A stretch of 64,000 bases of DNA from Streptomyces rapamycinicus NRRL 5491. Its GTDB lineage: Bacteria > Actinomycetota > Actinomycetes > Streptomycetales > Streptomycetaceae. A program made the translations under genes and the position numbers. This document shows positions 1 to 64,000 of the stretch, in pieces; positions within the stretch are counted from its first letter, which is position 1; each line of letters begins with the position of its first letter. The stretch spans positions 6,510,001 through 6,574,000 of the forward strand of contig NZ_CP085193.1 of NCBI RefSeq assembly GCF_024298965.1. The letters are read 5' to 3'. A model generated the notes under the pieces. That model searched no databases, was not told the DNA's origin, and worked only from the letters and a program-made list of their open reading frames with translations.

Positions 1-891
1 GCCGACCGGGTCGCCGCTGGCGAGCATCACCCCGGAGACCACGCGGTAGCAGACCGCGGCCTTGCCGGTGGGGGAGAAGACCACGGCCTTGTCGCGGCGG
101 AGCGCGAAGTGGCCGAGCGAGTCGCGGCGCCCGTGGGCGGCGAGCAGGCCCCGCAGCCGCTCCTCGTCCTCGGCGGTGAGGCGGGCGGCGGGGTGCTCGG
201 GGCGGAAGGCGAGATAGGCGGTGGTGGCCACGGTCAGCAGGCCAAGCGCGCCGAGGGAGTAGCCGACGGTGTAGTCCGCGCCGTGGCGGTAGTCGACCGG
301 CCCCTCGAAGCCGAACAGGCCCCACAGGACGTGCTCCAACTGCTCGCCCAGCGACGGGCTTCCTTCGATGGCGTCCGGATGCGACCGGACGATGAGCAGC
401 CCCACGGTGACGCTGACCGCGCCCATGATCACGAAGTTGGCCAGCGCCATCCAGCGGCTGCGCGGATCCGGCAGCGCCGCGAACTCGGCGCGGTAGCGGA
501 GCAGCACCCCCATCAGCACGAGGGAGAGGACCATGCCGATGACCGAGTGCCGGTAGAGCAGCTGTGCGGCGGCGCCGACCGGCAGCAGTCCCACGGCCGC
601 CACCCAGGCCCGCCGCTTACGCCGTTTGAGGCCGTGGGCCAGCATCAGCAGCAGCAGACCGACCACGATCGAGGCGGCGGCCGCCAGGGAGCTCACGGCG
701 CCCGGCAGCAGCTCGGCCAGCGCGTGCACCCTGCTGTGCCGCAGCCGGGGGAAGACGATGTCCATCAGCCCGATCAGCGTGCACGCGGTGCCGACGGCGG
801 TGGGCACCGCCTCCGGCCTGGGGCCGCGCGGCAGGCGCCGTATCCGGGTGGGAACCTTCCCGGATGTTTCGGCATCTTGACTGTCAGACAT
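1..891 (-). CDS. Lysyl-phosphatidylglycerol synthase-like membrane protein (MprF/LysX family), 3' end cut off by window edge
   Basis: The reverse strand is open from an ATG at 891 to the window edge (297 codons). Several hydrophobic segments come first (for example around AELLPGAVSSLAAAAS and the VIMGAVSVTVGLLIV stretch). The visible C-terminal part carries the start of a DUF2156 catalytic domain: EERLRGLLAAHGRRDSLGHF followed by FSPTGKAAVCYRVV and ASGDPVG, all typical of MprF. Family members transfer lysine or another amino acid from aminoacyl-tRNA to phosphatidylglycerol and change surface charge, which protects against cationic peptides. The C-terminus, which would hold the remaining catalytic residues, lies outside the window. 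Family assignment is firm; the transferred amino acid is not known. Confidence 0.85.
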   Translation of the reverse strand, partial: MSDSQDAETSGKVPTRIRRLPRGPRPEAVPTAVGTACTLIGLMDIVFPRLRHSRVHALAELLPGAVSSLAAAASIVVGLLLLMLAHGLKRRKRRAWVAAVGLLPVGAAAQLLYRHSVIGMVLSLVLMGVLLRYRAEFAALPDPRSRWMALANFVIMGAVSVTVGLLIVRSHPDAIEGSPSLGEQLEHVLWGLFGFEGPVDYRHGADYTVGYSLGALGLLTVATTAYLAFRPEHPAARLTAEDEERLRGLLAAHGRRDSLGHFALRRDKAVVFSPTGKAAVCYRVVSGVMLASGDPVG

Positions 892-1058
892 CTGTATTCC
901 CGTCGCTTCGGTCAAGAGGATCTTCGGTTCTGTTGCGCGGCATCCGCACGATTTGCGCCCAGTAAGACGGCGTTTGAAGGAGTGGGGTTCACTGCCCGGC
1001 CCACGGCCGGGAGGTTCCCCCGGCGGCACGGGGGGGCCGGCCGCCCGGCAGAAAGATA

Positions 1059-2192
1059 GTGATGGGTCTCACGAGCAACAACATCGTGATCGCGGCAGCC
1101 GTCGCGGCGTTGCTGCTGTTCGCGGTCACGATATGGCTGTGGCCCCGGCTGGCCGGGCGCGGCGTGGCTCCCGTACTCGGCCGGTTCGGCATGCTACTGG
1201 GCACGCAGCTGACCGTGTTCATGGCCTTCGGACTGTTCGCCAATCAGTCCTTCGGATTCTACGGATCCTGGTCCGACCTCTTCGGTACGCAGAACGAGCC
1301 GGGTGTCGTGGTGGACCACGACACCCCGGGCACCCGGGTGCGGGTCACCGAGACCCGTCACCTGGCCATGGACGGCGGCTCCTCGCCCAGGATCGCCGGG
1401 CGCGTCGAGAAGGTGAAGATCCAGGGGCCGGTCTCCGGGATCGCGAGCCCCGCGTACATCTATCTGCCGCCGGAGTACTTCCGGCCCGAGTACGCCCGGC
1501 GGACCTTCCCCGCCGCGCTGGTGCTGACCGGGTATCCGGGCACCACCGAGGCCCTCATCAATGGCCTGAAGTATCCACAGCATTCGCACAAGCTGGTCAA
1601 AGCGGGGAGGATGCAACCCCTCGTCCTGGTGATGATGCGGCCGACGGTCGCGCCGCCGCGTGACACCGAGTGCGTGGACGTACCCGGCGGACCGCGGACC
1701 GAGACGTTCTTCACCAAGGACCTGCCGAAGGCGGTGGCCGACCACTACCGCGTGGGCAAGCGGGCCCGTAACTGGGGCGTCATCGGAAATTCCACCGGCG
1801 GCTACTGCGCGCTGAAGATGGCGATGCGCCACCCCGGCGCGTTCTCGGCGGCGGCCGGGCTCTCCCCCTCGTACAAGGCCCCGATCGACGCGACCACGGG
1901 CGATCTCTTCGGCGGCAGCGAGCGGCTGGAGCGGGAGAACGACCTGATGTGGCGGCTGGACCACAAACCGGCGCCGCCGGTGTCGCTGCTGGTCTCCAGC
2001 AGCGAGCACGGTGAGCAGAACTACAAGGACACCGTGCGCTTCGTGAACAAGGTGAAGCGGCTCAACCGGCGCGGGGAGCCGACCCGGATCTCGTCGATCA
2101 TCCTCGGCACCGGCGGCCACAACTTCAACACCTGGAAGCGGGAGGTCCCCGCCGCGCTGGAGTGGCTGGGCGGCCGCCTCGCCGACCGCTGA
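1059..2192 (+). CDS. Membrane-anchored alpha/beta-hydrolase of the esterase D / mycolyltransferase-like fold
   Basis: This is a 377-residue protein that starts at GTG 1059 or at the ATG immediately after it. Two N-terminal hydrophobic helices (about residues 8-29 and 43-62) are followed by an extracellular-type PF00756 esterase domain. The nucleophile elbow is G-N-S-T-G-G with Ser245, and the likely catalytic His354 lies in GTGGHNFNTW. The fold is shared with S-formylglutathione hydrolases and corynebacterial mycolyltransferases; Streptomyces lacks mycolic acids, so a cell-envelope esterase or acyltransferase is more plausible. It is transcribed divergently from the MprF-like gene. The substrate cannot be read from the sequence. 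Confidence 0.8.
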   Translation: MMGLTSNNIVIAAAVAALLLFAVTIWLWPRLAGRGVAPVLGRFGMLLGTQLTVFMAFGLFANQSFGFYGSWSDLFGTQNEPGVVVDHDTPGTRVRVTETRHLAMDGGSSPRIAGRVEKVKIQGPVSGIASPAYIYLPPEYFRPEYARRTFPAALVLTGYPGTTEALINGLKYPQHSHKLVKAGRMQPLVLVMMRPTVAPPRDTECVDVPGGPRTETFFTKDLPKAVADHYRVGKRARNWGVIGNSTGGYCALKMAMRHPGAFSAAAGLSPSYKAPIDATTGDLFGGSERLERENDLMWRLDHKPAPPVSLLVSSSEHGEQNYKDTVRFVNKVKRLNRRGEPTRISSIILGTGGHNFNTWKREVPAALEWLGGRLADR

Positions 2193-2206
2193 GCCCGCGG
2201 GTCGGC

Positions 2207-3364
2207 CTACACGTCGGCGACGGTCTGGAGCTGGACGTCGCCGCGGGCGATGCCGCCCGCGTCGGCGTCGATCGAGCGGCGCAGCGCCTCGTGGAGCCGG
2301 GCCGGGGTGAGGACGCCGAGGAAGCGGTCGTCGTCCAGGACCGCGATCCAGCCCGCGTCGTGCTGGAGCATCGTGCTGAACGCCTGCTTGAGCGGCGACC
2401 CCACCGGCAGCCACGCCTCCATCCGGCGCGCGTGGTCCCGTACGGTGCCCCGCGCGCCGTCGGCCGCCTCCGCCGGGATCCAGCCGTGCAGCCGCTCCGC
2501 GTCGTCCAGGACGACGGCCCAGCGCGCCCCCTCCGCGGCCAGTTTGGCGGCCGCCTTGGTGAGCGGGTCGTCCAGGTGGACCACGGGCGGCTGGGTCAGG
2601 TCGCCGGGCTCGATGGGGGTGACCGACAGCCGCTTCAGCCCCCGGTCCGCGCCGACGAAGTCGGCCACATACGGGGTGGCGGGCGCGCCCAGCACCGTGG
2701 CCGGGGTGTCGAACTGCTCGATCCGCCCCGAGCCGTAGACCGCGATGCGGTCCCCGAGCCGGACCGCCTCCTCGATGTCATGGGTGACGAAGAGCACGGT
2801 CTTCCGCACCTGTGACTGAAGTCGCAGGAATTCGGTCTGGAGATGCTCGCGGACGACCGGGTCGACCGCGCCGAACGGCTCGTCCATCAGCAGCACCGGC
2901 GGATCCGCGGCCAGCGCGCGGGCCACGCCGACGCGCTGCCGCTGACCGCCGGAGAGCTGATCGGGGTAGCGGTCGCCGTAGACGGACGGGTCGAGGCCGA
3001 CCAGGTCCAGCAGCTCGGCGGCGCGCTCCCGCCCCTTCTTCCGCTGCCAGCCCAGCAGATTCGGCACGGTCGAGGTGTTCTCCAGCACGGTCTTGTGCGG
3101 GAAGAGCCCGACCTGCTGGATGACATAGCCGATACGGCGGCGCAGGGCGACCGGATCAGCCTCGGCGATGTCCTCGCCGTCCACCAGGATCCGCCCCGAT
3201 GTCGGCTCGATGAGCCGGTTCACCATCTTCATCGTCGTCGTCTTGCCGCAGCCCGACGGGCCGACGAGGGTGACCAGTTCGCCCTCCGACACCTCGAAGG
3301 AGAGGTCGTCCACGGCCGTCGTGCCATCGGCGTAGCGCTTGGTGACATGCTCGAAACGGATCAT
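2207..3364 (-). CDS. Glycine betaine/choline-type ABC transporter ATP-binding protein with tandem CBS domains (OpuCA/ProV-like)
   Basis: The 385-residue protein has Walker A GPSGCGKTT (residues 35-43), signature LSGGQRQR and Walker B VLLMDEPF. Two CBS repeats fill the C-terminal third (from about residue 250), which in OpuA/OpuC ATPases sense ionic strength. The ATG at 3364 was chosen because GGGGAG lies just upstream and the conserved MIRFEHVTKRY begins there. The gene is divergent from the two permeases and the binding protein that complete the transporter, so the 140-bp gap at 3365-3504 must hold promoters for both units. It is a cytoplasmic ATPase that powers compatible-solute uptake. Confidence 0.9.
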   Translation of the reverse strand: MIRFEHVTKRYADGTTAVDDLSFEVSEGELVTLVGPSGCGKTTTMKMVNRLIEPTSGRILVDGEDIAEADPVALRRRIGYVIQQVGLFPHKTVLENTSTVPNLLGWQRKKGRERAAELLDLVGLDPSVYGDRYPDQLSGGQRQRVGVARALAADPPVLLMDEPFGAVDPVVREHLQTEFLRLQSQVRKTVLFVTHDIEEAVRLGDRIAVYGSGRIEQFDTPATVLGAPATPYVADFVGADRGLKRLSVTPIEPGDLTQPPVVHLDDPLTKAAAKLAAEGARWAVVLDDAERLHGWIPAEAADGARGTVRDHARRMEAWLPVGSPLKQAFSTMLQHDAGWIAVLDDDRFLGVLTPARLHEALRRSIDADAGGIARGDVQLQTVADV

Positions 3365-3504
3365 GGCTCCCCATTGTTGCCGCATTCGTGGCAGACATTG
3401 TTGCTGTTGTGTGGCGATCGGACGAGATTGTCATCTGCCGGGGTTAGGGTCACCTGGAATTGTGATGAGCAACCGGCCCGCGACCCGACGGGGGAGGTGA
3501 GCGT

Positions 3505-4188
3505 ATGGCCGACGGAAACTGTCTGATCAGTAACGAGTGGATATGCGGTGAATATGTACGCACACGCGGTCAAGAGCTGACGGACGCGACGCTCGAGCAT
3601 GTATGGATCACGCTCGCCTCGGTGGCGATCGGCCTTCTGGTCGCCTTTCCGCTGGCGCTGCTGGCCCGCCGCTGGCGGCCGGTGGCGGGGCCGGTGCTGG
3701 GGCTGACCACGATCCTCTACACGGTGCCGTCGCTGGCGATGTTCTCGCTGCTGCTGCCCGTGTTCGGAGTATCGGCCGCGGTGGTGATCACCGGGCTGGT
3801 GCTCTATTCGCTCACGATCCTGGTGCGCAACATCATGGCCGGTCTCGCCTCGGTGCCCGAGGAGGCGCGGGAGGCGGCCCGGGGCATGGGGTACGGCCCG
3901 CTGCGGCTGCTCTTCGGCGTGGAGCTGCCGCTCGCGCTGCCCGCGCTCATGGCCGGGCTGCGGATCACCACCGTCTCCACCGTCTCGCTCACCACGGTGG
4001 GCGCGATCATCGGATACGGCGGCCTCGGCAACCTCATCTACGAGGGCATGCGCAGCTTCTTCAAGGCCGAGGTGCTCACCGCCTCGGTGCTGTGCGTGGC
4101 GCTGGCGGTGGCGGCGGATCTGCTGCTGCTCGGCCTCCAGCGGCTGCTGACGCCGTGGGCACGCAAGAGTCGGAAGGGCACCACCTGA
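3505..4188 (+). CDS. Osmoprotectant ABC transporter permease (OpuCB-like), first of two
   Basis: This 227-residue integral membrane protein carries the binding-protein-dependent transport signature EEAREAARGMGYGPLRLLF, the loop that docks on the ATPase. The ATG at 3505 has GGGAGG upstream. Its TGA overlaps the ATG of the second permease (4186-4190), which indicates translational coupling. The pairing of two small OpuC-type permeases with a separate lipoprotein points to a glycine betaine, choline or carnitine importer; the sequence does not resolve which. Confidence 0.88.
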   Translation: MADGNCLISNEWICGEYVRTRGQELTDATLEHVWITLASVAIGLLVAFPLALLARRWRPVAGPVLGLTTILYTVPSLAMFSLLLPVFGVSAAVVITGLVLYSLTILVRNIMAGLASVPEEAREAARGMGYGPLRLLFGVELPLALPALMAGLRITTVSTVSLTTVGAIIGYGGLGNLIYEGMRSFFKAEVLTASVLCVALAVAADLLLLGLQRLLTPWARKSRKGTT

Positions 4189-4925
4189 TGGACGTCGTCG
4201 CCAAGGCGTGGACCTGGCTGGCCACCGGGTCGCACTGGGCGGGCCCCGACGGGGTGTGGCACCGGCTGGGCCAGCATCTGTTCCTGACCCTCGTCTGCCT
4301 GGCGATCTCCTGCGCGGTGGCGCTGCCGATCGCCGTGGCCCTCGGCCACATCGGCAAGGGCGGCGCGATCGCGGTGAACATCTCCAACGCGGGGCGCGCC
4401 GTGCCCACCTTCGCCGTACTGGTGCTGTTGCTGCTCAGCCCGCTGGGGACGCACGGGCAGTGGCCCACCATCATCGCGCTGGTGCTGTTCGCCATCCCGC
4501 CGCTGCTCACCAACGCCTATGTCGGGGTGAGCGAGGCGGACCGGGAGGTCGTGGAGGCGGCCCGCGGCATGGGGATGACCGGCGGCCAGCTGATCCGCCG
4601 GGTCGAGCTGCCGCTGGCGTTCCCGCTCATCATGACGGGCGTACGGACGGCCGCGGTGCAGGTCGTGGCCACCGCGACGCTGGCCGCGCTGCCCGGCGGC
4701 GGCGGTCTCGGGCGGATCATCACGGCGGGCTTCCGGCTCACCGACACCCCGCAGGTGGTGGCCGGTGCGGTGCTGGTCGCGTCCCTCGCGCTGGTGGTCG
4801 AGGGCGTCTTCGTACTGCTGGGCCTGGTGCTCGACCCGATGCGGCGCAGGACGGGACGGCGGTCGACCGCGGCCCGGCGCCCGCCCGCCGACCAGGCGCC
4901 GGCCTCACCGGCGCTCACGACGTAG
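4188..4925 (+). CDS. Osmoprotectant ABC transporter permease (OpuCD-like), second of two
   Basis: This 245-residue protein is homologous to the preceding permease, with the coupling loop VVEAARGMGMTGGQLIRRVE and a glycine-rich LPGGGGLGRII stretch. It starts at an ATG overlapping the upstream TGA, so the two permeases are probably made in equal amounts and form the heterodimeric channel. The C-terminal tail after about residue 215 is basic and then Pro/Ala-rich, and probably cytoplasmic. The binding-protein gene follows after 185 bp that hold an 18-bp tandem repeat. Confidence 0.88.
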   Translation: MDVVAKAWTWLATGSHWAGPDGVWHRLGQHLFLTLVCLAISCAVALPIAVALGHIGKGGAIAVNISNAGRAVPTFAVLVLLLLSPLGTHGQWPTIIALVLFAIPPLLTNAYVGVSEADREVVEAARGMGMTGGQLIRRVELPLAFPLIMTGVRTAAVQVVATATLAALPGGGGLGRIITAGFRLTDTPQVVAGAVLVASLALVVEGVFVLLGLVLDPMRRRTGRRSTAARRPPADQAPASPALTT

Positions 4926-4989
4926 AACTCGCGGGCCGAGCCCTCCCGCGACCGGGCGCGAAGGCGTGCGGACACCCAGGACACCCAGG

Positions 4990-5061
4990 GCGGACAGCGC
5001 GGACAGCGCGGATGACGCATAGATCGCGGATGACGCGGAAAGCGCGGATGACGCGGAATGC
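4990..5061. repeat. 18-bp tandem repeat, four imperfect units, between permease and binding-protein genes
   Basis: Units begin at 4990, 5008, 5026 and 5044. The last three share GCGGATGACGC exactly; the first is two 9-bp copies of GCGGACAGC. The array sits inside an otherwise co-directional operon, between the permease stop (4925) and the binding-protein ATG (5111). No function is evident. Confidence 0.8.
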
Positions 5062-5110
5062 GCCGACAACGCGGCCACACAACCGCGGCCACAACAACGG
5101 ATGGGGAACC

Positions 5111-6070
5111 ATGGATAAGATCAATCGGGCGGCGGCCGCCGTGGCGGGGGTCGCGGCGCTGGCGGCCGGGCTGACCGCCTGCGGTGGGGACAGCCTGGAG
5201 AAGTCGAGCGGCGGCGACAGCTCCGGTAAACCGGGCAAGGGCTCGCTGGTGATCGGATCCGCCTCCTTCTCCGAGTCGAAGATCCTCGCGGAGCTGTACG
5301 CGGGGGTTCTGAAGGACACCGGCTATTCCACTTCGATCAAGACTGTGGACGCCCGTGAGCTGTATGAACCGGCCCTGGAGAAGGGCCAGATGGATGTCGT
5401 GCCGGAGTACGCGGCGACGCTGGCCGAATTCCTCAACCAGAAGAAGAACGGGTCGAATGCGGCCCCGGTGGCCTCCTCGGACGTGACCAAGACGGTCGCG
5501 GCCCTGAAGAAGCTCGCCGAACCGCGCGGGCTGAAGGTGCTGGAGCCCGGCAAGGCCGTGGACCAGAACGCCTTCGCGGTCAGCGCCGACTTCGCCGAGA
5601 AGCACGGTCTCAAGACCCTCTCCGACCTCGGGAAGTCCAAGCAGAAGGTCACCCTGGCGGCGGGCGACGAATGCCCCAAGCGGCCCTTCTGCCAGCCGGG
5701 TCTGGAGAAGAAGTACGGCATCGACATCGCCGGGATCGACCCGCTGGACATCGGCAGCGTCCAGGCCAAGCAGGCCGTCAAGGACGGCAAGGACCAGATG
5801 GTCCTGACCACGACCACGGACAGCACGCTGGACCAGTTCGGGCTCGTACTGCTCGGGGACGACAAAAATCTGCAGAATGCCGACAACGTACTTCCCGTGG
5901 TGAATGCGAAGTCCGCCGGCTCACAGAAGATCGCGGACTCGCTGAACAAGCTCACCAAGGTGCTGACGACCGCCGATCTCAGGGAACTCAACAAGAAAGT
6001 TGACGCCGAGCGGCTCAAGCCGGCGGATGTCGCCGACGACTACCTGCGGGACAAGGGGCTGGTGAAGTAG
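5111..6070 (+). CDS. Glycine betaine/osmoprotectant-binding lipoprotein (OpuCC/OpuAC-like)
   Basis: This 319-residue protein has a lipoprotein signal: a short basic N-terminus, a hydrophobic stretch and lipobox L-T-A-C, so the mature protein is anchored to the outer face of the membrane. The next part is a low-complexity Ser/Gly linker and then the OpuAC-type fold (LVIGSASFSESKILAELYAG, then DVVPEYAATLAEFLN). ATG 5111 follows ATGGGGAACC and places the signal peptide correctly. It would capture the solute for the two permeases upstream. The expected aromatic ligand cage could not be confirmed by eye. Confidence 0.88.
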   Translation: MDKINRAAAAVAGVAALAAGLTACGGDSLEKSSGGDSSGKPGKGSLVIGSASFSESKILAELYAGVLKDTGYSTSIKTVDARELYEPALEKGQMDVVPEYAATLAEFLNQKKNGSNAAPVASSDVTKTVAALKKLAEPRGLKVLEPGKAVDQNAFAVSADFAEKHGLKTLSDLGKSKQKVTLAAGDECPKRPFCQPGLEKKYGIDIAGIDPLDIGSVQAKQAVKDGKDQMVLTTTTDSTLDQFGLVLLGDDKNLQNADNVLPVVNAKSAGSQKIADSLNKLTKVLTTADLRELNKKVDAERLKPADVADDYLRDKGLVK

Positions 6071-6211
6071 GATCAAATCCCCGCTCGGGAGGGCTTGGCA
6101 GGGCTCGGCAAGGGATCTCGGCCGCACAACCGCCGCATTTGCCAACGGATTGACAACAGATCTGGCCCGGCGGGCACCCAATCGACCCCTTAGCACGGTA
6201 AGTTTCGGGCC

Positions 6212-7312
6212 ATGCCACGTGGACGCCACCGCCAATCCCCACCCCTGCACAGGCTCCTCCCCTCCGCTTCGGTCGCAGTCGCGTCAATAACCTGCGCCGC
6301 CGGTGCCTGGCTGGTCGGCGATACGGTCGTGATCCGTGGGCTGGCCGCGACCGCGGCCGGCGCCGCGGTCGTCGGCGCCGTCCTGATGCGCCGTTGGGAC
6401 CGCTCGGCCGGCCGCCGGGTCGCGGAGGCCGCGAGCGAGACCGCGCGCCAGGAGATGAAGTACGAGGAGCGGATCGCGGAGCTCGAGGCGGACGCCGAGA
6501 AGGCGAGCGAGCTCCGCGGCGCGCTCAACACCCGGCTGCGCGCCAAGCGAGCCGAGCTCGCCCGGCTGCGCAACGAGCACGCCGAGCTGCTGCGCCGCTA
6601 CGCCACGGCCGAGACCGAGCGGGCCAGCGCCCTGGAGGGCCGCCGCCGGCTCGCGCTGGAGGCCGCGTCCCCGGCGAAGGAGCTGGAGGCCGCCGGGTCC
6701 GCCGCATCCGTCGACTCCGCCGCATCCGTCGACTCCGACGACGAGCGGGACGAGGTCCTCACCGGGCTGCCGTCGGCCGCCGCGTACGCCAAGGCCGACG
6801 AGGCGCTGAGCCGGCTCAGGGAGAGCGCCCGACGGCAGAAGGAGCGGCGGGAGCAGGCCGCCGCCGCGGCCGCCCGGGCCGAGGCTTCCGAGCAGGCCCC
6901 GGAGCGGAACGCGGATCAGGACGACCGTAAGGGCCCGCGCGAGAGCCGGGGCAAGGACGGTGCCGCCACGCTGGGGAAGCCCCCGGCGGCCGGCGGGCAG
7001 GACGGCGACGGCCCGCAGGAGCCGCGCGCCCACGCCCGTACGGCCGCCTCGGCGGTGGTGCCGTATGCCGCGGCCCGCCGGGCCGCCTCCCGTTCGGAGA
7101 GCGGCTTCGACTACTTCGGCACCCAGAAGAAGCAATCGAAGAAGCAGAAGCGGGAGCCCGAACCGGCCGCCGAGGAGGATCTCGCGGATGTGATCGGCGA
7201 CGAGACCCTGGCGGAGACCAAGAAGGGCGCGGTGGGCGAGGTCATCGACCTGACCGAGCACGACGAGACGGAGCAGATCGACCTCGGGGAGCTGCGCAGC
7301 GCGATCTCGTGA
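6212..7312 (+). CDS. Uncharacterised membrane protein with coiled coil and charged tail
   Basis: This 366-residue protein has two short hydrophobic helices near the N-terminus (about 17-35 and 40-58). A charged heptad-rich region of about residues 65-150 (EERIAELEADAEKASEL and following) is predicted as coiled coil. The rest is Ala/Glu/Arg-rich low complexity with a small SAASVD duplication, ending in an acidic patch EVIDLTEHDETEQIDLGEL. No enzymatic motif is visible. It lies between the osmoprotectant operon and nuoD; a membrane-tethered scaffold is possible, but the function is not recognised. Confidence 0.65.
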   Translation: MPRGRHRQSPPLHRLLPSASVAVASITCAAGAWLVGDTVVIRGLAATAAGAAVVGAVLMRRWDRSAGRRVAEAASETARQEMKYEERIAELEADAEKASELRGALNTRLRAKRAELARLRNEHAELLRRYATAETERASALEGRRRLALEAASPAKELEAAGSAASVDSAASVDSDDERDEVLTGLPSAAAYAKADEALSRLRESARRQKERREQAAAAAARAEASEQAPERNADQDDRKGPRESRGKDGAATLGKPPAAGGQDGDGPQEPRAHARTAASAVVPYAAARRAASRSESGFDYFGTQKKQSKKQKREPEPAAEEDLADVIGDETLAETKKGAVGEVIDLTEHDETEQIDLGELRSAIS

Positions 7313-7343
7313 GGGACCGCCCGCGCGGCTCGCCCGCGTGCTG

Positions 7344-7397
7344 ACCGGCTACTCGTCGACGACCGGCTACATGTCGCTGACCGGCTACTTGTCGATG
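7344..7397. repeat. 18-bp tandem repeat, three units, running through the nuoD stop codon
   Basis: Units begin at 7344, 7362 and 7380, each starting ACCGGCTAC. On the reverse strand each unit carries a TAG in the same frame as the nuoD stop (7385-7387), so the stop and last codons of nuoD have been copied twice downstream. Confidence 0.85.
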
Positions 7398-8527
7398 TCG
7401 CCGACGACGAAGAAGAGCGACCCCAGGATCGCCACCATGTCGGCGACGAGAGTGCCCGGCAGCAGCTCGGTGAGCGCCTGGATGTTGTTGTACGACGCCG
7501 AGCGGAGCTTCAGCCGGTACGGCGTCTTCTCGCCCTTGGAGACGAGGTAGTAGCCGTTGAGGCCGAGCGGGTTCTCGGTCCAGGCGTAGGTGTGGCCCTC
7601 GGGTGCCTTGAGCACCTTCGGCAGCCGCTGGTTGATCGGCCCCGGCGGGAGCTCGTCCAGCCGGTCCAGGCAGGCGTCGGCCAGCGCCAGCGATGCGTGC
7701 GTCTGCTCCAGCAGGCATTCGAACCGGGCGAGGCAGTCGCCCTCCTCGCGGATGGCGACCTTCAGGACGTCCCTCAGCTCGGCGTAGGCCAGATACGGCT
7801 CGTCGCGCCGCAGATCGAAGTCGACGCCGGAGGCCCGGGCGATGGGGCCGCTGACCCCGTACGCGTGCACCGTCTCGCGGGTCAGGACGCCGACGCCGCG
7901 GGTGCGGCCCCGGAAGATCTCGTTGCCGAGCACCAGGTCGTCGTACACGCCCATCCGCGAGCGCACCTCGGCCACGGCCTGCCGGGCCCGGCCAAGCCAG
8001 CCCGCCGGGAGGTCGTCCTTGAGGCCGCCGACCCGGTTGAACATGTAGTGCATCCGGCCGCCGGAGATCTCCTCCATGACGTGCTGGAGGTCCTCGCGCT
8101 CCCGGAACGCGTAGAAGATCGGCGTGATGCCGCCCAGCTCCAGGGGGTAGGAGCCGAGGAACATCAGATGGTTCAGGACCCGGTTGAGCTCGGCGAGGAG
8201 CGTACGGGTCCACACCGCGCGCTCGGGGACCTCCATGCCCAGCATCCGCTCGACGGCGAGCACGACGCCGAGTTCGTTGGAGAAGGCGGAGAGCCAGTCA
8301 TGACGGTTGGCGAGCATGATGATCTGGCGGTAGTCGCGCGCCTCGAAGAGCTTCTCCGCGCCCCGGTGCATATAGCCGATCACCGGCTCGGCACTCTGGA
8401 TCCGCTCCCCGTCGAGGACCAGCCGCAGCCGTAGCACTCCATGGGTGGAGGGGTGCTGTGGGCCGATGTTGAGCACCATGTCCGTGCTCTCGGCGGCGCC
8501 GCCGATGCCGACTGTCGTCTCCGTCAT
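7385..8527 (-). CDS. nuoD: Stand-alone NADH-quinone oxidoreductase subunit D (49-kDa subunit) paralogue
   Basis: The 380-residue protein has the NuoD N-terminal signature [15 protein letters not shown], then [13 protein letters not shown], and ends [12 protein letters not shown] like other NuoD proteins. NuoD forms the quinone pocket of complex I together with NuoB. It is not within a nuo operon here; no other nuo gene is present. Arg55 of HRGAEK aligns with the human NDUFS2 arginine that is dimethylated by NDUFAF7, and a gene of that methyltransferase family lies directly upstream. It is slightly shorter than operon-borne NuoD. It may be a second-copy subunit used under particular conditions. 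Confidence 0.9.
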
Positions 8528-8596
8528 GCGTACCAGTCTCTCAGCTCCCGGTGAGGCCCCTGCTGGGTGCGGTTGTCCGGTGGGCCTTGACAGGTC

Positions 8597-8822
8597 TTTC
8601 CCCTACCCGCCCCTTCCCGATACCAGGGGCGCCGCCCCTGGACCCCGACGCCCAGGGGCGGAGCCCGCCACGGCGGCGGCCCCCCGGCGGCCCCCCGGCG
8701 GTGGAGTCCGCCCCCGGTGGTGGAGCCCCCGGCGGGGGCGGAGTCGCATATCGACGCGTTGCGTGGGAGGGGCCGGGGTCTGGGGCGGAGCCCCAGTTTC
8801 GGGAAGGGGCGGGTAGGGGAAA
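8597..8822. repeat. Streptomyces-type intergenic inverted-repeat element
   Basis: Perfect 24-bp inverted arms at 8597-8620 and 8799-8822 (arm begins TTTCCCCTACCCGCCCC) enclose about 178 bp. Inside are further hairpins, CCAGGGGCGCCGCCCCTGG (8623-8641) and CTGGGGCGGAGCCCCAG (8780-8796). The element fills most of the 333-bp gap between the methyltransferase stop (8861) and the nuoD start (8527). I recall similar palindromic elements as common in Streptomyces intergenic DNA; a role as a transcription attenuator or mRNA stabiliser is possible. Confidence 0.8.
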
Positions 8823-8860
8823 GCAGCCCGCCGCGGGCGCCGAGCTTCGCCGGACACCGC

Positions 8861-9931
8861 CTACCGCCGGAGCACGTCGTGGGGCAGGTTCACCGGGTGG
8901 CGGAGCCAGATGAAGGCGCCGAGGCCCGCGGGGTCGGTCAGCTCCGCGGCCTCGCCCGCCGCGCTGAGGGCGCGGACGTAGGCGGTGGGGTCGGTGGAGG
9001 CCAGGGCGAGCGGGGGGCGGGGGGCGTCGAGGCCCAGGGCGCGCAGCGCCTCGCGTTGGGTCAGCAGCCCGGCGCCGGGCCCGGCCGCGGGGCTGGGCCC
9101 GGGCGCGTTCACCGCGGCGCCGGGCGCGTCCATCGCGGCGGCGCACGCGTCCATCGCGACATGCGCCGTCAGATCGCAGGACCCGTCGGGGACGGGCCGG
9201 ACCTCGCGCCCCTCGCGGAAGCCGGTGAGCGTGCCGAAGGGGGGCCGGGTGGCGCGTTCGTGGGCGTAGTCGACGGCGACCGCGAGGCCCGCCCGCAGGG
9301 AGCCGACGGCCCGCGCCCAGGCCGCCTCGCGCGGATGGCCGATCTCGGCGCGCAGCCCCGGTTCGGCGCCCGCCAGGGGCCACCAGCGGGCCAGCCACGC
9401 CGCGTCCTCGCCGTCCACCGGGTCGCCCAGCCGCTCGGTGCCGTCCAAGGACAGGAGATCCACCTCGACCCGGCGGGGCACGCCGTCCGCGTCGGTCTCG
9501 GCCACGTCCACGGGCACGTTGTCGAGCCACTCGTTGGCGAACAGCAGCCCCGTGCACCCCTCCGGCGGGGCGTCGCCCCAGGCGATCCGCCGGTCCAGGC
9601 CCGTCGGCCGCTCCGCCCGCTCCACCGCGTACGGACGCAGCCGCCGACCCAGCCCGTGCGGCAGGCCGGGGGTCAGGGCGAGCACCCTTGTGAGCAGCTC
9701 GCCGCGGCCGGCGCCCAGGTCCACCAGCGCCACCTCGGCGGGGTGCCCCAGCGCCTCGTCCACCCGGCACAGCAGCTCCGCGACCGCCCGCGCGAAAAGC
9801 GGTGAGGCATGCACCGACGTACGGAAATGTCCTGCCGGGCCCTCGGGGCGGTGGAAGAAGCCGCCCGCTCCGTACAGCGCGCGTTCGGCCGCCGTACGCC
9901 ATCCGCTCCACTCATGCTTCGCACTCGCCAC
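8861..9931 (-). CDS. MidA/NDUFAF7-family SAM-dependent methyltransferase (COG1565)
   Basis: This 356-residue protein shows the family order: [18 protein letters not shown] near residues 23-40 (compare GxGxxGDFxTSPEIS), SAM-binding [10 protein letters not shown] (70-79), NEWLDNVP (133-140, compare NEFFDALP), and a late VDYAHE plus FREGREV segment. The eukaryotic member NDUFAF7 dimethylates an arginine of the complex I subunit NDUFS2, the NuoD homologue. Here the gene is immediately upstream of nuoD on the same strand. Family membership comes from the motifs; NuoD as substrate is inferred from the pairing. Confidence 0.82.
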
Positions 9932-10022
9932 ACCGCCACGCTATGCGGAGTGGTCTCCACCTTGGGGAGTAGGGCCGGGGGTTTCGGATCGCCCCTCGGG
10001 CTGACCCGGGAGGGGTCCGGCG

Positions 10023-11237
10023 ATGCCTACGCTGGGTGACGTGCAGCGCCTCTACGAATTTCTCCGCAGGCATCCGACAGGGGTGGACACCTTCTGGGCC
10101 GTCCTCCTTGTCGCTTCCGGGTTCCTGTGGCTCGTGGAGGTGTCGATCGGCCGGGGCGCCCGCGTCGCGGGCGTGCCGATCGTCCTGGCGCTGGGGGCGA
10201 CGATCGCGCTGCGCCGCCGCGCCCCCGAGAAGATGCTGGTGCTGGCCATCCTGTGCGGTCTCGCCCAGATGGCCACGAACGTCCAGCCCAATGTGGCCGA
10301 CTTCGCCATGCTGGTGATCGTCTACACGGTGGCGGTCGCCTCCTCGCGCCCGGCCTCCCGCTTCGCGCTGGGCGTGGCGATCAGCGCGGCCCCCCTCGCC
10401 ACCCTCCGCTGGCCGCACTCCCAGCAGGGCTGGTGGGAGGACGTGGTCTCGGCGGTCTTCGTCTCCATCCCCTTCGTCCTGGCCTGGGTCCTCGGCGACT
10501 CGATCCGTACCCGTCGCGCCTACTACGCGCAGCTCGAGGAGCGGGCCGCCCGGCTGGAGAAGGAGCGCGAGGCCCAGTCGAAGGTCGCGGTGGCCGCCGA
10601 GCGCGCCCGGATCGCGCGGGAGCTGCACGACGTCGTGGCGCACAACGTGTCGGTGATGGTGGTGCAGGCGGACGGCGCCGCGTACGTCCTGGACTCCTCG
10701 CCCGAACAGACCCGGCAGGCGCTGGAGACGATCTCCGGCACCGGCCGCCAGGCGCTCGCCGAGATGCGGCGGCTGCTGGGCGTGCTGCGCACCGGGGAGC
10801 CGGGCGAGGAGAACGACTACGTACCGCAGCCGGATGTCGAGCAGATCGACGAGCTGGTGGAGCAGGTGCGCGGCGCCGGGCTCCCGGTGGACTTCAAGGT
10901 CGTGGGCAGCCCGCGCCAGCTCCCCAGCGGGGTCGAGCTGACCGCGTACCGCATCGTGCAGGAGGCGCTCACCAACACCCGTAAGCACGGCGGCCCGGAC
11001 GTGGGCGCGAGTGTCCGACTCACCTACTTCGACGACGGGCTCGGGCTGCTGGTCGAGGACGACGGGCGGGGTGCGCAGCGCGAGATGTACGAGGACGGCG
11101 GCGCGGACGGCAGCGGCCATGGTCTGATCGGGATGCGCGAGCGCGTCGGCATGGTGGGCGGCACGCTCGACGCGGGCCCGCGACCGGGCGGCGGCTTCCG
11201 GATCAGCGCGCTGCTGCCGCTGAAGCCGGTTCGTTGA
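10023..11237 (+). CDS. Sensor histidine kinase of the NarL/HisKA_3 class
   Basis: This 404-residue kinase has four or five N-terminal hydrophobic helices (about residues 18-160), a short coiled coil, and a HisKA_3 box ERARIARELHDVVAHN with phospho-acceptor His202. The ATPase domain has EALTNTRKHG and the glycine-rich EDDGRGA and GHGLIGMRERV boxes. It lies 58 bp before a NarL-type response regulator and is its probable partner. The sensing region is membrane-embedded with almost no extracellular loop, so an envelope or membrane signal is likely. It is divergent from the MidA-like gene. Confidence 0.92.
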   Translation: MPTLGDVQRLYEFLRRHPTGVDTFWAVLLVASGFLWLVEVSIGRGARVAGVPIVLALGATIALRRRAPEKMLVLAILCGLAQMATNVQPNVADFAMLVIVYTVAVASSRPASRFALGVAISAAPLATLRWPHSQQGWWEDVVSAVFVSIPFVLAWVLGDSIRTRRAYYAQLEERAARLEKEREAQSKVAVAAERARIARELHDVVAHNVSVMVVQADGAAYVLDSSPEQTRQALETISGTGRQALAEMRRLLGVLRTGEPGEENDYVPQPDVEQIDELVEQVRGAGLPVDFKVVGSPRQLPSGVELTAYRIVQEALTNTRKHGGPDVGASVRLTYFDDGLGLLVEDDGRGAQREMYEDGGADGSGHGLIGMRERVGMVGGTLDAGPRPGGGFRISALLPLKPVR

Positions 11238-11295
11238 GCCATCTGATCACGTGCTGTAGGCCGGCTGTCAGGCCAGAGGGAAGGGACCGTCCGGG

Positions 11296-11991
11296 ATGTC
11301 GATCCGCGTCATGCTCGTCGATGACCAAGTGCTGCTGCGCACCGGCTTCCGGATGGTGCTCGCGGCCCAGCCCGATATGGAGGTCGTCGCCGAGGCGGGC
11401 GACGGGGTGGAGGCGCTCCAGGTGCTGCGCTCCACCGAGGTGGACGTCGTCCTCATGGACGTCCGGATGCCCAAGCTGGACGGGGTGGAGACGACCCGGC
11501 GGGTATGCGAGCGGGACGGGGCGCCGAAGGTCATCATCCTGACCACGTTCGACCTGGACGAGTACGCCTTCTCCGCGCTCAAGGCCGGGGCGGGCGGCTT
11601 CATGCTCAAGGACGTGCCGCCGGGCGAGCTGCTCGCGGCGATCCGCGCGGTGCACAGTGGCGACGCGGTGGTCGCGCCCAGTACGACGCGCCGGCTGCTG
11701 GACCGGTTCGCGCCGTTGCTGCCGGGCAGCGGAGCCGGTGGCCCCGGGGGCCGGGCCCGTCCGGAGCTGGACCGGCTCACCGACCGGGAGCGCGAGGTGG
11801 TGCTGCTGGTCGCGCAGGGGCTGTCGAACGGCGAGATCGCGGCGCGGCTGGTGCTGTCCGAGGCGACCGTGAAGACCCATGTCGGCCGCATCCTCACCAA
11901 GTTGGAGCTGCGGGACCGGGTGCAGGTGGTGGTGATGGCCTACGAGACCGGACTGGTCCGGGCCGGAGGGCCGACCGGACCGGCCCGCTGA
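11296..11991 (+). CDS. NarL/FixJ-type response regulator
   Basis: This 231-residue regulator has the receiver acidic pair DD (9-10), phosphorylation site Asp55 in VVLMDVRMPK and a conserved switch region TTFDLDEYAF. A C-terminal LuxR-type HTH (LTDREREVVLLVAQGLSNGE) binds DNA. It is the second gene of a kinase-regulator pair. The stop codon starts a perfect 20-bp tandem duplication. The target genes are not evident from neighbouring sequence. Confidence 0.93.
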   Translation: MSIRVMLVDDQVLLRTGFRMVLAAQPDMEVVAEAGDGVEALQVLRSTEVDVVLMDVRMPKLDGVETTRRVCERDGAPKVIILTTFDLDEYAFSALKAGAGGFMLKDVPPGELLAAIRAVHSGDAVVAPSTTRRLLDRFAPLLPGSGAGGPGGRARPELDRLTDREREVVLLVAQGLSNGEIAARLVLSEATVKTHVGRILTKLELRDRVQVVVMAYETGLVRAGGPTGPAR

Positions 11992-12026
11992 GGCGGCGTC
12001 CTTACGGCTGAGGCGGCGTCCTTACG
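11987..12026. repeat. 20-bp perfect tandem duplication starting on the response-regulator stop codon
   Basis: Two adjacent copies of GCTGAGGCGGCGTCCTTACG lie at 11987-12006 and 12007-12026. The TGA inside the first copy is the regulator's own stop (11989-11991). Confidence 0.9.
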
Positions 12027-12087
12027 GTTGGCACGGCCGTCTTTCGGTGGGGGCGGTCGCCTCGCCGTACGTACGGCTGTCGCCGTC

Positions 12088-12450
12088 CTACCGTGCGCCT
12101 TCGCCCCGTGCGTCCTCGCCGTTCTGTGTGCGCTCGCGGAGCACCAGGTCGAGCAGTCCGGGGAAGCGCTGGTCGAACTCGGGGCGGCGCAGCCGGTTGA
12201 CCCGCTTGGGGCCCAGGTCGCGCTGCTCGATCAGCCCGGCCGCGCGCAGCACCGAGAAGTGGTGGCTGAGGGCCGCCTTGCCCACGGGGACGTCGAAGGT
12301 GCCGCAGGCGTGCTCCCAGTCGGCCGCGGTGGCCAGTTCGCGGACCAGCTGGAGCCGTACGGGGTCGGCGAGCGCCGCGAGCGCGGTCTGCACGGGGACG
12401 TCGTCGGGGTGGGTGTGGTGCGGCGCGGACCGGTGGCTTCGGTTGCTCAT
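12088..12450 (-). CDS. ArsR-family winged-helix transcriptional regulator
   Basis: This 120-residue protein starts at ATG 12450 with GGAGGAG just upstream. The wHTH reads VQTALAALADPVRLQLVREL, then the recognition helix GKAALSHHFSVLRAAGLI, then a wing with EQRDLGPKRVNRLRR. No obvious Cys-rich metal site is present, so a non-metal ArsR regulator is likely. It is 72 bp downstream of a second ArsR-type gene on the same strand and may be co-transcribed with it. Confidence 0.85.
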   Translation of the reverse strand: MSNRSHRSAPHHTHPDDVPVQTALAALADPVRLQLVRELATAADWEHACGTFDVPVGKAALSHHFSVLRAAGLIEQRDLGPKRVNRLRRPEFDQRFPGLLDLVLRERTQNGEDARGEGAR

Positions 12451-12522
12451 CGCCGCTCCTCCGCCGCTCGCCGTTCCGACCACGTTCACCGTGCGGTGGA
12501 CATTTTAGGCGCGGTCGGCGCC

Positions 12523-13605
12523 CTACCGCAGAACGCTCTCCAGGAAGTCGCTGCCCAGCCGGGCCACCGACGGCAGATCGAGCTGGTGCAGCACGTAGCG
12601 GCCGCGGCGGCGGGTGGTGAGGAGACCGGCCTTCTTCAGCACGGCGATATGGCGGGAGACCTCCGGGGGCGTGATGCCGTACGACTCGGAGAGCTCACCG
12701 GTGGTGTGCGGGCCGCGGGCCAGGGTGCGGCACAGCCGCATCCGCATCGGGTGCGCCAGGGCCTCGAGGCGGCGCTGCACGAGCTCCAGGGCGGCGGGCG
12801 GGGGCAGCTCGGGCGTGGCGACCGGGTACTGGATCACCGGGCGCCAGCCGGGGGCGTGCAGCACGATGAGGTGCGGCCAGCCGAAGGCGGTCGGGATGAA
12901 GGTGACGCCGTCGCCGTACGCCGTCGTACGGCCACCCGCCAGCTTGTCGACCAGGATGCTGTCCCCGTCCGCCGACAGCGACAGCGCGACGGAGGCCGAC
13001 GCCAGCGCCTCCGCGAGCCCCTTGCGCTGGAGCAGCTCGGCCTTGTGGCGGGCGTCGGCGGCCAGCTGGATCCGCGTCCGCCGCCAGGTGTCGGCGAAGA
13101 ACGCCTGGTCGCAGTCCTCCAGCAGCCGCCGCAACCAGACCCGCAACCCGTCCGGGTCCTCCAGCATGCGGTCGGTGAAGGCCGCCTGCCGCGGCCCCCG
13201 GGCGGCCGCCATCTCGCGGACCCGGGCCCGTTCGCCCGCGTCGACCAGCGGCGAGGGGGTGTGCCGGGTGTACGAGGTGGAGCAGGCGATCTCGAAGGCG
13301 GCCGCCACGAACGTCTCGTCGTCGATCCGGTCCAGCGCGTCCAGCTCCTCCGCCAGCGTCGCCCCGGGGACGGCCGGGAGCAGCAGGTCGGAGCGGGCGG
13401 TGCGCCACAGGAAGTCCGCCTCGCAGAGCCGGTCCGCGAGGTCCGGCTTGAGCGCCGAGGCGGTGGCGGTGGCCCAGCCGTGCAGCCCGGGGTGGTGGCC
13501 GGGCTCGGACAGCACATGGAGCGCGGCGCCCAGCTCGGCGAGCGGGGACGGGCTGAAGACGATGCGCTCGGGCGGCAGCCCGGCGATGTCGATGACATTG
13601 GCCAT
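12523..13605 (-). CDS. DUF5937-type protein with C-terminal ArsR-like HTH
   Basis: This 360-residue protein has a large N-terminal domain of unknown function (begins MANVIDIAGLPPERIVFSPS) and a C-terminal winged helix: RRLEALAHPMRMRLCRTL, TTGELSESYGITPPEVSRHI, VLKKAGLLTTRRRGRYVL. The layout matches the Streptomyces DUF5937/ArsR group. It is probably a ligand-responsive repressor; the ligand and targets are unknown. The start ATG at 13605 is the first in frame and matches the conserved N-terminus. Confidence 0.82.
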   Translation of the reverse strand: MANVIDIAGLPPERIVFSPSPLAELGAALHVLSEPGHHPGLHGWATATASALKPDLADRLCEADFLWRTARSDLLLPAVPGATLAEELDALDRIDDETFVAAAFEIACSTSYTRHTPSPLVDAGERARVREMAAARGPRQAAFTDRMLEDPDGLRVWLRRLLEDCDQAFFADTWRRTRIQLAADARHKAELLQRKGLAEALASASVALSLSADGDSILVDKLAGGRTTAYGDGVTFIPTAFGWPHLIVLHAPGWRPVIQYPVATPELPPPAALELVQRRLEALAHPMRMRLCRTLARGPHTTGELSESYGITPPEVSRHIAVLKKAGLLTTRRRGRYVLHQLDLPSVARLGSDFLESVLR

Positions 13606-13704
13606 GGACCCATGGTGCGGGAGCCCGGCCCCGGCGCCGCCCCCGTTTGACGCCCATCGTCAAACGGCGTGACCGGCGTCCGGGGCCGGGCGGACCGTCG
13701 AGCC

Positions 13705-14049
13705 ATGTCCCTCACCGAGCAGTACGCACTCGACCTGTACCGGGCCGCTCAGCGCGGCGAGCCCGCCCCGCCCGCACCGGGCCCGCACGACTGGCGCACC
13801 CTCCGGGAGCTGCGGGAGTACCGCGACTTCCGGGCCGTGACGGCCGGGCGCCCGGCCCGCCGCCGCGGCCGCCATGGAGGCCTTACGGATGCCCTGCGCT
13901 CCGTAAGGGCGCTCGGGGAGGTGTTCGCGCGGCGCCGGTCAGCCGTCCCCGTCCGTGAGCTCCCGGACCTCAATGACCTCCCGGACCCGGGCGAGGAAGG
14001 CGTCGGCCGCGGCCGTGACGTCGTCGGCCGTCCACTCGAGTGCGGATGA
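13705..14049 (+). CDS. Small conserved Streptomyces hypothetical protein
   Basis: This 114-residue product starts at ATG 13705 (MSLTEQYALDLYRAAQRGE, a start I recall from small Streptomyces proteins). It is rich in Arg and Pro, with no membrane segment or catalytic motif. Its last ~110 bp overlap the convergent aldolase-like gene, so its true end may be earlier in relatives or this copy may be extended. The function is unknown. Confidence 0.55.
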   Translation: MSLTEQYALDLYRAAQRGEPAPPAPGPHDWRTLRELREYRDFRAVTAGRPARRRGRHGGLTDALRSVRALGEVFARRRSAVPVRELPDLNDLPDPGEEGVGRGRDVVGRPLECG

Positions 14050-15183
14050 GGCGACCGTCAGCTCCGTCGTGGCCAGGCCGGGCGGCCCCGGCTCCCGCCA
14101 GCGACGGAACAGCACCGTCCGGGTCTCCTCCGCCAGCCGCACCCCCGCCTCGTCCAGCACCGCCGCCGGATACGGCAGCCACACCTGGAACTGGTGGGTG
14201 TGCGGCACCTCCGGGTGCACCCGGGACCAGCCCACCCCCGCGGCCGTGAACGCCGTCCGCAGCGCCTCGGCCACGACCCGCGCGTGCGCCACGTACGACG
14301 GCAGCCTCGGCAGCTCGCGGTCCAGGCCGTCCAGCGCGGCCAGCGCCACCGGCCACTGCTGGAAGAGCTGGCCGCCGTACCGGTGGCGCCACGCCTTGGC
14401 CTCCGTCACCAGGGTCTCGGGCCCGGCCAGTGCCGCTCCCGAGAGGCCGCCGAGCGACTTGTAGAAGGACACATAGACGGAGTCCGCCAGGGCGGCGATC
14501 TCCGGCAGCTCCCGGCCGAAGTGCGTCGTGCACTCCCACAGCCGCGCCCCGTCGAAGTGCACCACCGCGTCCCGCTCCCGGGCCGCCTCCACGGCCGCGA
14601 CCAGCTCGTCCCACTCGGGCAGCACGAATCCGGCGTCGCGCAGCGGGAGTTCGAGGGCCAGGGTGCCGAACGGCTCGTCCAGGCCCTGGATCTCCTCGGC
14701 CGTGGGCGGCCGCGGCTCGCTGGTCGGACGCACCGCGCGCAGCCCGCTCACCGTCAGGTACGCGTCCCGCTCGTGCATGTCCAGATGGGCCAGCGGATGC
14801 AGCGCCACCACCGGACTGCCGGTGCGCCCCGCCCAGCAGCGCAGCGCGACCTGCTGCGCCATGGTGCCGGTGGGGAAGAACGCCGCGGCCTCCATGCCGA
14901 GCAGTTCGGCGACCCGCCGCTCGAGCTCCTCGACGATGCCGTCGCCGTAGATGTCCACCCAGCCGTCCCCGTCGTACGACGGGGTGTCGGCCGTAAGGGC
15001 GGTCGTGAGGGCGGCCAGCCGCTCGGCGATCCGCACCTCGGCGGGCCCGCGCGCGAGCGTCCGCTCGGCGCCGTGCCAGGCCGCGAGGCGGCGGGCCCGC
15101 GCGGACCGCTCTGTTCCGCCGCCCGTGCCGTCCATCTCGTCTGCCTGGTCTGCCTGGTCTGCCTCGTCCGTCCCGTCCGTCAT
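13939..15183 (-). CDS. PLP-dependent beta-eliminating lyase, threonine aldolase-like
   Basis: The 414-residue fold-type I PLP enzyme has PTGTMAQQVALRCWAG near the cofactor phosphate site, VVHFDGARLWE (the Asp that pairs with the pyridine nitrogen) and SVYVSFYKSLGGLSGAAL with the Schiff-base lysine. This order fits low-specificity L-threonine aldolases (PF01212), which cleave threonine or allo-threonine to glycine and acetaldehyde. ATG 15183 was chosen; the preceding in-frame stretch lacks a ribosome site. The N-terminus has an acidic DEADQADQADEMD repeat, unlike the family core. Confidence 0.82.
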   Translation of the reverse strand: MTDGTDEADQADQADEMDGTGGGTERSARARRLAAWHGAERTLARGPAEVRIAERLAALTTALTADTPSYDGDGWVDIYGDGIVEELERRVAELLGMEAAAFFPTGTMAQQVALRCWAGRTGSPVVALHPLAHLDMHERDAYLTVSGLRAVRPTSEPRPPTAEEIQGLDEPFGTLALELPLRDAGFVLPEWDELVAAVEAARERDAVVHFDGARLWECTTHFGRELPEIAALADSVYVSFYKSLGGLSGAALAGPETLVTEAKAWRHRYGGQLFQQWPVALAALDGLDRELPRLPSYVAHARVVAEALRTAFTAAGVGWSRVHPEVPHTHQFQVWLPYPAAVLDEAGVRLAEETRTVLFRRWREPGPPGLATTELTVASSALEWTADDVTAAADAFLARVREVIEVRELTDGDG

Positions 15184-15329
15184 GGGCTGATCATGTCGCA
15201 CGCCTGTCCATCGGACCACAGAGTTGTCCACAGGCCCGGGCGTGCGGCCAAACCCCCCGGAAACACTCGCGTAGCATGGCGGGGAATCGTCCGGTACCCC
15301 TGAGGACTGGAACGGAAGGCCGTTGTCGC

Positions 15330-16265
15330 GTGAACGCTCAACCATTGCCTGAGCCGCAGGACCGACCTGCCCGGCTCACCGTCGGGGTCGTCGGCGCGGG
15401 CCGCGTCGGCCCGGCCCTCGCCGCCTCGCTGAGACTCGCCGGGCACCGCCCGGTCGCCGCCTCCGGTGTCTCCGACGCCTCCGTGCGCCGGGCCGCCGCC
15501 CTGCTTCCCGAAGTCCCCGTGGTGCCACCCTCCGAGGTGCTGGCGCGGGCCGAGCTGGTGCTGCTCACCGTCCCCGACGACGCGCTGCCCGAACTGGTCG
15601 GCGGCCTCGCCGAAACCGGCGCGGTGCGCCCCGGCCAGCTGCTGGTGCACACCTCGGGCCGCTACGGCGTCAGCGTGCTGGAGCCCGCGCTGCGGGCCGG
15701 TGCGCTGCCGCTCGCGCTGCACCCCGTCATGACCTTCACCGGCACCTCGGTGGACGTCCAGCGGCTGGCCGGCTGCTCCTTCGGCGTCACCGCGCCCGAG
15801 GAGCTGCGGCTGGCGGCCGAGGCGCTGGTCATCGAGATGGGCGGGGAGCCCGAGTGGATCGCGGAGGAGTCCCGTCCGCTCTATCACGCCGCCCTCGCCA
15901 TCGGCGCCAACCACCTCACCACACTGGTCGCCCAGTCCCTGGAGCTGCTGCGCGCGTCCGGGGTCGAGGCCCCCGACCGGATGCTCGGCCCGCTCCTCGG
16001 CGCCGCGCTGGACAACGCGCTGCGCAGCGGCGACGCCGCGCTCACCGGTCCGGTGGCGCGCGGCGACGCGGGCACGGTCGCCGCCCATGTCGCCGAGTTG
16101 CGGCGGCACGCCCCGCACGCCGTCGCCGGTTATCTGGCCATGGCCCGTACGACCGCGGACCGGGCGCTCGCGCACGGTCTGCTCAAGCCTGAGCTCGCCG
16201 AGGATCTGCTGGGCGTGCTCTCGGACGTGACCGACGCGCGGGGCCGGGGAGGTAGTGAGGCATGA
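15330..16265 (+). CDS. Rossmann-fold DUF2520 oxidoreductase-like protein of the pantothenate operon
   Basis: This 311-residue protein starts at GTG 15330. It has an N-terminal NAD(P)-binding [12 protein letters not shown], then [13 protein letters not shown] and a C-terminal helical DUF2520 domain ([25 protein letters not shown]). Related proteins sit next to panC in many actinobacteria, including Mycobacterium tuberculosis. A ketopantoate reductase-like role has been suggested by context but not shown here. Its stop overlaps the panC ATG, so translation is coupled. Confidence 0.82.
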
Positions 16266-17233
16266 GCCCGAGGCTGTGGACCAAGGCGCTTCCAGGGGAG
16301 CCGGATGTGGAGCTGTTCCGTCATCGCCCGGATCTGGACGCGGCGCTCGCCCACTTCGCCGTGCCGGGGCGCACGGCCGTCGTGATGACCATGGGCGCGC
16401 TGCACGACGGGCACGCCTCGCTCATCCGCGCCGCCCGCGCCCGGGTGGGCGCCAAGGGCATGGTGACCGTCACCGTCTTCGTCAATCCGCTGCAGTTCGG
16501 CGCGGGCGAGGACCTCGACCGCTATCCGCGCACCCTCGACGCAGACCTCAAGGTCGCGGCCGAGGCTGGCGCTGACATCGTCTTCGCCCCCACCGGCGAG
16601 GAGGTGTACCCGCACGGCGAGCCGGGTGTCCGGATCACCGCCGGGACCCTGGGCGAGCGCTACGAGGGCGCCTCGCGCCCCGGCCACTTCGACGGGATGC
16701 TCACCGTCGTCGCCAAGCTGCTCCATCTCACCCGCCCCGATATCGCCTTCTTCGGCGAGAAGGACGCCCAACAGCTGTCGCTGGTCCGCCGGATGGTCCG
16801 CGACCTGAACTTTCCGGTGGAGATCGTCGGCGTCCCCACCGTCCGCGAGGGCGACGGGCTCGCCCTCTCCAGCCGTAACCGCTATCTGACGGCCCAGGAG
16901 CGGGACACCGCGCTGGCCCTATCCCGGGCGCTGTTCGCCGGGCGCGACGCGGGGCTGCTGGCGGCCGGGGAGGGCCCGGCCGGGTCCGAGGAGCACGAGC
17001 TCATACGGGTCGCGTCGCCCGCCGCGGTGCGGTCCGCGGCGCGGGCGGTGCTCGACGAGGCGGCGGGGCTCGAACCGCCGCTCGTCCTGGACTATCTGGC
17101 CCTGGTCGACCCCTGCGACTTCACCGAGGTCCCGGACGGACACACTGGCGAGGCCGTGCTGGCCGTCGCCGCCAAGGTCGGCGCCACCCGCCTGATAGAC
17201 AACATCCGCCTGTGGATCGGAGCCGCCCGATGA
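16262..17233 (+). CDS. panC: Pantothenate synthetase
   Basis: This 323-residue enzyme condenses pantoate with beta-alanine using ATP. Visible motifs are [14 protein letters not shown] (the HIGH-like nucleotide site), [35 protein letters not shown] and [14 protein letters not shown] 16262 overlaps the upstream TGA and its own TGA overlaps the nadB ATG, so three genes are stitched by 4-bp overlaps. It is a cytosolic step of coenzyme A synthesis; panB and panD are not in this window. Confidence 0.97.
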
Positions 17234-19011
17234 CCCGTCCGACCGGGCGCCCGGCGGCCGATGCCGCCGCCCCCGCCCTGCGCGCCCCCGCCCCCGGCTG
17301 GGCCACCGAGGCCGATGTCGTGGTCGTCGGCTCCGGGGTCGCCGGGCTGACCGCGGCGCTGCGCTGCGCCGCGGCCGGGGCCAAGGTCACCGTGGTCACC
17401 AAGGCCCGCCTGGACGACGGCTCCACGCGCTGGGCCCAGGGCGGCATAGCCGCCGCCCTCGGCGAGGGCGACACCCCCGGGCAACATCTGGACGACACGC
17501 TGGTGGCCGGTGCCGGGCTCTGCGACGAGCAGGCCGTACGGGCGCTGGTCACCGAGGGCCCCGCCGCGGTGCGCCGGCTCATCGCCACCGGCGCCCGCTT
17601 CGACGCCGACGACGACACCGGCGAGATCCTGCTGACCCGCGAGGGCGGCCACCACCGCCGCCGGATCGCCCACGCGGGCGGCGACGCGACCGGTGCGGAG
17701 ATCTCCCGGGCCCTGGTCGAGGCGGTCCGCGCGGCCGGTATCGAGACCGTGGAGAACGCCCTGGTGCTCGATCTGCTCAAGGACGGCTCCGGACGGGCGG
17801 CCGGGGTCACCCTGCACGTCATGGGCGAGGGCCAGCGGGACGGCGTGGGCGCGGTTTCGGCGGACGCGGTCGTGCTCGCCACGGGCGGCATGGGCCAGAT
17901 CTTCTCCGCCACCACCAACCCCGCCGTCTCCACCGGCGACGGGGTCGCGCTCGCGCTGCGCGCGGGGGCCGAGGTCAGCGATCTGGAGTTCGTGCAGTTC
18001 CATCCCACGGTGCTGTGGCTGGGCCCGGAGGCGGAGGGTCAGCAGCCGCTGGTCTCGGAGGCGGTGCGCGGCGAGGGCGCCCACCTCGTGGACGCCGACG
18101 GGGTGCGGTTCATGTGCGGGCAGCACGAGCTGGCCGAGCTGGCGCCCCGTGACATCGTCGCCAAGGGCATCATGCGGCGGATGCGGGAGCGCGGCGCCGA
18201 GCACATGTACCTGGACGCCCGCCACTTCGGGGCCGAGATGTGGGAGCGGCGCTTCCCGACCATCCTCGCCGCCTGCCGCGCCCACGGTATCGACCCGGTG
18301 ACCGAACCCATCCCGGTCGCCCCGGCCGCGCACTACGCGAGCGGCGGGGTCCGCACCGATCTCCGCGGCCGCACCACCGTTCCCGGTCTCTACGCCTGCG
18401 GGGAGGTCGCCTGCACCGGCGTCCACGGCGCCAACCGGCTGGCCTCCAACTCCCTTCTGGAGGGCCTGGTCTTCGCGGAGCGCATCGCGGAGGACATCAC
18501 CGCCGGGGCGGAGTTCGCCGGGTCCGTGGGACGCGAGCGGCCCGCGGGGCAGACCGGGCCATCGGCTCCCGCCGCCTCTCCCGCCGCTTCCGGTGACACG
18601 CCGCTGCTCGCCTCCGAGGCCCGCTACGAGATCCAGCACATCATGACCAACGGTGCCGGGGTGCTCCGCTCGGCCGAGAGCCTGGCCCGTGCCGCCGACC
18701 GGCTGGAGCGCGTCCAGGACGACGCCGTGGCGCAGCTGCGGCGGGACGGCAAGACGGCCGAGCCCGGGGTCGAGACCTGGGAGGCCACCAACCTCCATCT
18801 CGTCGCCCGGGTCCTGGTGGCCGCCGCGCTCCGCCGCGAGGAGACCCGCGGCTGCCACTGGCGCGAGGACCGCCCCGAGCGGGACGCCGCCTGGCGCCGT
18901 CATCTGCTGGTCACCCTCCGTCCGGACGGCTCCCTCGAGGTCCGCTCCACGGACTCCGAAGCGTTTCCCCCATCGACCACCCCCCGAGCCGAGACGGAGT
19001 CCCGCCCGTGA
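17230..19011 (+). CDS. nadB: L-aspartate oxidase
   Basis: This 593-residue flavoprotein oxidises L-aspartate to iminoaspartate, the first step of de novo NAD synthesis. It has the FAD-binding [16 protein letters not shown], the substrate segment [13 protein letters not shown], and the flavin-proximal [19 protein letters not shown]. The start is the ATG overlapping the panC TGA; an upstream in-frame ATG would only extend into panC. nadA (quinolinate synthase) is absent from the operon and must be elsewhere. Confidence 0.96.
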
Positions 19012-20039
19012 GCAGCAGCACTTCCGAAGACCGTCAGCCATCCGTGTCCCTGCCGCTGCTCCAGATCGGCGGCCCAGGCGACGGGGGCGGCTGCGGCGAC
19101 GCCTGCGGCTGCGGCGGTGACGACGGTGAACTCGACCCGATGGAGTGCGGTCTGGACCCCGACCTCGCCGAGCTGCTGATCCGCGCGGGACTCGACCCCA
19201 TCCAGGTCGAGGACATCGCCCATATGGCCATCGAGGAGGACCTCGACCAGGGCGTGGACGTCACCACCGTGGCCACCGTCCCCGAGGACGCCTTCGCCAC
19301 CGGCGACTTCACGGCCCGTGAGGCGGGCACCGTCGCGGGGCTGCGGATCGCCGAGGCGATCCTGTCCGTGGTCTGCACGGACGAGTTCGAGGTCGAGCGG
19401 CATGTGGAGGACGGCGACCGGGTGGAGCCCGGCCAGAGGCTGCTCACCGTCCGCACCCGCACCCGCGACCTGCTCACCGGCGAGCGCAGCGCGCTCAACC
19501 TGCTGTGCCGGCTCTCCGGTATCGCGACCGCGACCCGTGCGTGGGCCGACGCCCTGGAGGGGACGGAGACCAGGGTCCGTGACACCCGTAAGACCACACC
19601 GGGGCTGCGCGCCCTGGAGAAGTACGCGGTGCGCTGCGGCGGCGGGGTCAACCACCGGATGTCGCTCTCGGACGCCGCGCTGGTCAAGGACAACCACGTG
19701 ATCGCGGCGGGCGGTGTCGCGGACGCGTTCGGCGCCGTACGGGCCGAGTTCCCGGATATGCCGATCGAGGTGGAGGTCGACACCCTGGAGCAGATCCCGC
19801 CGGTCCTGGCGGCGGGCGCGGACCTCGTGCTGCTGGACAACTTCACCCCGGAGCGGACCCGCGAGGCCGTCGAGCTGGTCGCCGGGCGCGCCGCGCTGGA
19901 GTCCTCGGGGCGGCTGACGCTCGCGAGCGCCCGTACGTACGCCGAGGCGGGCGTCGACTATCTGGCGGTCGGCGCGCTCACCCACTCCTCCCCGATCCTG
20001 GACATCGGCCTGGACCTGCGCGAGGCCGAGGAGAAGTAA
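19008..20039 (+). CDS. nadC: Nicotinate-nucleotide pyrophosphorylase (quinolinate phosphoribosyltransferase) with Cys-rich N-terminal extension
   Basis: This 343-residue enzyme converts quinolinate and PRPP to nicotinate mononucleotide. Core motifs are VRDTRKTTPGLRALEKYAV, GGGVNHRMSLSDA and VKDNH, then DLVLLDNFTPE. It starts at GTG 19008, whose TGA-overlap couples it to nadB. The first ~45 residues are not part of the usual fold and hold G-C-G-D-A-C-G-C-G (Cys29, Cys33, Cys35) plus Cys47. The extension may bind a metal or act as a redox switch; that is inference. Confidence 0.95.
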   Translation: MSSSTSEDRQPSVSLPLLQIGGPGDGGGCGDACGCGGDDGELDPMECGLDPDLAELLIRAGLDPIQVEDIAHMAIEEDLDQGVDVTTVATVPEDAFATGDFTAREAGTVAGLRIAEAILSVVCTDEFEVERHVEDGDRVEPGQRLLTVRTRTRDLLTGERSALNLLCRLSGIATATRAWADALEGTETRVRDTRKTTPGLRALEKYAVRCGGGVNHRMSLSDAALVKDNHVIAAGGVADAFGAVRAEFPDMPIEVEVDTLEQIPPVLAAGADLVLLDNFTPERTREAVELVAGRAALESSGRLTLASARTYAEAGVDYLAVGALTHSSPILDIGLDLREAEEK

Positions 20040-20042
20040 GCG

Positions 20043-20160
20043 ATGCTCCCGACCATCGACGTGGGCCCGCCCGTCGTCCCACCCACCACCCCAGGGCTCG
20101 CCCTCGGCCGTGAGCCCGACCGGAAGCGGTGCCGCCCATGCTCCTGACCATCGACGTGGG
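20043..20160 (+). repeat. Duplicated coaX start region and possible 34-codon upstream ORF
   Basis: Positions 20043-20065 match the coaX start at 20138-20160 in 22 of 23 bases (both begin ATGCTCC and continue GACCATCGACGTGGG). The upstream copy opens a 34-codon frame that stops at 20145-20147, inside the coaX start region. It looks like a partial duplication of the coaX 5' end; coupling to coaX translation is possible. Confidence 0.8.
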
Positions 20161-20935
20161 AAACACGCACACCGTGCTCGGCCTCTTCGACGGCGACGAG
20201 ATCGTCGAGCACTGGCGGATCTCCACCGACGCCCGCCGCACCGCCGATGAACTCGCCGTCCTGCTGCAGGGCCTGATGGGCATGCACCCGCTGCTCGGCG
20301 AGGAGCTGGGCGACGGGATCGCGGGCATCTCCATCTGCTCCACCGTCCCCTCCGTCCTCCATGAGCTGCGCGAGGTGACCCGCCGCTACTACGGCGACGT
20401 GCCGTCCGTCCTGGTCGAGCCGGGCGTGAAGACCGGTGTGCCGATCCTGGTGGACAACCCCAAGGAGGTCGGCGCCGACCGGATCATCAACGCGCTGGCC
20501 GCCGTCGAGCTGTACGAGGGCCCCTGCGTGGTGGTCGACTTCGGCACCGCGACGACCTTCGACGCGGTCAGCGCGCGCGGGGAGTACGTGGGCGGGGTGA
20601 TCGCGCCGGGCATCGAGATCTCGGTCGAGGCGCTGGGCGTACGCGGGGCGCAATTGCGCAAGATCGAGCTGGCCCGCCCGCGCAGCGTGATCGGGAAGAA
20701 CACGGTCGAGGCCATGCAGTCCGGCATCCTCTACGGCTTCGCGGGCCAGGTGGACGGAATCGTCCGCCGTATGGCGCGCGAGCTCGCCCAGGACCCGGAG
20801 GACGTCACCGTGATCGCCACCGGTGGGCTGGCGCCCATGGTGCTAGGAGAATCCTCAGTGATCGATGAGCATGAGCCCTGGTTGACCCTGATCGGCCTCA
20901 GACTGGTCTACGAGCGGAACGTCTCGCGCGGCTGA
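20138..20935 (+). CDS. coaX: Type III pantothenate kinase
   Basis: This 265-residue ASKHA-fold kinase phosphorylates pantothenate, the committing step of CoA synthesis. Motifs are MLLTIDVGNTHTVLGLF (phosphate loop), KEVGADRIINALAA, VVDFGTATTFDAVSARGEY and VIATGGLAPMV. ATG 20138 was preferred over an ATG nine bases upstream because it gives the canonical N-terminus. Type III kinases are insensitive to CoA feedback. It closes the panC-nadB-nadC cluster, tying CoA and NAD synthesis together. Confidence 0.96.
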   Translation: MLLTIDVGNTHTVLGLFDGDEIVEHWRISTDARRTADELAVLLQGLMGMHPLLGEELGDGIAGISICSTVPSVLHELREVTRRYYGDVPSVLVEPGVKTGVPILVDNPKEVGADRIINALAAVELYEGPCVVVDFGTATTFDAVSARGEYVGGVIAPGIEISVEALGVRGAQLRKIELARPRSVIGKNTVEAMQSGILYGFAGQVDGIVRRMARELAQDPEDVTVIATGGLAPMVLGESSVIDEHEPWLTLIGLRLVYERNVSRG

Positions 20936-20951
20936 GCACCGGCGATCAGCT

Positions 20952-20969
20952 CTTCACCTGCTCTTCACC
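20952..20969 (+). promoter_or_regulatory. Candidate PHO-box-like direct repeat (two 11-nt units)
   Basis: CTTCACC at 20952-20958 and again at 20963-20969 are spaced at exactly 11 nt, the period of the Streptomyces PhoP box (GTTCACC-N4). The first base of each unit is C rather than G. It lies just after coaX in the 361-bp gap 20936-21296; the rest of that gap shows no gene. It could serve the gene starting at 21297, but it is ~330 bp away. Confidence 0.35.
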
Positions 20970-21296
20970 CCGGTGCTCGACCGCATTGACGGCATTCCGA
21001 AACGAATTCCCGCACTGGGGATTCGTCCTGCGCAACTGATCGCTCTTCGCCAATGGGGCAAGGGGCGGTCAAGGGAAAGACGGCACATCGAATTCCGTAT
21101 TGACAAGCGGAACGGCCGTCGACCATGTACACCGGCACCCGGATGCGACGGTCCGCCCCCGGGTGCCGGGTCCGGACGGGACCGCCTCGGCGCGGTCCCG
21201 TCCGGCGCTTCCCCCGTATGGCCGCTCGGCGTCCGCAACGCGCCGCACCGTCCGACGCTCAGCGAAATTTGTCCGCTTAGCACTTAAAGTCGCCCC

Positions 21297-22154
21297 ATGC
21301 CCACGCCATATGGATCCCGCGGCGGAATGGCGTTCAGTGCGGATGAGCTGCGTGTGCTCCGACGCGCCCTCGCCATCGCCCTCCAACCCGACCCCGTCAC
21401 CCCCTCTGCCGGCCCCCTCGGCCCGGACCGGGCGGAGGAGGTCCAGGACTGTCTCCGGCTCGCCGAGGCCGTGGACGAAGCGGTCCGCGAGGGCGGGCGG
21501 CTGCGAGCGTTCCTGCTCGACGAGCTCGCCCGCTACCGCGCCGCCCTGCCCGGCGCCACCGTCGGCTATCTCGAGCAGCTCCAGGGCGCTCTCGCGGCCG
21601 GTTACGAGCCGCTGGCCGAGGATCTGGCCGCGCTCCGCGCGCTGTGCGGGTCGGCCGCCGGGGGCGGTGAGGCGACGCGCCGGCGCGCGCTGCTGAGCCA
21701 CTGCGAGCGCCTTGCCGAGCGGGGCGTACGCACCCGGCTCGCGGAGCGCGCCGGTGCCGTCAGCGCCGTCGTGGAGCCCCGCACGCGCCCCGTGGCGCCC
21801 CGGCTGCGCGCCCTGCCCGGCGGGGTCTCGGCGGCGTCCGGGACGGCCGCGCAGGGGGCCGCGGGGAAGGGGCCCGAGGCCGCGCGGGAGGCCGTGCGGA
21901 AGGGGCCCGAGGCCGCGCGGGAGGCCGTGCGCCAGTCCGACGAGCAGAAGCGTGAGCCCCGTAAGAAGCCCACGCCGCCGGAGCACGGCGATCGCGAGGA
22001 GCCGAAGCGGAGGGAGCCGGGCCGCCGGGCGCCGCGCCCGGGGCGTCCGGTGCCCACCCCGGCGGAGGTCTTCCCGCCCAAGCGCCGCCGCCCCTCGCCG
22101 CCCCCGGAGCACGAGTCGAGGCTCGCGCCCGGCGCCGGGGCCCGCTCCGCCTGA
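21297..22154 (+). CDS. Uncharacterised conserved actinobacterial protein with helical N-terminus
   Basis: This 285-residue protein has a well-conserved-looking helical first 130 residues (MAFSADELRVLRRALAIAL, LDELARYRAALPGATVGYLE). The tail is Arg/Pro/Glu-rich low complexity with a duplicated KGPEAAREAVR segment. There is no signal peptide or membrane helix. It stands alone after a 361-bp gap. I recall similar genes near Streptomyces coaX; the function is unknown. Confidence 0.65.
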   Translation: MPTPYGSRGGMAFSADELRVLRRALAIALQPDPVTPSAGPLGPDRAEEVQDCLRLAEAVDEAVREGGRLRAFLLDELARYRAALPGATVGYLEQLQGALAAGYEPLAEDLAALRALCGSAAGGGEATRRRALLSHCERLAERGVRTRLAERAGAVSAVVEPRTRPVAPRLRALPGGVSAASGTAAQGAAGKGPEAAREAVRKGPEAAREAVRQSDEQKREPRKKPTPPEHGDREEPKRREPGRRAPRPGRPVPTPAEVFPPKRRRPSPPPEHESRLAPGAGARSA

Positions 22155-22256
22155 CCTGCCGATCCCGGGGCGCCCCGCCGGGACCGGTGCCCGGCTCCGG
22201 GAGGCCGCGGCGCGCCGCGTAATCTGGTGGTCTCGAGCAAAAGGAGGCCGAGAGCA

Positions 22257-22439
22257 ATGGATTACGTCTCCGCGCTGGTCCCGCCCGTCGTGATGGCCGT
22301 GGCCTTCACCGCGCTCATCGTGACGATGGTGAAGAGCCAGGGCGGCGCCAACAAGTCCAAGGAGGACGCCGCGGTGGACGCCGCGCTGGCGGCCCGCACC
22401 GAGGCCGAGCGCCCGGCGCCGGAGCGCGAGACCTCCTGA
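22257..22439 (+). CDS. Small single-span membrane protein
   Basis: This 60-residue protein has one N-terminal transmembrane helix (about residues 6-25, LVPPVVMAVAFTALIVTMV) and a charged cytoplasmic tail (NKSKEDAAVDAALAART). It is supported by a strong AAAGGAGG ribosome site ahead of ATG 22257 and by its position between conserved genes. The function is unknown. Confidence 0.8.
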   Translation: MDYVSALVPPVVMAVAFTALIVTMVKSQGGANKSKEDAAVDAALAARTEAERPAPERETS

Positions 22440-22512
22440 CCGGATCGACCACGCCGGATCACGCCCCGGGACGCCTCGCGTCCCGGGGCGTGCGGCATTT
22501 CCCGTCCAACCC

Positions 22513-22543
22513 TCCCGACATTCGGGACATCTCCCACTATTAT
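22513..22543 (+). promoter_or_regulatory. Candidate promoter/operator of the BlaI-type gene, probably leaderless
   Basis: An inverted repeat TCCCGA-N3-TCGGGA (22513-22527) overlaps a possible -35 (CCGACA, 22515-22520). A -10 candidate TATTAT is at 22538-22543, 17 bp away, which puts the transcription start near the GTG at 22551. The palindrome over the -35 would suit autorepression. Confidence 0.4.
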
Positions 22544-22550
22544 TCTCGGT

Positions 22551-22946
22551 GTGCCTAGGCCATTGGGAGATCTGGAAGACGCGGTCATGACGCGGGTGTG
22601 GAAGTGGAACCGCCCGGTCACGGTCCGGGAAGTCCTGGAAGACCTTCAGCGGGAACGCTCGATCGCCTACACGACGGTCATGACCGTAATGGACAACCTG
22701 CATCACAAGGGCTGGCTGCGCCGTGAGGTGGAAGGCCGCGCCTATCGATATGCCGCGGTCTCCACGCGCGCCGCCTACTCGGCCGCACTGATGAACGAAG
22801 CGTGGTCGACCAGTGACAACCCAGCGGCCGCACTCGTCGCGTTCTTCGGGATGATGTCCGAAGAGCAGCGCGACGCACTACGGGATGCCATGCGTGTCGC
22901 ACAACTGGGGGAGCCGGGGGAGAGCCCCGGTGAGTCGGGGCGATGA
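22551..22946 (+). CDS. BlaI/MecI/CopY-family transcriptional repressor
   Basis: This 131-residue regulator has the BlaI winged helix: LGDLEDAVMTRVWKWNRPVT, then TTVMTVMDNLHHKGWLRRE, and a C-terminal helical dimerisation region (AALVAFFGMMSEEQRDALRDA). Family members are usually inactivated by a membrane sensor protease (BlaR/MecR), and no such gene is nearby. It starts at GTG 22551 without a clear ribosome site. It is followed 22 bp later by the acetyltransferase and may be co-transcribed with it. Confidence 0.88.
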   Translation: MPRPLGDLEDAVMTRVWKWNRPVTVREVLEDLQRERSIAYTTVMTVMDNLHHKGWLRREVEGRAYRYAAVSTRAAYSAALMNEAWSTSDNPAAALVAFFGMMSEEQRDALRDAMRVAQLGEPGESPGESGR

Positions 22947-22968
22947 CCCGGGGCGATAGCGTCCGCAC

Positions 22969-23490
22969 ATGTCCTCCCCACTATCAAAAGTAGTCACCGT
23001 CCGCCGTGCCCGGACCAGCGATGTTCGGGCGGTGCGTCGCCTCATCGACTCGTACGTGGACGATCGCATCCTGCTCGACAAAGCCACTGTGACGCTTTAC
23101 GAGGACATCCAGGAGTTCTGGGTCGCCGAGCGCGACGAGGACGCTGAGGTCATTGGCTGCGGAGCGCTGCACGTCATGTGGGAAGACCTGGCGGAGGTCC
23201 GCACTCTCGCCGTCGATCGGACTCTCAAGGGCACCGGTGTAGGGCATCTCGTGCTTGACAAGCTGCTGCAGACCGCGCGCTGGCTGGGCGTGCGGCGAAT
23301 TTTCTGCCTCACCTTCGAAGTCGACTTCTTCACCGACCACGGCTTCGTGGAGATCGGCGAGACGCCGGTCGACGGCGATGTCTACAGCGAGCTCCTGCGT
23401 TCCTATGACGAGGGTGTCGCCGAGTTCCTGGGTCTCGAACGGGTGAAGCCGAACACCCTTGGCAACAGCCGGATGCTTCTGCAACTGTGA
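22969..23490 (+). CDS. argA: Amino-acid N-acetyltransferase (N-acetylglutamate synthase-type, ArgA-like)
   Basis: This 173-residue single-domain GNAT has VRRARTSDVRAVRRLIDSYV at the start, the acetyl-CoA loop RTLKGTGVGHLVLDKLL and LGVRRIFCLTFEVDFFTDHG. It resembles the short actinobacterial N-acetylglutamate synthase (M. tuberculosis Rv2747), which starts arginine synthesis without the kinase-like domain of E. coli ArgA. It follows the BlaI-type gene closely. The substrate assignment is by family resemblance. Confidence 0.78.
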   Translation: MSSPLSKVVTVRRARTSDVRAVRRLIDSYVDDRILLDKATVTLYEDIQEFWVAERDEDAEVIGCGALHVMWEDLAEVRTLAVDRTLKGTGVGHLVLDKLLQTARWLGVRRIFCLTFEVDFFTDHGFVEIGETPVDGDVYSELLRSYDEGVAEFLGLERVKPNTLGNSRMLLQL

Positions 23491-23599
23491 TCGCGGGCCC
23501 TATGTCCGAATCGCTCCCCTATCACATAGCTCCGGAACATGACCTTCCATGAGCCTTCCCGCTTGGTGGATCGGTCGAACCCTGGCGAGGGGTTTGTGT

Positions 23600-23612
23600 T
23601 TTTCCGGGAAAA
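23600..23612. promoter_or_regulatory. Palindrome in the AT-rich region upstream of lsr2
   Basis: TTTTCC-G-GGAAAA (23600-23612) is a perfect 6-bp-arm palindrome about 100 bp before the lsr2 ATG. A -10-like TAGTGT is at 23632-23637. It is a candidate operator or a low-GC binding site for Lsr2 itself. Confidence 0.35.
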
Positions 23613-23711
23613 GCGGTTTCCTATTCTCTCGTAGTGTAATTACCTGGGGGGTGAGTCATCAGCGGCTAACGCCGCGCCCCCGAGCCCCCCGTTTTCCCTG
23701 AAAGGAACCCC

Positions 23712-24050
23712 ATGGCACAGAAGGTTCAGGTCCTTCTTGTCGACGACCTCGACGGCGGCGAGGCGGACGAGACCGTGACGTTCGCTCTGGACGGCAAGAG
23801 CTACGAGATCGACCTCACCACCACCAACGCGGACAAGCTCCGTGACGCCCTGGAGCCGTTCACCAAGGGCGGCCGGCGCACCGGTGGCCGGGCCTCCGGC
23901 GGCCGGGGCAAGGCGCGGGCGGCGGCTGGCGGTGCCGGTCAGGACACCGCGAAGATCCGCGCCTGGGCGAAGGAGAACGGCTACGAGGTCAACGACCGCG
24001 GCCGTGTTCCGGCGACCGTCCGTGAGGCGTACGAGAAGGCCAACGGCTGA
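23712..24050 (+). CDS. lsr2: Nucleoid-associated protein Lsr2
   Basis: This 112-residue protein has an N-terminal dimerisation domain (MAQKVQVLLVDDLDGGEADE) and a C-terminal DNA-binding domain with the AT-hook-like R-G-R at 96-98, joined by a Gly/Arg/Lys linker. Lsr2 silences AT-rich, often foreign, DNA in actinobacteria; the accessory region a few kilobases away (AT-rich patches near 30.63 and 30.68 kb) would be a natural target. GAAAGG lies ahead of ATG 23712. Confidence 0.96.
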   Translation: MAQKVQVLLVDDLDGGEADETVTFALDGKSYEIDLTTTNADKLRDALEPFTKGGRRTGGRASGGRGKARAAAGGAGQDTAKIRAWAKENGYEVNDRGRVPATVREAYEKANG

Positions 24051-24055
24051 GCGCG

Positions 24056-24649
24056 TCACCCTTCCCCGGCTCGCCGCTGCCTGGGCAGTGGCAGGGCGCG
24101 CACCAACCGGGCTCGGTGGCACTCCGTGGCCGCCGCGCTCACGAGCCGTACGAGATCGGGGGCGCCCCCATCGCCCCCGAAGCCTGCCCTCGGCAGCGTC
24201 GGCTCCACCTCGCCCTTCGCGTCGGGAGGTCGCAGCCATACAGCGGCCTCCTGCGGGCATCGCTCACCGGGCGCCCCGGCGCCCAGGGACGGTGGCCAGG
24301 AGTAGGCGGGGCATGGCGCGGTGATCCGGCCTCCGGCGCCGATCGCGCCCAGGTCCAGGGCCACACCGCCCCACTCCAGCCAGTCGAGCAGCTCCGGAAG
24401 CTCGTCCGCGCTGCCGGCGGCCACCAGGAGCCGCATCCAGGCGCCCTCCACCGCGACCGGACCGGTCCGCGGTACGCGCCGCAGCATCGCGAAACCGGCC
24501 ACGGCCGGCAGCTCGATGACGTCGAAGGCCACCCCCGTGAGCAATTCGACGGGATCGCTGCCGGCCGTCGGCCAGCCCAGCTCCCGCTCGTACCAGCGTG
24601 ACCGGGCGGCCGGTGCGGACGGCTCCGCGCCGTGGGCCCTGAGGATCAT
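24056..24649 (-). CDS. SCO3374-family protein of unknown function
   Basis: This 197-residue protein is converging with lsr2 and divergent from clpC. ATG 24649 starts MILRAHGAEPSAPAARSRWY; further upstream the frame is repetitive DNA and unlikely to be coding. It contains ELLTGVAFDVIELPAVAGF and GGRITAPCPAYSWPPSLG, reminiscent of the N-terminal half of prim-pol-like proteins, but no catalytic Asp triad is clear. The gene position between lsr2 and clpC matches what I recall of SCO3374. The function is unknown. Confidence 0.75.
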   Translation of the reverse strand: MILRAHGAEPSAPAARSRWYERELGWPTAGSDPVELLTGVAFDVIELPAVAGFAMLRRVPRTGPVAVEGAWMRLLVAAGSADELPELLDWLEWGGVALDLGAIGAGGRITAPCPAYSWPPSLGAGAPGERCPQEAAVWLRPPDAKGEVEPTLPRAGFGGDGGAPDLVRLVSAAATECHRARLVRALPLPRQRRAGEG

Positions 24650-24690
24650 GCCCAGCAGAACTCCCCGCCCGCCCGCTTGGTTACGTGGGC

Positions 24691-24754
24691 GGTGACGTTC
24701 GTACGTGATGATCTCCGTGCGCGACGATCTCCGTACGCGATGACGTTCCGTACC
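24691..24754. repeat. 16-bp tandem repeat, four diverged units, upstream of the SCO3374-type gene
   Basis: Units begin at 24691, 24707, 24723 and 24739 (for example GATGATCTCCGTGCGC and GACGATCTCCGTACGC). The array lies 42 bp upstream of the reverse-strand start at 24649, in the 523-bp gap 24650-25172. Its position suits a regulator-binding array or a drifted minisatellite. Confidence 0.75.
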
Positions 24755-24815
24755 GGCTCGTGCGCGCCCCGTGCGCGTGTGGGGTCCTGCAGGGCCGGTG
24801 AACGGGCGCAAGGTT

Positions 24816-24829
24816 GTTCGCCCATAGCG
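24816..24829. promoter_or_regulatory. Candidate ClgR-binding site upstream of clpC
   Basis: GTTCGC-CCATA-GCG (24816-24829) fits the recalled ClgR operator pattern GTTCGC-N5-GCG. ClgR activates clp and lon genes in Streptomyces. It lies ~340 bp before the clpC ATG (25173); a possible -10 TAGCAT is at 25106-25111, so the distance to the promoter is large and the site needs testing. Confidence 0.45.
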
Positions 24830-25172
24830 GATGGAACCGGCCCTCACGGCATGGAGTATCTGTGCTTGCGGGTAAGACATCCCTAGTGGGGAGGGGCGGT
24901 CCGCGTGTCGGGAGGAAGCGGCGTTCGCCATCGGCGTACTGGCGGTGGGCGTAGATGCCTGGCCTGCGGGAACATCGTCTCGCACCATCGGGTTGAAGCA
25001 GTTGTCGGCTGTTCGGGCAGGAGGCAGTGGCTGTTTGCCCCGTGCGAGCGGGGGTGATCCGGACGGTTGTCGGCAGTTGGAATGAGCTGTCCCGGGTTGC
25101 GGGACTAGCATGCGGAAGGACAGGGAGGGGATCGTCCCCGATCTTTCTGACCGCTCTGAGGAGCGATTAACG

Positions 25173-27698
25173 ATGTTCGAGAGGTTCACCGACCGCGCGC
25201 GGCGGGTTGTCGTCCTGGCTCAGGAAGAAGCCCGGATGCTCAACCACAACTACATCGGCACCGAACACATCCTCCTGGGCCTGATCCACGAGGGTGAGGG
25301 TGTCGCCGCTAAGGCCCTGGAGAGCCTCGGGATTTCGCTCGAGGCGGTCCGCCAGCAGGTGGAGGAGATCATCGGGCAGGGCCAGCAGGCCCCGTCCGGG
25401 CACATCCCCTTCACCCCCCGTGCCAAGAAGGTCCTGGAGCTGTCGCTCCGCGAGGCCCTTCAGCTCGGCCACAACTACATCGGTACGGAGCACATCCTGC
25501 TCGGCCTGATCCGCGAGGGCGAGGGCGTCGCCGCCCAGGTCCTCGTGAAGCTGGGCGCCGATCTGAACCGGGTGCGGCAGCAGGTCATCCAGCTGCTCTC
25601 CGGCTACCAGGGCAAGGAGGCCGCCACCGCCGGCGGCCCGGCGGAGGGCACGCCCTCCACCTCGCTCGTCCTGGACCAGTTCGGCCGCAATCTCACCCAG
25701 GCCGCCCGCGAATCCAAGCTCGACCCGGTCATCGGGCGCGAGAAGGAGATCGAGCGGGTCATGCAGGTGCTCTCGCGCCGCACCAAGAACAACCCGGTCC
25801 TCATCGGCGAGCCCGGCGTCGGCAAGACGGCGGTCGTCGAGGGACTGGCCCAGGCCATCGTCAAGGGCGAGGTGCCCGAGACCCTCAAGGACAAGCACCT
25901 CTACACCCTGGACCTGGGCGCCCTGGTCGCCGGCTCCCGCTACCGCGGTGACTTCGAGGAGCGCCTGAAGAAGGTGCTCAAGGAGATCCGCACCCGCGGC
26001 GACATCATCCTGTTCATCGACGAGCTCCACACCCTGGTGGGTGCGGGTGCCGCCGAGGGCGCGATCGATGCCGCGAGCATCCTGAAGCCGATGCTGGCGC
26101 GGGGCGAGCTCCAGACCATCGGCGCGACCACGCTCGACGAGTACCGCAAGTACCTGGAGAAGGACGCGGCCCTTGAGCGCCGCTTCCAGCCCATCCAGGT
26201 CGCCGAGCCGTCGCTGCCGCACACCATCGAGATCCTCAAGGGCCTGCGGGACCGCTACGAGGCGCACCACCGCGTCTCGATCACGGACTCGGCCCTGGTC
26301 GCGGCCGCCACCCTGGCCGACCGCTACATCTCGGACCGCTTCCTGCCGGACAAGGCGATCGACCTGATCGACGAGGCCGGTTCCCGGATGCGGATCCGCC
26401 GGATGACCGCACCGCCGGACCTGCGCGAATTCGACGAGAAGATCGCCGATGTGCGCCGGGAGAAGGAGTCCGCGATCGACTCGCAGGACTTCGAGATGGC
26501 CGCGGGCCTGCGCGACAAGGAGAAGCAGCTCCTGGCCGCCAAGGCGAAGCGGGAGAAGGAGTGGAAGGCCGGCGACATGGATGTCGTCGCCGAGGTCGAC
26601 GAGGAGCTGATCGCCGAGGTCCTGGCCACGGCCACCGGCATCCCGGTCTTCAAGCTCACCGAGGAGGAGTCCTCCCGGCTGCTGCGCATGGAGGACGAGC
26701 TGCACAAGCGCGTCATCGGCCAGAAGGACGCCATCAAGGCGCTCTCCCAGGCCATCCGGCGCACGCGTGCGGGCCTCAAGGACCCCAAGCGCCCCGGTGG
26801 CTCGTTCATCTTCGCGGGCCCGTCCGGTGTCGGTAAGACCGAGCTCAGCAAGACCCTCGCCGAGTTCCTCTTCGGCGACGAGGACGCGATGATCTCGCTC
26901 GACATGTCGGAGTTCAGCGAGAAGCACACCGTCTCGCGGCTCTTCGGCTCCCCGCCCGGATACGTGGGGTACGAGGAGGGCGGCCAGCTCACCGAGAAGG
27001 TGCGCCGCAAGCCGTTCTCCGTGGTCCTCTTCGACGAGGTCGAGAAGGCCCACCCGGACATCTTCAACTCGCTGCTGCAGATCCTGGAGGACGGTCGGCT
27101 GACCGACTCCCAGGGCCGGGTCGTGGACTTCAAGAACACGGTGATCATCATGACCACCAACCTCGGCACCCGGGACATCTCCAAGGGCTTCAACCTGGGC
27201 TTCGCCGCCCAGGGCGATGTGAAGACCGGCTACGAGCGGATGAAGAACAAGGTCAACGAGGAGCTGAAGCAGCACTTCCGCCCCGAGTTCCTGAACCGTG
27301 TCGATGACACGGTGGTCTTCCACCAGCTCACCGAGGAAGACATCATCCAGATCGTCGACCTCATGATCACCAAGGTGGACGAGCGGCTCAAGGACCGCGA
27401 CATGGGCATCGAGCTCAGTGGCGTCGCCAAGAAGCTGCTCGCCAAGCGGGGCTACGACCCCGTGCTGGGCGCCCGGCCGCTGCGCCGGACGATCCAGCGC
27501 GAGATCGAGGACGTGCTGTCGGAGAAGATCCTCTTCGGCGAGCTGCGTCCGGGCCACATCGTGGTCGTGGACACCGAGGGCGAGGGTGAGGAGAAGAAGT
27601 TCACCTTCCGCGGCGAGGAGAAGTCGGCGCTGCCGGACACCCCGCCGATCGAGTCCGCCGCCGGTGGCGCGGGCCCGAACCTCAGCAAGGAGGCGTGA
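25173..27698 (+). CDS. clpC: ClpC ATPase, Hsp100 unfoldase of the Clp protease
   Basis: This 841-residue protein has two ClpN repeats (about 5-145), AAA1 with GEPGVGKTA (212-220), a UVR/coiled middle region ([19 protein letters not shown]), and AAA2 with [10 protein letters not shown] and arginine-finger region. It unfolds substrates for ClpP and is essential in many actinobacteria. ATG 25173 has GAGGAG upstream and begins [13 protein letters not shown], as in other ClpC proteins. It ends with a strong intrinsic terminator at 27729-27767. Confidence 0.97.
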
Positions 27699-27728
27699 CG
27701 GCGGAGCTTGAGCTTCGCCGATCGCCTC

Positions 27729-27767
27729 GGGGCCGCCCCGGACCGTTTCCCGGTCCGGGGCGGCCCC
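27729..27767 (+). terminator. Strong intrinsic terminator after clpC
   Basis: Perfect 17-bp arms at 27729-27745 and 27751-27767 (GGGGCCGCCCCGGACCG and its complement) with a 5-nt loop, followed by CTTTTG. It separates clpC from the accessory region. Confidence 0.92.
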
Positions 27768-27812
27768 CTTTTGTGCGGGTGCGTGCCGCGTGGGCGCCGC
27801 TTTGCGTGGGTG

Positions 27813-27887
27813 CCGCGCAGGCGTGCCCTGAGAGGCCCCTGGCGCGGGTGCCACCCAGGTCCCGCGCAGGCGTGCCCTGAGAGGCCC
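27813..27887. repeat. Perfect 26-bp direct repeat at the edge of the accessory region
   Basis: Copies at 27813-27838 and 27862-27887 (CCGCGCAGGCGTGCCC and on) lie 49 bp apart, between the clpC terminator and the end of the NACHT gene. They could be a simple duplication or a junction scar. Confidence 0.85.
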
Positions 27888-27935
27888 TGTGACGCCCTGG
27901 GAGGCCGGGCGTGCCGAACCCCTCCGGGGCTCCTC

Positions 27936-30392
27936 TCACGCGCCCGCCACGATGACCTGGACGCCCTCCGGGACGCCGGTCACCTCCGCGTTGCGGTGGC
28001 TCAGCCGCAGGATCTCCAGCCGCGGGAAGACGGCCAGCCAGCTCAGGTCCAGGTCCGCGCCCAGGTCGTAGGCGAGCCACAGCTCGGTCAGCCGCTCGGC
28101 CACCAGGCCCTCGGTCAGCTGCTCCGGGGTGAACGCCCCGGCTATCTGGACGCAGGGGCGGCCGCCGAGCCGGCGCAGGGCCCGCAGTTCCTCCAGGTCC
28201 GACACCGGAAAGTCGAGTTCCCGCTCATCGAGATGGGCGATGATTTCCTCGGCGTAACGGTCGGTGTCATATCGTCGCCAGGCCGCCGCGAGCCGCGCCC
28301 GTACCGCCCAGGAGGCGCGGCCCCGCAGCCGGACCAGATAGTCGATCGCGCGGTCGTCGGCTATGGAGGTGGCGGTGACGGCCAGCCGATGGGCTTCCTC
28401 ATCGGATACCCCGCTGGGATCGGGCAGCATTTCCAGCACGATAGGCCCGATCCAGCCCAGCGCTCGGGCCCCTTCCAGCGAGGTCGGGCGTACCAGATCA
28501 CGGGTATAGCGATGCACCCGGGAACGCACCTCGGGGTCCAGCTCCGTCGCGTGTTCCAGACATGCGGCCGCCAGGAGTTTGCGATGGCGAGCATGGACCG
28601 GGCGGGCGTCTTTACGGGCCGCCAGCAGCCCCTCCAGGAGGTAGGCGCATTCATCGGGACGGGCGAGGGAGACGGACATTCTGATCACTTCTTCCCAGTC
28701 GTCCAGGTGCGCGTGGTCGATCAGGAAGTCAAAATCGTGCCGTTCGACGACCGCTCTCGCGCTGAGATAGTCCTGGAACGTTCGGTGCACGAAATCGACC
28801 GAACCGGGTGTGGGCTCGCGCAATAGACCGGTCCGGTTGAGCAGATGGCGGTAGATCTCCTCCGGTCCGCCCTGCCGCGCCGCGTGCGGAATGGCCGGGA
28901 TGTACTGGCCGAGCGTCTCGAGGGCGGTGGCCCGGTCCATTTCGGACCGGCCGTTGACGAGCATCCAGTGCGCCAGCTTCTGCAGCAGCTGGATCTTCGG
29001 TTCCTGGGGGAGGTCGATTCCATCCGGCGGCAGCATGGCGCGCTCGCGGTCGCGCCGTTCCAGGAGCATGGAAAGGGCCGCGTCATAGAGGGCTTTCCGG
29101 CCGCGTGGCAGATAGCCGCGGCGGTCCCGGTGCAGTGCGCACAGCAGACCGCACATCAGTGGATTGGTGGCCAGCCGCCCGAGGTCCCGGGTAATCCTTA
29201 CGGCGTCCAGCAGCGTTTCCTCGTAACCGCTGAGCCGGTCCAGATCGGCCCCGTCGGTGATGTCCTGGCGGGCGGCCGCATGCCAGCGCCGGATGAACGC
29301 GGTGACGCCCTCGCGGCTGAGCGGGGAGAGTTTCAGCTCGGTGAAGCGCTCCGAGGAGAGCCAGTTCTCCCGTACGGCGGAGGGGCGCGAGGTGACCAGC
29401 CAGACATTTCCCGGATAGCGGGTGGGGAGTTCGCGGAGCGCTTCGCGGAGCCGTTCGCGCTCGTCCTCCGGCGCCTCGTCCACGCCGTCCACGAGCAGCA
29501 GCCCGCGCCCGCGCGAGAGCACCCGTTCGGCCCAGCCCGGCGGCTGCGCGGCGGCGTGCGGATAGCGGACGGCGGACAGGAAGCCGTCCGGCTCCGGGAA
29601 GCCGTCGCGGCGGAACCGGCGCACGGGGAGCACGAACGGCACCCGCCCGCGCAGCCCCTCCAGCGGGGCCGGGAGGTCGCCGCGCGCCACGGACACCGCG
29701 AGCCGCTGCACCAGCGTGGTCTTGCCCGACCCCGCCACGCCCCACAGCAGCACCCGGGTGCGTCCCGCGAGGGCCTGCTCGGCGGGGGCGCTGGGGCCGC
29801 CGCCGTCGGTCTCGGTCTCCAGGCTGAGATATGCGGCGTCCAGCGGCCAGCTGTCGGGGGAGTGGGTCAGATCGATGCCGTAGATCGTCAGGTGGTCGTG
29901 GGCGGCGACGATGTCCTGGGCGTAGCGCTCCTCGAACGCGGCGTCCTCGGCGGCCGCGACGAAGGGGGAGCGGATGGTGAGGAAGCGCAGGATGTGCGCG
30001 CAGACGGCCTCGCGCAGCGCGGCGTGCGTATGGGCGTCGGCCGGGGCCAGTTCCTCGTCGGCGTCGGGGGCGGCGACGGCGAGGTGACGGGCGAAGGCCT
30101 CGGAGCCGAGGCGGACGGCCCGCAGGTCGTCCAGGTCGACGGTGCCGAGGGAGTGGAGGGTGCGGGCGAGCGCGTCGGTCAGCTGGGGGCGCACCCGATC
30201 GGTGATCTCTTCGTCGATCTCCTTCGCGACGTCTTCGAGGAGCGCGGAGGCGATCCGGGGCAGGTCCCGCTCGGTGAGCGTGCGGTGGTCGCCCTGGAAG
30301 GCGACGAGGGAGGCGATGCGGACGGGCCGGTCCACCGGCCCGTCGGCGACGAAGAGTTCCTGGACCAGTGTGGCTATGGCTGCGGGATCCAT
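27936..30392 (-). CDS. NACHT-domain STAND NTPase, NLR-like
   Basis: The 818-residue protein starts at ATG 30392 (MDPAAIATLVQELFV). Residues 1-205 are a helical N-terminal domain. The NACHT core follows: Walker A GVAGSGKTT (218-226), Walker B LLLVDGVDEAPEDERERL (from 298), sensor VWLVTSRPSA, and the winged-helix part ending VDFVHRTFQDYLSARAVV. The C-terminal ~250 residues are helical repeats, finishing with leucine-rich LTELWLAYDLGADLDLSWL. No separate effector domain (nuclease, TIR, protease) is recognised. Bacterial NACHT proteins (bNACHT, Avs-like) can give phage resistance; here defence is an inference from architecture and setting. Confidence 0.85.
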   Translation of the reverse strand: MDPAAIATLVQELFVADGPVDRPVRIASLVAFQGDHRTLTERDLPRIASALLEDVAKEIDEEITDRVRPQLTDALARTLHSLGTVDLDDLRAVRLGSEAFARHLAVAAPDADEELAPADAHTHAALREAVCAHILRFLTIRSPFVAAAEDAAFEERYAQDIVAAHDHLTIYGIDLTHSPDSWPLDAAYLSLETETDGGGPSAPAEQALAGRTRVLLWGVAGSGKTTLVQRLAVSVARGDLPAPLEGLRGRVPFVLPVRRFRRDGFPEPDGFLSAVRYPHAAAQPPGWAERVLSRGRGLLLVDGVDEAPEDERERLREALRELPTRYPGNVWLVTSRPSAVRENWLSSERFTELKLSPLSREGVTAFIRRWHAAARQDITDGADLDRLSGYEETLLDAVRITRDLGRLATNPLMCGLLCALHRDRRGYLPRGRKALYDAALSMLLERRDRERAMLPPDGIDLPQEPKIQLLQKLAHWMLVNGRSEMDRATALETLGQYIPAIPHAARQGGPEEIYRHLLNRTGLLREPTPGSVDFVHRTFQDYLSARAVVERHDFDFLIDHAHLDDWEEVIRMSVSLARPDECAYLLEGLLAARKDARPVHARHRKLLAAACLEHATELDPEVRSRVHRYTRDLVRPTSLEGARALGWIGPIVLEMLPDPSGVSDEEAHRLAVTATSIADDRAIDYLVRLRGRASWAVRARLAAAWRRYDTDRYAEEIIAHLDERELDFPVSDLEELRALRRLGGRPCVQIAGAFTPEQLTEGLVAERLTELWLAYDLGADLDLSWLAVFPRLEILRLSHRNAEVTGVPEGVQVIVAGA

Positions 30393-30624
30393 GAGGCCCC
30401 GTCCCCCCGGTGACTGTTGTTCGCCGTTCAGAAGCCACCAGGGTAGGCACGGTCGGTGCCGGATGGGTGAGGGTTCGGCGTGGGTTCCGGGGGCGGCCGG
30501 TGGCACGGGGCGGGGCGCCGGGCGGTGGTTGCGGTGCGTTGCCGGGCGCGGGGGCGCGTGTGGGGTGTGCCTGCTGTGCGTGGTGGGTGCCGGGGGCGGG
30601 GCCTCCGGTGCGGCGCCCTGGACC

Positions 30625-30687
30625 GCATATTTACGGCGCCGGTACCCGGGGGCGTGCGCTGGCCGGAGATTGGCGCCACAAATATGC
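30625..30687. promoter_or_regulatory. Inverted repeat in the NACHT upstream region
   Basis: Arms GCATATTTACGGCGCC (30625-30640) and GGCGCCACAAATATGC (30672-30687) are complementary in 14 of 16 bases, with a 31-bp spacer. The arms are the most AT-rich sequence in the 401-bp gap 30393-30793, which shows no other gene. It is a candidate operator or promoter region for the NACHT gene. Confidence 0.5.
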
Positions 30688-30793
30688 GACAGCGTCCAGG
30701 ACACCACCCCTCCGACCCCACCCCCTCCCGCCGCGTCGGCGACTCCCCACCGGTGGTCCCGGGGCCCTGCCGGTTCTGGCCCGGCCCGGTGAC

Positions 30794-31069
30794 CTACCGG
30801 CCCGGTTCCTCCTCCAAGAAGAGCTCGTCCAACAACTCGTCTGCCCGGGAGACGGCGAACGCGCGGTCGAGCCAGTGCCTCAGGGTGTCGCGGTAGGCGC
30901 ATTCGCTGATACGGCGGTGTGCCTCGGGCCGGACGGCGATCCCCCGATGTTCGAGGATGCGCAGGACCCCCTCGGCAAGCCCTGCCGCCTCCCCGTGGGC
31001 CTGGCCCTTGAGGAAGGTCTGCTCGATGAGGGTTCCCCGGCCGGGGAAATAGCTACCTACTACGGCCAT
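30794..31069 (-). pseudogene. Truncated C-terminal copy of the neighbouring PD-(D/E)XK protein
   Basis: The 91-residue frame starts MAVVGSYFPGRGTLIEQTF and matches the last ~85 residues of the complete gene at 31075-31980 (VGTYFPGRGTLIEETF, then LDRWLDRA, then ADEL). All the nuclease core is missing. It lies only 5 bp downstream of the intact gene on the same strand, so it appears to be what remains of a tandem duplication. It may still be translated as a small C-terminal protein. Confidence 0.8.
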
Positions 31070-31074
31070 GGTCG

Positions 31075-31980
31075 TCAGTCGTCCTCGGCGAAGAGCTCAT
31101 CGGCCGTGGAGACGGTGACGGCCCGGTCGAGCCAGCGGTCCAGGGTGTCGAGGTCGGTGCAGTTGGTGATGCGGTCGCGGGTCTCTGCCAGGGTGGAGAT
31201 GCCCCGCTTATCCAGGACACGCAGTACGCCCTGGGCTCGGCCCCGGGCTTCGCCCTCTGCCGCCCCCTCTGCCTTCCCCTTGAGGAAGGTCTCCTCGATC
31301 AGGGTGCCGCGGCCGGGGAAGTAGGTACCCACACTCATCTCGTTCCTCCAGATGATTCCCGCTGGGGTAGTACTCCCCAGATCGATTTCCAGCAATTCCG
31401 AGTAGTAGCTGACGGACTCAGGGTCGGCGGTTCCCATGGCGCGAGCCAGGGCCTTCAGTATGGCCGGGGCATCCTGGTGGCTGCCATGCGTCAAGGCCGA
31501 GAAGGTCGCCAGGGTCAGGTCCTGGGCGGCCTCGTCCGGGTCGAGGATCACCGGGACGTTTCCGGGGCCCAGGACCAGTGGGTGTACGGACAGCGCTGTC
31601 CAGTCGTCCACGCCAACCCGGAAGGGGCCGGTCGCCCACTCGGCGGTTCTCTTGTCCTGGCAGACCACGAGCAGCAGAGCCGGTTGCTTGTATTTCGCCG
31701 CCAGATACGGCACGTAGTACGCCCAGTTGACTGCCTTGTCGGGGTCGCAGCGCCCTTGGGCCTCGATCGCCAGGAGGAAGTCGCCGCCGTCGAACGGCTT
31801 GACGCGCAGCACGCTGTCCACGCGACGTTCCAGCGGCCGTATCTCGGTGGCATCCGGGGTGAGCACTTCAACCGCCGCTTTCTCGGGCGGCGACAGGTCC
31901 AGGATGCGGAACACCGGAGCGAGTAACTCTGGGCGTTCTTGAAAGATGCGATGTGCGGCCTCGTGCCGCGAACTGACCAT
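31075..31980 (-). CDS. PD-(D/E)XK nuclease-family protein (Rpn/transposase-associated type)
   Basis: This 301-residue protein has a minimal PD-(D/E)XK core: Asp55 in RRVDSVLRV and E-A-Q (Glu73, Gln75) in LLAIEAQGRC, followed by NWAYYVPYLAAKY and LLLVVCQD. The C-terminal quarter is a charged coiled region (KGKAEGAAEGEARG) that is duplicated next door. Similar proteins are multi-copy in Streptomyces and related to recombination-promoting nucleases. Leu19 is encoded by TTA (31924-31926), implying bldA dependence or foreign origin. Confidence 0.75.
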   Translation of the reverse strand: MVSSRHEAAHRIFQERPELLAPVFRILDLSPPEKAAVEVLTPDATEIRPLERRVDSVLRVKPFDGGDFLLAIEAQGRCDPDKAVNWAYYVPYLAAKYKQPALLLVVCQDKRTAEWATGPFRVGVDDWTALSVHPLVLGPGNVPVILDPDEAAQDLTLATFSALTHGSHQDAPAILKALARAMGTADPESVSYYSELLEIDLGSTTPAGIIWRNEMSVGTYFPGRGTLIEETFLKGKAEGAAEGEARGRAQGVLRVLDKRGISTLAETRDRITNCTDLDTLDRWLDRAVTVSTADELFAEDD

Positions 31981-32006
31981 GTGTGTGAACGTAGGGTCAT
32001 CGGAGC

Positions 32007-32562
32007 ATGTGCCTGGGGCAAATGACCGGTGATCACCCGATTGGGGGAGTTGCCCAGGTGATCACCATCCCCGGGCTGCTGCAGACTCCCGAGCACGCGC
32101 GGGCGATCTTCCGTGAAGTCGTCCCGCCGCTCATGCCCCCCTGAGGTGGAGCATCGGGTGTCGTACCGGGTCAAGCGTCAGGTTGTCCTGTTCCGGGACG
32201 AACCGCTGCCGTATACCGCGATCGTCCACGAGGCCGCCTTGAGGATGCAGTTCGGCGGGGCGGCCACGGCCAAGGCCCAGTTGGAACACCTCATCAGCAT
32301 GAGCGAGCGGGATCATCTGAGAGTCGTCGTCATCCCCTTCGGCGGCGTGTCGTTCCCTATCTCGGCGCACGGGGTTGACTACTTCCACGGCCCGGTGACC
32401 CAACTCGACACGGTTCAGCTCGATACAGCTCATGGCGTCGAACTGGTTGACGCTGCCGCTCAGTTGGAGAAGTACCGTTTGGTGCTCGACCGCATGGAGC
32501 AGGCCGCTCTCAGTGCGGACGAGTCCCGGGACCTCATTCGACGCATTGCGCAGGGAATCTGA
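32007..32562 (+). pseudogene. Frameshifted DUF5753 regulator missing its HTH domain
   Basis: One frame (32007-32144) encodes VITIPGLLQTPEHARAIF and stops. The DUF5753 domain then continues in another frame (to 32562) with EHRVSYRVKRQVVLFRDEPL, YTAIVHEAALRMQFG and RVVVIPFGGVSFPI. The break is near 32140. The N-terminal XRE-type HTH is absent upstream. Intact relatives are HTH-DUF5753 regulators paired with DUF397 genes. An ATG at 32113 could still yield a 149-residue fragment. Confidence 0.8.
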
Positions 32563-32574
32563 AGGGGAAGGTCT

Positions 32575-32781
32575 GTGTCCAGGCTCAACTGGCGGAAGTC
32601 CACGTTCAGCGAAGAGGCGTCATCCTGCGTCTACGTCGCTGCCGCACGCAACGGGAAGATCAGGCTCCGGGAAAGCGACGACCCCCACATCATTCTGACC
32701 ACCACCCCGGCCGCGTTGCGGTTCCTCATACGCGCGGCCAAAGGCGGCGCCTTCGATCGCATCCAGGAGGGCACGGCATAA
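32575..32781 (+). CDS. DUF397-domain protein
   Basis: This 68-residue protein carries the DUF397 pattern: LNWRKSTFSEEASSCVYVAA, IRLRESDDPHIIL, and a C-terminal LRFLIRAAKGGAF. GTG 32575 follows AAGGGGAAG. DUF397 proteins (BldB/WhiJ-associated) act as small partners of HTH-DUF5753 regulators in Streptomyces. Its cognate regulator here is broken, so this copy may be an orphan or serve a paralogue. Confidence 0.85.
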   Translation: MSRLNWRKSTFSEEASSCVYVAAARNGKIRLRESDDPHIILTTTPAALRFLIRAAKGGAFDRIQEGTA

Positions 32782-32850
32782 AGGGGCGACGGCCCGTCAG
32801 AGGGGGGGAGAACAGACGGCCCGTCGCCTTCGCGTGACCTTACGATCAGC

Positions 32851-32903
32851 CGCTGAGCGGGCACTTAGCGCTTGCTGAGGCCGGAAAAAGGGGAGGCGGG
32901 CCG
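32851..32903 (+). repeat. Copy 1 of a ~53-bp promoter-like direct repeat
   Basis: CGCTGAGCGGGCACTTA and the following GAGGCCGGAAAAA segment recur at 34712-34765 with about 49 of 54 positions shared, in the same orientation. This copy points into the 3' end of the VOC gene and has no downstream gene of its own. Confidence 0.85.
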
Positions 32904-32973
32904 ACTGGCCGGGCCAATCCGTAAGGGGTCGGCTGCCCGGACAGCCCCGTGATCTCTGGGCACGCCGGTCCGC

Positions 32974-33453
32974 TCACGGTTTCGCGTCGACCACCTCGGC
33001 GTCGGCGGAGAGTCGCAGCCACGGGGAATCGACGTCGGCGTTGGCCTCGTCGAACTCGTGATGTTCGCGGGTATACAGCCGGACCGCCAGCCCGTCGGGG
33101 TCACGAAAGACCAGGACCCAACCGATGATGCCGCGCAGCTCGCCGGAGTTTTCGACGCCGAGGGCGTCGAGGTGGTCGACCCACGCCAGCAGGTCAGCCC
33201 GCGTCGGGACCGCGTAAGTGACCGGATCGTAACCGCTGATGGCTTTCGCGGTGTTGGGTGCGCACCTGAGCTCCAGTAGACCCAGCCCCGGCACGTCGAT
33301 GATGTGGGCATAGAGCACGCCCGCGGTCGACCTGTGGTCGAACTGTGGTTGCCGTTCCGCGCCGAAGACCCGCTCGTACCATCGCAGACTCTCGGCGAGG
33401 TCGGACACGGGCACCTTGTAGTGGTGGACTCCGTCGAGCCGAGGCTGATTCAT
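32974..33453 (-). CDS. VOC-family (glyoxalase/bleomycin-resistance fold) protein
   Basis: This 159-residue protein has paired beta-alpha-beta modules: GVHHYKVPVSDLAESLRWYE at the start and VLVFRDPDGLAVRLYTREH at the end. ATG 33453 follows GAGAGGATCACG. Possible metal ligands are His11 or nearby and the C-terminal Glu/His, but the set is not certain. VOC proteins include dioxygenases, epimerases and drug-binding proteins; the substrate is unknown. It follows the aldo/keto reductase at 74 bp on the same strand, so one transcript is likely. Confidence 0.8.
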   Translation of the reverse strand: MNQPRLDGVHHYKVPVSDLAESLRWYERVFGAERQPQFDHRSTAGVLYAHIIDVPGLGLLELRCAPNTAKAISGYDPVTYAVPTRADLLAWVDHLDALGVENSGELRGIIGWVLVFRDPDGLAVRLYTREHHEFDEANADVDSPWLRLSADAEVVDAKP

Positions 33454-33527
33454 CGTGATCCTCTCTTGTCGTAGACAGGCCGGCGTTGAGGGCAGCGGTG
33501 GCGCTGCCCTCAACGCTCGATCGGGTA

Positions 33528-34595
33528 TCAGCGGCGGGCTTCGAGCTTCATGTCGCCGCGAGTCTGTATGCGGGCGAAGTCGCTGGTGAGCAGGTTGTGC
33601 GGGATGCCGAGTCCGATCGCGCTCGCCTCGTCCAGGCGGGCCAGTTGGGAGGCGGTGAAGTCGACCTCCAGGGCGCCCAGATTGTCCTCCAGCTGCGTGA
33701 TGGTGCGCGCGCCGATGATGGGTGCCGTCACGCCCGGATTCTGCAGGGTCCAGGCCAGTCCGACCTGGCCGGGGGTGCGACCCAGCTCCGTCGCGACCTC
33801 TTTCACGACATCAGCGATGGTGAGGTTGTGTTCGGAGAGGTTGCCCAAGGTGAGGTTGTGGCCCTTGCGCGGGGGACCGCCATCGGATCCGACGGTGGTC
33901 GCGGTCAGGTCGTCGCGGCTGTACTTGCCGGTGAGCACCCCGCCGCCCAGCGGTGAGTACGGCATTACCCCCAGCCCCATCTCACGTGCCATGGGGATCA
34001 GGTCACGTTCCCCGGTGCGCTGGATCAGGCTGTACTCGATTTGCAGCGCGACCAGCGGCGACCAGCCGCGCAGGTCGGCGATCGCCTGCATGCGCGACAC
34101 CTGCCAGGCCGGAACGTTGGACATCGCCACGTGCAAGACCTTGCCCTGCCGGACCAGATCGTCCATGCCGCGCAGGATCTCCTCGACCGGCGTCGTGAAA
34201 TCCCACACGTGCAGGTAGAGCAGATCGAGGTAGTCCGTGTTCAGCCGTCGCAGGCTGGTTTCCACCGACCTGAACATGTTCTTGCGGTGCGGGCCCCCGG
34301 AATTCGGATCGCCGGGCCGGCGCAGCGTCGAGTACTTCGTTGCCAGCACCAGGCTTTCGCGGTTGTCGCGGGTGAATTCGCCCAGCATGCGCTCGGAGGT
34401 GCCATCGGTATAGGTGTCGGCGGTGTCGATGAAGTTGCCGCCGCGCTCGACGTAGCTGTCGAACAGCTTGCGCGCCTCGTCCTGCTCTGCGCCCCAGCCC
34501 CAATCGGTGCCGAAGGTCGCCGCGCCCAGCGCCAGCGGTGAGACCCGCAGCCCGGAACGGCCGAGTAGTCGGTAGGTGTCGAGGGTGAGCGACAT
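33528..34595 (-). CDS. Aldo/keto reductase
   Basis: This 355-residue TIM-barrel NADPH oxidoreductase has FIDTADTYTDGTSERMLGEF (catalytic Asp and Tyr), LVLATKYST with the catalytic Lys, and a His in LDLLYLHVWD. The NADPH site near SPLGGGVLTGKY and PIIGARTITQLEDNL is present. A good AGGAGG precedes ATG 34595. It is divergent from the macrolide glycosyltransferase across ~200 bp and heads a two-gene unit with the VOC protein. The substrate is unknown. Confidence 0.88.
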   Translation of the reverse strand: MSLTLDTYRLLGRSGLRVSPLALGAATFGTDWGWGAEQDEARKLFDSYVERGGNFIDTADTYTDGTSERMLGEFTRDNRESLVLATKYSTLRRPGDPNSGGPHRKNMFRSVETSLRRLNTDYLDLLYLHVWDFTTPVEEILRGMDDLVRQGKVLHVAMSNVPAWQVSRMQAIADLRGWSPLVALQIEYSLIQRTGERDLIPMAREMGLGVMPYSPLGGGVLTGKYSRDDLTATTVGSDGGPPRKGHNLTLGNLSEHNLTIADVVKEVATELGRTPGQVGLAWTLQNPGVTAPIIGARTITQLEDNLGALEVDFTASQLARLDEASAIGLGIPHNLLTSDFARIQTRGDMKLEARR

Positions 34596-34711
34596 CGTGT
34601 CCTCCTGTGCTTATGATCCGCTGCCGAAAACGAGTCTGTGACCGCCGGGAGCCGGAGATAAGGGAAGGAAGTTCCTGGGAACGCCAGTCCTACCCTGGCT
34701 GTGGGGCCCGG

Positions 34712-34765
34712 CGCTGAGCGGGCACTTACCGCTTGCCGAGGCCGGAAAAATCGGGAGGCGGACCG
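34712..34765 (+). repeat. Copy 2 of the ~53-bp promoter-like direct repeat
   Basis: It matches 32851-32903 in the same orientation with a few substitutions and one indel in the A-tract (GGAAAAATCGGGAGGCGG). It lies directly upstream of the leader of the macrolide glycosyltransferase, where an A-rich tract just ahead of a -35 would suit a WhiB7/WblC-type promoter. Confidence 0.85.
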
Positions 34766-34779
34766 GTCTCCGACCGGGG

Positions 34780-34785
34780 TACCGT
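34780..34785 (+). promoter_or_regulatory. Candidate -10 of the glycosyltransferase leader transcript
   Basis: TACCGT (34780-34785) is 8 bp before the leader ATG at 34793, so transcription would begin at or next to the ATG, giving a leaderless leader peptide. No convincing TTGAC-like -35 is visible; GGAGGCG lies at the right distance after an A-tract. Confidence 0.4.
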
Positions 34786-34792
34786 TGCCCGC

Positions 34793-34822
34793 ATGGACTC
34801 GTTTCTTCAGATCTACGGCTGA
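34793..34822 (+). CDS. Nine-residue leader peptide of the macrolide glycosyltransferase
   Basis: The frame reads M-D-S-F-L-Q-I-Y-G and stops with TGA (34820-34822). Codons 2-8 lie in the first arm of a long inverted repeat whose second arm covers the start region of the next gene. Size, place and overlap with the RNA stem are those of erm- and cat-type regulatory leader peptides, where drug-dependent ribosome stalling releases the downstream start. The hydrophobic F-L-x-I-Y core is a possible stalling segment. No sequence identity with a known leader is claimed. Confidence 0.65.
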   Translation: MDSFLQIYG

Positions 34823-34904
34823 CACGCCGCTCACTTCGGCGCACCGGTGACCACGCCCGTGCGCTGAGCCGTCGTGTCCATCTCGCCCTAGATCTGAAAC
34901 GAGT
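34797..34904 (+). promoter_or_regulatory. Candidate translational attenuator of the macrolide glycosyltransferase
   Basis: Arm 1 (34797-34815) and arm 4 (34889-34904) pair over 16 bp: ACTCGTTT with AAACGAGT and CAGATCTA with TAGATCTG, interrupted by a 3-nt bulge on the leader side. Arm 4 ends nine bases before ATG 34913 and overlaps the SD-like GAGTGATC (34901-34908). Between them are alternative stems, including CGCCG/CGGCG (34825-34829, 34837-34841) and a 9-bp stem 34836-34844/34859-34867. A ribosome stalled on the leader would occupy arm 1 and free the start site. Confidence 0.7.
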
Positions 34905-34912
34905 GATCTCTC

Positions 34913-36097
34913 ATGTCACGTCCGTCCCGTCGCCGTGGCCATATCGCCATGGTCGGCATCCCCGCCATCAGCCACACCCTGCCCAGCCTCGAGATCATCC
35001 GTGAACTCGTGGCGCGCGGGCACCGGGTGACGTACGCCAACGACCCCTATATGGCGGACGTCATCAAGCCGACCGGCGCCGAGTTCGTGCCGTTCGAGTC
35101 CACCCTGCCGGTCGCCGACAACGACTGGCCGGAGGACCCGATCGCCGCGATGACCCTGTTCCTGGACGACGCCGTCCACGTCCTGCCGCAACTCCGCGCC
35201 GTGTACGACCGCGACCCGGCCGATGTGTACCTCTACGACATCGGCGCGTACCCCGCCCGGGTGCTCGCCGAGACGCAGGGGCGCCCGCTGGTCCAGCTGT
35301 CGCCGACGATCGTGGGCTGGGAGGGTTACCACGACGAGGTCGGGGCGCAGATCATGAGCCTTCCCGGTGCGGACGTGTACCAGGAGAAGTTCGCGACGTG
35401 GCTCGTGGAGTCCGGCGCCGCCACCACGGACCCGAACGCCTTCTCCGGCCTGCCGCCGCGCTGTGTCGCGCTCATCCCCCGTGCGATGCAGCCGAACGCC
35501 GACCGGGTGAACACCGAGGTGGTGACGTTCGTCGGACCGTGTCTCGGGGACCGTGCCGACCAGGGCGGCTGGGAACGTCCCGCCGGTGCGGAGAACGTGC
35601 TGCTGGTCTCGCTGGGCTCGGCTTACACCCGGCAGGCCGCCTTCTACCGCGAGTGCGTCGCGGCCTTCGGGGAGCTGCCCGGGTGGCATGTGGTGCTGCA
35701 GATCGGCAAGTACGTCGACCCGGGTGAGCTGGGGCAGATCCCGGCGAACGTCGAGGTCCACAACTGGGTGCCGCAGCTGGCGATCCTGGAGCGGGCCGAC
35801 GCGTTCATCACCCACGCGGGGATGGGCGGCAGCAACGAGGGGCTGTACACCGGCTGTCCGATGATCGCCGTCCCGCAGGGCGCCGAACAGGCCATGAACG
35901 CCGACCGGCTCGTCGAACTGGGCGTGGCCCGCCGCTTCGACACGGCCGACGCCACCGCCGGGGCCCTGCGCGCCGCGCTGCTCGAGCTCACCACGGACCC
36001 GGAGGTCGCGCGCACCTCGGCGCGGCTGCGGGCCGAGGTGCGGGCCGAGGGCGGCACCGGGCGGGCGGCCGATCTGATCGAGGACGCGCTGCGGTGA
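34913..36097 (+). CDS. mgt: Macrolide glycosyltransferase of the OleD/Mgt family
   Basis: This 394-residue GT-B enzyme closely resembles OleD along its length: SLEIIRELVARGHRVTYA, LYDIGAYPARVLAETQG, RPAGAENVLLVSLGSAYTR, FYRECVAAFGELPGWHVVLQ, EVHNWVPQLAILERADAFIT, and THAGMGGSNEGLYTGCPMIA. Likely catalytic residues are His21 and Asp109, though the usual G-H is S-H here. Such enzymes inactivate macrolides by UDP-glucose-dependent glucosylation of the desosamine 2'-OH. No macrolide biosynthesis genes are nearby, so it is likely an acquired or intrinsic resistance gene controlled by the leader upstream. Confidence 0.92.
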   Translation: MSRPSRRRGHIAMVGIPAISHTLPSLEIIRELVARGHRVTYANDPYMADVIKPTGAEFVPFESTLPVADNDWPEDPIAAMTLFLDDAVHVLPQLRAVYDRDPADVYLYDIGAYPARVLAETQGRPLVQLSPTIVGWEGYHDEVGAQIMSLPGADVYQEKFATWLVESGAATTDPNAFSGLPPRCVALIPRAMQPNADRVNTEVVTFVGPCLGDRADQGGWERPAGAENVLLVSLGSAYTRQAAFYRECVAAFGELPGWHVVLQIGKYVDPGELGQIPANVEVHNWVPQLAILERADAFITHAGMGGSNEGLYTGCPMIAVPQGAEQAMNADRLVELGVARRFDTADATAGALRAALLELTTDPEVARTSARLRAEVRAEGGTGRAADLIEDALR

Positions 36098-36102
36098 CAC
36101 GA

Positions 36103-36137
36103 CGATGGCCCGGCCGCTCACGGCGGCCGGGCCATCG
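36103..36137. terminator. Bidirectional hairpin terminator between convergent genes
   Basis: Perfect 15-bp arms (CGATGGCCCGGCCGC at 36103-36117, complement at 36123-36137) with a 5-nt loop lie between the glycosyltransferase stop and the nucleotidase stop at 36153. Confidence 0.85.
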
Positions 36138-36152
36138 GTGTGTGGATGCGCG

Positions 36153-37976
36153 TTACTTCTTCACCGTGATGCGGTCCGCCTTCGGCGGGTCCAGGGGTGA
36201 GGACTGCGACGAGTGCGCGCCCAGGTAGGCCGTGAACGCGTCCAGGTCGGAGGCGCCGACGAGCTTGTTCTTGCCGTCCTTGAAGGCGGGGAAGCCGTCG
36301 CCGCCGCCCGCGATGAACTCGTTCAGCGCGACGCGGTAGGTCTTGGCGGGGTCGATCGCCTCACCGTTCAGCTTCACCGAGTCCGTGACGACGCGGTCCT
36401 TGCCGGACTTGGTCAGGTCCAGGGTGTAGGTGAGGCCCTTGGAGACCTGGAGGATCCGCGGGGACGCCTCGTTGGCGCCGCTGACCTGCTGCTGGAGCGC
36501 GGTGATGAGCTGGGAGCCGGTCAGGTCGATGACGTTCATCATGTTGGTGAACGGCTGGACCGTGAACGCCTCGCCGTAGGTCACCACCCCGTCCCCCTCG
36601 CTGCCCGACGCCTTGAAGGCGAGGTCGGAGCGGATGCCGCCGGGGTTCATGAAGGCGATCTGGGCGTCGCCCTTGTCGGACGGGGAGAGCGCTTCGAGCT
36701 GGCCGTCGGCGATGACGTCGCCCAGGGGCGTCTCGTAGGCGGTGGAGCCGCGGCCGTTGACGTCGGCGGAGATATAGCCGACCGGCTTGCCGGCCACCGG
36801 GGCGGCCAGCTTGTTCCAGCGCCCGATGAGCGAGGTCATGTCGGGGGCCTTGGGCTGTTCACGGTCCACGACGTGGTTCGCCGCGTGGGCGCCCTTCACG
36901 CTCGTCCGCACGATGTCGCCGGTGCGGCGGTCGTAGGTGAGCGTGGTGTCGGTGTAGAGACGGCCGAACGAGGCCGCGGAGGTCACCGTGCGCGGGGTGC
37001 CGGACGGGTCCGGGACGGTGCAGGTGTACGCCTGGTGGGTGTGGCCGGTGACCAGGGCGTCGACCTTGGGCGTGATGTTCTTGGCGATGTCGACGATGGG
37101 GCCGGAGATGCCCTTGCCCGCACCGCCGTTGTCGCAGTCGTAGTTGTACGAGGGGGAGGCGGGCAGCCCGCCCTCGTGGATGAGCGCGACGATCGACTTC
37201 ACGCCCTTGCGCTGCAGCTCCTTGGCGTACTTGTTGATCGTCTCGACCTCGTCGTGGAACTTCAGGCCCTTGACGCCCTCGGCGGTGACGATGTCCGGGG
37301 TGCCCTCTAGGGTGACCCCGATGAAGCCGATCTTCACGCCCTTGTGCTTCCACACCGTGTAGGGCTTGAGGATGGGCTTGCCGGTCTCCTCGTCGGTGAC
37401 GTTCGCGGCGAGGTAGGGGAAGTCGGCGCCCGGGAAGGTCTTGCCCTTCTCGTAGCAGCCCTCCTTGGGGTGGCAGCCGCCGTTCTGGATCCGGCTCAGC
37501 TCGGCGCGGCCCTCGTCGAATTCATGGTTGCCGACGGAGGTGACGTCGAGGTCCAGCTTGTTGAGCGCCTCGACGGTCGGCTCGTCGTGGAAGAGCCCGG
37601 AGAGCAGCGGGCTGGCCCCGATCATGTCGCCACCGGCGGCGGTGACCGAGTACTCGTGACCCTTACGGGCGTTACGGAGAGAGGTGGCGAGGTATTCGGC
37701 GCCACCCGCCGGAATGGTCTTGGTGGTGCCGTCCGCCTCGGTCTCGGTGACGGTGCCCGAGGAGCCCTGCGGGGGCTCCAGGTTTCCGTGCAGATCGTTG
37801 AAGGACAGCAGCTGCACGTCGACGGTGCGCCCCGGCCGGTGCTTGTCCGAGGCGGCGGCGCCGGTGTCCGCACCCGCCGGGCCCACGGCGGTCAGCACCC
37901 CGGCCGCGGCGGCCAGCACCGCGAATCCGGTGGCCAACCGGAGCCCCGCCCCGCGCCGTTGAGGTCTCGCTGGCAT
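36153..37976 (-). CDS. Secreted bifunctional metallophosphatase / 5'-nucleotidase (UshA-like)
   Basis: This 607-residue exported enzyme has a signal peptide (basic start, then FAVLAAAAGVLTAVGPAGA). The N-terminal calcineurin-like domain has LLSFNDLHGNLEPP, VGNHEFDEG and VTGHTHQAYTC metal motifs. The C-terminal nucleotidase domain has MNPGGIRSDL and NEFIAGGGDGFPAF. It would hydrolyse extracellular nucleotides to nucleosides and phosphate, which fits the phosphate-related genes downstream. A conserved neighbour of mshD in Streptomyces as I recall. Confidence 0.93.
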   Translation of the reverse strand: MPARPQRRGAGLRLATGFAVLAAAAGVLTAVGPAGADTGAAASDKHRPGRTVDVQLLSFNDLHGNLEPPQGSSGTVTETEADGTTKTIPAGGAEYLATSLRNARKGHEYSVTAAGGDMIGASPLLSGLFHDEPTVEALNKLDLDVTSVGNHEFDEGRAELSRIQNGGCHPKEGCYEKGKTFPGADFPYLAANVTDEETGKPILKPYTVWKHKGVKIGFIGVTLEGTPDIVTAEGVKGLKFHDEVETINKYAKELQRKGVKSIVALIHEGGLPASPSYNYDCDNGGAGKGISGPIVDIAKNITPKVDALVTGHTHQAYTCTVPDPSGTPRTVTSAASFGRLYTDTTLTYDRRTGDIVRTSVKGAHAANHVVDREQPKAPDMTSLIGRWNKLAAPVAGKPVGYISADVNGRGSTAYETPLGDVIADGQLEALSPSDKGDAQIAFMNPGGIRSDLAFKASGSEGDGVVTYGEAFTVQPFTNMMNVIDLTGSQLITALQQQVSGANEASPRILQVSKGLTYTLDLTKSGKDRVVTDSVKLNGEAIDPAKTYRVALNEFIAGGGDGFPAFKDGKNKLVGASDLDAFTAYLGAHSSQSSPLDPPKADRITVKK

Positions 37977-38133
37977 GTCGTCCCCTTGTGTGCCCCGTGG
38001 TGGATGGTGGAGCGCAGCTTACGGTCAACGCGCGTAGCGGGGCAGGGGTGGGAGGTTAAGAGCTGGTGGCCGATGGTCAACGGTGTGGGACCACTTCGCC
38101 CGTTCGGTGGAAAAGTCCTGATGAGGGGTTTCA

Positions 38134-39231
38134 GTGGTGGTTCGTTATGTGAGCGTGCGGATGATGCAGAACGAACTCACGAAGAAGACGCCCATCCCCG
38201 CACAGGGATCCGAGCTCCCGGCGGGCTTCTTCGAGCTGGTCGATGACCTCAAGGCGATCGTCACGCAGGCGAGCGTGCGTGCTCAGCTCAAGGTCAACAC
38301 CGAGATGATCAAGATGTACTGGGAGATCGGCCGGACGATCCTTGAGCGGACAGAGCGGGAGAGGTGGGGGGCGAAGGTCCTTGAGCAGGTGGCGACGGAG
38401 TTGCGTACAGCCTTCCCGAATCAGCGGAGTTTCGGTGCGCGGAATCTCAAGTACATGCAGCAGATGGCTCGAACATGGCCCGAACCAATTGGGCAACAAG
38501 CTGTTGCCCAATTGCCCTGGGGCCACATCACCCTGCTGATGGGCCGCTGCAAGACCCGCCCTGAGCTGGACTTCTACGCTCAGGGGGCCGTGCAACAAGG
38601 GTGGTCCCGCGTCATGCTCGACCACTGGATCGACGCGCAGTTGCACCTCACCCAGGGCGCCGCGCTCAACAACTTCGACGCCACGCTCCCGGAGGACTCC
38701 GATGCCGTCAACGAGGTCGTCAAGGACCCCTACCGAGTCGACTTCACTCGGCTCTCCGGCAAGGTGGCGGAGCGCGACCTTGAGGACGCGCTGGTGCAGC
38801 AGCTCGTCCGGTTCCTCACCGAACTCGGGGTCGGCTTCGCCTTCGTCGGACGCCAGTACCCCGTCAAGGTCGGGGACGAGGAGTTCCGGATCGACCTGCT
38901 CTTCTACCACTACAAGCTGCACCGCTTCGTCGTCATCGAGCTGAAGACCGACAAGGCCCGCCCCGCCCACCTGGGCCAGCTCGGCTTCTACGTCACCGTC
39001 GTCGACGACCTGGTCCGGGACAAGGAGCGCGACGATCCGACCCTCGGGATCCTCATCGCGAAGAGCCGCGACAAGGGGACGATCGAGTACGCCCTGCGGA
39101 GCAACAACGCACCGCTCGCCGTGAGCACCTACGCCGCGCTGCCGCCCCATGTGCGGGAGCTGATGCCCAGCGCCGAGGATCTCTCCCGCATCGCCGACGA
39201 CGTCCTCGAGGAGGATGGGACAGCCGGGTGA
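38134..39231 (+). CDS. DUF1016 (YhcG-type) PD-(D/E)XK nuclease-domain protein
   Basis: The 365-residue protein has an N-terminal helical DUF1016 part (IKMYWEIGRTILERTER, RNLKYMQQMARTWPE) and a C-terminal nuclease core: Asp254 in FRIDLLFYHYK and E-L-K (Glu269, Lys271) in VVIELKTDKARP. Two adjacent GTG codons at 38134/38137 follow GAGGGG; an ATG at 38161 is an alternative. YhcG proteins are often carried in defence and mobile regions. It sits between the nucleotidase and mshD, which I recall as adjacent in S. coelicolor, so it is probably an insertion. Confidence 0.85.
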   Translation: MVVRYVSVRMMQNELTKKTPIPAQGSELPAGFFELVDDLKAIVTQASVRAQLKVNTEMIKMYWEIGRTILERTERERWGAKVLEQVATELRTAFPNQRSFGARNLKYMQQMARTWPEPIGQQAVAQLPWGHITLLMGRCKTRPELDFYAQGAVQQGWSRVMLDHWIDAQLHLTQGAALNNFDATLPEDSDAVNEVVKDPYRVDFTRLSGKVAERDLEDALVQQLVRFLTELGVGFAFVGRQYPVKVGDEEFRIDLLFYHYKLHRFVVIELKTDKARPAHLGQLGFYVTVVDDLVRDKERDDPTLGILIAKSRDKGTIEYALRSNNAPLAVSTYAALPPHVRELMPSAEDLSRIADDVLEEDGTAG

Positions 39232-39245
39232 CTCACCGGTAATAA

Positions 39246-39270
39246 ATTGTGCAGCGGCTTGCTGCACAAT
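39246..39270. promoter_or_regulatory. Perfect 10-bp inverted repeat overlapping the mshD promoter
   Basis: ATTGTGCAGC (39246-39255) and GCTGCACAAT (39261-39270) are exact complements with a 5-bp spacer. The right arm overlaps a -35 candidate TTGCTG (39259-39264), with -10 TAGGCT at 39281-39286 and a leaderless start at 39294. It could be an operator; no T-tract follows, so a terminator for the upstream gene is less likely. Confidence 0.65.
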
Positions 39271-39293
39271 TGGGCCGCCGTAGGCTCGGCCCC

Positions 39294-40226
39294 ATGAATG
39301 ACGTGGTGAACGAGACATCCGGGGCCCGGCGGCTCGATGTGCTGGAGGAGTTGGCCTCGGCCGAGGTGGAGGACGTGCTGCGGCTGATCGCGGAGGCCGC
39401 GCGGGCCGATGGGCAGCAGGCGGTGTCCGAGCAGGGGCGGCTCCAGCTGCGGGGGCGGCGGGAGGGGGTGCGGCATCTGGTGTTGCGGGAGCCGAGCGGG
39501 GAGCTGGTGGGGTACGCGCAGCTGGAGGACACCGACCCGGTGGAGGCTCCGGCCGCCGAGCTGGTCGTGCATCCGGGGCACCGAGGGCAGGGGCACGGCC
39601 GGGCGCTGGGGGTGACCCTGCTGCGGGAGTCGGGGAAGCGGCTGCGGATCTGGGCGCACGGGGGGCATGCCTCGGCGCGCCATCTCGCGCAGGTGCTGGG
39701 GCTGACGCTGTTCCGGGAGCTGCGGCAGATGCGGCGGCCCCTGGGGTCGCTCGCGGACCTGGGTCTTCCGGAGCCCGCCTTTCCGGAGGGGGTGACCGTA
39801 CGGACCTTCCGGCCTGGCGCGGACGACGCCGCGTGGCTGGCGGCGAACGCGGCGGCCTTCGCCCACCACCCCGAGCAGGGTTCGCTCACCCAGCGTGACC
39901 TGGACGACCGCAAGGGTGAGCCGTGGTTCGACCCGGAGGGGTTCTTCCTGGCGGAGCGGGGCGGGGAGATCGTCGGGTTCCACTGGACGAAGGTGCATGC
40001 CGAGGAGCGGCTGGGGGAGGTGTATGTCGTGGGGGTGCGGCCGGACGCACAGGGTGGCGGCCTCGGCAAGGCGCTGACCTCGATCGGGCTGCGGCATCTG
40101 GCGGCCGGCGGGCTGCCGACCGCGATGCTCTATGTGGACGCCGACAACTTCGCCGCGGTCGCGGTCTACGAGCGGCTCGGCTTCGTCACCCATGAGACGG
40201 ATCTGATGTACCGGACGGAGACCTGA
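39294..40226 (+). CDS. mshD: Mycothiol synthase (mycothiol acetyltransferase)
   Basis: This 310-residue tandem-GNAT protein has an N-terminal degenerate domain (AELVVHPGHRGQGHGRALGV) and an active C-terminal domain (EVYVVGVRPDAQGGGLGKAL, then AMLYVDADNFAAVAVYERLG). It acetylates Cys-GlcN-inositol in the last step of mycothiol synthesis. ATG 39294 was chosen from the conserved N-terminus and the promoter just upstream. Its stop opens a run of CCTGAG repeats. mshA is 16 kb downstream in this window. Confidence 0.93.
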   Translation: MNDVVNETSGARRLDVLEELASAEVEDVLRLIAEAARADGQQAVSEQGRLQLRGRREGVRHLVLREPSGELVGYAQLEDTDPVEAPAAELVVHPGHRGQGHGRALGVTLLRESGKRLRIWAHGGHASARHLAQVLGLTLFRELRQMRRPLGSLADLGLPEPAFPEGVTVRTFRPGADDAAWLAANAAAFAHHPEQGSLTQRDLDDRKGEPWFDPEGFFLAERGGEIVGFHWTKVHAEERLGEVYVVGVRPDAQGGGLGKALTSIGLRHLAAGGLPTAMLYVDADNFAAVAVYERLGFVTHETDLMYRTET

Positions 40227-40265
40227 GCGAACGGATACCTGAGGGGGACCTGAGCGGGGCCTGAG
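40222..40265. repeat. Short CCTGAG repeats starting on the mshD stop codon
   Basis: CCTGAG occurs at 40222, 40238, 40249 and 40260 (spacing 16, 11 and 11 bp). The first includes the mshD TGA. The array looks like drifted 11-bp units (CCTGAGCGGGG). Confidence 0.65.
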
Positions 40266-40351
40266 CCCGGGGGCGTGAAGGTGGCCCCGGGGGCGTGGAC
40301 AGGGCGGGACCCCTGGGGGATGGGTCCCGATTTCCTACCCGCCATGTGTCC

Positions 40352-40379
40352 GTTACCGGCGATTCAACCTTGGTTGCGA
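40352..40379 (+). promoter_or_regulatory. Weak candidate PHO box upstream of ppk
   Basis: Degenerate repeats GTTACC (40352), ATTCAAC (40362) and GTTGCGA (40373) are spaced at 10-11 nt, similar to the PhoP box. ppk is phosphate-regulated in Streptomyces from the literature I recall. The match is poor, so this is only a candidate. Confidence 0.28.
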
Positions 40380-40491
40380 GCATCACTGAATGCAGCCCGC
40401 TGTGCCGAATTCGTCGAACCGGAGGCTCCGTGCCGTTTCCGCACCCGCTTCCGCCACGCCGTATTCACCTCCGGCGCGGAACAATGAGTTC

Positions 40492-42747
40492 ATGAGCCAC
40501 ACAAGCGGTCAGGCATCGGTTTCCCCGCAGCCCCAGCCCAACTCACAGCCTTCGGTCGGGTCCATCGCGGCCCACCGGCCGCATGCTGTCGCCGCACCGG
40601 GGGTGCGGTCGCTCGACCCCGACCTCGACGCCGACCTGGACTCGTACGAGGAGGGCACCGGGCCGGGTACGGAGGGCGGCGAGCTGCCGCAGGGGCGGTT
40701 CCTGGACCGGGAGCGCAGCTGGCTCGCGTTCAACGAGCGGGTGCTGGAGCTGGCCGAGGACCCGTCCACCCCGCTGCTGGAGCGGGCCAACTTCCTGGCG
40801 ATCTTCGCCAGCAATCTGGACGAGTTCTTCATGGTGCGGGTCGCCGGTCTCAAGCGGCGCATCGCCACCGGGGTCGCCACCCGCTCGGCCTCCGGGCTGC
40901 AGCCGCGCGAGGTGCTGGAGCTGATCTGGACCCGGTCCCGTGAGCTCATGGCCCGGCATGCCGCCTGCTACCAGCAGGACGTCGCCCCGGCGCTCGCGGA
41001 GGAGGGCATCCACCTGGTCCGCTGGCCGGATCTCACCGAGAAGGAGCAGTCCCGCCTCTTCACCCTCTTCCGGCAGCAGATCTTCCCCGTGCTGACGCCG
41101 CTCGCCGTGGACCCGGCGCACCCCTTCCCGTATATCTCGGGGCTGTCGCTCAATCTCGCGGTCGTGGTGCGCAACCCCGTCAGCGGGCATGATCACTTCG
41201 CACGTGTGAAGGTTCCGCCGTCGCTCTCGCGATTCCTGGAGGCGTCGCCGCAGCGGTACGTACCGCTGGAGGACGTGATCGCGGCGCATCTGGAGGCGCT
41301 GTTCCCGGGGATGGAGGTGCTCGCGCACCACATGTTCCGGGTCACCCGCAACGAGGACCTCGAGGTCGAGGAGGACGACGCCGAGAACCTCCTGCAAGCC
41401 CTGGAGAAGGAGCTGCTGCGCCGCCGCTTCGGGCCCCCGGTGCGGCTGGAGGTCGAGGAGTCCATCGACCCGTATGTGCTGGACCTGCTGGTGCGCGAGC
41501 TGAAGGTCTCGGACGCGGAGGTCTATCCGCTGCCCGGGCCGCTCGACCTCACCGGGCTGTTCGGGATAGCCGCGCTGGAGCGGCCGGAGCTGAAGTACCC
41601 CAAGTTCGTGGCCGGCACCCACCGGGACCTCGCCGAGGTGGAGTCCGCCTCCCCGCCCGACATATTCGCGGCGCTGCGCGAGCGGGACGTCCTCCTCCAC
41701 CACCCGTACGACTCCTTCTCCACCTCCGTGCAGGCGTTCCTGGAGCAGGCGGCCGCCGATCCGGACGTCCTCGCGATCAAGCAGACGCTGTACCGCACCT
41801 CCGGCAAGTCGCCGATCGTCGACGCGCTCATAGACGCCGCCGAGTCCGGCAAGCAGGTGCTGGTGCTGGTCGAGATCAAGGCCCGCTTCGACGAGCACGC
41901 CAACATCAAGTGGGCGCGCAAGCTGGAGGAGGCCGGCTGCCACGTGGTCTACGGCCTGCTGGGCCTGAAGACCCACTGCAAGCTGTCGCTGGTGGTCCGC
42001 CAGGAGGGCGACACCCTCACCCGCTACTCGCACGTGGGCACCGGCAACTACCACCCCAAGACCGCCCGGCTGTACGAGGACCTGGGGCTGCTGACGGCGA
42101 ACTCCCAGGTCGGCGCGGACCTCTCCGACCTCTTCAACCGGCTGAGCGGCTACTCCCGGCGGGAGAACTACCGGCGGCTGCTGGTCGCCCCCAAGTCGCT
42201 GCGCGACGGGCTGATCACCCGGATCAACAAGGAGATCACCCACCAGCGGGCGGGCCGCCCGGCCTACGTCAAGATCAAGGTCAACTCGATGGTCGACGAG
42301 GCCGTCGTCGACGCCCTCTACCGGGCCTCGCAGGCCGGGGTGACGGTCGATGTGTGGGTGCGCGGCATCTGCGCGCTGCGGCCGGGCGTCCCCGGGCTCT
42401 CGGAGAACATCCGGGTCCGCTCGGTCCTCGGACGCTTCCTGGAGCATTCGCGCGTATTCGCGTTCGGGAACGGCGGTGAGCCGGAGGTGTGGATCGGCAG
42501 CGCCGACATGATGCACCGCAACCTCGACCGCCGGATCGAGGCGCTGGTGCGGGTCACCGACCCCGGCCACCGCGCCGCCCTCAACCGCCTGCTGGAGACC
42601 GGGATGGCCGATTCCACCTCCTCCTGGCACCTGGGCCCGGACGGCGAGTGGACCCGGCGCGCCACGGACGCGGACGGCCAGCCGCTGCGCAACGTTCAGG
42701 AGATGCTCATCGACGCCCGGAGGCGACGGCGTGGTTCAACGACATGA
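40492..42747 (+). CDS. ppk: Polyphosphate kinase 1
   Basis: This 751-residue enzyme reversibly polymerises ATP phosphate into polyphosphate. The N-domain starts [20 protein letters not shown], and the catalytic core has [20 protein letters not shown] with autophosphorylation candidate His514 (equivalent to E. coli His435). The C-terminal part has [20 protein letters not shown] and [20 protein letters not shown] 40492 is used; the first ~65 residues are a low-complexity extension rich in Gln and Pro. The next gene, a polyP-binding CHAD protein, overlaps its 3' end. Confidence 0.96.
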
Positions 42748-44533
42748 CCTGCCGCCGGCCGGGATGACGGGCGCCGCGGACCCGGCCGCCGACCCGGCCG
42801 CCGACCCGGCCCGCCCGGGGACCGACGGCGTGACGGACCGGGCGGCGGAGGCCACGACGGCACCTTCCGCGGCTCCGGCACCCGCGGCGGCTGCGGCGGC
42901 TGCGGGGGCTTCGGGGGCTTCGGCGGGGCCTTCGGGAGCGCCCGCGTGGGAGGCGGCGACGGCCGGGGAGGTGCTGTCGGCGTATCTGCACGCCCAGGCC
43001 GGGGACTTCCTGCGCAGCCTGCGGCTGCACCGCGAGAGCGGCTCCGACGTCCAGGAGGCGGCCGAGGCCGCCCGGCTGCTGCGCCGCGCCGCGCGGCGGA
43101 TCAGCGGCGCGCTCTACGTCTACCGCCCGATCACCGACCCGGCCTGGTCCGATGAGCTGCGGACCGAGCTGGCCTGGCTGTCCGGCACACTGGCGCGGGA
43201 GCACGCCTACGCCGAGCGGCTGGACCGGCTGCGCGGCGCCCTGCACCGGCTCTCGGGCGCGGGCGGCCCCTCGGACCGCTCACCGCAGGGCGAGGGAACG
43301 GCCGCCGAGACCGCGAGCCCGGGTGAGCGGTCCTCGGACACACAGCCTGTGAACGCGGCGCACGCCATGAGCGCCGCGCGCACCACCGCGCGCGGCGGGG
43401 TCACGGTCGCGCTCGACGGCGTGGGCGGCCCCTCCGGTACGGCGGGCCAGATTCCCCGCTCCACCCGTGCCTCCCGCCGCAGCGTCTCCCTGGCCACCGG
43501 TGCGCCGGGAGGCGGGGCCGCGGACCCTGTCGGGGGGCAGGGTGCGCGGCCCGGTGCGGCCGACGCGGGCGGCGGCGCCGAGGGCGTGGCCGGAACGACC
43601 AGGGACCGGGATCGGGACCGGGACGAGGGCCGCGCGGCCGGACGGCGCCGCGGAGAGCGCGGCGACAAGGGCGGCCGGGGCGCCAAGGGCGAGAAGGGCG
43701 AGCGATCCGGCCGGCCGGGCGCGGCCCATCAGCGGGCCGGTGCCGAGGAGGAGGCCCGTGGCGGCGCGCTGACCGTGGGCGCGGCCCGCGCCGGAGCGCT
43801 GCTGGAGCGCCAGCTCACGCTGGCCCGGACCCGGGCCCACACCGCCGCCCTGGAGGCGCTCGGCTCCTCCCGCTTCCACGCGGTCGCCGACACCGTCGCC
43901 CTGCTCGCCTCCGACGTCCCGCTCGACGAGGCCAACGCCGCCCGCCCCGCCGGACAGGTGCTGCCGCCGCTCGCCGAGCTGGCGAACCGGCGGCTGGCCG
44001 AGTCGGTGGAGGCGCTGCCGCTGGTCCGCGCCGGGCATCCGTACAACGCGGAGGCGCTGGTCCACGGCCTGGCGGCGACCCCGGCGGCGGACGCCCCGCC
44101 CGCCAGCGAGCGCCAGGACGCCCCCTGGCACCAGGTGCGCCATCTGCTGCGGCTGCGGCGGTACGCGCTGGAGGTGCTCGACCAGGCGTGGCAGCAGCCG
44201 GACGGGGCGAGCGGGCCCAACGGCTCCGGTCCGGGCGGCTCCGGTCCGGGCGGCTCCGGTCCGGGCGCCTCAGGGCCCGGCGGCTCAGGTCCCGTGGACA
44301 CCGAGCTGCCGCTGTCGGTGCGGCTGCTGGCCGCCGGGCAGGCGCTGGAGCGCCACCGCGACGCGGCCGAGGCGGCCGCCGCCGCGGCGGCCGCCGCCCG
44401 TACGCCCCGGATCGCCCCGGCGACGGCGTACGCGCTCGGGGTGCTCCACGCCGATCAGCGGCATGAGGTCGAGGCGGCCCGCTTCGCGTTCGGCCGGCTC
44501 TGGCGACGCGTGTCCGCCGCCAGAGCCTCCTGA
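42731..44533 (+). CDS. CHAD-domain protein with long low-complexity insert
   Basis: The 600-residue protein starts at GTG 42731 (GGAGG seven bases upstream, overlapping the ppk end), with ATG 42764 as alternative. Residues ~75-180 and ~340-600 carry the CHAD helices ([20 protein letters not shown], then [15 protein letters not shown]), which bind polyphosphate through conserved basic residues. Between them is ~150 residues of Gly/Arg/Asp-rich low complexity. GSGPG repeats occur near residue 500. It is probably a polyP-granule protein made with Ppk. Confidence 0.85.
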
Positions 44534-44628
44534 CGCCGGACGGCGGACGACGGACGCCTGACGGCGGACCCGAAAGACCGAAGGACCGAAGTGCAGACGG
44601 CGGAGAACCGGGGAGGGAGAGACGGCGG

Positions 44629-45135
44629 ATGAACCGGCGGAATTCCCGTGATGACGGGCTGGTCGGAACGGACACCGGGACGGATACCGGAACTGACACC
44701 GGAACTGACACCGGAACTGACACCGGGACGGTCCTGGCGGCGGGCTGTGTGCTGTGGCGCCGCTCCCCGCGCGGCGGCGGGCTCGAGGTCGCCCTCGTCC
44801 ACCGCCCCCGCTACGACGACTGGTCCCATCCCAAGGGCAAGCTGAAGCACGGCGAGGAAGCGCTGCGCGGCGCGGTGCGCGAGGTCGCCGAGGAGACCGG
44901 TATGGGCTGCGCCCCGGGGGAGGCGCTGCCCACCCTCCACTACGTGGCCAAGGGCCGCCCCAAGCAGGTCCGCTACTGGGCGGCGGAGGCGGTCGACCAC
45001 GACGAGACCTTCGTGCCCAACCGCGAGGTCGACCGCCTGGTCTGGCTGCCCCCGGACGCGGCCCGCCGCCGCCTCAGCTACGACCACGACCGCACCCTTA
45101 TCGACGCCCTGCTGCACACCCTGCGGCCGTCCTGA
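44629..45135 (+). CDS. Nudix hydrolase with N-terminal DTGT repeat
   Basis: This 168-residue protein has an intact Nudix box at residues 70-92 (GKLKHGEEALRGAVREVAEE, then TGM). It resembles the catalytic half of mycobacterial MutT1 but lacks the histidine-phosphatase domain. Possible substrates are 8-oxo-dGTP or other nucleoside polyphosphates, or (by context) polyphosphate-related compounds. The N-terminus has five D-T-G-T repeats encoded by a 12-bp tandem array (44671-44730). It is third in the ppk-CHAD-Nudix series. Confidence 0.88.
   Translation: MNRRNSRDDGLVGTDTGTDTGTDTGTDTGTDTGTVLAAGCVLWRRSPRGGGLEVALVHRPRYDDWSHPKGKLKHGEEALRGAVREVAEETGMGCAPGEALPTLHYVAKGRPKQVRYWAAEAVDHDETFVPNREVDRLVWLPPDAARRRLSYDHDRTLIDALLHTLRPS
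44671..44730 (+). repeat. 12-bp tandem repeat, five units, inside the Nudix gene
   Basis: Units begin at 44671, 44683, 44695, 44707 and 44719 (GACACCGGAACT consensus) and encode the D-T-G-T repeat. Because the period is a multiple of three, copy-number change keeps the frame. Confidence 0.92.
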
Positions 45136-45211
45136 ACGACGGCCCGGTGCCCTGCCCGGTGGGCGGCTCCGCGTCCGGGCCCGGCTCCCCTACAGGACGG
45201 GCCCGGCTCCC

Positions 45212-46095
<884 letters not shown>

Positions 46096-46099
<4 letters not shown>

Positions 46100-47094
46100 G
46101 TCTCCTCCTTGGCGAGGGGGCTGTCCGCCGCCGGGGACGGGGCGTCCGGGCGTCGGCGGAAGAGCGCGAAGTTCCAGAACCCCTGAGGGGCGTGGCGGGT
46201 CGCCCCGCGGGCGTAGTACCGCTCGATGAACGACTGGCCGACGTACAGCACGGACGTCATGATCAGGTACCACAGGCACGCCACGATCAGCAGCGGGATG
46301 GTCTCGAAGGTGCGGTTGTAGATCGACTGGACGGTGTAGAGCAGGTCGGCCAGGGCGAGCACGCTCACCAGCGAGGTCGCCTTCAGCATGTTGATGACCT
46401 GGCTGCCGGTCGGCGGGATGATGAAGCGCATGGCCTGCGGGAGGACGACCCGCCGCAGGACCCTCGCGCGGCCCATGCCGAGTGCGGCGGCGGCCTCCGT
46501 CTGGCCCTGGTCGACACCCAGCAGACCGCCGCGCACGATCTCGGCCATGTACGCGGCCTCGTTGAGACCGAGGCCGAGGATGGCGGCGAGCCAGGGGGTG
46601 ATGAGCGTGTTGGTGTGCCCGCTGATGAACTCGGGGCCGAACGGCACCCCGAAGGAGATCCTCGGCAGCAGCGCCGAGAGGTTGTACCAGAAGACCAGCT
46701 GCACCAGGACCGGGATGCCGCGGAAGAACCAGACGTAGGCGCCGCAGACCGTGCTGAGCACGCGGTTGTCCGACATCCGCCCCACCGCGACGAGCACCCC
46801 GCCGGCGATGCCGATGAGCATGGCGATCGCGGTCAGCTCGACCGTGGTGGCGATGCCCTGCCCGATGATCTGGGCCCCGAAGTAGGCGCCGACGGTGCCC
46901 CATTCGAAGTGGGGATTGGTGATCAGGAAGTGGATGAGCTGCGCGGCGAGGACCGCGAGGAGCAGGACCGCGAGCCAGCGCAGCGGGTGGCGGACTTGGG
47001 ACGCACCGGCCACGTCCACGACGGGGACGGCGCCGGGCGGGAGCTCGGCCTTCCCGGGGTCGTCCCGGGTGGCCGGCGGTTGTGTGGTGGCCAT
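46096..47094 (-). CDS. Polar amino-acid ABC transporter permease
   Basis: This 332-residue membrane protein has the HisM/GlnP-type signature [20 protein letters not shown] and [21 protein letters not shown] Pro-rich cytoplasmic N-terminus precedes the first helix (about residue 40). ATG 47094 was chosen with GGAGG 11 bases upstream. It appears to homodimerise since only one permease gene is present. The stop overlaps the ATPase ATG. Confidence 0.9.
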
Positions 47095-47118
47095 GGGTGG
47101 GCTCACCTCCTCACAGGA

Positions 47119-48066
47119 TCAGGATTCGCCGCCGAGGTTGACGCCCGGCTTGTCGAGGGTGTTGGCGGACAGGCCCCACTTCTTCATGATCTTTCCGTAG
47201 GTGCCGTTGTCAATGAGGGTCCGGAGCGCCTTGAGGAGCACGTCGCGCAGCGGGGAGCCCTTGGCGACGACCGCGCCCTGGTAGAGGTCGCCGAAGCCGT
47301 TGCCCTTGCCGGTGCCGGTCAGTTCGAGCTGGTCCTTGGCCTGCGCCACGAAGTAGGTCAGCGGCGCCTGGGAGGAGAAGAAGGCGTCCGCGCGGCCGGA
47401 GCGCACCGCCAGGATGGAGCCGGGCTGGTCCTTGTACGACTGGACCTTCACGGCCTTCTTGCCGTCCTTCTCGCAGGTGAGCGCCTGCTTCTTGATGACG
47501 CCCTCGGCGGAGCCGCCCGCCATCACCGCGATCCGCTGTCCGCAGGTGTCGGCCAGGGAGTCGATGTGGTGCGGATTGCCCTTGGGCACGGCGAAGACGA
47601 CGAACTCCCGCACCCAGTCGACGAAGTCGTTCGCGCCCTGCCGGTCCTTGAAGTCGCCGACGGGGCCGAGGGCGAAGTCGTAGCGGCCCGCCTTGATGCC
47701 GGTGAGCTGGCTGGGCAGCCCGTCCGTGGTCACATGCCGGATCTTCACACCGAGGACCTGCCCGAGTGCCCCGGCGAGGTCGGCGGAGGCCCCGGTGAGG
47801 CTGTGGCCGTCCGAACCGGCGATCTCGTAGGGCGGGAAGGAACCGTTGTTGACCGACACCAGCGTGCCGGACGTGCGGTTCTTCGCGGGTAGCCGCGCGT
47901 GCAGCGCCTTGTTCTCGGAGAGCTTGGCCGATACCGCCTCGGAGTCGCCGGAGGAGCCGGTGGCGCCCTCCGCCTGGGGCGGGTTGGCCCCGCAGGCGGC
48001 CAGGGCGAGACAGCAGGACAGGGCGGTGGCCGCGGTGGCCAGGGGACGTCTCATGGGGATGCTCAC
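47119..48066 (-). CDS. Amino-acid-type ABC transporter substrate-binding lipoprotein
   Basis: This 315-residue SBP_bac_3-type protein has a lipoprotein signal with lipobox L-A-A-C. The mature part includes VSVNNGSFPPYEIAGSDGHS, GIKAGRYDFALGPVGDFKD and SILAVRSGRADAFFS, typical of polar amino-acid receptors. The start at GTG 48066 overlaps the nitrilase stop (GTGA), which indicates coupling; ATG 48054 is an alternative. The usual Arg/Asp ligand pair could not be placed with certainty. Confidence 0.88.
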   Translation of the reverse strand: MSIPMRRPLATAATALSCCLALAACGANPPQAEGATGSSGDSEAVSAKLSENKALHARLPAKNRTSGTLVSVNNGSFPPYEIAGSDGHSLTGASADLAGALGQVLGVKIRHVTTDGLPSQLTGIKAGRYDFALGPVGDFKDRQGANDFVDWVREFVVFAVPKGNPHHIDSLADTCGQRIAVMAGGSAEGVIKKQALTCEKDGKKAVKVQSYKDQPGSILAVRSGRADAFFSSQAPLTYFVAQAKDQLELTGTGKGNGFGDLYQGAVVAKGSPLRDVLLKALRTLIDNGTYGKIMKKWGLSANTLDKPGVNLGGES

Positions 48067-48872
48067 TGGGGCGCTCCGAGGGGTATGACGGTGGGGTCGA
48101 CGGCGAACCGGCGGTTGGCCAGGACGGGAAGGGTGCGACGGGCCGCGGCGGTCGCGTCGGGAGCGGCGTCCGCCCAGGCCAGCCCGGGGGCGGCGGCGAG
48201 GCGGGAGCGGACGGTGCCGAGGGGGTCGACGACGAGGCTGTTGCCGATGTTGCGCGGACCGCATTCGCCGCTCGCCGCCACCCAGCAGGTGTTCTCCAGG
48301 GCCCGTGCGGTGACCATGACCTCCCAGTGCCGTTCCTTGGCCGGGCCGCGCACCCACGCCGCGGGCAGGGCCAGCACCTCGGCACCGGCGTCCACCAACA
48401 GCCGGGCCAGCTCGGGGAAGCGGACGTCGTAGCAGGTCATCAGGCCCACCTTGGTGCCCGCCACATCGATGACGACGGGCGGCTCGTCCGCCGGGCGGAC
48501 GTTGGCCGACTCCAGGTCGCCGAAGGCGTCATAGAGATGGATCTTGCGATAGCGGGCGATCAACTCACCGTCGCGCAGCGCCACCAGGGTGTTGAACACC
48601 CGGCCGTCCTCGGACGGCTCATGGATGCCGACCACCACGGTGGTGGCGGACCCGGCGGTGGCGGCGAGCAACTCGGTGACGAAGGGGCCGTCGAGGGGCT
48701 GGGCCACCTCGCGGATGCGGTGGCGGTCCTCGGTGAAGCGGGCCAGCACGCCCTCGGGGAGGACGAGCAAATCCGCGCCGCCCCGCACCGCCTCGGCGGT
48801 GAGCTCCTGGCAGGCGACCAGGTTGTCCTTCCAGTCGGGGGAGGCGGCGAACTGTCCTACGGCGATGCGCAT
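48063..48872 (-). CDS. Carbon-nitrogen hydrolase (nitrilase superfamily)
   Basis: This 269-residue enzyme shows the catalytic triad Glu40 (LVLPEGVLARF), Lys110 (RYRKIHLYDAFG) and Cys147 (GLMTCYDVRFPE). It starts at ATG 48872. Members act as amidases, omega-amidases, beta-ureidopropionases or carbamoylases. Its location between a decarboxylase-like gene and an amino-acid importer suggests it releases ammonia from an imported amide. The substrate is not known. Confidence 0.88.
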   Translation of the reverse strand: MRIAVGQFAASPDWKDNLVACQELTAEAVRGGADLLVLPEGVLARFTEDRHRIREVAQPLDGPFVTELLAATAGSATTVVVGIHEPSEDGRVFNTLVALRDGELIARYRKIHLYDAFGDLESANVRPADEPPVVIDVAGTKVGLMTCYDVRFPELARLLVDAGAEVLALPAAWVRGPAKERHWEVMVTARALENTCWVAASGECGPRNIGNSLVVDPLGTVRSRLAAAPGLAWADAAPDATAAARRTLPVLANRRFAVDPTVIPLGAPQ

Positions 48873-48893
48873 ATGGGGTGCTCCGGAGCGGTT

Positions 48894-49108
48894 CAGAGTG
48901 CGGGAACGGCGGTGGGGGCGGGGTTCGGAGTGCGGGAACGGCGGTGGGGGCGGGGTTCGGAGTGCGGGAACGGCGGTGGGGGCGGGGTTCGGAGTGCGGG
49001 AACGGCGGTGGGGGCGGGGTTCGGAGTGCGGGAACGGCGGTGGGGGCGGGGTTCGGCGTGGGGTGAGGGCGGGGCTCAGAGTGCGGGAACGGCGGCGAGG
49101 GCGGGGTC
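48894..49108. repeat. 32-bp tandem repeat, five near-identical units plus degenerate and gene-terminal copies
   Basis: Units begin at 48894, 48926, 48958, 48990 and 49022 (GAGTGCGGGAACGGCGG core). A shortened 23-bp copy follows (49054-49076), then a unit at 49077-49108 that overlaps the stop and last codons of the gene ending at 49076. The array separates that gene from the nitrilase within one transcription unit. No spacers are present, so it is not CRISPR. Confidence 0.93.
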
Positions 49109-50050
49109 GGGGAAGACCACATCGGGGTCTATGGGCTCGGGCCAGACGCCCTGGGCGTACAGCTCCTCGCAGAAGGCCCGGGTCATCTCCGCGTTGCTCT
49201 TCGTCCCGTACGGCATCCAGTCGTCGCCGAACAGCCGCGCCGACTCGGTCAGTTCGTGCAGCAGCCACGGTGTGGTGTCGGCGAGCAGCCGGCGCCTGCC
49301 GAGCCACCGGCGCTTGGACTCCTCCAGGCCCGCGAGCAGGGCGGCGGGCAGCGCCGGATGGGCCTGGACGACTTCGCGCTTGAGCGTCACCAGATGGATG
49401 CCGGGGACGAATCCGGTGGCCTCCCAGTAGGCGCGCTCCTCGGCGCGGTGGTCGTCCAGCAGATGGCGGAAGCGGCTGGTCCTGGTGAACAGCTCCCGCG
49501 GCATGAAGGGGGAGAGCAGCGCGTCCAGCCGGCCCGCGGCCAGCTCGTCCACCAGGGATTCGCCCTCGGCCATGACCGAGACATTGGCGGGCAGCGGGCG
49601 ATTGCCCACCCGGTCCTTGCCGGTCTCACCGGCGGTCAGCGGTCCGATCCGCCACTGGATGCCCGTGAGGTCCACTCCGGCGCCGCGCAGCAGGGCCCGG
49701 GTCCAGGTGTTGCCGGAGTCGGGCCAGCCGGTGAGCCCGACGCGGGCCCCGGCGAGCTGTCCGATGGAGCGCAGCGGGCTGTCCTCGCGGACCAGGACGC
49801 AGCGGTGGCGAAAGCCGCGCATCACGAACGCGGGGAGCCCGACGAGGCGGTCGTCCCCCGCCGCTCGGGCCTGGACATAGCGGCTGAAGGAGGTCTCACC
49901 GCCGTCGAGACCGGGTTCGGTGAGGACGTCGGGGGTGACGTCCCGCGCATCGATCCGGACCGTGAAGCCGGGGATCTCGACGAGCCCGGAGGCGAGGGGC
50001 ACCAGATGGTCCCAGTCGCGAAGTCCCAGGCTTATCACGGGAGATGACAC
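49076..50050 (-). CDS. 4,5-dihydroxyphthalate decarboxylase-like / periplasmic-binding-fold protein
   Basis: The 324-residue protein starts at GTG 50050 (AGGAG eight bases upstream). It has the family segments FRHRCVLVREDSPLRSIGQL, ARVGLTGWPDSGNTWTRALL, LVDELAAGRLDALLSPFMPR and THLVTL-like GIHLVTLKREVVQ. There is no signal peptide, which argues against a secreted binding protein and for a cytoplasmic enzyme or sensor. Related proteins are often labelled ABC substrate-binding proteins. It heads the five-gene unit that includes a nitrilase and an importer. Confidence 0.75.
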   Translation of the reverse strand: MSSPVISLGLRDWDHLVPLASGLVEIPGFTVRIDARDVTPDVLTEPGLDGGETSFSRYVQARAAGDDRLVGLPAFVMRGFRHRCVLVREDSPLRSIGQLAGARVGLTGWPDSGNTWTRALLRGAGVDLTGIQWRIGPLTAGETGKDRVGNRPLPANVSVMAEGESLVDELAAGRLDALLSPFMPRELFTRTSRFRHLLDDHRAEERAYWEATGFVPGIHLVTLKREVVQAHPALPAALLAGLEESKRRWLGRRRLLADTTPWLLHELTESARLFGDDWMPYGTKSNAEMTRAFCEELYAQGVWPEPIDPDVVFPDPALAAVPAL

Positions 50051-50230
50051 AGTACGCACTCCTAGCACATGGCATTTTCGGCGCAAAGCTCGCATTCGGT
50101 TGCGCGATGCCAGGCAGGCTATTGTTCAGTGAATCGGGCAGACAAGATCTGTTTTGTTACCGAACATAGTTTTTCCGTGTCGTAACCCGCTGACCGGCCG
50201 CCGGCCGACAGACCGACGAGGGGTGTGCCG

Positions 50231-51664
50231 ATGCAGGAGAACACCGCGGATCCGGCCGCCACGCGGCCGGGCGTCCCGGCCTTCACGCCGCCGGGGGAGC
50301 GGCCGGGCGCCCCGGCCTCCGTGGCCGGGCTGGCCGCCCGTATCCCGGACACCAGCGCACGCGGTATCGCGGCCGCCATGACCGACCTCATCCGGGCCGG
50401 GGAGCTGGCACCGGGCAGTGCGCTGCCCACCGTGCGCGCGCTCGCCGCCGGGCTGGGGGTGAGTCCCGGCACCGTGGCGGAGGCATGGGCGGTGCTGCGC
50501 AAGCACCGGATGATCGCCACACTCGGCCGCCGCGGCAGCGTCGTCAGCGGTCCGCCGACCGTTCCGCACCCCACCCGCTACGAACGCGTCGGGGACTTCG
50601 GCGACCATCTCGCACTGGACCTCGCCGTCGCGGCCCCCGACCCCGCCCTGCTGCCCCCGCTGGAGAACGCCCTGCTCGCGGGGGCCCGGACCCCGCGGCT
50701 CAACGACTACGCGCGCACGGCCATCACCGACGGCCTGCTGGCGGCGGTACGGGACACCTGGCCCTACCGGCCGGACGCCTGGATGGCGGTGGGCGGTGGC
50801 TACGAGGGGGTGCAACTGCTCTGCCAGGCCCTGCTGGTGCCGGGGGACCGGGTGGCCGTGGAAGATCCGACGGCGGCGCGGCTGCTGGACATCCTGGAGG
50901 CGCTGGACGCCCAGGCCGTGCCCGTGGCCTGCGACGACCAGGGCCCCCTTCCCGGCTCGCTGGCCCGGGCGCTCGAGGCGCGCCCGGCGCTGTTCCTGCA
51001 CCAGTCCAGGGCGCAGGTGCCCTGCGGCTGGTCGCTCGGCCCGGAACGCTCCGCCGAACTGGCCGGGGTGCTGGAGGGCGCGCCGAACGTCGTCATCGTC
51101 GAGGACGACGGCCTCGGCCCCCTGGCCACCGGCCCGGCCGCCGTCCTCGGCGCCCATCTGCCGCACCGGACGGCCCTGGTCCGCTCGTACTCCAAGGCAT
51201 ACGGCCCGGATCTGCGGATCGCCGTGGTCGGAGGCCCGCGGGAGATGATCGAACGGGCGCGGGTGCTGCGCACCTTCGGCACGGGATGGACCAGCCGCAT
51301 CCTTCAGGACGCCCTGGCCCATCTGCTCACCGACGAGGGGGCCGGCCGGGGTGTGCGCGAGGCCGCCCGGCGCTATGACGCCCGGCGGTCGGCGCTGGCC
51401 GAACGGCTGGCCGAGCGTGGTGTGCACACCGCCAACCGGGACGGTCTGATGCTGTGGGTGCCGGTGGTGGACGAGACCTCCGCACTGGTCACCCTGGCCG
51501 CCCGGGGTATCACTGTTTCGCCGGGCAGCCGGTTCTGCGTCTCCTACGCGCGTCCCCATGTGAGGGTCGCCACCAGCAGGCTGACCCGGGACGGGGCGCC
51601 GCTCGACGAGATCGCCGAGCTGATCGCACTCGCCGCCTCCTCCTCCGCCGGCCGGATGGAATGA
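50231..51664 (+). CDS. MocR/GntR-type PLP-dependent regulator
   Basis: This 477-residue protein has an N-terminal GntR wHTH (LIRAGELAPGSALPTVRALA, GVSPGTVAEAWAVLRKHRM) and a fold-type I aminotransferase domain with VIVEDDGLGPL and the PLP lysine in LVRSYSKAYGPDLRI. MocR proteins sense amino compounds via PLP and usually control a divergent operon; here that is the five-gene uptake/catabolic unit. ATG 50231 is used. The 180-bp shared gap contains several TTGTT/AACA half-sites. Confidence 0.9.
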   Translation: MQENTADPAATRPGVPAFTPPGERPGAPASVAGLAARIPDTSARGIAAAMTDLIRAGELAPGSALPTVRALAAGLGVSPGTVAEAWAVLRKHRMIATLGRRGSVVSGPPTVPHPTRYERVGDFGDHLALDLAVAAPDPALLPPLENALLAGARTPRLNDYARTAITDGLLAAVRDTWPYRPDAWMAVGGGYEGVQLLCQALLVPGDRVAVEDPTAARLLDILEALDAQAVPVACDDQGPLPGSLARALEARPALFLHQSRAQVPCGWSLGPERSAELAGVLEGAPNVVIVEDDGLGPLATGPAAVLGAHLPHRTALVRSYSKAYGPDLRIAVVGGPREMIERARVLRTFGTGWTSRILQDALAHLLTDEGAGRGVREAARRYDARRSALAERLAERGVHTANRDGLMLWVPVVDETSALVTLAARGITVSPGSRFCVSYARPHVRVATSRLTRDGAPLDEIAELIALAASSSAGRME

Positions 51665-51708
51665 CCCCCGGCCGGTCAGCGGCATCTCCGTCAACGGCGT
51701 CTTTCAGC

Positions 51709-51778
51709 CGCTTCTGCTCAGCCGCTTCTGTTCAGCGGCGTCTGCTGAGCGGTGTCTGTTCAGCGGTGTCTGTTCAGC
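51709..51778. repeat. 14-bp tandem repeat, five units, reaching the aldo/keto reductase stop codon
   Basis: Units begin at 51709, 51723, 51737, 51751 and 51765; the last two are identical (GGTGTCTGTTCAGC). The TCA inside the last unit is the stop of the reverse-strand gene (51774-51776). A slightly shorter copy precedes at 51696. Confidence 0.85.
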
Positions 51779-52799
51779 GGCGGCGCAGGCTCTTGTCCGC
51801 GAGCGCCGGCGGCACGTAGTAGTTGTCCGCCCGGTTGAGGTCGGTGCCCGGCGGGACGATCTCGTCGATCCGGTCCAGGACGTCCTCGCTCAGCTCCACC
51901 TCGGACCCGGCGAGCAGATCCTCCAGGTGCTCCATGGTGCGCGGGCCGATGATCACCGAGGTGATGGCCGGATGCGCCCGTACGAAGGCGATGGCCATGT
52001 GCGGCAGCGAGAGCCCGGCGTCGGAGGCCAGCTCGGCCAGCGCGCCGACCGCCTCCAGCTTGCGCGCGTTGTCGGGCAGCGACGGGTCGAACTTGTGCCT
52101 CTCCACGGCCGCCCGGCCGCCCGACAGATCGATGTCGGACGCCTTGGAGTAGCGGCCCGTGAGCCAGCCCGCCGAGAGCGGGCCCCAGCTCAGCACGCCC
52201 ATCCCGTACTTCCGCGCGGTCGGCAGCACCGCCGCCTCCACGCCGCGCGCCAGGATCGAGTACGGCGGCTGCTCGCTGCGGAACCGTACGTGCCCGCGCC
52301 GCTCGGAGACCCACTGGGCCTCCACGATCTGCTCCGCCGGGAAGGTGGACGAGCCGACGGCGCGCACCTTGCCCGCCCTGACCAGGTCGGACAGGACCGA
52401 CAGCGTCTCGTCGACGTCCGTCGTCGGGTCCGGCCGGTGGATCTGGTAGAGGTCGATGTGGTCCGTGCCCAGACGGCGCAGGCTGTTCTCCACCTCCTGG
52501 GTGATCCAGCGCCGTGAGTTGCCGCCGTGGTTGGGGTCGTCGCCCATCGGGAAATGGGCCTTGGTCGCGAGGACGATGTCGTCGCGGCGGCCCTTGAGTG
52601 CCTTGCCGACGATCTCCTCGGACTCGCCCCCGGAGTAGGTGTCGGCGGTGTCGACGAAGTTGATGCCCGCGTCGAGGGCGCGGTGGATGATCCGTACCGA
52701 GTCGTCGTGATCGGCGTTGCCCAGGGCGCCGAACATCATCGCGCCCAGGGCGTACTCGCTCACCGAGATGCCGGTTCCGCCCAGGATCCTGCGCTTCAT
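51774..52799 (-). CDS. Aldo/keto reductase
   Basis: The 341-residue enzyme has FVDTADTYSGGESEEIVGKA with the catalytic Asp and Tyr, VLATKAHFPMG with Lys, LYQIHRPDP with His, and the NADPH-binding SVIIGPRTMEHLEDLLAG. It starts MKRRILGGTGISVSEYALGA. It is divergent from an MmyB-like regulator across 160 bp, an arrangement common in actinobacteria in which the regulator controls the reductase. It differs from the other aldo/keto reductase at 33.5 kb. The substrate is unknown. Confidence 0.9.
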   Translation of the reverse strand: MKRRILGGTGISVSEYALGAMMFGALGNADHDDSVRIIHRALDAGINFVDTADTYSGGESEEIVGKALKGRRDDIVLATKAHFPMGDDPNHGGNSRRWITQEVENSLRRLGTDHIDLYQIHRPDPTTDVDETLSVLSDLVRAGKVRAVGSSTFPAEQIVEAQWVSERRGHVRFRSEQPPYSILARGVEAAVLPTARKYGMGVLSWGPLSAGWLTGRYSKASDIDLSGGRAAVERHKFDPSLPDNARKLEAVGALAELASDAGLSLPHMAIAFVRAHPAITSVIIGPRTMEHLEDLLAGSEVELSEDVLDRIDEIVPPGTDLNRADNYYVPPALADKSLRRR

Positions 52800-52959
52800 G
52801 GCAGCTGCCTTCCTTTGCCTTCCGTGGCCTTTGCCTTCTGTGGCGTCCTGCGCCTTCAGCCTCGGCGCCGGACGGGGACCTCACCAGGCCCGGCTCAACC
52901 TGGGTCTGCCAGAACCACCTGTCCGGCCCAGAATCCGGCGTTGCCCGGATAATGGAGCG

Positions 52960-53808
52960 ATGGGCCATTCCGAACCGGAGATCAAGGGGTTTCTCAATGC
53001 GCGCCGCGCCGCGCTCGACCCGGCCGAGCTGGGGCTGCCGGAGGGGGTCGTCCGGCGCCGGGTGCGCGGTCTGCGCCGCGAGGAGGTCGCTCAGCGGGCT
53101 GGGATCAGCGTCGACTACTACACCCGTATCGAGCAGGGCCGGGCCCCGGCCGTCTCGGACTCGGTGGTCGACGGACTGGCGCGGGCGCTGCGGCTGACCC
53201 CGTCCGAGCACACCTATCTGCGCAACATCACCCTGCCCCGGCGGCGCGCCGGGGAGCCCGACCTCGATCCGCGGCCGCGGGTGCGGCCGGAGATCCAGCA
53301 GCTGCTGAACGCGATGGACGGCACCATCCCGGCCTACGTCTACGGACCGGCGATGGACGTCCTGGCCTGGAACACCCTCGGCACCCGGCTCGGCATCGAC
53401 TACGCCGCGATCCCCGAGGAGCGGCGCAACGGCCCGCTGCTGGTCTTTCTCGACCCCCGGATGCGGGAGATCCATCCGAACTGGGCCGAGATCGCCGATG
53501 ACACGGTGGCGGGGCTGCGTGCGGAGACCGGCCGCCACCCGGGCAGTTCGCGGGTGTGCCGGGTGACCCATGAGCTGCTGGAGCGGAGCGAGGAGTTCCG
53601 GCGGCGGTGGGAGGCGCAGGCGGTGCAGGAGCGGACGCGGGGCGTCAAGCGGTTCCGGCATCCGGAGGCGGGGGAGCTGGTGCTGCGGTTCGAGGCGTTC
53701 GTGCTGCCCGCGGATCCGGGGCAGATGCTGTGCACGTACACGGCGGACGAGGGGTCGGCGACGGCGGAGGCGCTGAAGGTGCTGGCGGGCGCGGCGGCGG
53801 TGGCCTGA
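52960..53808 (+). CDS. XRE-family regulator with MmyB-like ligand-binding domain
   Basis: This 282-residue protein starts at ATG 52960, with a -10-like GATAAT at 52947-52952 so the message may be leaderless. The HTH reads VRGLRREEVAQRAGISVDYY, then TRIEQGRAPAVSDSVVDGLA. The C-terminal MmyB-like PAS-type domain (ATG-proximal conserved YGPAMDVLAWNTLGTRL and VRVTH-like CRVTHELLERSEEF) binds small lipophilic ligands in relatives. It is probably the repressor of the divergent aldo/keto reductase gene. Confidence 0.9.
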   Translation: MGHSEPEIKGFLNARRAALDPAELGLPEGVVRRRVRGLRREEVAQRAGISVDYYTRIEQGRAPAVSDSVVDGLARALRLTPSEHTYLRNITLPRRRAGEPDLDPRPRVRPEIQQLLNAMDGTIPAYVYGPAMDVLAWNTLGTRLGIDYAAIPEERRNGPLLVFLDPRMREIHPNWAEIADDTVAGLRAETGRHPGSSRVCRVTHELLERSEEFRRRWEAQAVQERTRGVKRFRHPEAGELVLRFEAFVLPADPGQMLCTYTADEGSATAEALKVLAGAAAVA

Positions 53809-53948
53809 GAGCCGCTGACGGCCGCTGACGGCCCGGGACGCGCTCTCTTTTTGCTTCATCCCACCTCCTTGACGCGACTGGAAACTTTCCTTACTTTCAT
53901 TTCCTCCCACGGTGGCGCCAGTGGCGCGAGAGGGCAATGGAGGTCCGG

Positions 53949-55487
53949 ATGTCCGGCACCGAGGGCGGATTCGTCCGCCGTATCGGCCTGTTCCAGTCGA
54001 CCGCCATCAACATGAGCCAGATGTGCGGCATCGGGCCGTTCGTCACCATCCCCCTCATGGTCGCCGCCTTCGGCGGACCACAGGCCGTCATCGGCTTCGT
54101 CGCGGGCGCGGTGCTCGCGCTCGCCGACGGGCTGATCTGGGCCGAACTGGGCGCCTCGCTGCCCGGGGCCGGGGGCAGCTATGTGTATCTGCGTCAGGCG
54201 TTCCAGTACCGCAGCGGCAAGCTGATGCCGTTCCTGTTCGTCTGGACGGCGATGCTGTTCATTCCGCTGATCATGTCCACGGGTGTGGTCGGTCTGGTGC
54301 AGTATCTGGGCTATCTGTGGCCGGATATGACGCAGACCCAGGGCGATCTGGTCGGCCTCGGCGTCATCGTCCTGGTCATCGGGCTGCTGTGGCGGGGTGT
54401 CGAGCACATCGCCCGGATCACGGCCGTCATGTGGTGCGTGATGATCGCCTCCGTGGTCCTGGTCATCGTGGCGGCCTTCAGCCACTTCGACGCGGGGCAG
54501 GCGTTCACCTATCCGGACCACGCCTTCGAGCTGACCAGCGGTCACTTCTGGACCGGGTTCGCCGCGGGCCTGACCATCGGCATCTACGACTACCTCGGCT
54601 ACAACACCGCCGCGTACATGGGCGCCGAGATCAAGGACCCCGGCCGCACCCTGCCGCGGGCGATCGTCACCTCGATCGCCGGGATCATGGGGATCTATCT
54701 GCTGCTGCAGATCGGCACCCTCGGCGTCGTCGACTGGCACGAGATGACCGACCCCGACTCGGTGGCCGCCCAGTCCGTCGCCTCGGCGGTGCTGGAGGAG
54801 ACCTGGGGGAAGGGCGCGGCCGACGTCGTCACCGTGCTCATCCTCATCACGGCCTTCGCGTCCGTCTTCGCCGGGCTGCTGGGCGGCTCCCGGGTGCCGT
54901 ACGACGCCGCCCGCGACCGGGTCTTCTTCCGGCCGTTCGGCACGCTCCACCCGCGCCATCGCTTCCCCGTGCTGGGCCTGGCCACGATGGGTGTCGTGAC
55001 GGCGATCGGCTTCCTGATCGGCCGCCACACCGATCTGGCCACGCTCATCCAGCTGCTGACCACGGTCATGGTGATCGTGCAGGCCCTGGCGCAGGTCGTC
55101 GCCGTCACGGTGCTGCGCCGCCGCCAGCCCGGCCTTCGGCGGCCGTACCGGATGTGGCTCTATCCGCTGCCGAGCGTGGTGGCGCTGGTGGGCTGGCTGG
55201 TGATCTACGGCTACGCGGACAAGAACTCCCCCGGGCGGCATCCCATCGAATGGTCGCTCGCCTGGGTCGCGGCGGGGTGTGTGGCGTTCGTGCTGTGGGC
55301 GCGGCTGGAGAAGGTGTGGCCGTTCGGACCGAAGGAGGTCAGCGAGGAGTACGCGGCGGGGGCCGACCCCGACACGGAGGGCGGCACCCGGGGCACCGCG
55401 AACGCCCTGGGCGGCACGGGGAACGGCCCGGATGGCCCGGACGGCGCCGTCAGCCCCGGGGCGCCACCGCCTCCCACCGCACCGTGA
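53949..55487 (+). CDS. APC-superfamily amino acid/amine permease
   Basis: The 512-residue protein has about twelve hydrophobic helices. TM1 has the APC unwound motif NMSQMCGIGPFVTIP, and later segments include GADPLGAGGSY-like LPGAGGSYVYLRQAF and YDYLGYNTAAYMGAEIKDPG. ATG 53949 has GGAGG five bases upstream; an ATG at 53937 is less well placed. The C-terminal tail is Gly/Asp/Pro-rich. It would exchange or import an amino acid or amine. Its end overlaps the convergent methyltransferase by 38 bp. Confidence 0.9.
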   Translation: MSGTEGGFVRRIGLFQSTAINMSQMCGIGPFVTIPLMVAAFGGPQAVIGFVAGAVLALADGLIWAELGASLPGAGGSYVYLRQAFQYRSGKLMPFLFVWTAMLFIPLIMSTGVVGLVQYLGYLWPDMTQTQGDLVGLGVIVLVIGLLWRGVEHIARITAVMWCVMIASVVLVIVAAFSHFDAGQAFTYPDHAFELTSGHFWTGFAAGLTIGIYDYLGYNTAAYMGAEIKDPGRTLPRAIVTSIAGIMGIYLLLQIGTLGVVDWHEMTDPDSVAAQSVASAVLEETWGKGAADVVTVLILITAFASVFAGLLGGSRVPYDAARDRVFFRPFGTLHPRHRFPVLGLATMGVVTAIGFLIGRHTDLATLIQLLTTVMVIVQALAQVVAVTVLRRRQPGLRRPYRMWLYPLPSVVALVGWLVIYGYADKNSPGRHPIEWSLAWVAAGCVAFVLWARLEKVWPFGPKEVSEEYAAGADPDTEGGTRGTANALGGTGNGPDGPDGAVSPGAPPPPTAP

Positions 55488-56262
55488 CCTCGCCCTGGCG
55501 CCAGCGCCGCGGGCCGTCGGTGAGCGGCCAGCCCTCGGCGCGCAGCGTCTGGGCGCTGCGTATCCAGCGCTGACGCGCGCTGAGCGGCGCGTACGGGGCG
55601 GCGGCCGCCCAGGCGCGGTCGAAGTCGCGCAGGAAGGTGTGCACCGGCTCGCCCGGCACATTGCGGTGGATCAGCGCCTTGGGGAGCCGTTCGGCCAGGT
55701 CGGAGGGGCGTTCCAGGGAGCCGAGGCGGGTCGCGAAGGTCACGGTGCGCGGGCCCGACGCGTCCAGCGCGACCCATACGTGCCGCCGCCCGATCTCGTC
55801 GCAGGTGCCCTCCACCAGCAGTCCGCCGGGCGCCAGCCGGGCGCACAGCCGCCGCCACACGGCGGCGACCTCGCCCTCCTCGTACTGCCGCAGCACATTG
55901 GCCGCCCGGATGAGCGCCGGGCGGGCCCCGCCGGGCAGCGGCACCTCGAAGCCGCCGTGCGCGAAGGTGAGCCCCTCGCGCTCGTACGGCCGCGCGGCGA
56001 GCACGCGCCCGGGGTCGATCTCGACCCCGACGACACGGGCCCCGGCCCGTACGGTCCGGAGCCGGTCCAGCAGTTCGACGGCGGTCCACGGAGCCGCCCC
56101 GTAGCCCAGATCCACCGCCACCGGCGCGTCCGCGGCGCGGCGCAGCGCGGGCCCGTGCGCCGCCGCGATCCACCGGTCCATCCGGCGCAGCCGGTTGGGG
56201 TTGGTGGTCCCGCGGGTCGCCGAACCGATCGGGCGGGACGGCGGGGGAACGCGGGCGGGCAT
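55450..56262 (-). CDS. Class I SAM-dependent methyltransferase
   Basis: The 270-residue protein has SAM motif I VAVDLGYGAAPWTAVELLDR, acidic post-I VVGVEIDP, and LIRAANVLRQYEEGEV, then LAPGGLLVEGTCDEIGRR. ATG 56262 was taken because the DNA further upstream is tandem repeat and not coding-like. I recall a similar gene next to mshA in other Streptomyces. The methyl acceptor is unknown. Confidence 0.82.
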   Translation of the reverse strand: MPARVPPPSRPIGSATRGTTNPNRLRRMDRWIAAAHGPALRRAADAPVAVDLGYGAAPWTAVELLDRLRTVRAGARVVGVEIDPGRVLAARPYEREGLTFAHGGFEVPLPGGARPALIRAANVLRQYEEGEVAAVWRRLCARLAPGGLLVEGTCDEIGRRHVWVALDASGPRTVTFATRLGSLERPSDLAERLPKALIHRNVPGEPVHTFLRDFDRAWAAAAPYAPLSARQRWIRSAQTLRAEGWPLTDGPRRWRQGEVTVRWEAVAPRG

Positions 56263-56268
56263 GGCGCT

Positions 56269-56383
56269 GAGCCTATGCCGGGGCGGAGGGGGAACCTGTG
56301 CCGGGGCGGACGCTGAGCCTGTGCCGGGGCGGAGGGGGAACCTGTGCCGGGGCGGACGCTGAGCCTGTGCCGGGGCGGACGCC
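56269..56383. repeat. 46-bp tandem repeat (two units and a half) upstream of the methyltransferase
   Basis: Units at 56269-56314 and 56315-56360, each made of two ~23-bp halves sharing CTGTGCCGGGGCGGA, are followed by a half unit at 56361-56383 and drifted copies to ~56460. They fill the divergent gap between the methyltransferase and mshA. Confidence 0.88.
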
Positions 56384-56517
56384 GAGCGTGTGGCGGCGGC
56401 CTGTGGCGGGGAGCCTGTGCCGGGGCGAAGTCGGACGCCGAGCCTGTGGCGCTGAGCCTGTATCTGGGGGGACGGGGAGTCGCCGTCGGACATCAGAACG
56501 TCACGCTTTGGCAAAGC

Positions 56518-56545
56518 GGAAATGGGAACCATACGTTCCGGTGTT
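56518..56545 (+). promoter_or_regulatory. Candidate sigma-R promoter of mshA
   Basis: GGAAAT (56518-56523) and GTT (56543-56545) are 19 bp apart, close to the SigR pattern GGAAT-N18/19-GTT. mshA is a known member of the SigR thiol-stress regulon in S. coelicolor. The -35 has one extra A relative to the consensus. Confidence 0.45.
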
Positions 56546-56588
56546 GACGCCGTGGAGGGAGTCCGCCCCGGCAAGGAGGTAACGCGCG

Positions 56589-57950
56589 GTGAGCCAGCAC
56601 GCGTCCCGGCTCGGCGGCCTGCGAGGCCTGTCCCACATACCGTTCGGCGCCCCGTCCCACCAGCGGCTTCGCCGCGTTCCACGGCGGCCGCGGCGGATCG
56701 CGATGCTCAGCGTCCACACCTCGCCGCTGCATCAGCCCGGCACCGGCGACGCCGGTGGCATGAACGTCTACATCGTGGAGCTGGCCAGGCGCCTGGCCGC
56801 CATCGACATCGAGGTGGAGATCTTCACCCGGGCCACCACCGCCGCGCTGCCCCCGGCCGTCGAGCTCGCCCCCGGGGTGCTCGTCCGGCACGTGGACGCG
56901 GGGCCCTACGAGGGTCTGGCCAAGGAGGATCTCCCGGCGCAGCTGTGCGCGTTCACCCACGGCGTCATGCAGGCGTGGGCCGGGCACCGGCCGGGCCACT
57001 ACGACCTCGTCCACTCCCACTACTGGCTCTCCGGCCACGTCGGCTGGCTGGCCGCCGAGCGCTGGGGAGTGCCGCTGGTGCACGCCATGCACACCATGGC
57101 CAAGGTCAAGAACGCCGCGCTGGCGGCGGGCGACACCCCCGAGCCCGCGGCCCGCGTCATCGGCGAGCAGCAGATCGTCCGTGCCGCCGACCGGCTGATC
57201 GCCAACACCGTCGAGGAGGCGGAGGAGCTGGTGCGCCACTACGAGGCGGCGCGCGACCTGGTGGCGGTCGTCCACCCCGGGGTGAACCTAGACCGCTTCC
57301 GGCCCGCCGACGGCCGCGCCGCCGCCCGGGCCCGGCTGGGGCTCCCGGCCGACGCGCTGATACCCCTCTTCGCCGGGCGCATACAGCCGCTCAAGGCGCC
57401 CGACATCCTGCTGCACGCCGTCGCCCACCTCCTGGAGGAGGACCCCTCGCTGCGCGAGCGCATGGTCGTGCCCGTGGTGGGCGGCCCCAGCGGCAGCGGC
57501 CTGGCCAAGCCCGAGGGGCTGCACAAGCTGGCGGCGCGGCTCGGGATCTGCGATGTGGTCCGGTTCCGGCCGCCCTGTGCGCAGGACGAGCTCGCGGACT
57601 GGTACCGGGCGGCGTCCGTGCTGGTCATGCCGTCGTACAGCGAGTCGTTCGGCCTGGTGGCCATCGAGGCGCAGGCGTGCGGCACCTCGGTCGTCGCCGC
57701 CTCGGTGGGCGGTCTGCCGGTGGCCGTACGGGACGGGGTCAGCGGCACGCTGATCGACGGCCACGACCCCGCCGACTACGCCCGCGCCCTGCGCCCCTTC
57801 GTACAGGACCCGGGGCGGGCGGACCGGATGGGCGCGGCGGCGGCCCGGCACGCCCAGTCCTTCGGGTGGGACACGGCCGCCGCGGCCACGGCGGAGGTGT
57901 ACACGGAGGCGATGCGCGAGCGGCGTCGCCTACGATCGGCCCATGGCTGA
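56589..57950 (+). CDS. mshA: D-inositol-3-phosphate glycosyltransferase, first step of mycothiol synthesis
   Basis: This 453-residue GT4 enzyme transfers GlcNAc from UDP-GlcNAc to inositol-3-phosphate. It has [68 protein letters not shown] and the C-terminal [23 protein letters not shown] 56589 has a strong AAGGAGGT. Its end overlaps the next ATG, so the YbjN-domain protein is coupled to it. Confidence 0.97.
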
Positions 57951-58572
57951 CCCCAAGGCTGACCCCAAGGCCGAGCCCACGGCTGACCCCACGGCCGACC
58001 GTAAGACCGAGCCCATGGCCGATGCCGACCGTAAGGCCGGCACCACGGCCGATGCCGACCGTAAGGCCGACACCGCCTCCGGGGGCGGCCCGCGGGCCGT
58101 CATCGAGCGGACGCTGAACGACGCCGAACTGGAGTGGGAGAGCCCGGAGGCCGGCACCTACGTCATCACGCTCCCGGGCACCCGCAAGCTGTCGACCACC
58201 TGCTCACTGCGGGTCGGCCGGCACTCCCTCTCGGTCAACGCCTTCGTCGTCCGCCACCCGGACGAGAACCACGAGGCGGTCCACCGCTGGCTGCTGGAGC
58301 GCAACACCCGGCTGTACGGGGTGAGTTACGCGATCGACTCGCTCGGCGACATCTACCTGGTGGGCAAGCTGCCGCTCGCGGCCGTCACCCCGGAGGAAGT
58401 GGACCGGCTGCTCGGCACGGTGCTGGAGAACGCGGACGGCAGCTTCAACACGCTGCTGGAGATGGGGTTCGCCACGGCCATTCGCAAGGAGTACGCATGG
58501 CGTACCTCGCGTGGCGAATCGACCCGGAATCTTGAGGCGTTCAGCAGTCTGACCCGGGACGCGGCGAAGTGA
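57943..58572 (+). CDS. YbjN-domain protein
   Basis: This 209-residue protein has a repetitive N-terminus ([17 protein letters not shown], then two ADADRKA copies) and a YbjN/type III secretion chaperone-like core: [20 protein letters not shown], then [23 protein letters not shown] 57943 overlaps the mshA end. The YbjN gene following mshA is common in Streptomyces as I recall, but no biochemical role is known. Confidence 0.85.
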
Positions 58573-58729
58573 ACGACCGGGCCCCGGCCCGGTCTTCGTC
58601 CAATCCTGCCTTTCTGCTTGGTCCACGCCCATCCTGACGCGACCCCTTCCGCACACCCCTGCCCCATGGCATTCTCACGCCGTCTCTCACCTGAACTGCG
58701 TTCACATCCATGGAAAGCGGGGCTGTCTC

Positions 58730-60475
58730 ATGGGCACGGAGATCGGCAGAAGGCAGTTGCTCGGCGGTGCGATGGGACTGGCGGCGGGCGCCACGCTCCT
58801 GGGGGCGGGGACCCCGCTCCTGACCGCCACGGACGCGGCGGCGGCCGCCGCACCGGGTACGCCGGGCGGGGCCCGTACATCCGGCGGGGCGGGCACGTCC
58901 GGCGGGGCCCGTACGTCCGCCCTCTGGCGTGAGTTCCGCGCCCATCCGTACACCCACCCCCAGATCCCCTACGTCGGCCGCGCCGGATACCTCGGTGGCC
59001 GCACGAGCTTCCCCCGCCTGCCCGTCGTCGCGGACGTCCGCGCCTTCGGCGCCCGGCCGGACGGCTCCGCGGACGCCGCCCCCGCGATCAACCGCGCCAT
59101 CGCCGCCGCCGGTCGCCGCGGTGGCGGCACGGTGCTGGTGCCGCCCGGGACGTACCGCGTGGACGACGTCATCCGCCTCGGCTACAACAACGTCGTACTG
59201 CGCGGCGCCGGCAGCGGCCGTACCACCCTCCACGCGACCCGCGACCTCACCGAGCTGATCGGCCCGTACGGCAGCCGCTACGGCGGCAACAAGTCGTCCT
59301 GGTCCTGGGCCGGCGGGCTCATCTGGATCTGCCCGGACGCCCGCTGGCGCACCCTCACCGATGCGATCCGGGCCCAGGCGTGGCCGTTCGAGGGCTGGAC
59401 CGGCAACCGGCGCGACGAGTGGCACACCCTTACCGATGTCGCCGCCCCCGCCCGCCGCGGCGACTGGACGGTGACCGTCGAGGACCCGTCCGCCCTGCGC
59501 CGCGGCGACCGCGTGCTGTTCCAACTCACCGATGACGACAGCCACTCGCTGCTGGCCCATATGGCCGGTGATGTCGAGGGCGCCGCCGACTACGTCTGGA
59601 CCGACAAGACCAAGCTCACCTCGTACGTCCCCTACGAGTGGCCGTGTCGCGTCGTCGCCGTCGACCGGCGGCGCCGCCGGGTGACCCTCGACCGCCCGCT
59701 GCCACTCGACGCCCGGCCCGGCTGGAAGCCCCGGTTCACCACGCTGGTGCGCCCGGTCACCGGCTCCGGGGTCGAGGGCATCACCCTCGATGTCGTCGAG
59801 ACCCCGCAGTCGCAGCACCTGCTGGACAAGGGGTACAACGGCGTCGCGCTGCAGTGCGCGTGGGACTGCTGGGTGGACGACGTGACCGTCAGCAACGTCG
59901 ACAACGGCTTCCTGCTCGTCGCCGCCAAGGCGTGCACCCTGCGCCGCACCCGGGTGACGGGCCGCGGCAGCCATCATCCTTACTGCTGCCGCGAGGGCTC
60001 GCACGACAACCTCGTGGAGGACTTCGTGCTGGCCCAGCGCACCGTCCCGGCCCCCGCGGGGACACAGCTGCACGGGATCAACGTGGAGGGGCTGTCCAGC
60101 TACAACGTCTGGTCGCGCGGCCGGATGGAGATGGGCACCTTCGACACCCACCGCGGAATGCCCTTCGCCAACGTCCGTACGGAGATCACCGTGGACAACA
60201 CGGGGTCGCACGGCGGCGACGCGAGCGCCGGTCCGCTCTACGGAGCGCGGTTCGCCCACTGGAACGTCACGGTCACCAATCAGCGGGCCGGGTGCGTAAA
60301 GATCGACGACATCGCGCCGTACAGCGCGACCGTCGGGATCAGCGAGGTCCGGCAGTTCGGCCAGATCGACGTCCCGGACTTCACCGGCCCGCTCCACTCC
60401 CGTATCGAGTCCTATGGCCACCCGGAGGCGGTCCACCCCCGCAACCTGTACGAGGCGCAGCGCGCACTTCGCTGA
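58730..60475 (+). CDS. Tat-exported right-handed beta-helix protein (pectate-lyase-3/GH28-related)
   Basis: The 581-residue protein has a twin-arginine signal (GRRQLLGGAMGLAAGATLL). After a Gly/Thr-rich linker comes a Pectate_lyase_3-type start, VADVRAFGARPDGSADAAPA, GGGTVLVPPGTYRVDDVI, and repeating beta-helix rungs (WVDDVTVSNVDNGFLLVAAK, NLVEDFVLAQRTV). It probably acts on an extracellular polysaccharide as a lyase or hydrolase, but the catalytic residues are not clear. A role in envelope or aerial growth is conceivable. It stands alone. Confidence 0.82.
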   Translation: MGTEIGRRQLLGGAMGLAAGATLLGAGTPLLTATDAAAAAAPGTPGGARTSGGAGTSGGARTSALWREFRAHPYTHPQIPYVGRAGYLGGRTSFPRLPVVADVRAFGARPDGSADAAPAINRAIAAAGRRGGGTVLVPPGTYRVDDVIRLGYNNVVLRGAGSGRTTLHATRDLTELIGPYGSRYGGNKSSWSWAGGLIWICPDARWRTLTDAIRAQAWPFEGWTGNRRDEWHTLTDVAAPARRGDWTVTVEDPSALRRGDRVLFQLTDDDSHSLLAHMAGDVEGAADYVWTDKTKLTSYVPYEWPCRVVAVDRRRRRVTLDRPLPLDARPGWKPRFTTLVRPVTGSGVEGITLDVVETPQSQHLLDKGYNGVALQCAWDCWVDDVTVSNVDNGFLLVAAKACTLRRTRVTGRGSHHPYCCREGSHDNLVEDFVLAQRTVPAPAGTQLHGINVEGLSSYNVWSRGRMEMGTFDTHRGMPFANVRTEITVDNTGSHGGDASAGPLYGARFAHWNVTVTNQRAGCVKIDDIAPYSATVGISEVRQFGQIDVPDFTGPLHSRIESYGHPEAVHPRNLYEAQRALR

Positions 60476-60798
60476 CATCGCGCCTGAAACATCGTGAGGA
60501 ACGCGGTGAAGAAAAACGGTCCATGAGGGCTCTTCATGGTGAACCGGCTCCGGCGGCCGGGAACCATGAAGAGGAGACACAACGGTGCTCATGGACAATC
60601 CGTGGCTCACGGTGGCAACGGTCGTGACACCACATGGCCGGGTCGTGAGGGACTCCGCCCGCCCGGCTCGGACCACGGACGCGATCCGTGTCGCCGCCCG
60701 GGACGCGAAAGCGGACGACCAGTGCGCCCAAAACCGTTCGGGGCGTGCCAGTGAGCGGACTCACTCCCGCCCACTGCCCAGGAACGGTGCTACGGCTG

Positions 60799-61584
60799 AT
60801 GGGAGATGTCATCCGCCGGCTGGCGGTGCGCTCGGGCGAACGGCTCCGAGCGCGCACGCTGGCCGAGTTGGTGAACAGAACGGAGCCGGGCGCGTACATC
60901 GAGGCGATGCGCCGCTGGCCCGAGGTCAGGGCGTGTGCCTCGCCCGAGGCATGGGTGACCACCACCATGCGGCGCAAGCTCTCGCGGGACGGGCGGCGCT
61001 GGTGGTTCCGCTGGAAGCCCGCCGAGATGAGCGTCCCGGCCGCCACGACCGCGAGCGTGGAGGAGACCGCCGAGGCGCTGGCCGCCCTGCGCGCCCTGGG
61101 CACGCTGCCGCCACGCCAGCGCCAGGTGGTCGTCATGCACTCGCTCGAGGGCATGAGCTACCAGGCCATCTCCGCCGAGCTGGGCATCTCCGTCGGCAGC
61201 GTCGGCAGCAACCTCCACAAGGCCCGCGCCCGGCTGAGCCTGCTGCTCGACGTCTCCCCGGAGCTGGGCCGCGCGACCGACCGCCTCCTGACCCGCACCC
61301 CGGAGGACCCGCTGAGCGTGACCCTGTACGGGGCCGCGGAGTGGCTGTCGGCCGGGTTCAGGGGCGAGGGCCGGGCGTCGCGGGGCGGGGGCGGAGGCCG
61401 CGGCGGGGTGCGCGACGACGGCTGGGATGATGCCCGTGGCGTCGGCCACGACGCGCAGGGGGACGGCGTCCCCCGAGTGAAGCCGCCCGACGGCGACGCG
61501 AACCGCGCCCGCGGCGATTGCCCGAACGTCGCCCCGAACGTCGCCCCGAACCGCGTCGGCGACGGCATCCGGGGGCGTCGATGA
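60799..61584 (+). CDS. Sigma-70 family protein with intact region 4 and shortened region 2
   Basis: The 261-residue protein has only the end of region 2 (YIEAMRRWPEVRACASPEAW) and a good region 4: LGTLPPRQRQVVVMHSLEGM, SYQAISAELGISVGSVGSNL, HKARARL. The tail from about residue 185 is Gly/Arg-rich. The start is uncertain: ATG 60799 is given, GTG 60751 and 60688 are in frame, and a strong GAGGAG precedes a GTG at 60585 in another frame. The 323 bp between 60476 and 60798 hold that alternative frame and nothing else clear. Its end overlaps the protease start. Confidence 0.65.
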   Translation: MGDVIRRLAVRSGERLRARTLAELVNRTEPGAYIEAMRRWPEVRACASPEAWVTTTMRRKLSRDGRRWWFRWKPAEMSVPAATTASVEETAEALAALRALGTLPPRQRQVVVMHSLEGMSYQAISAELGISVGSVGSNLHKARARLSLLLDVSPELGRATDRLLTRTPEDPLSVTLYGAAEWLSAGFRGEGRASRGGGGGRGGVRDDGWDDARGVGHDAQGDGVPRVKPPDGDANRARGDCPNVAPNVAPNRVGDGIRGRR

Positions 61585-63584
61585 TCTCCGCCGCCCGCGC
61601 GCTCCTCGCCACCGCCCGCGCGCTCCTCGCCCTCGCCCTGCTCGCCGTCTTCTACGCGCTGGTCGCGGCCATGGTGCTGCTCTGGGCGGCCTTCCTCGCG
61701 GCGGCCTTATGGACCGCGGGAACGCCGGAGGCCACGACGCCGCCCACCACTGTCGTCACCGCCTGCGCCGCGCTCGCGCCCATCGTCTTCGGCATGGTGT
61801 GGGCGGTGATCCGCACCGCCCGCCCCGCCACCCCGCGCGAGGACGCGGTGACGGTGACCCGGCGCGGGGCGCCGGAGTTATGGCGCACGGTCGAGGAGCT
61901 GGCCCTCGACGTCGGCACCCGGCCGCCCGGCCACATCAAGCTGACCGCCGAGGCCAACGCCTCCGTCACCGAGGACGCACCGCTCCTCGGCCTCGCCCCC
62001 GGCCGACGCGTCCTCTACCTCGGACTGCCCCTGCTGGACGGACTGTCGCCCGCCGAACTGCGCGCCGTCCTCGCGCATGAGCTGGGCCACTTCTCCGGCC
62101 GTCACAGCCGCTTCGGCGCGGTCGCCCACCGGGGCGCGGCGGGGCTGGTCGCCGCCCGGCAGGCGATCCAGGACGCGTCGGCCGCGAACGACCTGGTGCG
62201 GCTGTACGCGGGCCTGCCGCTGCTGCTGCTCGGTCTCTACACCCACGTCTTCCGCTGGCTCACCCGCCCGGTCCGGCGGCGGCAGGAGCTGGAGGCCGAC
62301 CGCGAGGCGGCGCGGGTGGCCGGTCCGGGTGCCGTCGCCGACGCCCTGTGCTCCACGGCGGCGCTGGACGCGGCGTGGCAGGAGTTCCTCGCGGACTTCC
62401 TCGCCCCGATGCGCCGGGCGACGGGGCGGATCCCCGACGATCCGTTCCGCGCCTTCGCCCATATGGTCGAGGCGCCCGAACTACGGGAGCCGATGGCCGC
62501 GTTGCGCGCCCGCGCCGTCGAGCGGCCCGCGGACCGCGACGACGCGCATCCGGCCCTGGCCGTCCGGCTGGAACGGCTGTCGCGCCCGCCCGCGCAGGAG
62601 CCCGGGGCCGAACCCTTCCCCTCCCCACAACCGCTCTCCGCACAGCCGCGGTACGCGGTCGCGCTGGGCCGCGTCCTGCTCTCCGGGCCGGACACGGGCA
62701 CGAGGGTGCCCTGGCGGGACTGGCTCACCGAACTGGCGGAGCACCGCGCGACACGGATCCTGACCCCGCTGGCGGAGGCGGTACGCGCGGTGGAGGAGAC
62801 GGAGGGGATGGGATGGACGAAGGCGGAGCCGGGCGGGGAGCCGGAGAGGCTGACGATCCACCGAGTGCTGCGACTGCTGGACGGCGGCCGTCGCATGCCG
62901 CTGGCCCGCGCGCTGAGCGCCCGGCTGCCCGCGGGCGAGCGAATGCCCCGTGGCGATCAGACCGAACAGGACCCGCTCGCCCCCCTGGCCGGGGCCCTGG
63001 CCGTACTGATCGGGGCGCAGCTGGTAGCGCAGGGGACCGCGTACTGGGCCATGAACTGGACCGGCCCCAGCATCCTCGTACCGCCCGACGGCATCGCCCC
63101 CGACACGATCCGCACCTGGGCCGACACCGCCGTACGACTCCCCGGCCAGACCCAGCGGCTGGGGCTGCACCTGGCCGCCCTGGGCGTGGACGAACGCGCA
63201 CCCCTGCCGTACACCGGCCCAGCGGGCAACACGAAAGCGCGACGGGTCAGCATCGCCCCCGGGCCCACCGGCCCCGCACGCCGACGCATCACCGCCGTAC
63301 GGGCGCTGGCGCTCACCGTGCTGCTGGGGATGACGGGGCTGACGTTCGTCCTATGGGTGAACCGGGACGAGCCGAGCTACCCCGGAACACCGGTGACCCG
63401 CTGGAACGACCGCTACCAGCCGGGTGGCGGGACGGGAACGGACCCCACTCCGTTCCCCATTCCGCTCCCGACGTACCAGCGGCCCACTTTCCCGGCCTGG
63501 CCGACGCCCCCGACGTACCGATTGCCCACACGCTCAGTGCCGAGCATCCACATCGAGCCGATCATCCCGAGATCCACGCCTTGA
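61581..63584 (+). CDS. Membrane M48-family zinc metalloprotease with two TTA codons
   Basis: The 667-residue protein has two N-terminal hydrophobic helices, then the zinc motif H-E-L-G-H at 166-170 within LRAVLAHELGHFSGRHSRFG and the third-ligand region RQELEADREAARVAG. More hydrophobic segments follow near residue 475 and 580, and a Pro/Thr-rich tail. TTA codons encode Leu43 (61707-61709) and Leu100 (61878-61880), so translation should depend on the bldA tRNA and be late in development. Its ATG overlaps the upstream TGA. Confidence 0.85.
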   Translation: MISAARALLATARALLALALLAVFYALVAAMVLLWAAFLAAALWTAGTPEATTPPTTVVTACAALAPIVFGMVWAVIRTARPATPREDAVTVTRRGAPELWRTVEELALDVGTRPPGHIKLTAEANASVTEDAPLLGLAPGRRVLYLGLPLLDGLSPAELRAVLAHELGHFSGRHSRFGAVAHRGAAGLVAARQAIQDASAANDLVRLYAGLPLLLLGLYTHVFRWLTRPVRRRQELEADREAARVAGPGAVADALCSTAALDAAWQEFLADFLAPMRRATGRIPDDPFRAFAHMVEAPELREPMAALRARAVERPADRDDAHPALAVRLERLSRPPAQEPGAEPFPSPQPLSAQPRYAVALGRVLLSGPDTGTRVPWRDWLTELAEHRATRILTPLAEAVRAVEETEGMGWTKAEPGGEPERLTIHRVLRLLDGGRRMPLARALSARLPAGERMPRGDQTEQDPLAPLAGALAVLIGAQLVAQGTAYWAMNWTGPSILVPPDGIAPDTIRTWADTAVRLPGQTQRLGLHLAALGVDERAPLPYTGPAGNTKARRVSIAPGPTGPARRRITAVRALALTVLLGMTGLTFVLWVNRDEPSYPGTPVTRWNDRYQPGGGTGTDPTPFPIPLPTYQRPTFPAWPTPPTYRLPTRSVPSIHIEPIIPRSTP

Positions 63585-63606
63585 TCACCACGGGAAGCAG
63601 CGCCCG

Positions 63607-64000
63607 CTACTGGGAACCCGCCCCAACCGCAGGCACTCCCGCACCGGAGGCGGCACCAGCCCCACCCTCGGAGGCGGCACCAGCCCCACCCTCGGAGGCG
63701 GCACCAACCTCACCAGCCGGGGCCGAAGCCGAAGTCGAAGCCGCAACCGAAGCACCACCCGCATCCGCATCCGCACCCACATCCACCCCACCCTCGGACC
63801 CCCCGCCGGCCGCAGGCCGGCTCCGCAGGGCGCGCCCCAGCGCCACGTACCCCCCGGCCGCCACGAGGCCCACCACGGCGCTGGCCGCCCACAGGGCGTC
63901 CGCGCCGAAGCGGTCCATGACGGCGCCGCCCGCGAGCGGGGCGATGAGCGAGGCGAGGGACCACGAGAGGGTGTACATCCCCTGGTAGCGGCCGCGCCCA
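63607..64000 (-). CDS. MFS transporter, C-terminal part (5' end beyond the window)
   Basis: The reverse strand is open from the window edge to a stop at 63607. It encodes the last helices of an MFS carrier: GRYQGMYTLSWSLASLIAPL, AGGAVMDRFGADALWAASAV, then a Gly/Ala/Ser-rich tail with an ASEGGAGA repeat. The segment with RYQG and the APLAGG motif fits the DHA1 multidrug-type group. The substrate cannot be judged from this fragment. Confidence 0.8.
   Translation of the reverse strand, partial: GRGRYQGMYTLSWSLASLIAPLAGGAVMDRFGADALWAASAVVGLVAAGGYVALGRALRSRPAAGGGSEGGVDVGADADAGGASVAASTSASAPAGEVGAASEGGAGAASEGGAGAASGAGVPAVGAGSQ

Follow-up and report, generated by a model that had tools for sequence, protein, structure and literature searches.

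A short open reading frame immediately upstream of mgt, the gene of a macrolide-family glycosyltransferase in Streptomyces rapamycinicus NRRL 5491, encodes the peptide MDSFLQIYG, and comparable leaders of 7-10 codons, which end in Q-[I/L]-Y-G-stop or a close variant of it, were found at 84 of 125 mgt-like loci. The best explanation, and one that we consider probable, is that mgt is governed by a WblC-type promoter combined with a drug-inducible translational attenuator. That a leader-peptide attenuator acts on mgt is, in our estimation, highly probable; macrolides are likely to be the signal, and the last two codons of the leader or its stop codon are somewhat favored as the place of the stall. 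We infer both the stalling itself and the inducing drug.

The window analyzed here is a stretch of 64,000 nucleotides and is part of a 12.47-Mb single-contig genome. The product of mgt scored 379.7 bits against TIGR01426 (macrolide family glycosyltransferase; cut-off 260) and matched crystallized OleD chains in the PDB with a best E value of 4.8e-136. Its best profile was NF033129 (macro_glyco_Mgt, macrolide-inactivating), and because the score of 517 bits is below the cut-off of 700, the inactivation of macrolides by Mgt is likely rather than certified. The earlier note had described an OleD-type macrolide glycosyltransferase 90 bp behind a nine-codon frame, and this was borne out: the frame is exactly present, and 90 nt separate its stop codon from the ATG of mgt. 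The gene stands alone because its neighbors are an oppositely oriented aldo/keto reductase gene (33528-34595) and a convergent gene for a 5'-nucleotidase-like protein (36153-37976). It occurs at 95% identity in S. iranensis and S. sabulosicollis.

Features of the mgt upstream region, in positions of the window
Feature	Position	Strand	Basis
WblC/WhiB7-type AT-rich element AAAATC, 5/6 to GAAAWY	34747..34752	+	sequence; AT peak in 81 promoters
Weak -35 AGGCGG, 3 nt past the AT-rich element, 18-nt spacer	34756..34761	+	sequence; columns of relatives
-10 box TACCGT, predicted start at or next to leader ATG	34780..34785	+	TANNNT position in relatives
Leader ORF MDSFLQIYG-stop	34793..34822	+	sequence; 84 loci of relatives with leader
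Left arm of predicted sequestering helix, leader codons 2-9	34797..34819	+	folding, pairing
Inner helix extension, left side: stop codon and next bases	34821..34829	+	folding; pairs in relatives
Internal hairpin, arms 34836-34847 and 34856-34867	34836..34867	+	folding
Inner helix extension, right side (CGTCGTGTC)	34870..34878	+	folding; pairs in relatives
Right (anti-leader) arm, overlapping SD	34885..34904	+	folding; comparison with relatives
SD-like GAGTGA of mgt, 6 nt before ATG	34901..34906	+	sequence; similar position in relatives
mgt, macrolide-family glycosyltransferase, 394 aa	34913..36097	+	ORF translation, profile and PDB matches

The 125 loci comprise the 30 best of a search of 392 Streptomyces genomes (L001, L009-L037), 34 from a second search, 60 further matches of 59-73% identity from the 392-genome search (L072-L131) and the paralogue L002; the 392-genome search matched 315 genomes in all, and most matches of 57-59% identity lie outside the 125. 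Redundancy was reduced to 77 unique leader/anti-arm pairs for the pairing tests and to 81 promoters for the promoter statistics. In the 77 pairs, the leader ends with Q in 72, followed by I in 60, L in 15 or F in 2, then by Y in 77, G in 76 and UGA in 76. The N-terminus is variable, as in MYFHQIYG, MNFLQIYG, MAFQQLYG, MDSIAQIYG, MGYHQVQIYG, MHLPIYG and others, and the distance from the leader stop to the mgt start ranges from 63 to 218 nt at the 84 loci. Because leaders were searched for as short frames ending in Y-G or Y-E directly before the stop, and because starts with a -10 box within 3-10 nt were preferred among several possible ones, the Y-[G/E] end and the -10 position are partly selection criteria. 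A 15-nt DNA pattern encoding QIYG-stop matched 51 times, in 50 of the 392 Streptomyces genomes, 43 of the matches lying immediately 5' of mgt by coordinate comparison, and the reversed pattern, used as a control, gave a single match. None of the eight matches away from mgt, whose sequences were fetched, holds a frame of 7-10 codons: four are the shared C-terminus of a longer frame, and the other four are apparently unrelated, including a five-codon GTG frame (L162) that is taken as chance. A putative enoyl-CoA-hydratase-like frame follows three of the four longer frames. That QIYG-stop leaders might also govern erm or further resistance genes found no support in the 392 genomes of Streptomyces.

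A class-wide search found matches in 23 of 394 genomes and yielded 22 locus records, 18 with a leader, or 16 of 19 once three already known records (L177, L180 and L192) are set aside. The leaders found there extend to two other families and include MHLQIYG, MHMLQMYG, MYFRQIYE, MAFQQLYE, VGFQIYE and others; that of L191, MAFQQLFYQ, departs from the motif. The earlier note had staked its reading on conservation of the leader among close orthologues, and a conserved upstream short peptide ORF is indeed what the 84 of 125 loci, together with the 18 of 22 class-wide records, display. A midpoint-rooted tree of 83 Mgt proteins shows the leader in 63 of them, scattered over the tree with 11 parsimony changes, and leader-bearing proteins are as little as 59% identical. 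We read this as suggesting that the leader is old in the Mgt clade and was lost several times, in a tree that leaves out L072-L131, for which only upstream DNA was taken, and therewith most of the leaderless 59-65% identity group, represented there only by L192.

At 41 of the 125 loci the leader is absent. These include all 13 members of the 59-65% identity group (L119-L131), the mgt paralogue of S. rapamycinicus itself, which is 53-54% identical, and in the tree the whole paralogue group of L002, L066 and L067. Within 1480 nt upstream and on the same strand, 12 leaderless loci have a vat-like gene, three an ABC-F gene and one both. The joining of mgt to an upstream operon may explain part of the losses, and not all, because 25 of the 41 have neither gene upstream and 17 leader-bearing loci have a vat-like gene too. 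The Vat label rests on two proteins with 243.5 and 240.7 bits against the Vat equivalog model, below its cut-off of 300, and the ABC-F fragment of L111 had TlrC/CarA/OleB as its best model with 272.7 bits, against a cut-off of 800 for what is a fragment. The 41 loci were also scanned up to 1480 nt upstream for a different short leader behind a promoter of the same build, and only L033 and L119 matched, the former with the degenerate leader MAYREIY and the latter with the start of a 212-aa frame. The frame MSG(T/S)VADLEEAAA, which is small and lies 5' of several mgt genes, was discarded as a leader candidate, being the C-terminus of a Vat-like protein in L028.

The leader codons of the window are complementary to the segment in front of mgt. 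Positions 34889-34904 are the exact reverse complement of 34797-34815 minus 3 nt, so that the 16-bp helix with a 3-nt bulge proposed in the earlier note is exact, and it also surpasses shuffled sequences. Further pairs, with one mismatch, extend the helix inward as far as 34819/34885, and the inner extension follows, enclosing the internal hairpin. The claimed overlap of the second arm with the SD sequence of mgt likewise holds, since the first four bases of GAGTGA are covered. The 143-nt leader RNA has a predicted folding energy of -60.7 kcal/mol (z -4.8), and none of 200 dinucleotide shuffles was equally stable; when the leader codons are left out, z falls to -0.9. The duplex of the leader with downstream sequence reaches -27.4 as compared with a shuffle mean of -18.5, a value equaled or bettered by 5 of 1000 shuffles. 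An Rfam scan of the window found no family.

In relatives, the GTAG-like core of the anti-arm falls within -20 to -33 from the mgt start at 70 of 84 loci, 47 of them having it at -25; the pattern failed to recognize it at 14, and for this placement the mgt starts of L037, L090 and L092 were assigned manually. The last 34 nt before mgt are the best partner of the leader in 71 of 77 pairs (one without another window), and in 72 of 77 their pairing beats mononucleotide shuffles at p<0.05. Cells of the core helix are paired in 736 of 924 cases (80%), as compared with 26-34% in slid registers, in a register that was taken from the consensus and is biased in its favor; for the inner extension the figures are 355 of 462 (77%) and 27-49%. 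Classical covariation did not rise above slid controls in the 77 pairs, the core being too invariant: compensatory cells number 6 of 924 (controls 4-8), few because the left side hardly varies, and double-sided changes in the inner extension number 11, below the 13-29 of slid registers. For 15 short-spacer sequences of the MDS type RNAalifold returned -38.2, and for 32 sequences with long spacers 0.0, i.e. no structure. When anti-arms were permuted among the 77 leaders, pairing was better overall with the own anti-arm (z -6.9, in a permutation that ignores relatedness), also when each peptide was represented once (n=57, z -6.3) and when the variable N-terminal codons were set against just the SD half (z -4.8), with a median rank of the own anti-arm at only the 26th percentile.

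Because the permutation ignores relatedness, anti-arms were also swapped within 38 matched pairs, formed greedily by promoter/spacer similarity from 0.77 down to 0.10, so that many are not close. The own anti-arm was better in 24, worse in 4 and tied in 10 (sign test p 9e-5, Wilcoxon p 3e-5). Among the 20 closest pairs, with shared-word similarity of at least 0.35, the outcome was 9 better, 4 worse and 7 ties (sign p ~0.13), and because this is non-significant, coupled change over short times is not established. Coupled change in the two arms, which the earlier note had looked to as a check, is favored by the swaps as a whole; compensatory changes in the core cells are few, and the closest pairs do not reach significance. 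In 70 of 77 pairs the duplex becomes weaker on average when the leader is recoded with random synonymous codons, and the own codons rank below 0.05 in 36 of 77. We conclude that selection acts both on the end of the peptide and on the RNA pairing, the pairing being the less firmly shown of the two.

The promoter in front of the leader reads AAAATC-GGG-AGGCGG-18 nt-TACCGT-7 nt-ATG in the window. A TANNNT box ends 6 nt (23 loci) or 7 nt (61 loci) before the leader start at all 84 loci. In the 81 unique promoters, the A/T fraction is 0.56-0.95 at -32 to -28 from the -10 box against a background of 0.27; a run of four A/T at -36 to -24 occurs in 68 (control windows 1 and 0), an exact GAAA in 44 (controls 1 and 4), and the commonest letters at -24 to -21 are G/T, G/T, G and C. 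WblC-activated promoters of S. coelicolor, as given in PMC7157823, consist of GAAAWY, 3 nt, TKGMNN, 16-19 nt and TANNNT, with transcription starting 7 or 8 nt after the -10 box. The leader promoter agrees with this WblC/WhiB7-dependent pattern, at five of six positions of the first element in the window and similarly in relatives, and WblC probably drives the expression of the leader and mgt. The position of the TANNNT box, 6-7 nt in front of the leader start, makes it probable that the mRNA begins with the leader AUG, i.e. it would be leaderless. The WblC-type promoter, the probable leaderless start and the conserved Q-[I/L]-Y-G-stop end go beyond what the earlier note had described.

The switch that we propose, most likely a translational attenuator, could operate as follows. 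Transcription from the WblC-type promoter would start at or next to the leader AUG. As long as drug is absent, the leader would be finished quickly, its codons would base-pair with the stretch reaching into the SD sequence, and mgt would be translated little. A drug that stalls a ribosome on the leader would switch mgt on: the parked ribosome would mask the left arm and set the SD free, so that Mgt would be made and the drug inactivated. Two macrolide leaders, ErmCL and ErmAL1, stall at codons 8-9. MsrDL stalls at the stop codon after 6 codons (PMC10314930). The fixed end of the mgt leader is placed where known macrolide leaders stall. At rest the SD would be held in the predicted helix; it is not fully closed, since its mean unpaired fraction in the model is 0.367 over the 77 pairs. 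When the leader and 10 nt beyond it are forced to be single-stranded, the SD becomes more open in 40 of 77, less open in 12 and stays within 0.05 in 25; its mean unpaired fraction rises to 0.436, and that of the start codon declines from 0.562 to 0.512. The corresponding values for the window are 0.35 to 0.45 for the SD and 0.53 to 0.38 for the start codon. The modeled change at the SD is in the right direction and small, which is a real weakness of the switch model, and static thermodynamics may miss folding that takes place during transcription.

Control might instead be exerted at transcription, if the long leader hairpin halted RNA polymerase, perhaps with the help of Rho or in the absence of a U-tract, and this was prevented by a stalled ribosome, as for wblC, lmrC and msrD. 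Transcriptional attenuation is indeed reported for several ARE ABC-F genes (PMC12421871), wblC (PMC7157823) and msrD (PMC10314930). A scan of 34590-35000 gave no terminator-like site, in a procedure that requires a T-run and so misses terminators lacking one. Translational control fits because the anti-arm stays in place with respect to the start of mgt (at -25 in 47 of 84 loci) while the spacer varies between 63 and 218 nt and no terminator-like site is seen, and we regard the transcriptional mechanism as decidedly improbable. A broader sensor of translational stress, for which any slow translation of the leader would suffice, be it due to antibiotics of several classes or to shortage of Gln or Tyr, with macrolides as just one case, is unlikely in our view. 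All 43 short QIYG leaders in the 392 genomes precede mgt, and the enzyme family is named for macrolides. Starvation-sensing leaders are expected to repeat one amino acid, and such a repeat is absent from this leader.

The leader might also matter as RNA only, the conserved CAGATCTACGGCTGA being merely a pairing arm whose translation is irrelevant. Its core codons are near-fixed (GGC in 76, TAC in 77 and TGA in 76 of 77), and in the 15 variants with Leu this residue is always encoded by CTC, a degree of fixation that exceeds what selection on the peptide needs. Nonetheless, an in-frame start codon stands at the expected transcription start at 84 of 84 loci, in a set that was defined by ORFs and hence shows this partly by definition, the variation falls on replacement sites (I/L/F/M and G/E), and the frame stays open with 7-10 codons kept, which makes a plain RNA element very improbable. 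Nine-codon ORFs are common, and a chance ORF beside a chance helix could be imagined for one genome; conservation across genera and families refutes this, and its probability is practically negligible. Translational attenuation of mgt, induced by a drug, remains the reading that we prefer.

In the open-licence literature, no leader peptide or attenuator of mgt or OleD-type genes was described among the matches listed, and no paper among them joined QIYG, leader peptide and macrolide. We rate as new the leader family, the kind of enzyme regulated, the probable leaderless start and the WblC-type promoter, and as already known the principle of attenuation. More tentatively, with somewhat less than even confidence, Q-[I/L]-Y-G-stop might represent a new class of macrolide-arrest peptide that acts near or at termination, from a 5'-terminal AUG, on actinobacterial ribosomes, and might form half of a two-key lock on mgt in which the WblC promoter responds to general ribosome stress and the leader passes only a drug that Mgt can inactivate. 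If the proposal is true, attenuation by stalling peptides would extend to drug-modifying glycosyltransferases, through an arrest motif that was not found described and that occurs in many soil actinomycetes. Drug sensing on leaderless mRNA would also be possible, and there would be a testable account of how the general stress regulator WblC is combined with a drug-specific check. The dozens of natural variants of this one candidate arrest peptide, with a free N-terminus and a fixed C-terminus, would be useful for work on macrolide stalling.

Among known systems, ermC with its leader ErmCL is similar in that a short leader, some nine codons long, precedes a gene for macrolide resistance, that the SD is hidden by pairing and that a drug-stalled ribosome opens it, as predicted here. 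The two differ in the gene controlled, a 23S methylase there and a glycosyltransferase here, and in the motif, IFVI there and Q-[I/L]-Y-G-stop here. Unlike in ermC, the mgt leader itself is the anti-SD arm, lies probably at the 5' end of the mRNA and follows a WblC-type promoter. In the folding, the mgt leader pairs directly with the SD segment, and the geometry looks more like a one-helix, cat-like switch than the four-arm system of ermC. The erm-type logic put forward in the earlier note is thus supported by the conservation of the leader and by the anti-arm next to the SD, and, as far as geometry is concerned, looks nearer to a cat-like arrangement. A drug-inducible leader peptide is known for cat, and in cat-86/catA, as predicted for mgt, a single helix is opened when a ribosome halted on the leader directly clears its left side; another drug class and leader are involved, and in mgt it is the codons of the leader that pair with the SD segment. 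For S. lividans, inducible resistance to macrolides and lincomycin through two genes is reported by Jenkins and Cundliffe (1991). In this lrm-mgt system, mgt follows lrm. The inducible resistance is comparable to what is proposed for the present locus, where the leader stands directly before mgt. The lrm gene of S. coelicolor is listed as WblC-activated in PMC7157823.

Drug-inducible leader peptides are known for erm, msrD, mef, vga, vmlR, lmrC and others, and ErmCL, ErmBL and ErmDL are named as macrolide leaders in PMC10314930. MsrDL (MYLIFM-stop) is likewise a very short leader, with 6 codons, but it is streptococcal, controls transcription via a terminator and favors UAA (PMC10314930), whereas mgt leaders use UGA in 76 of 77; in comparison with MsrDL-type arrest only the anatomy agrees, with a motif directly before the stop. 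The uORFs of tiaA, are5sc, lmrC and wblC are likewise from Streptomyces and mediate attenuation through the ribosome in response to ribosome-targeting drugs, as is proposed for mgt (PMC12421871, PMC7157823, PMC8546547). On those of are5sc and tiaA, lincosamides, tiamulin and pristinamycin IIA cause stalling at the start codon, and erythromycin does not (PMC12421871). Such uORFs are described there and in PMC7157823 for ABC-F genes and wblC, whereas the leader presented here precedes the gene of a macrolide glycosyltransferase.

A same-strand vat-like acetyltransferase gene was found no more than 1480 nt upstream of mgt in 30 of the 125 mgt-like loci compared (L028 and L035 among them), and vat-mgt is a recurring gene pair. 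The leader precedes mgt in 17 of these 30 loci and is lacking in the other 13, one of which additionally carries an ABC-F gene. An ABC-F-like gene lies upstream of leaderless mgt at four of the 125 loci (L109, L111, L118, and L075).

The leader itself is degenerate in the locus L033, where it reads MAYREIY, with the Gly missing, at -149, and the promoter anatomy is as in the other leader loci. In many loci with spacers of 110-140 nt, e.g., L035, L078, and L082, a GGGGC...GCCCC hairpin-like repeat was seen by eye 3' of the leader stop. A second OleD-like glycosyltransferase encoded in the same genome (G000:C1:7483661-7484842; loci L002 and L008) shows ~54% identity, and its gene lacks a leader of this kind.

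Other genes in the window are listed in the table. The 301-aa protein gave no Pfam match. The 91-aa frame resembles, by eye, the C-terminal part of that protein, and the two look as if they had arisen by partial duplication. NACHT proteins with an NNH1 domain, such as the large one encoded here, have been linked to phage defence.

Other features of the window
Feature	Position	Strand
Large NACHT protein, NNH1 N-terminal domain	27936-30902	minus
91-aa frame	30794-31069	
301-aa protein	31075-31980	minus
DUF1016/YhcG PDDEXK nuclease	38134-39231
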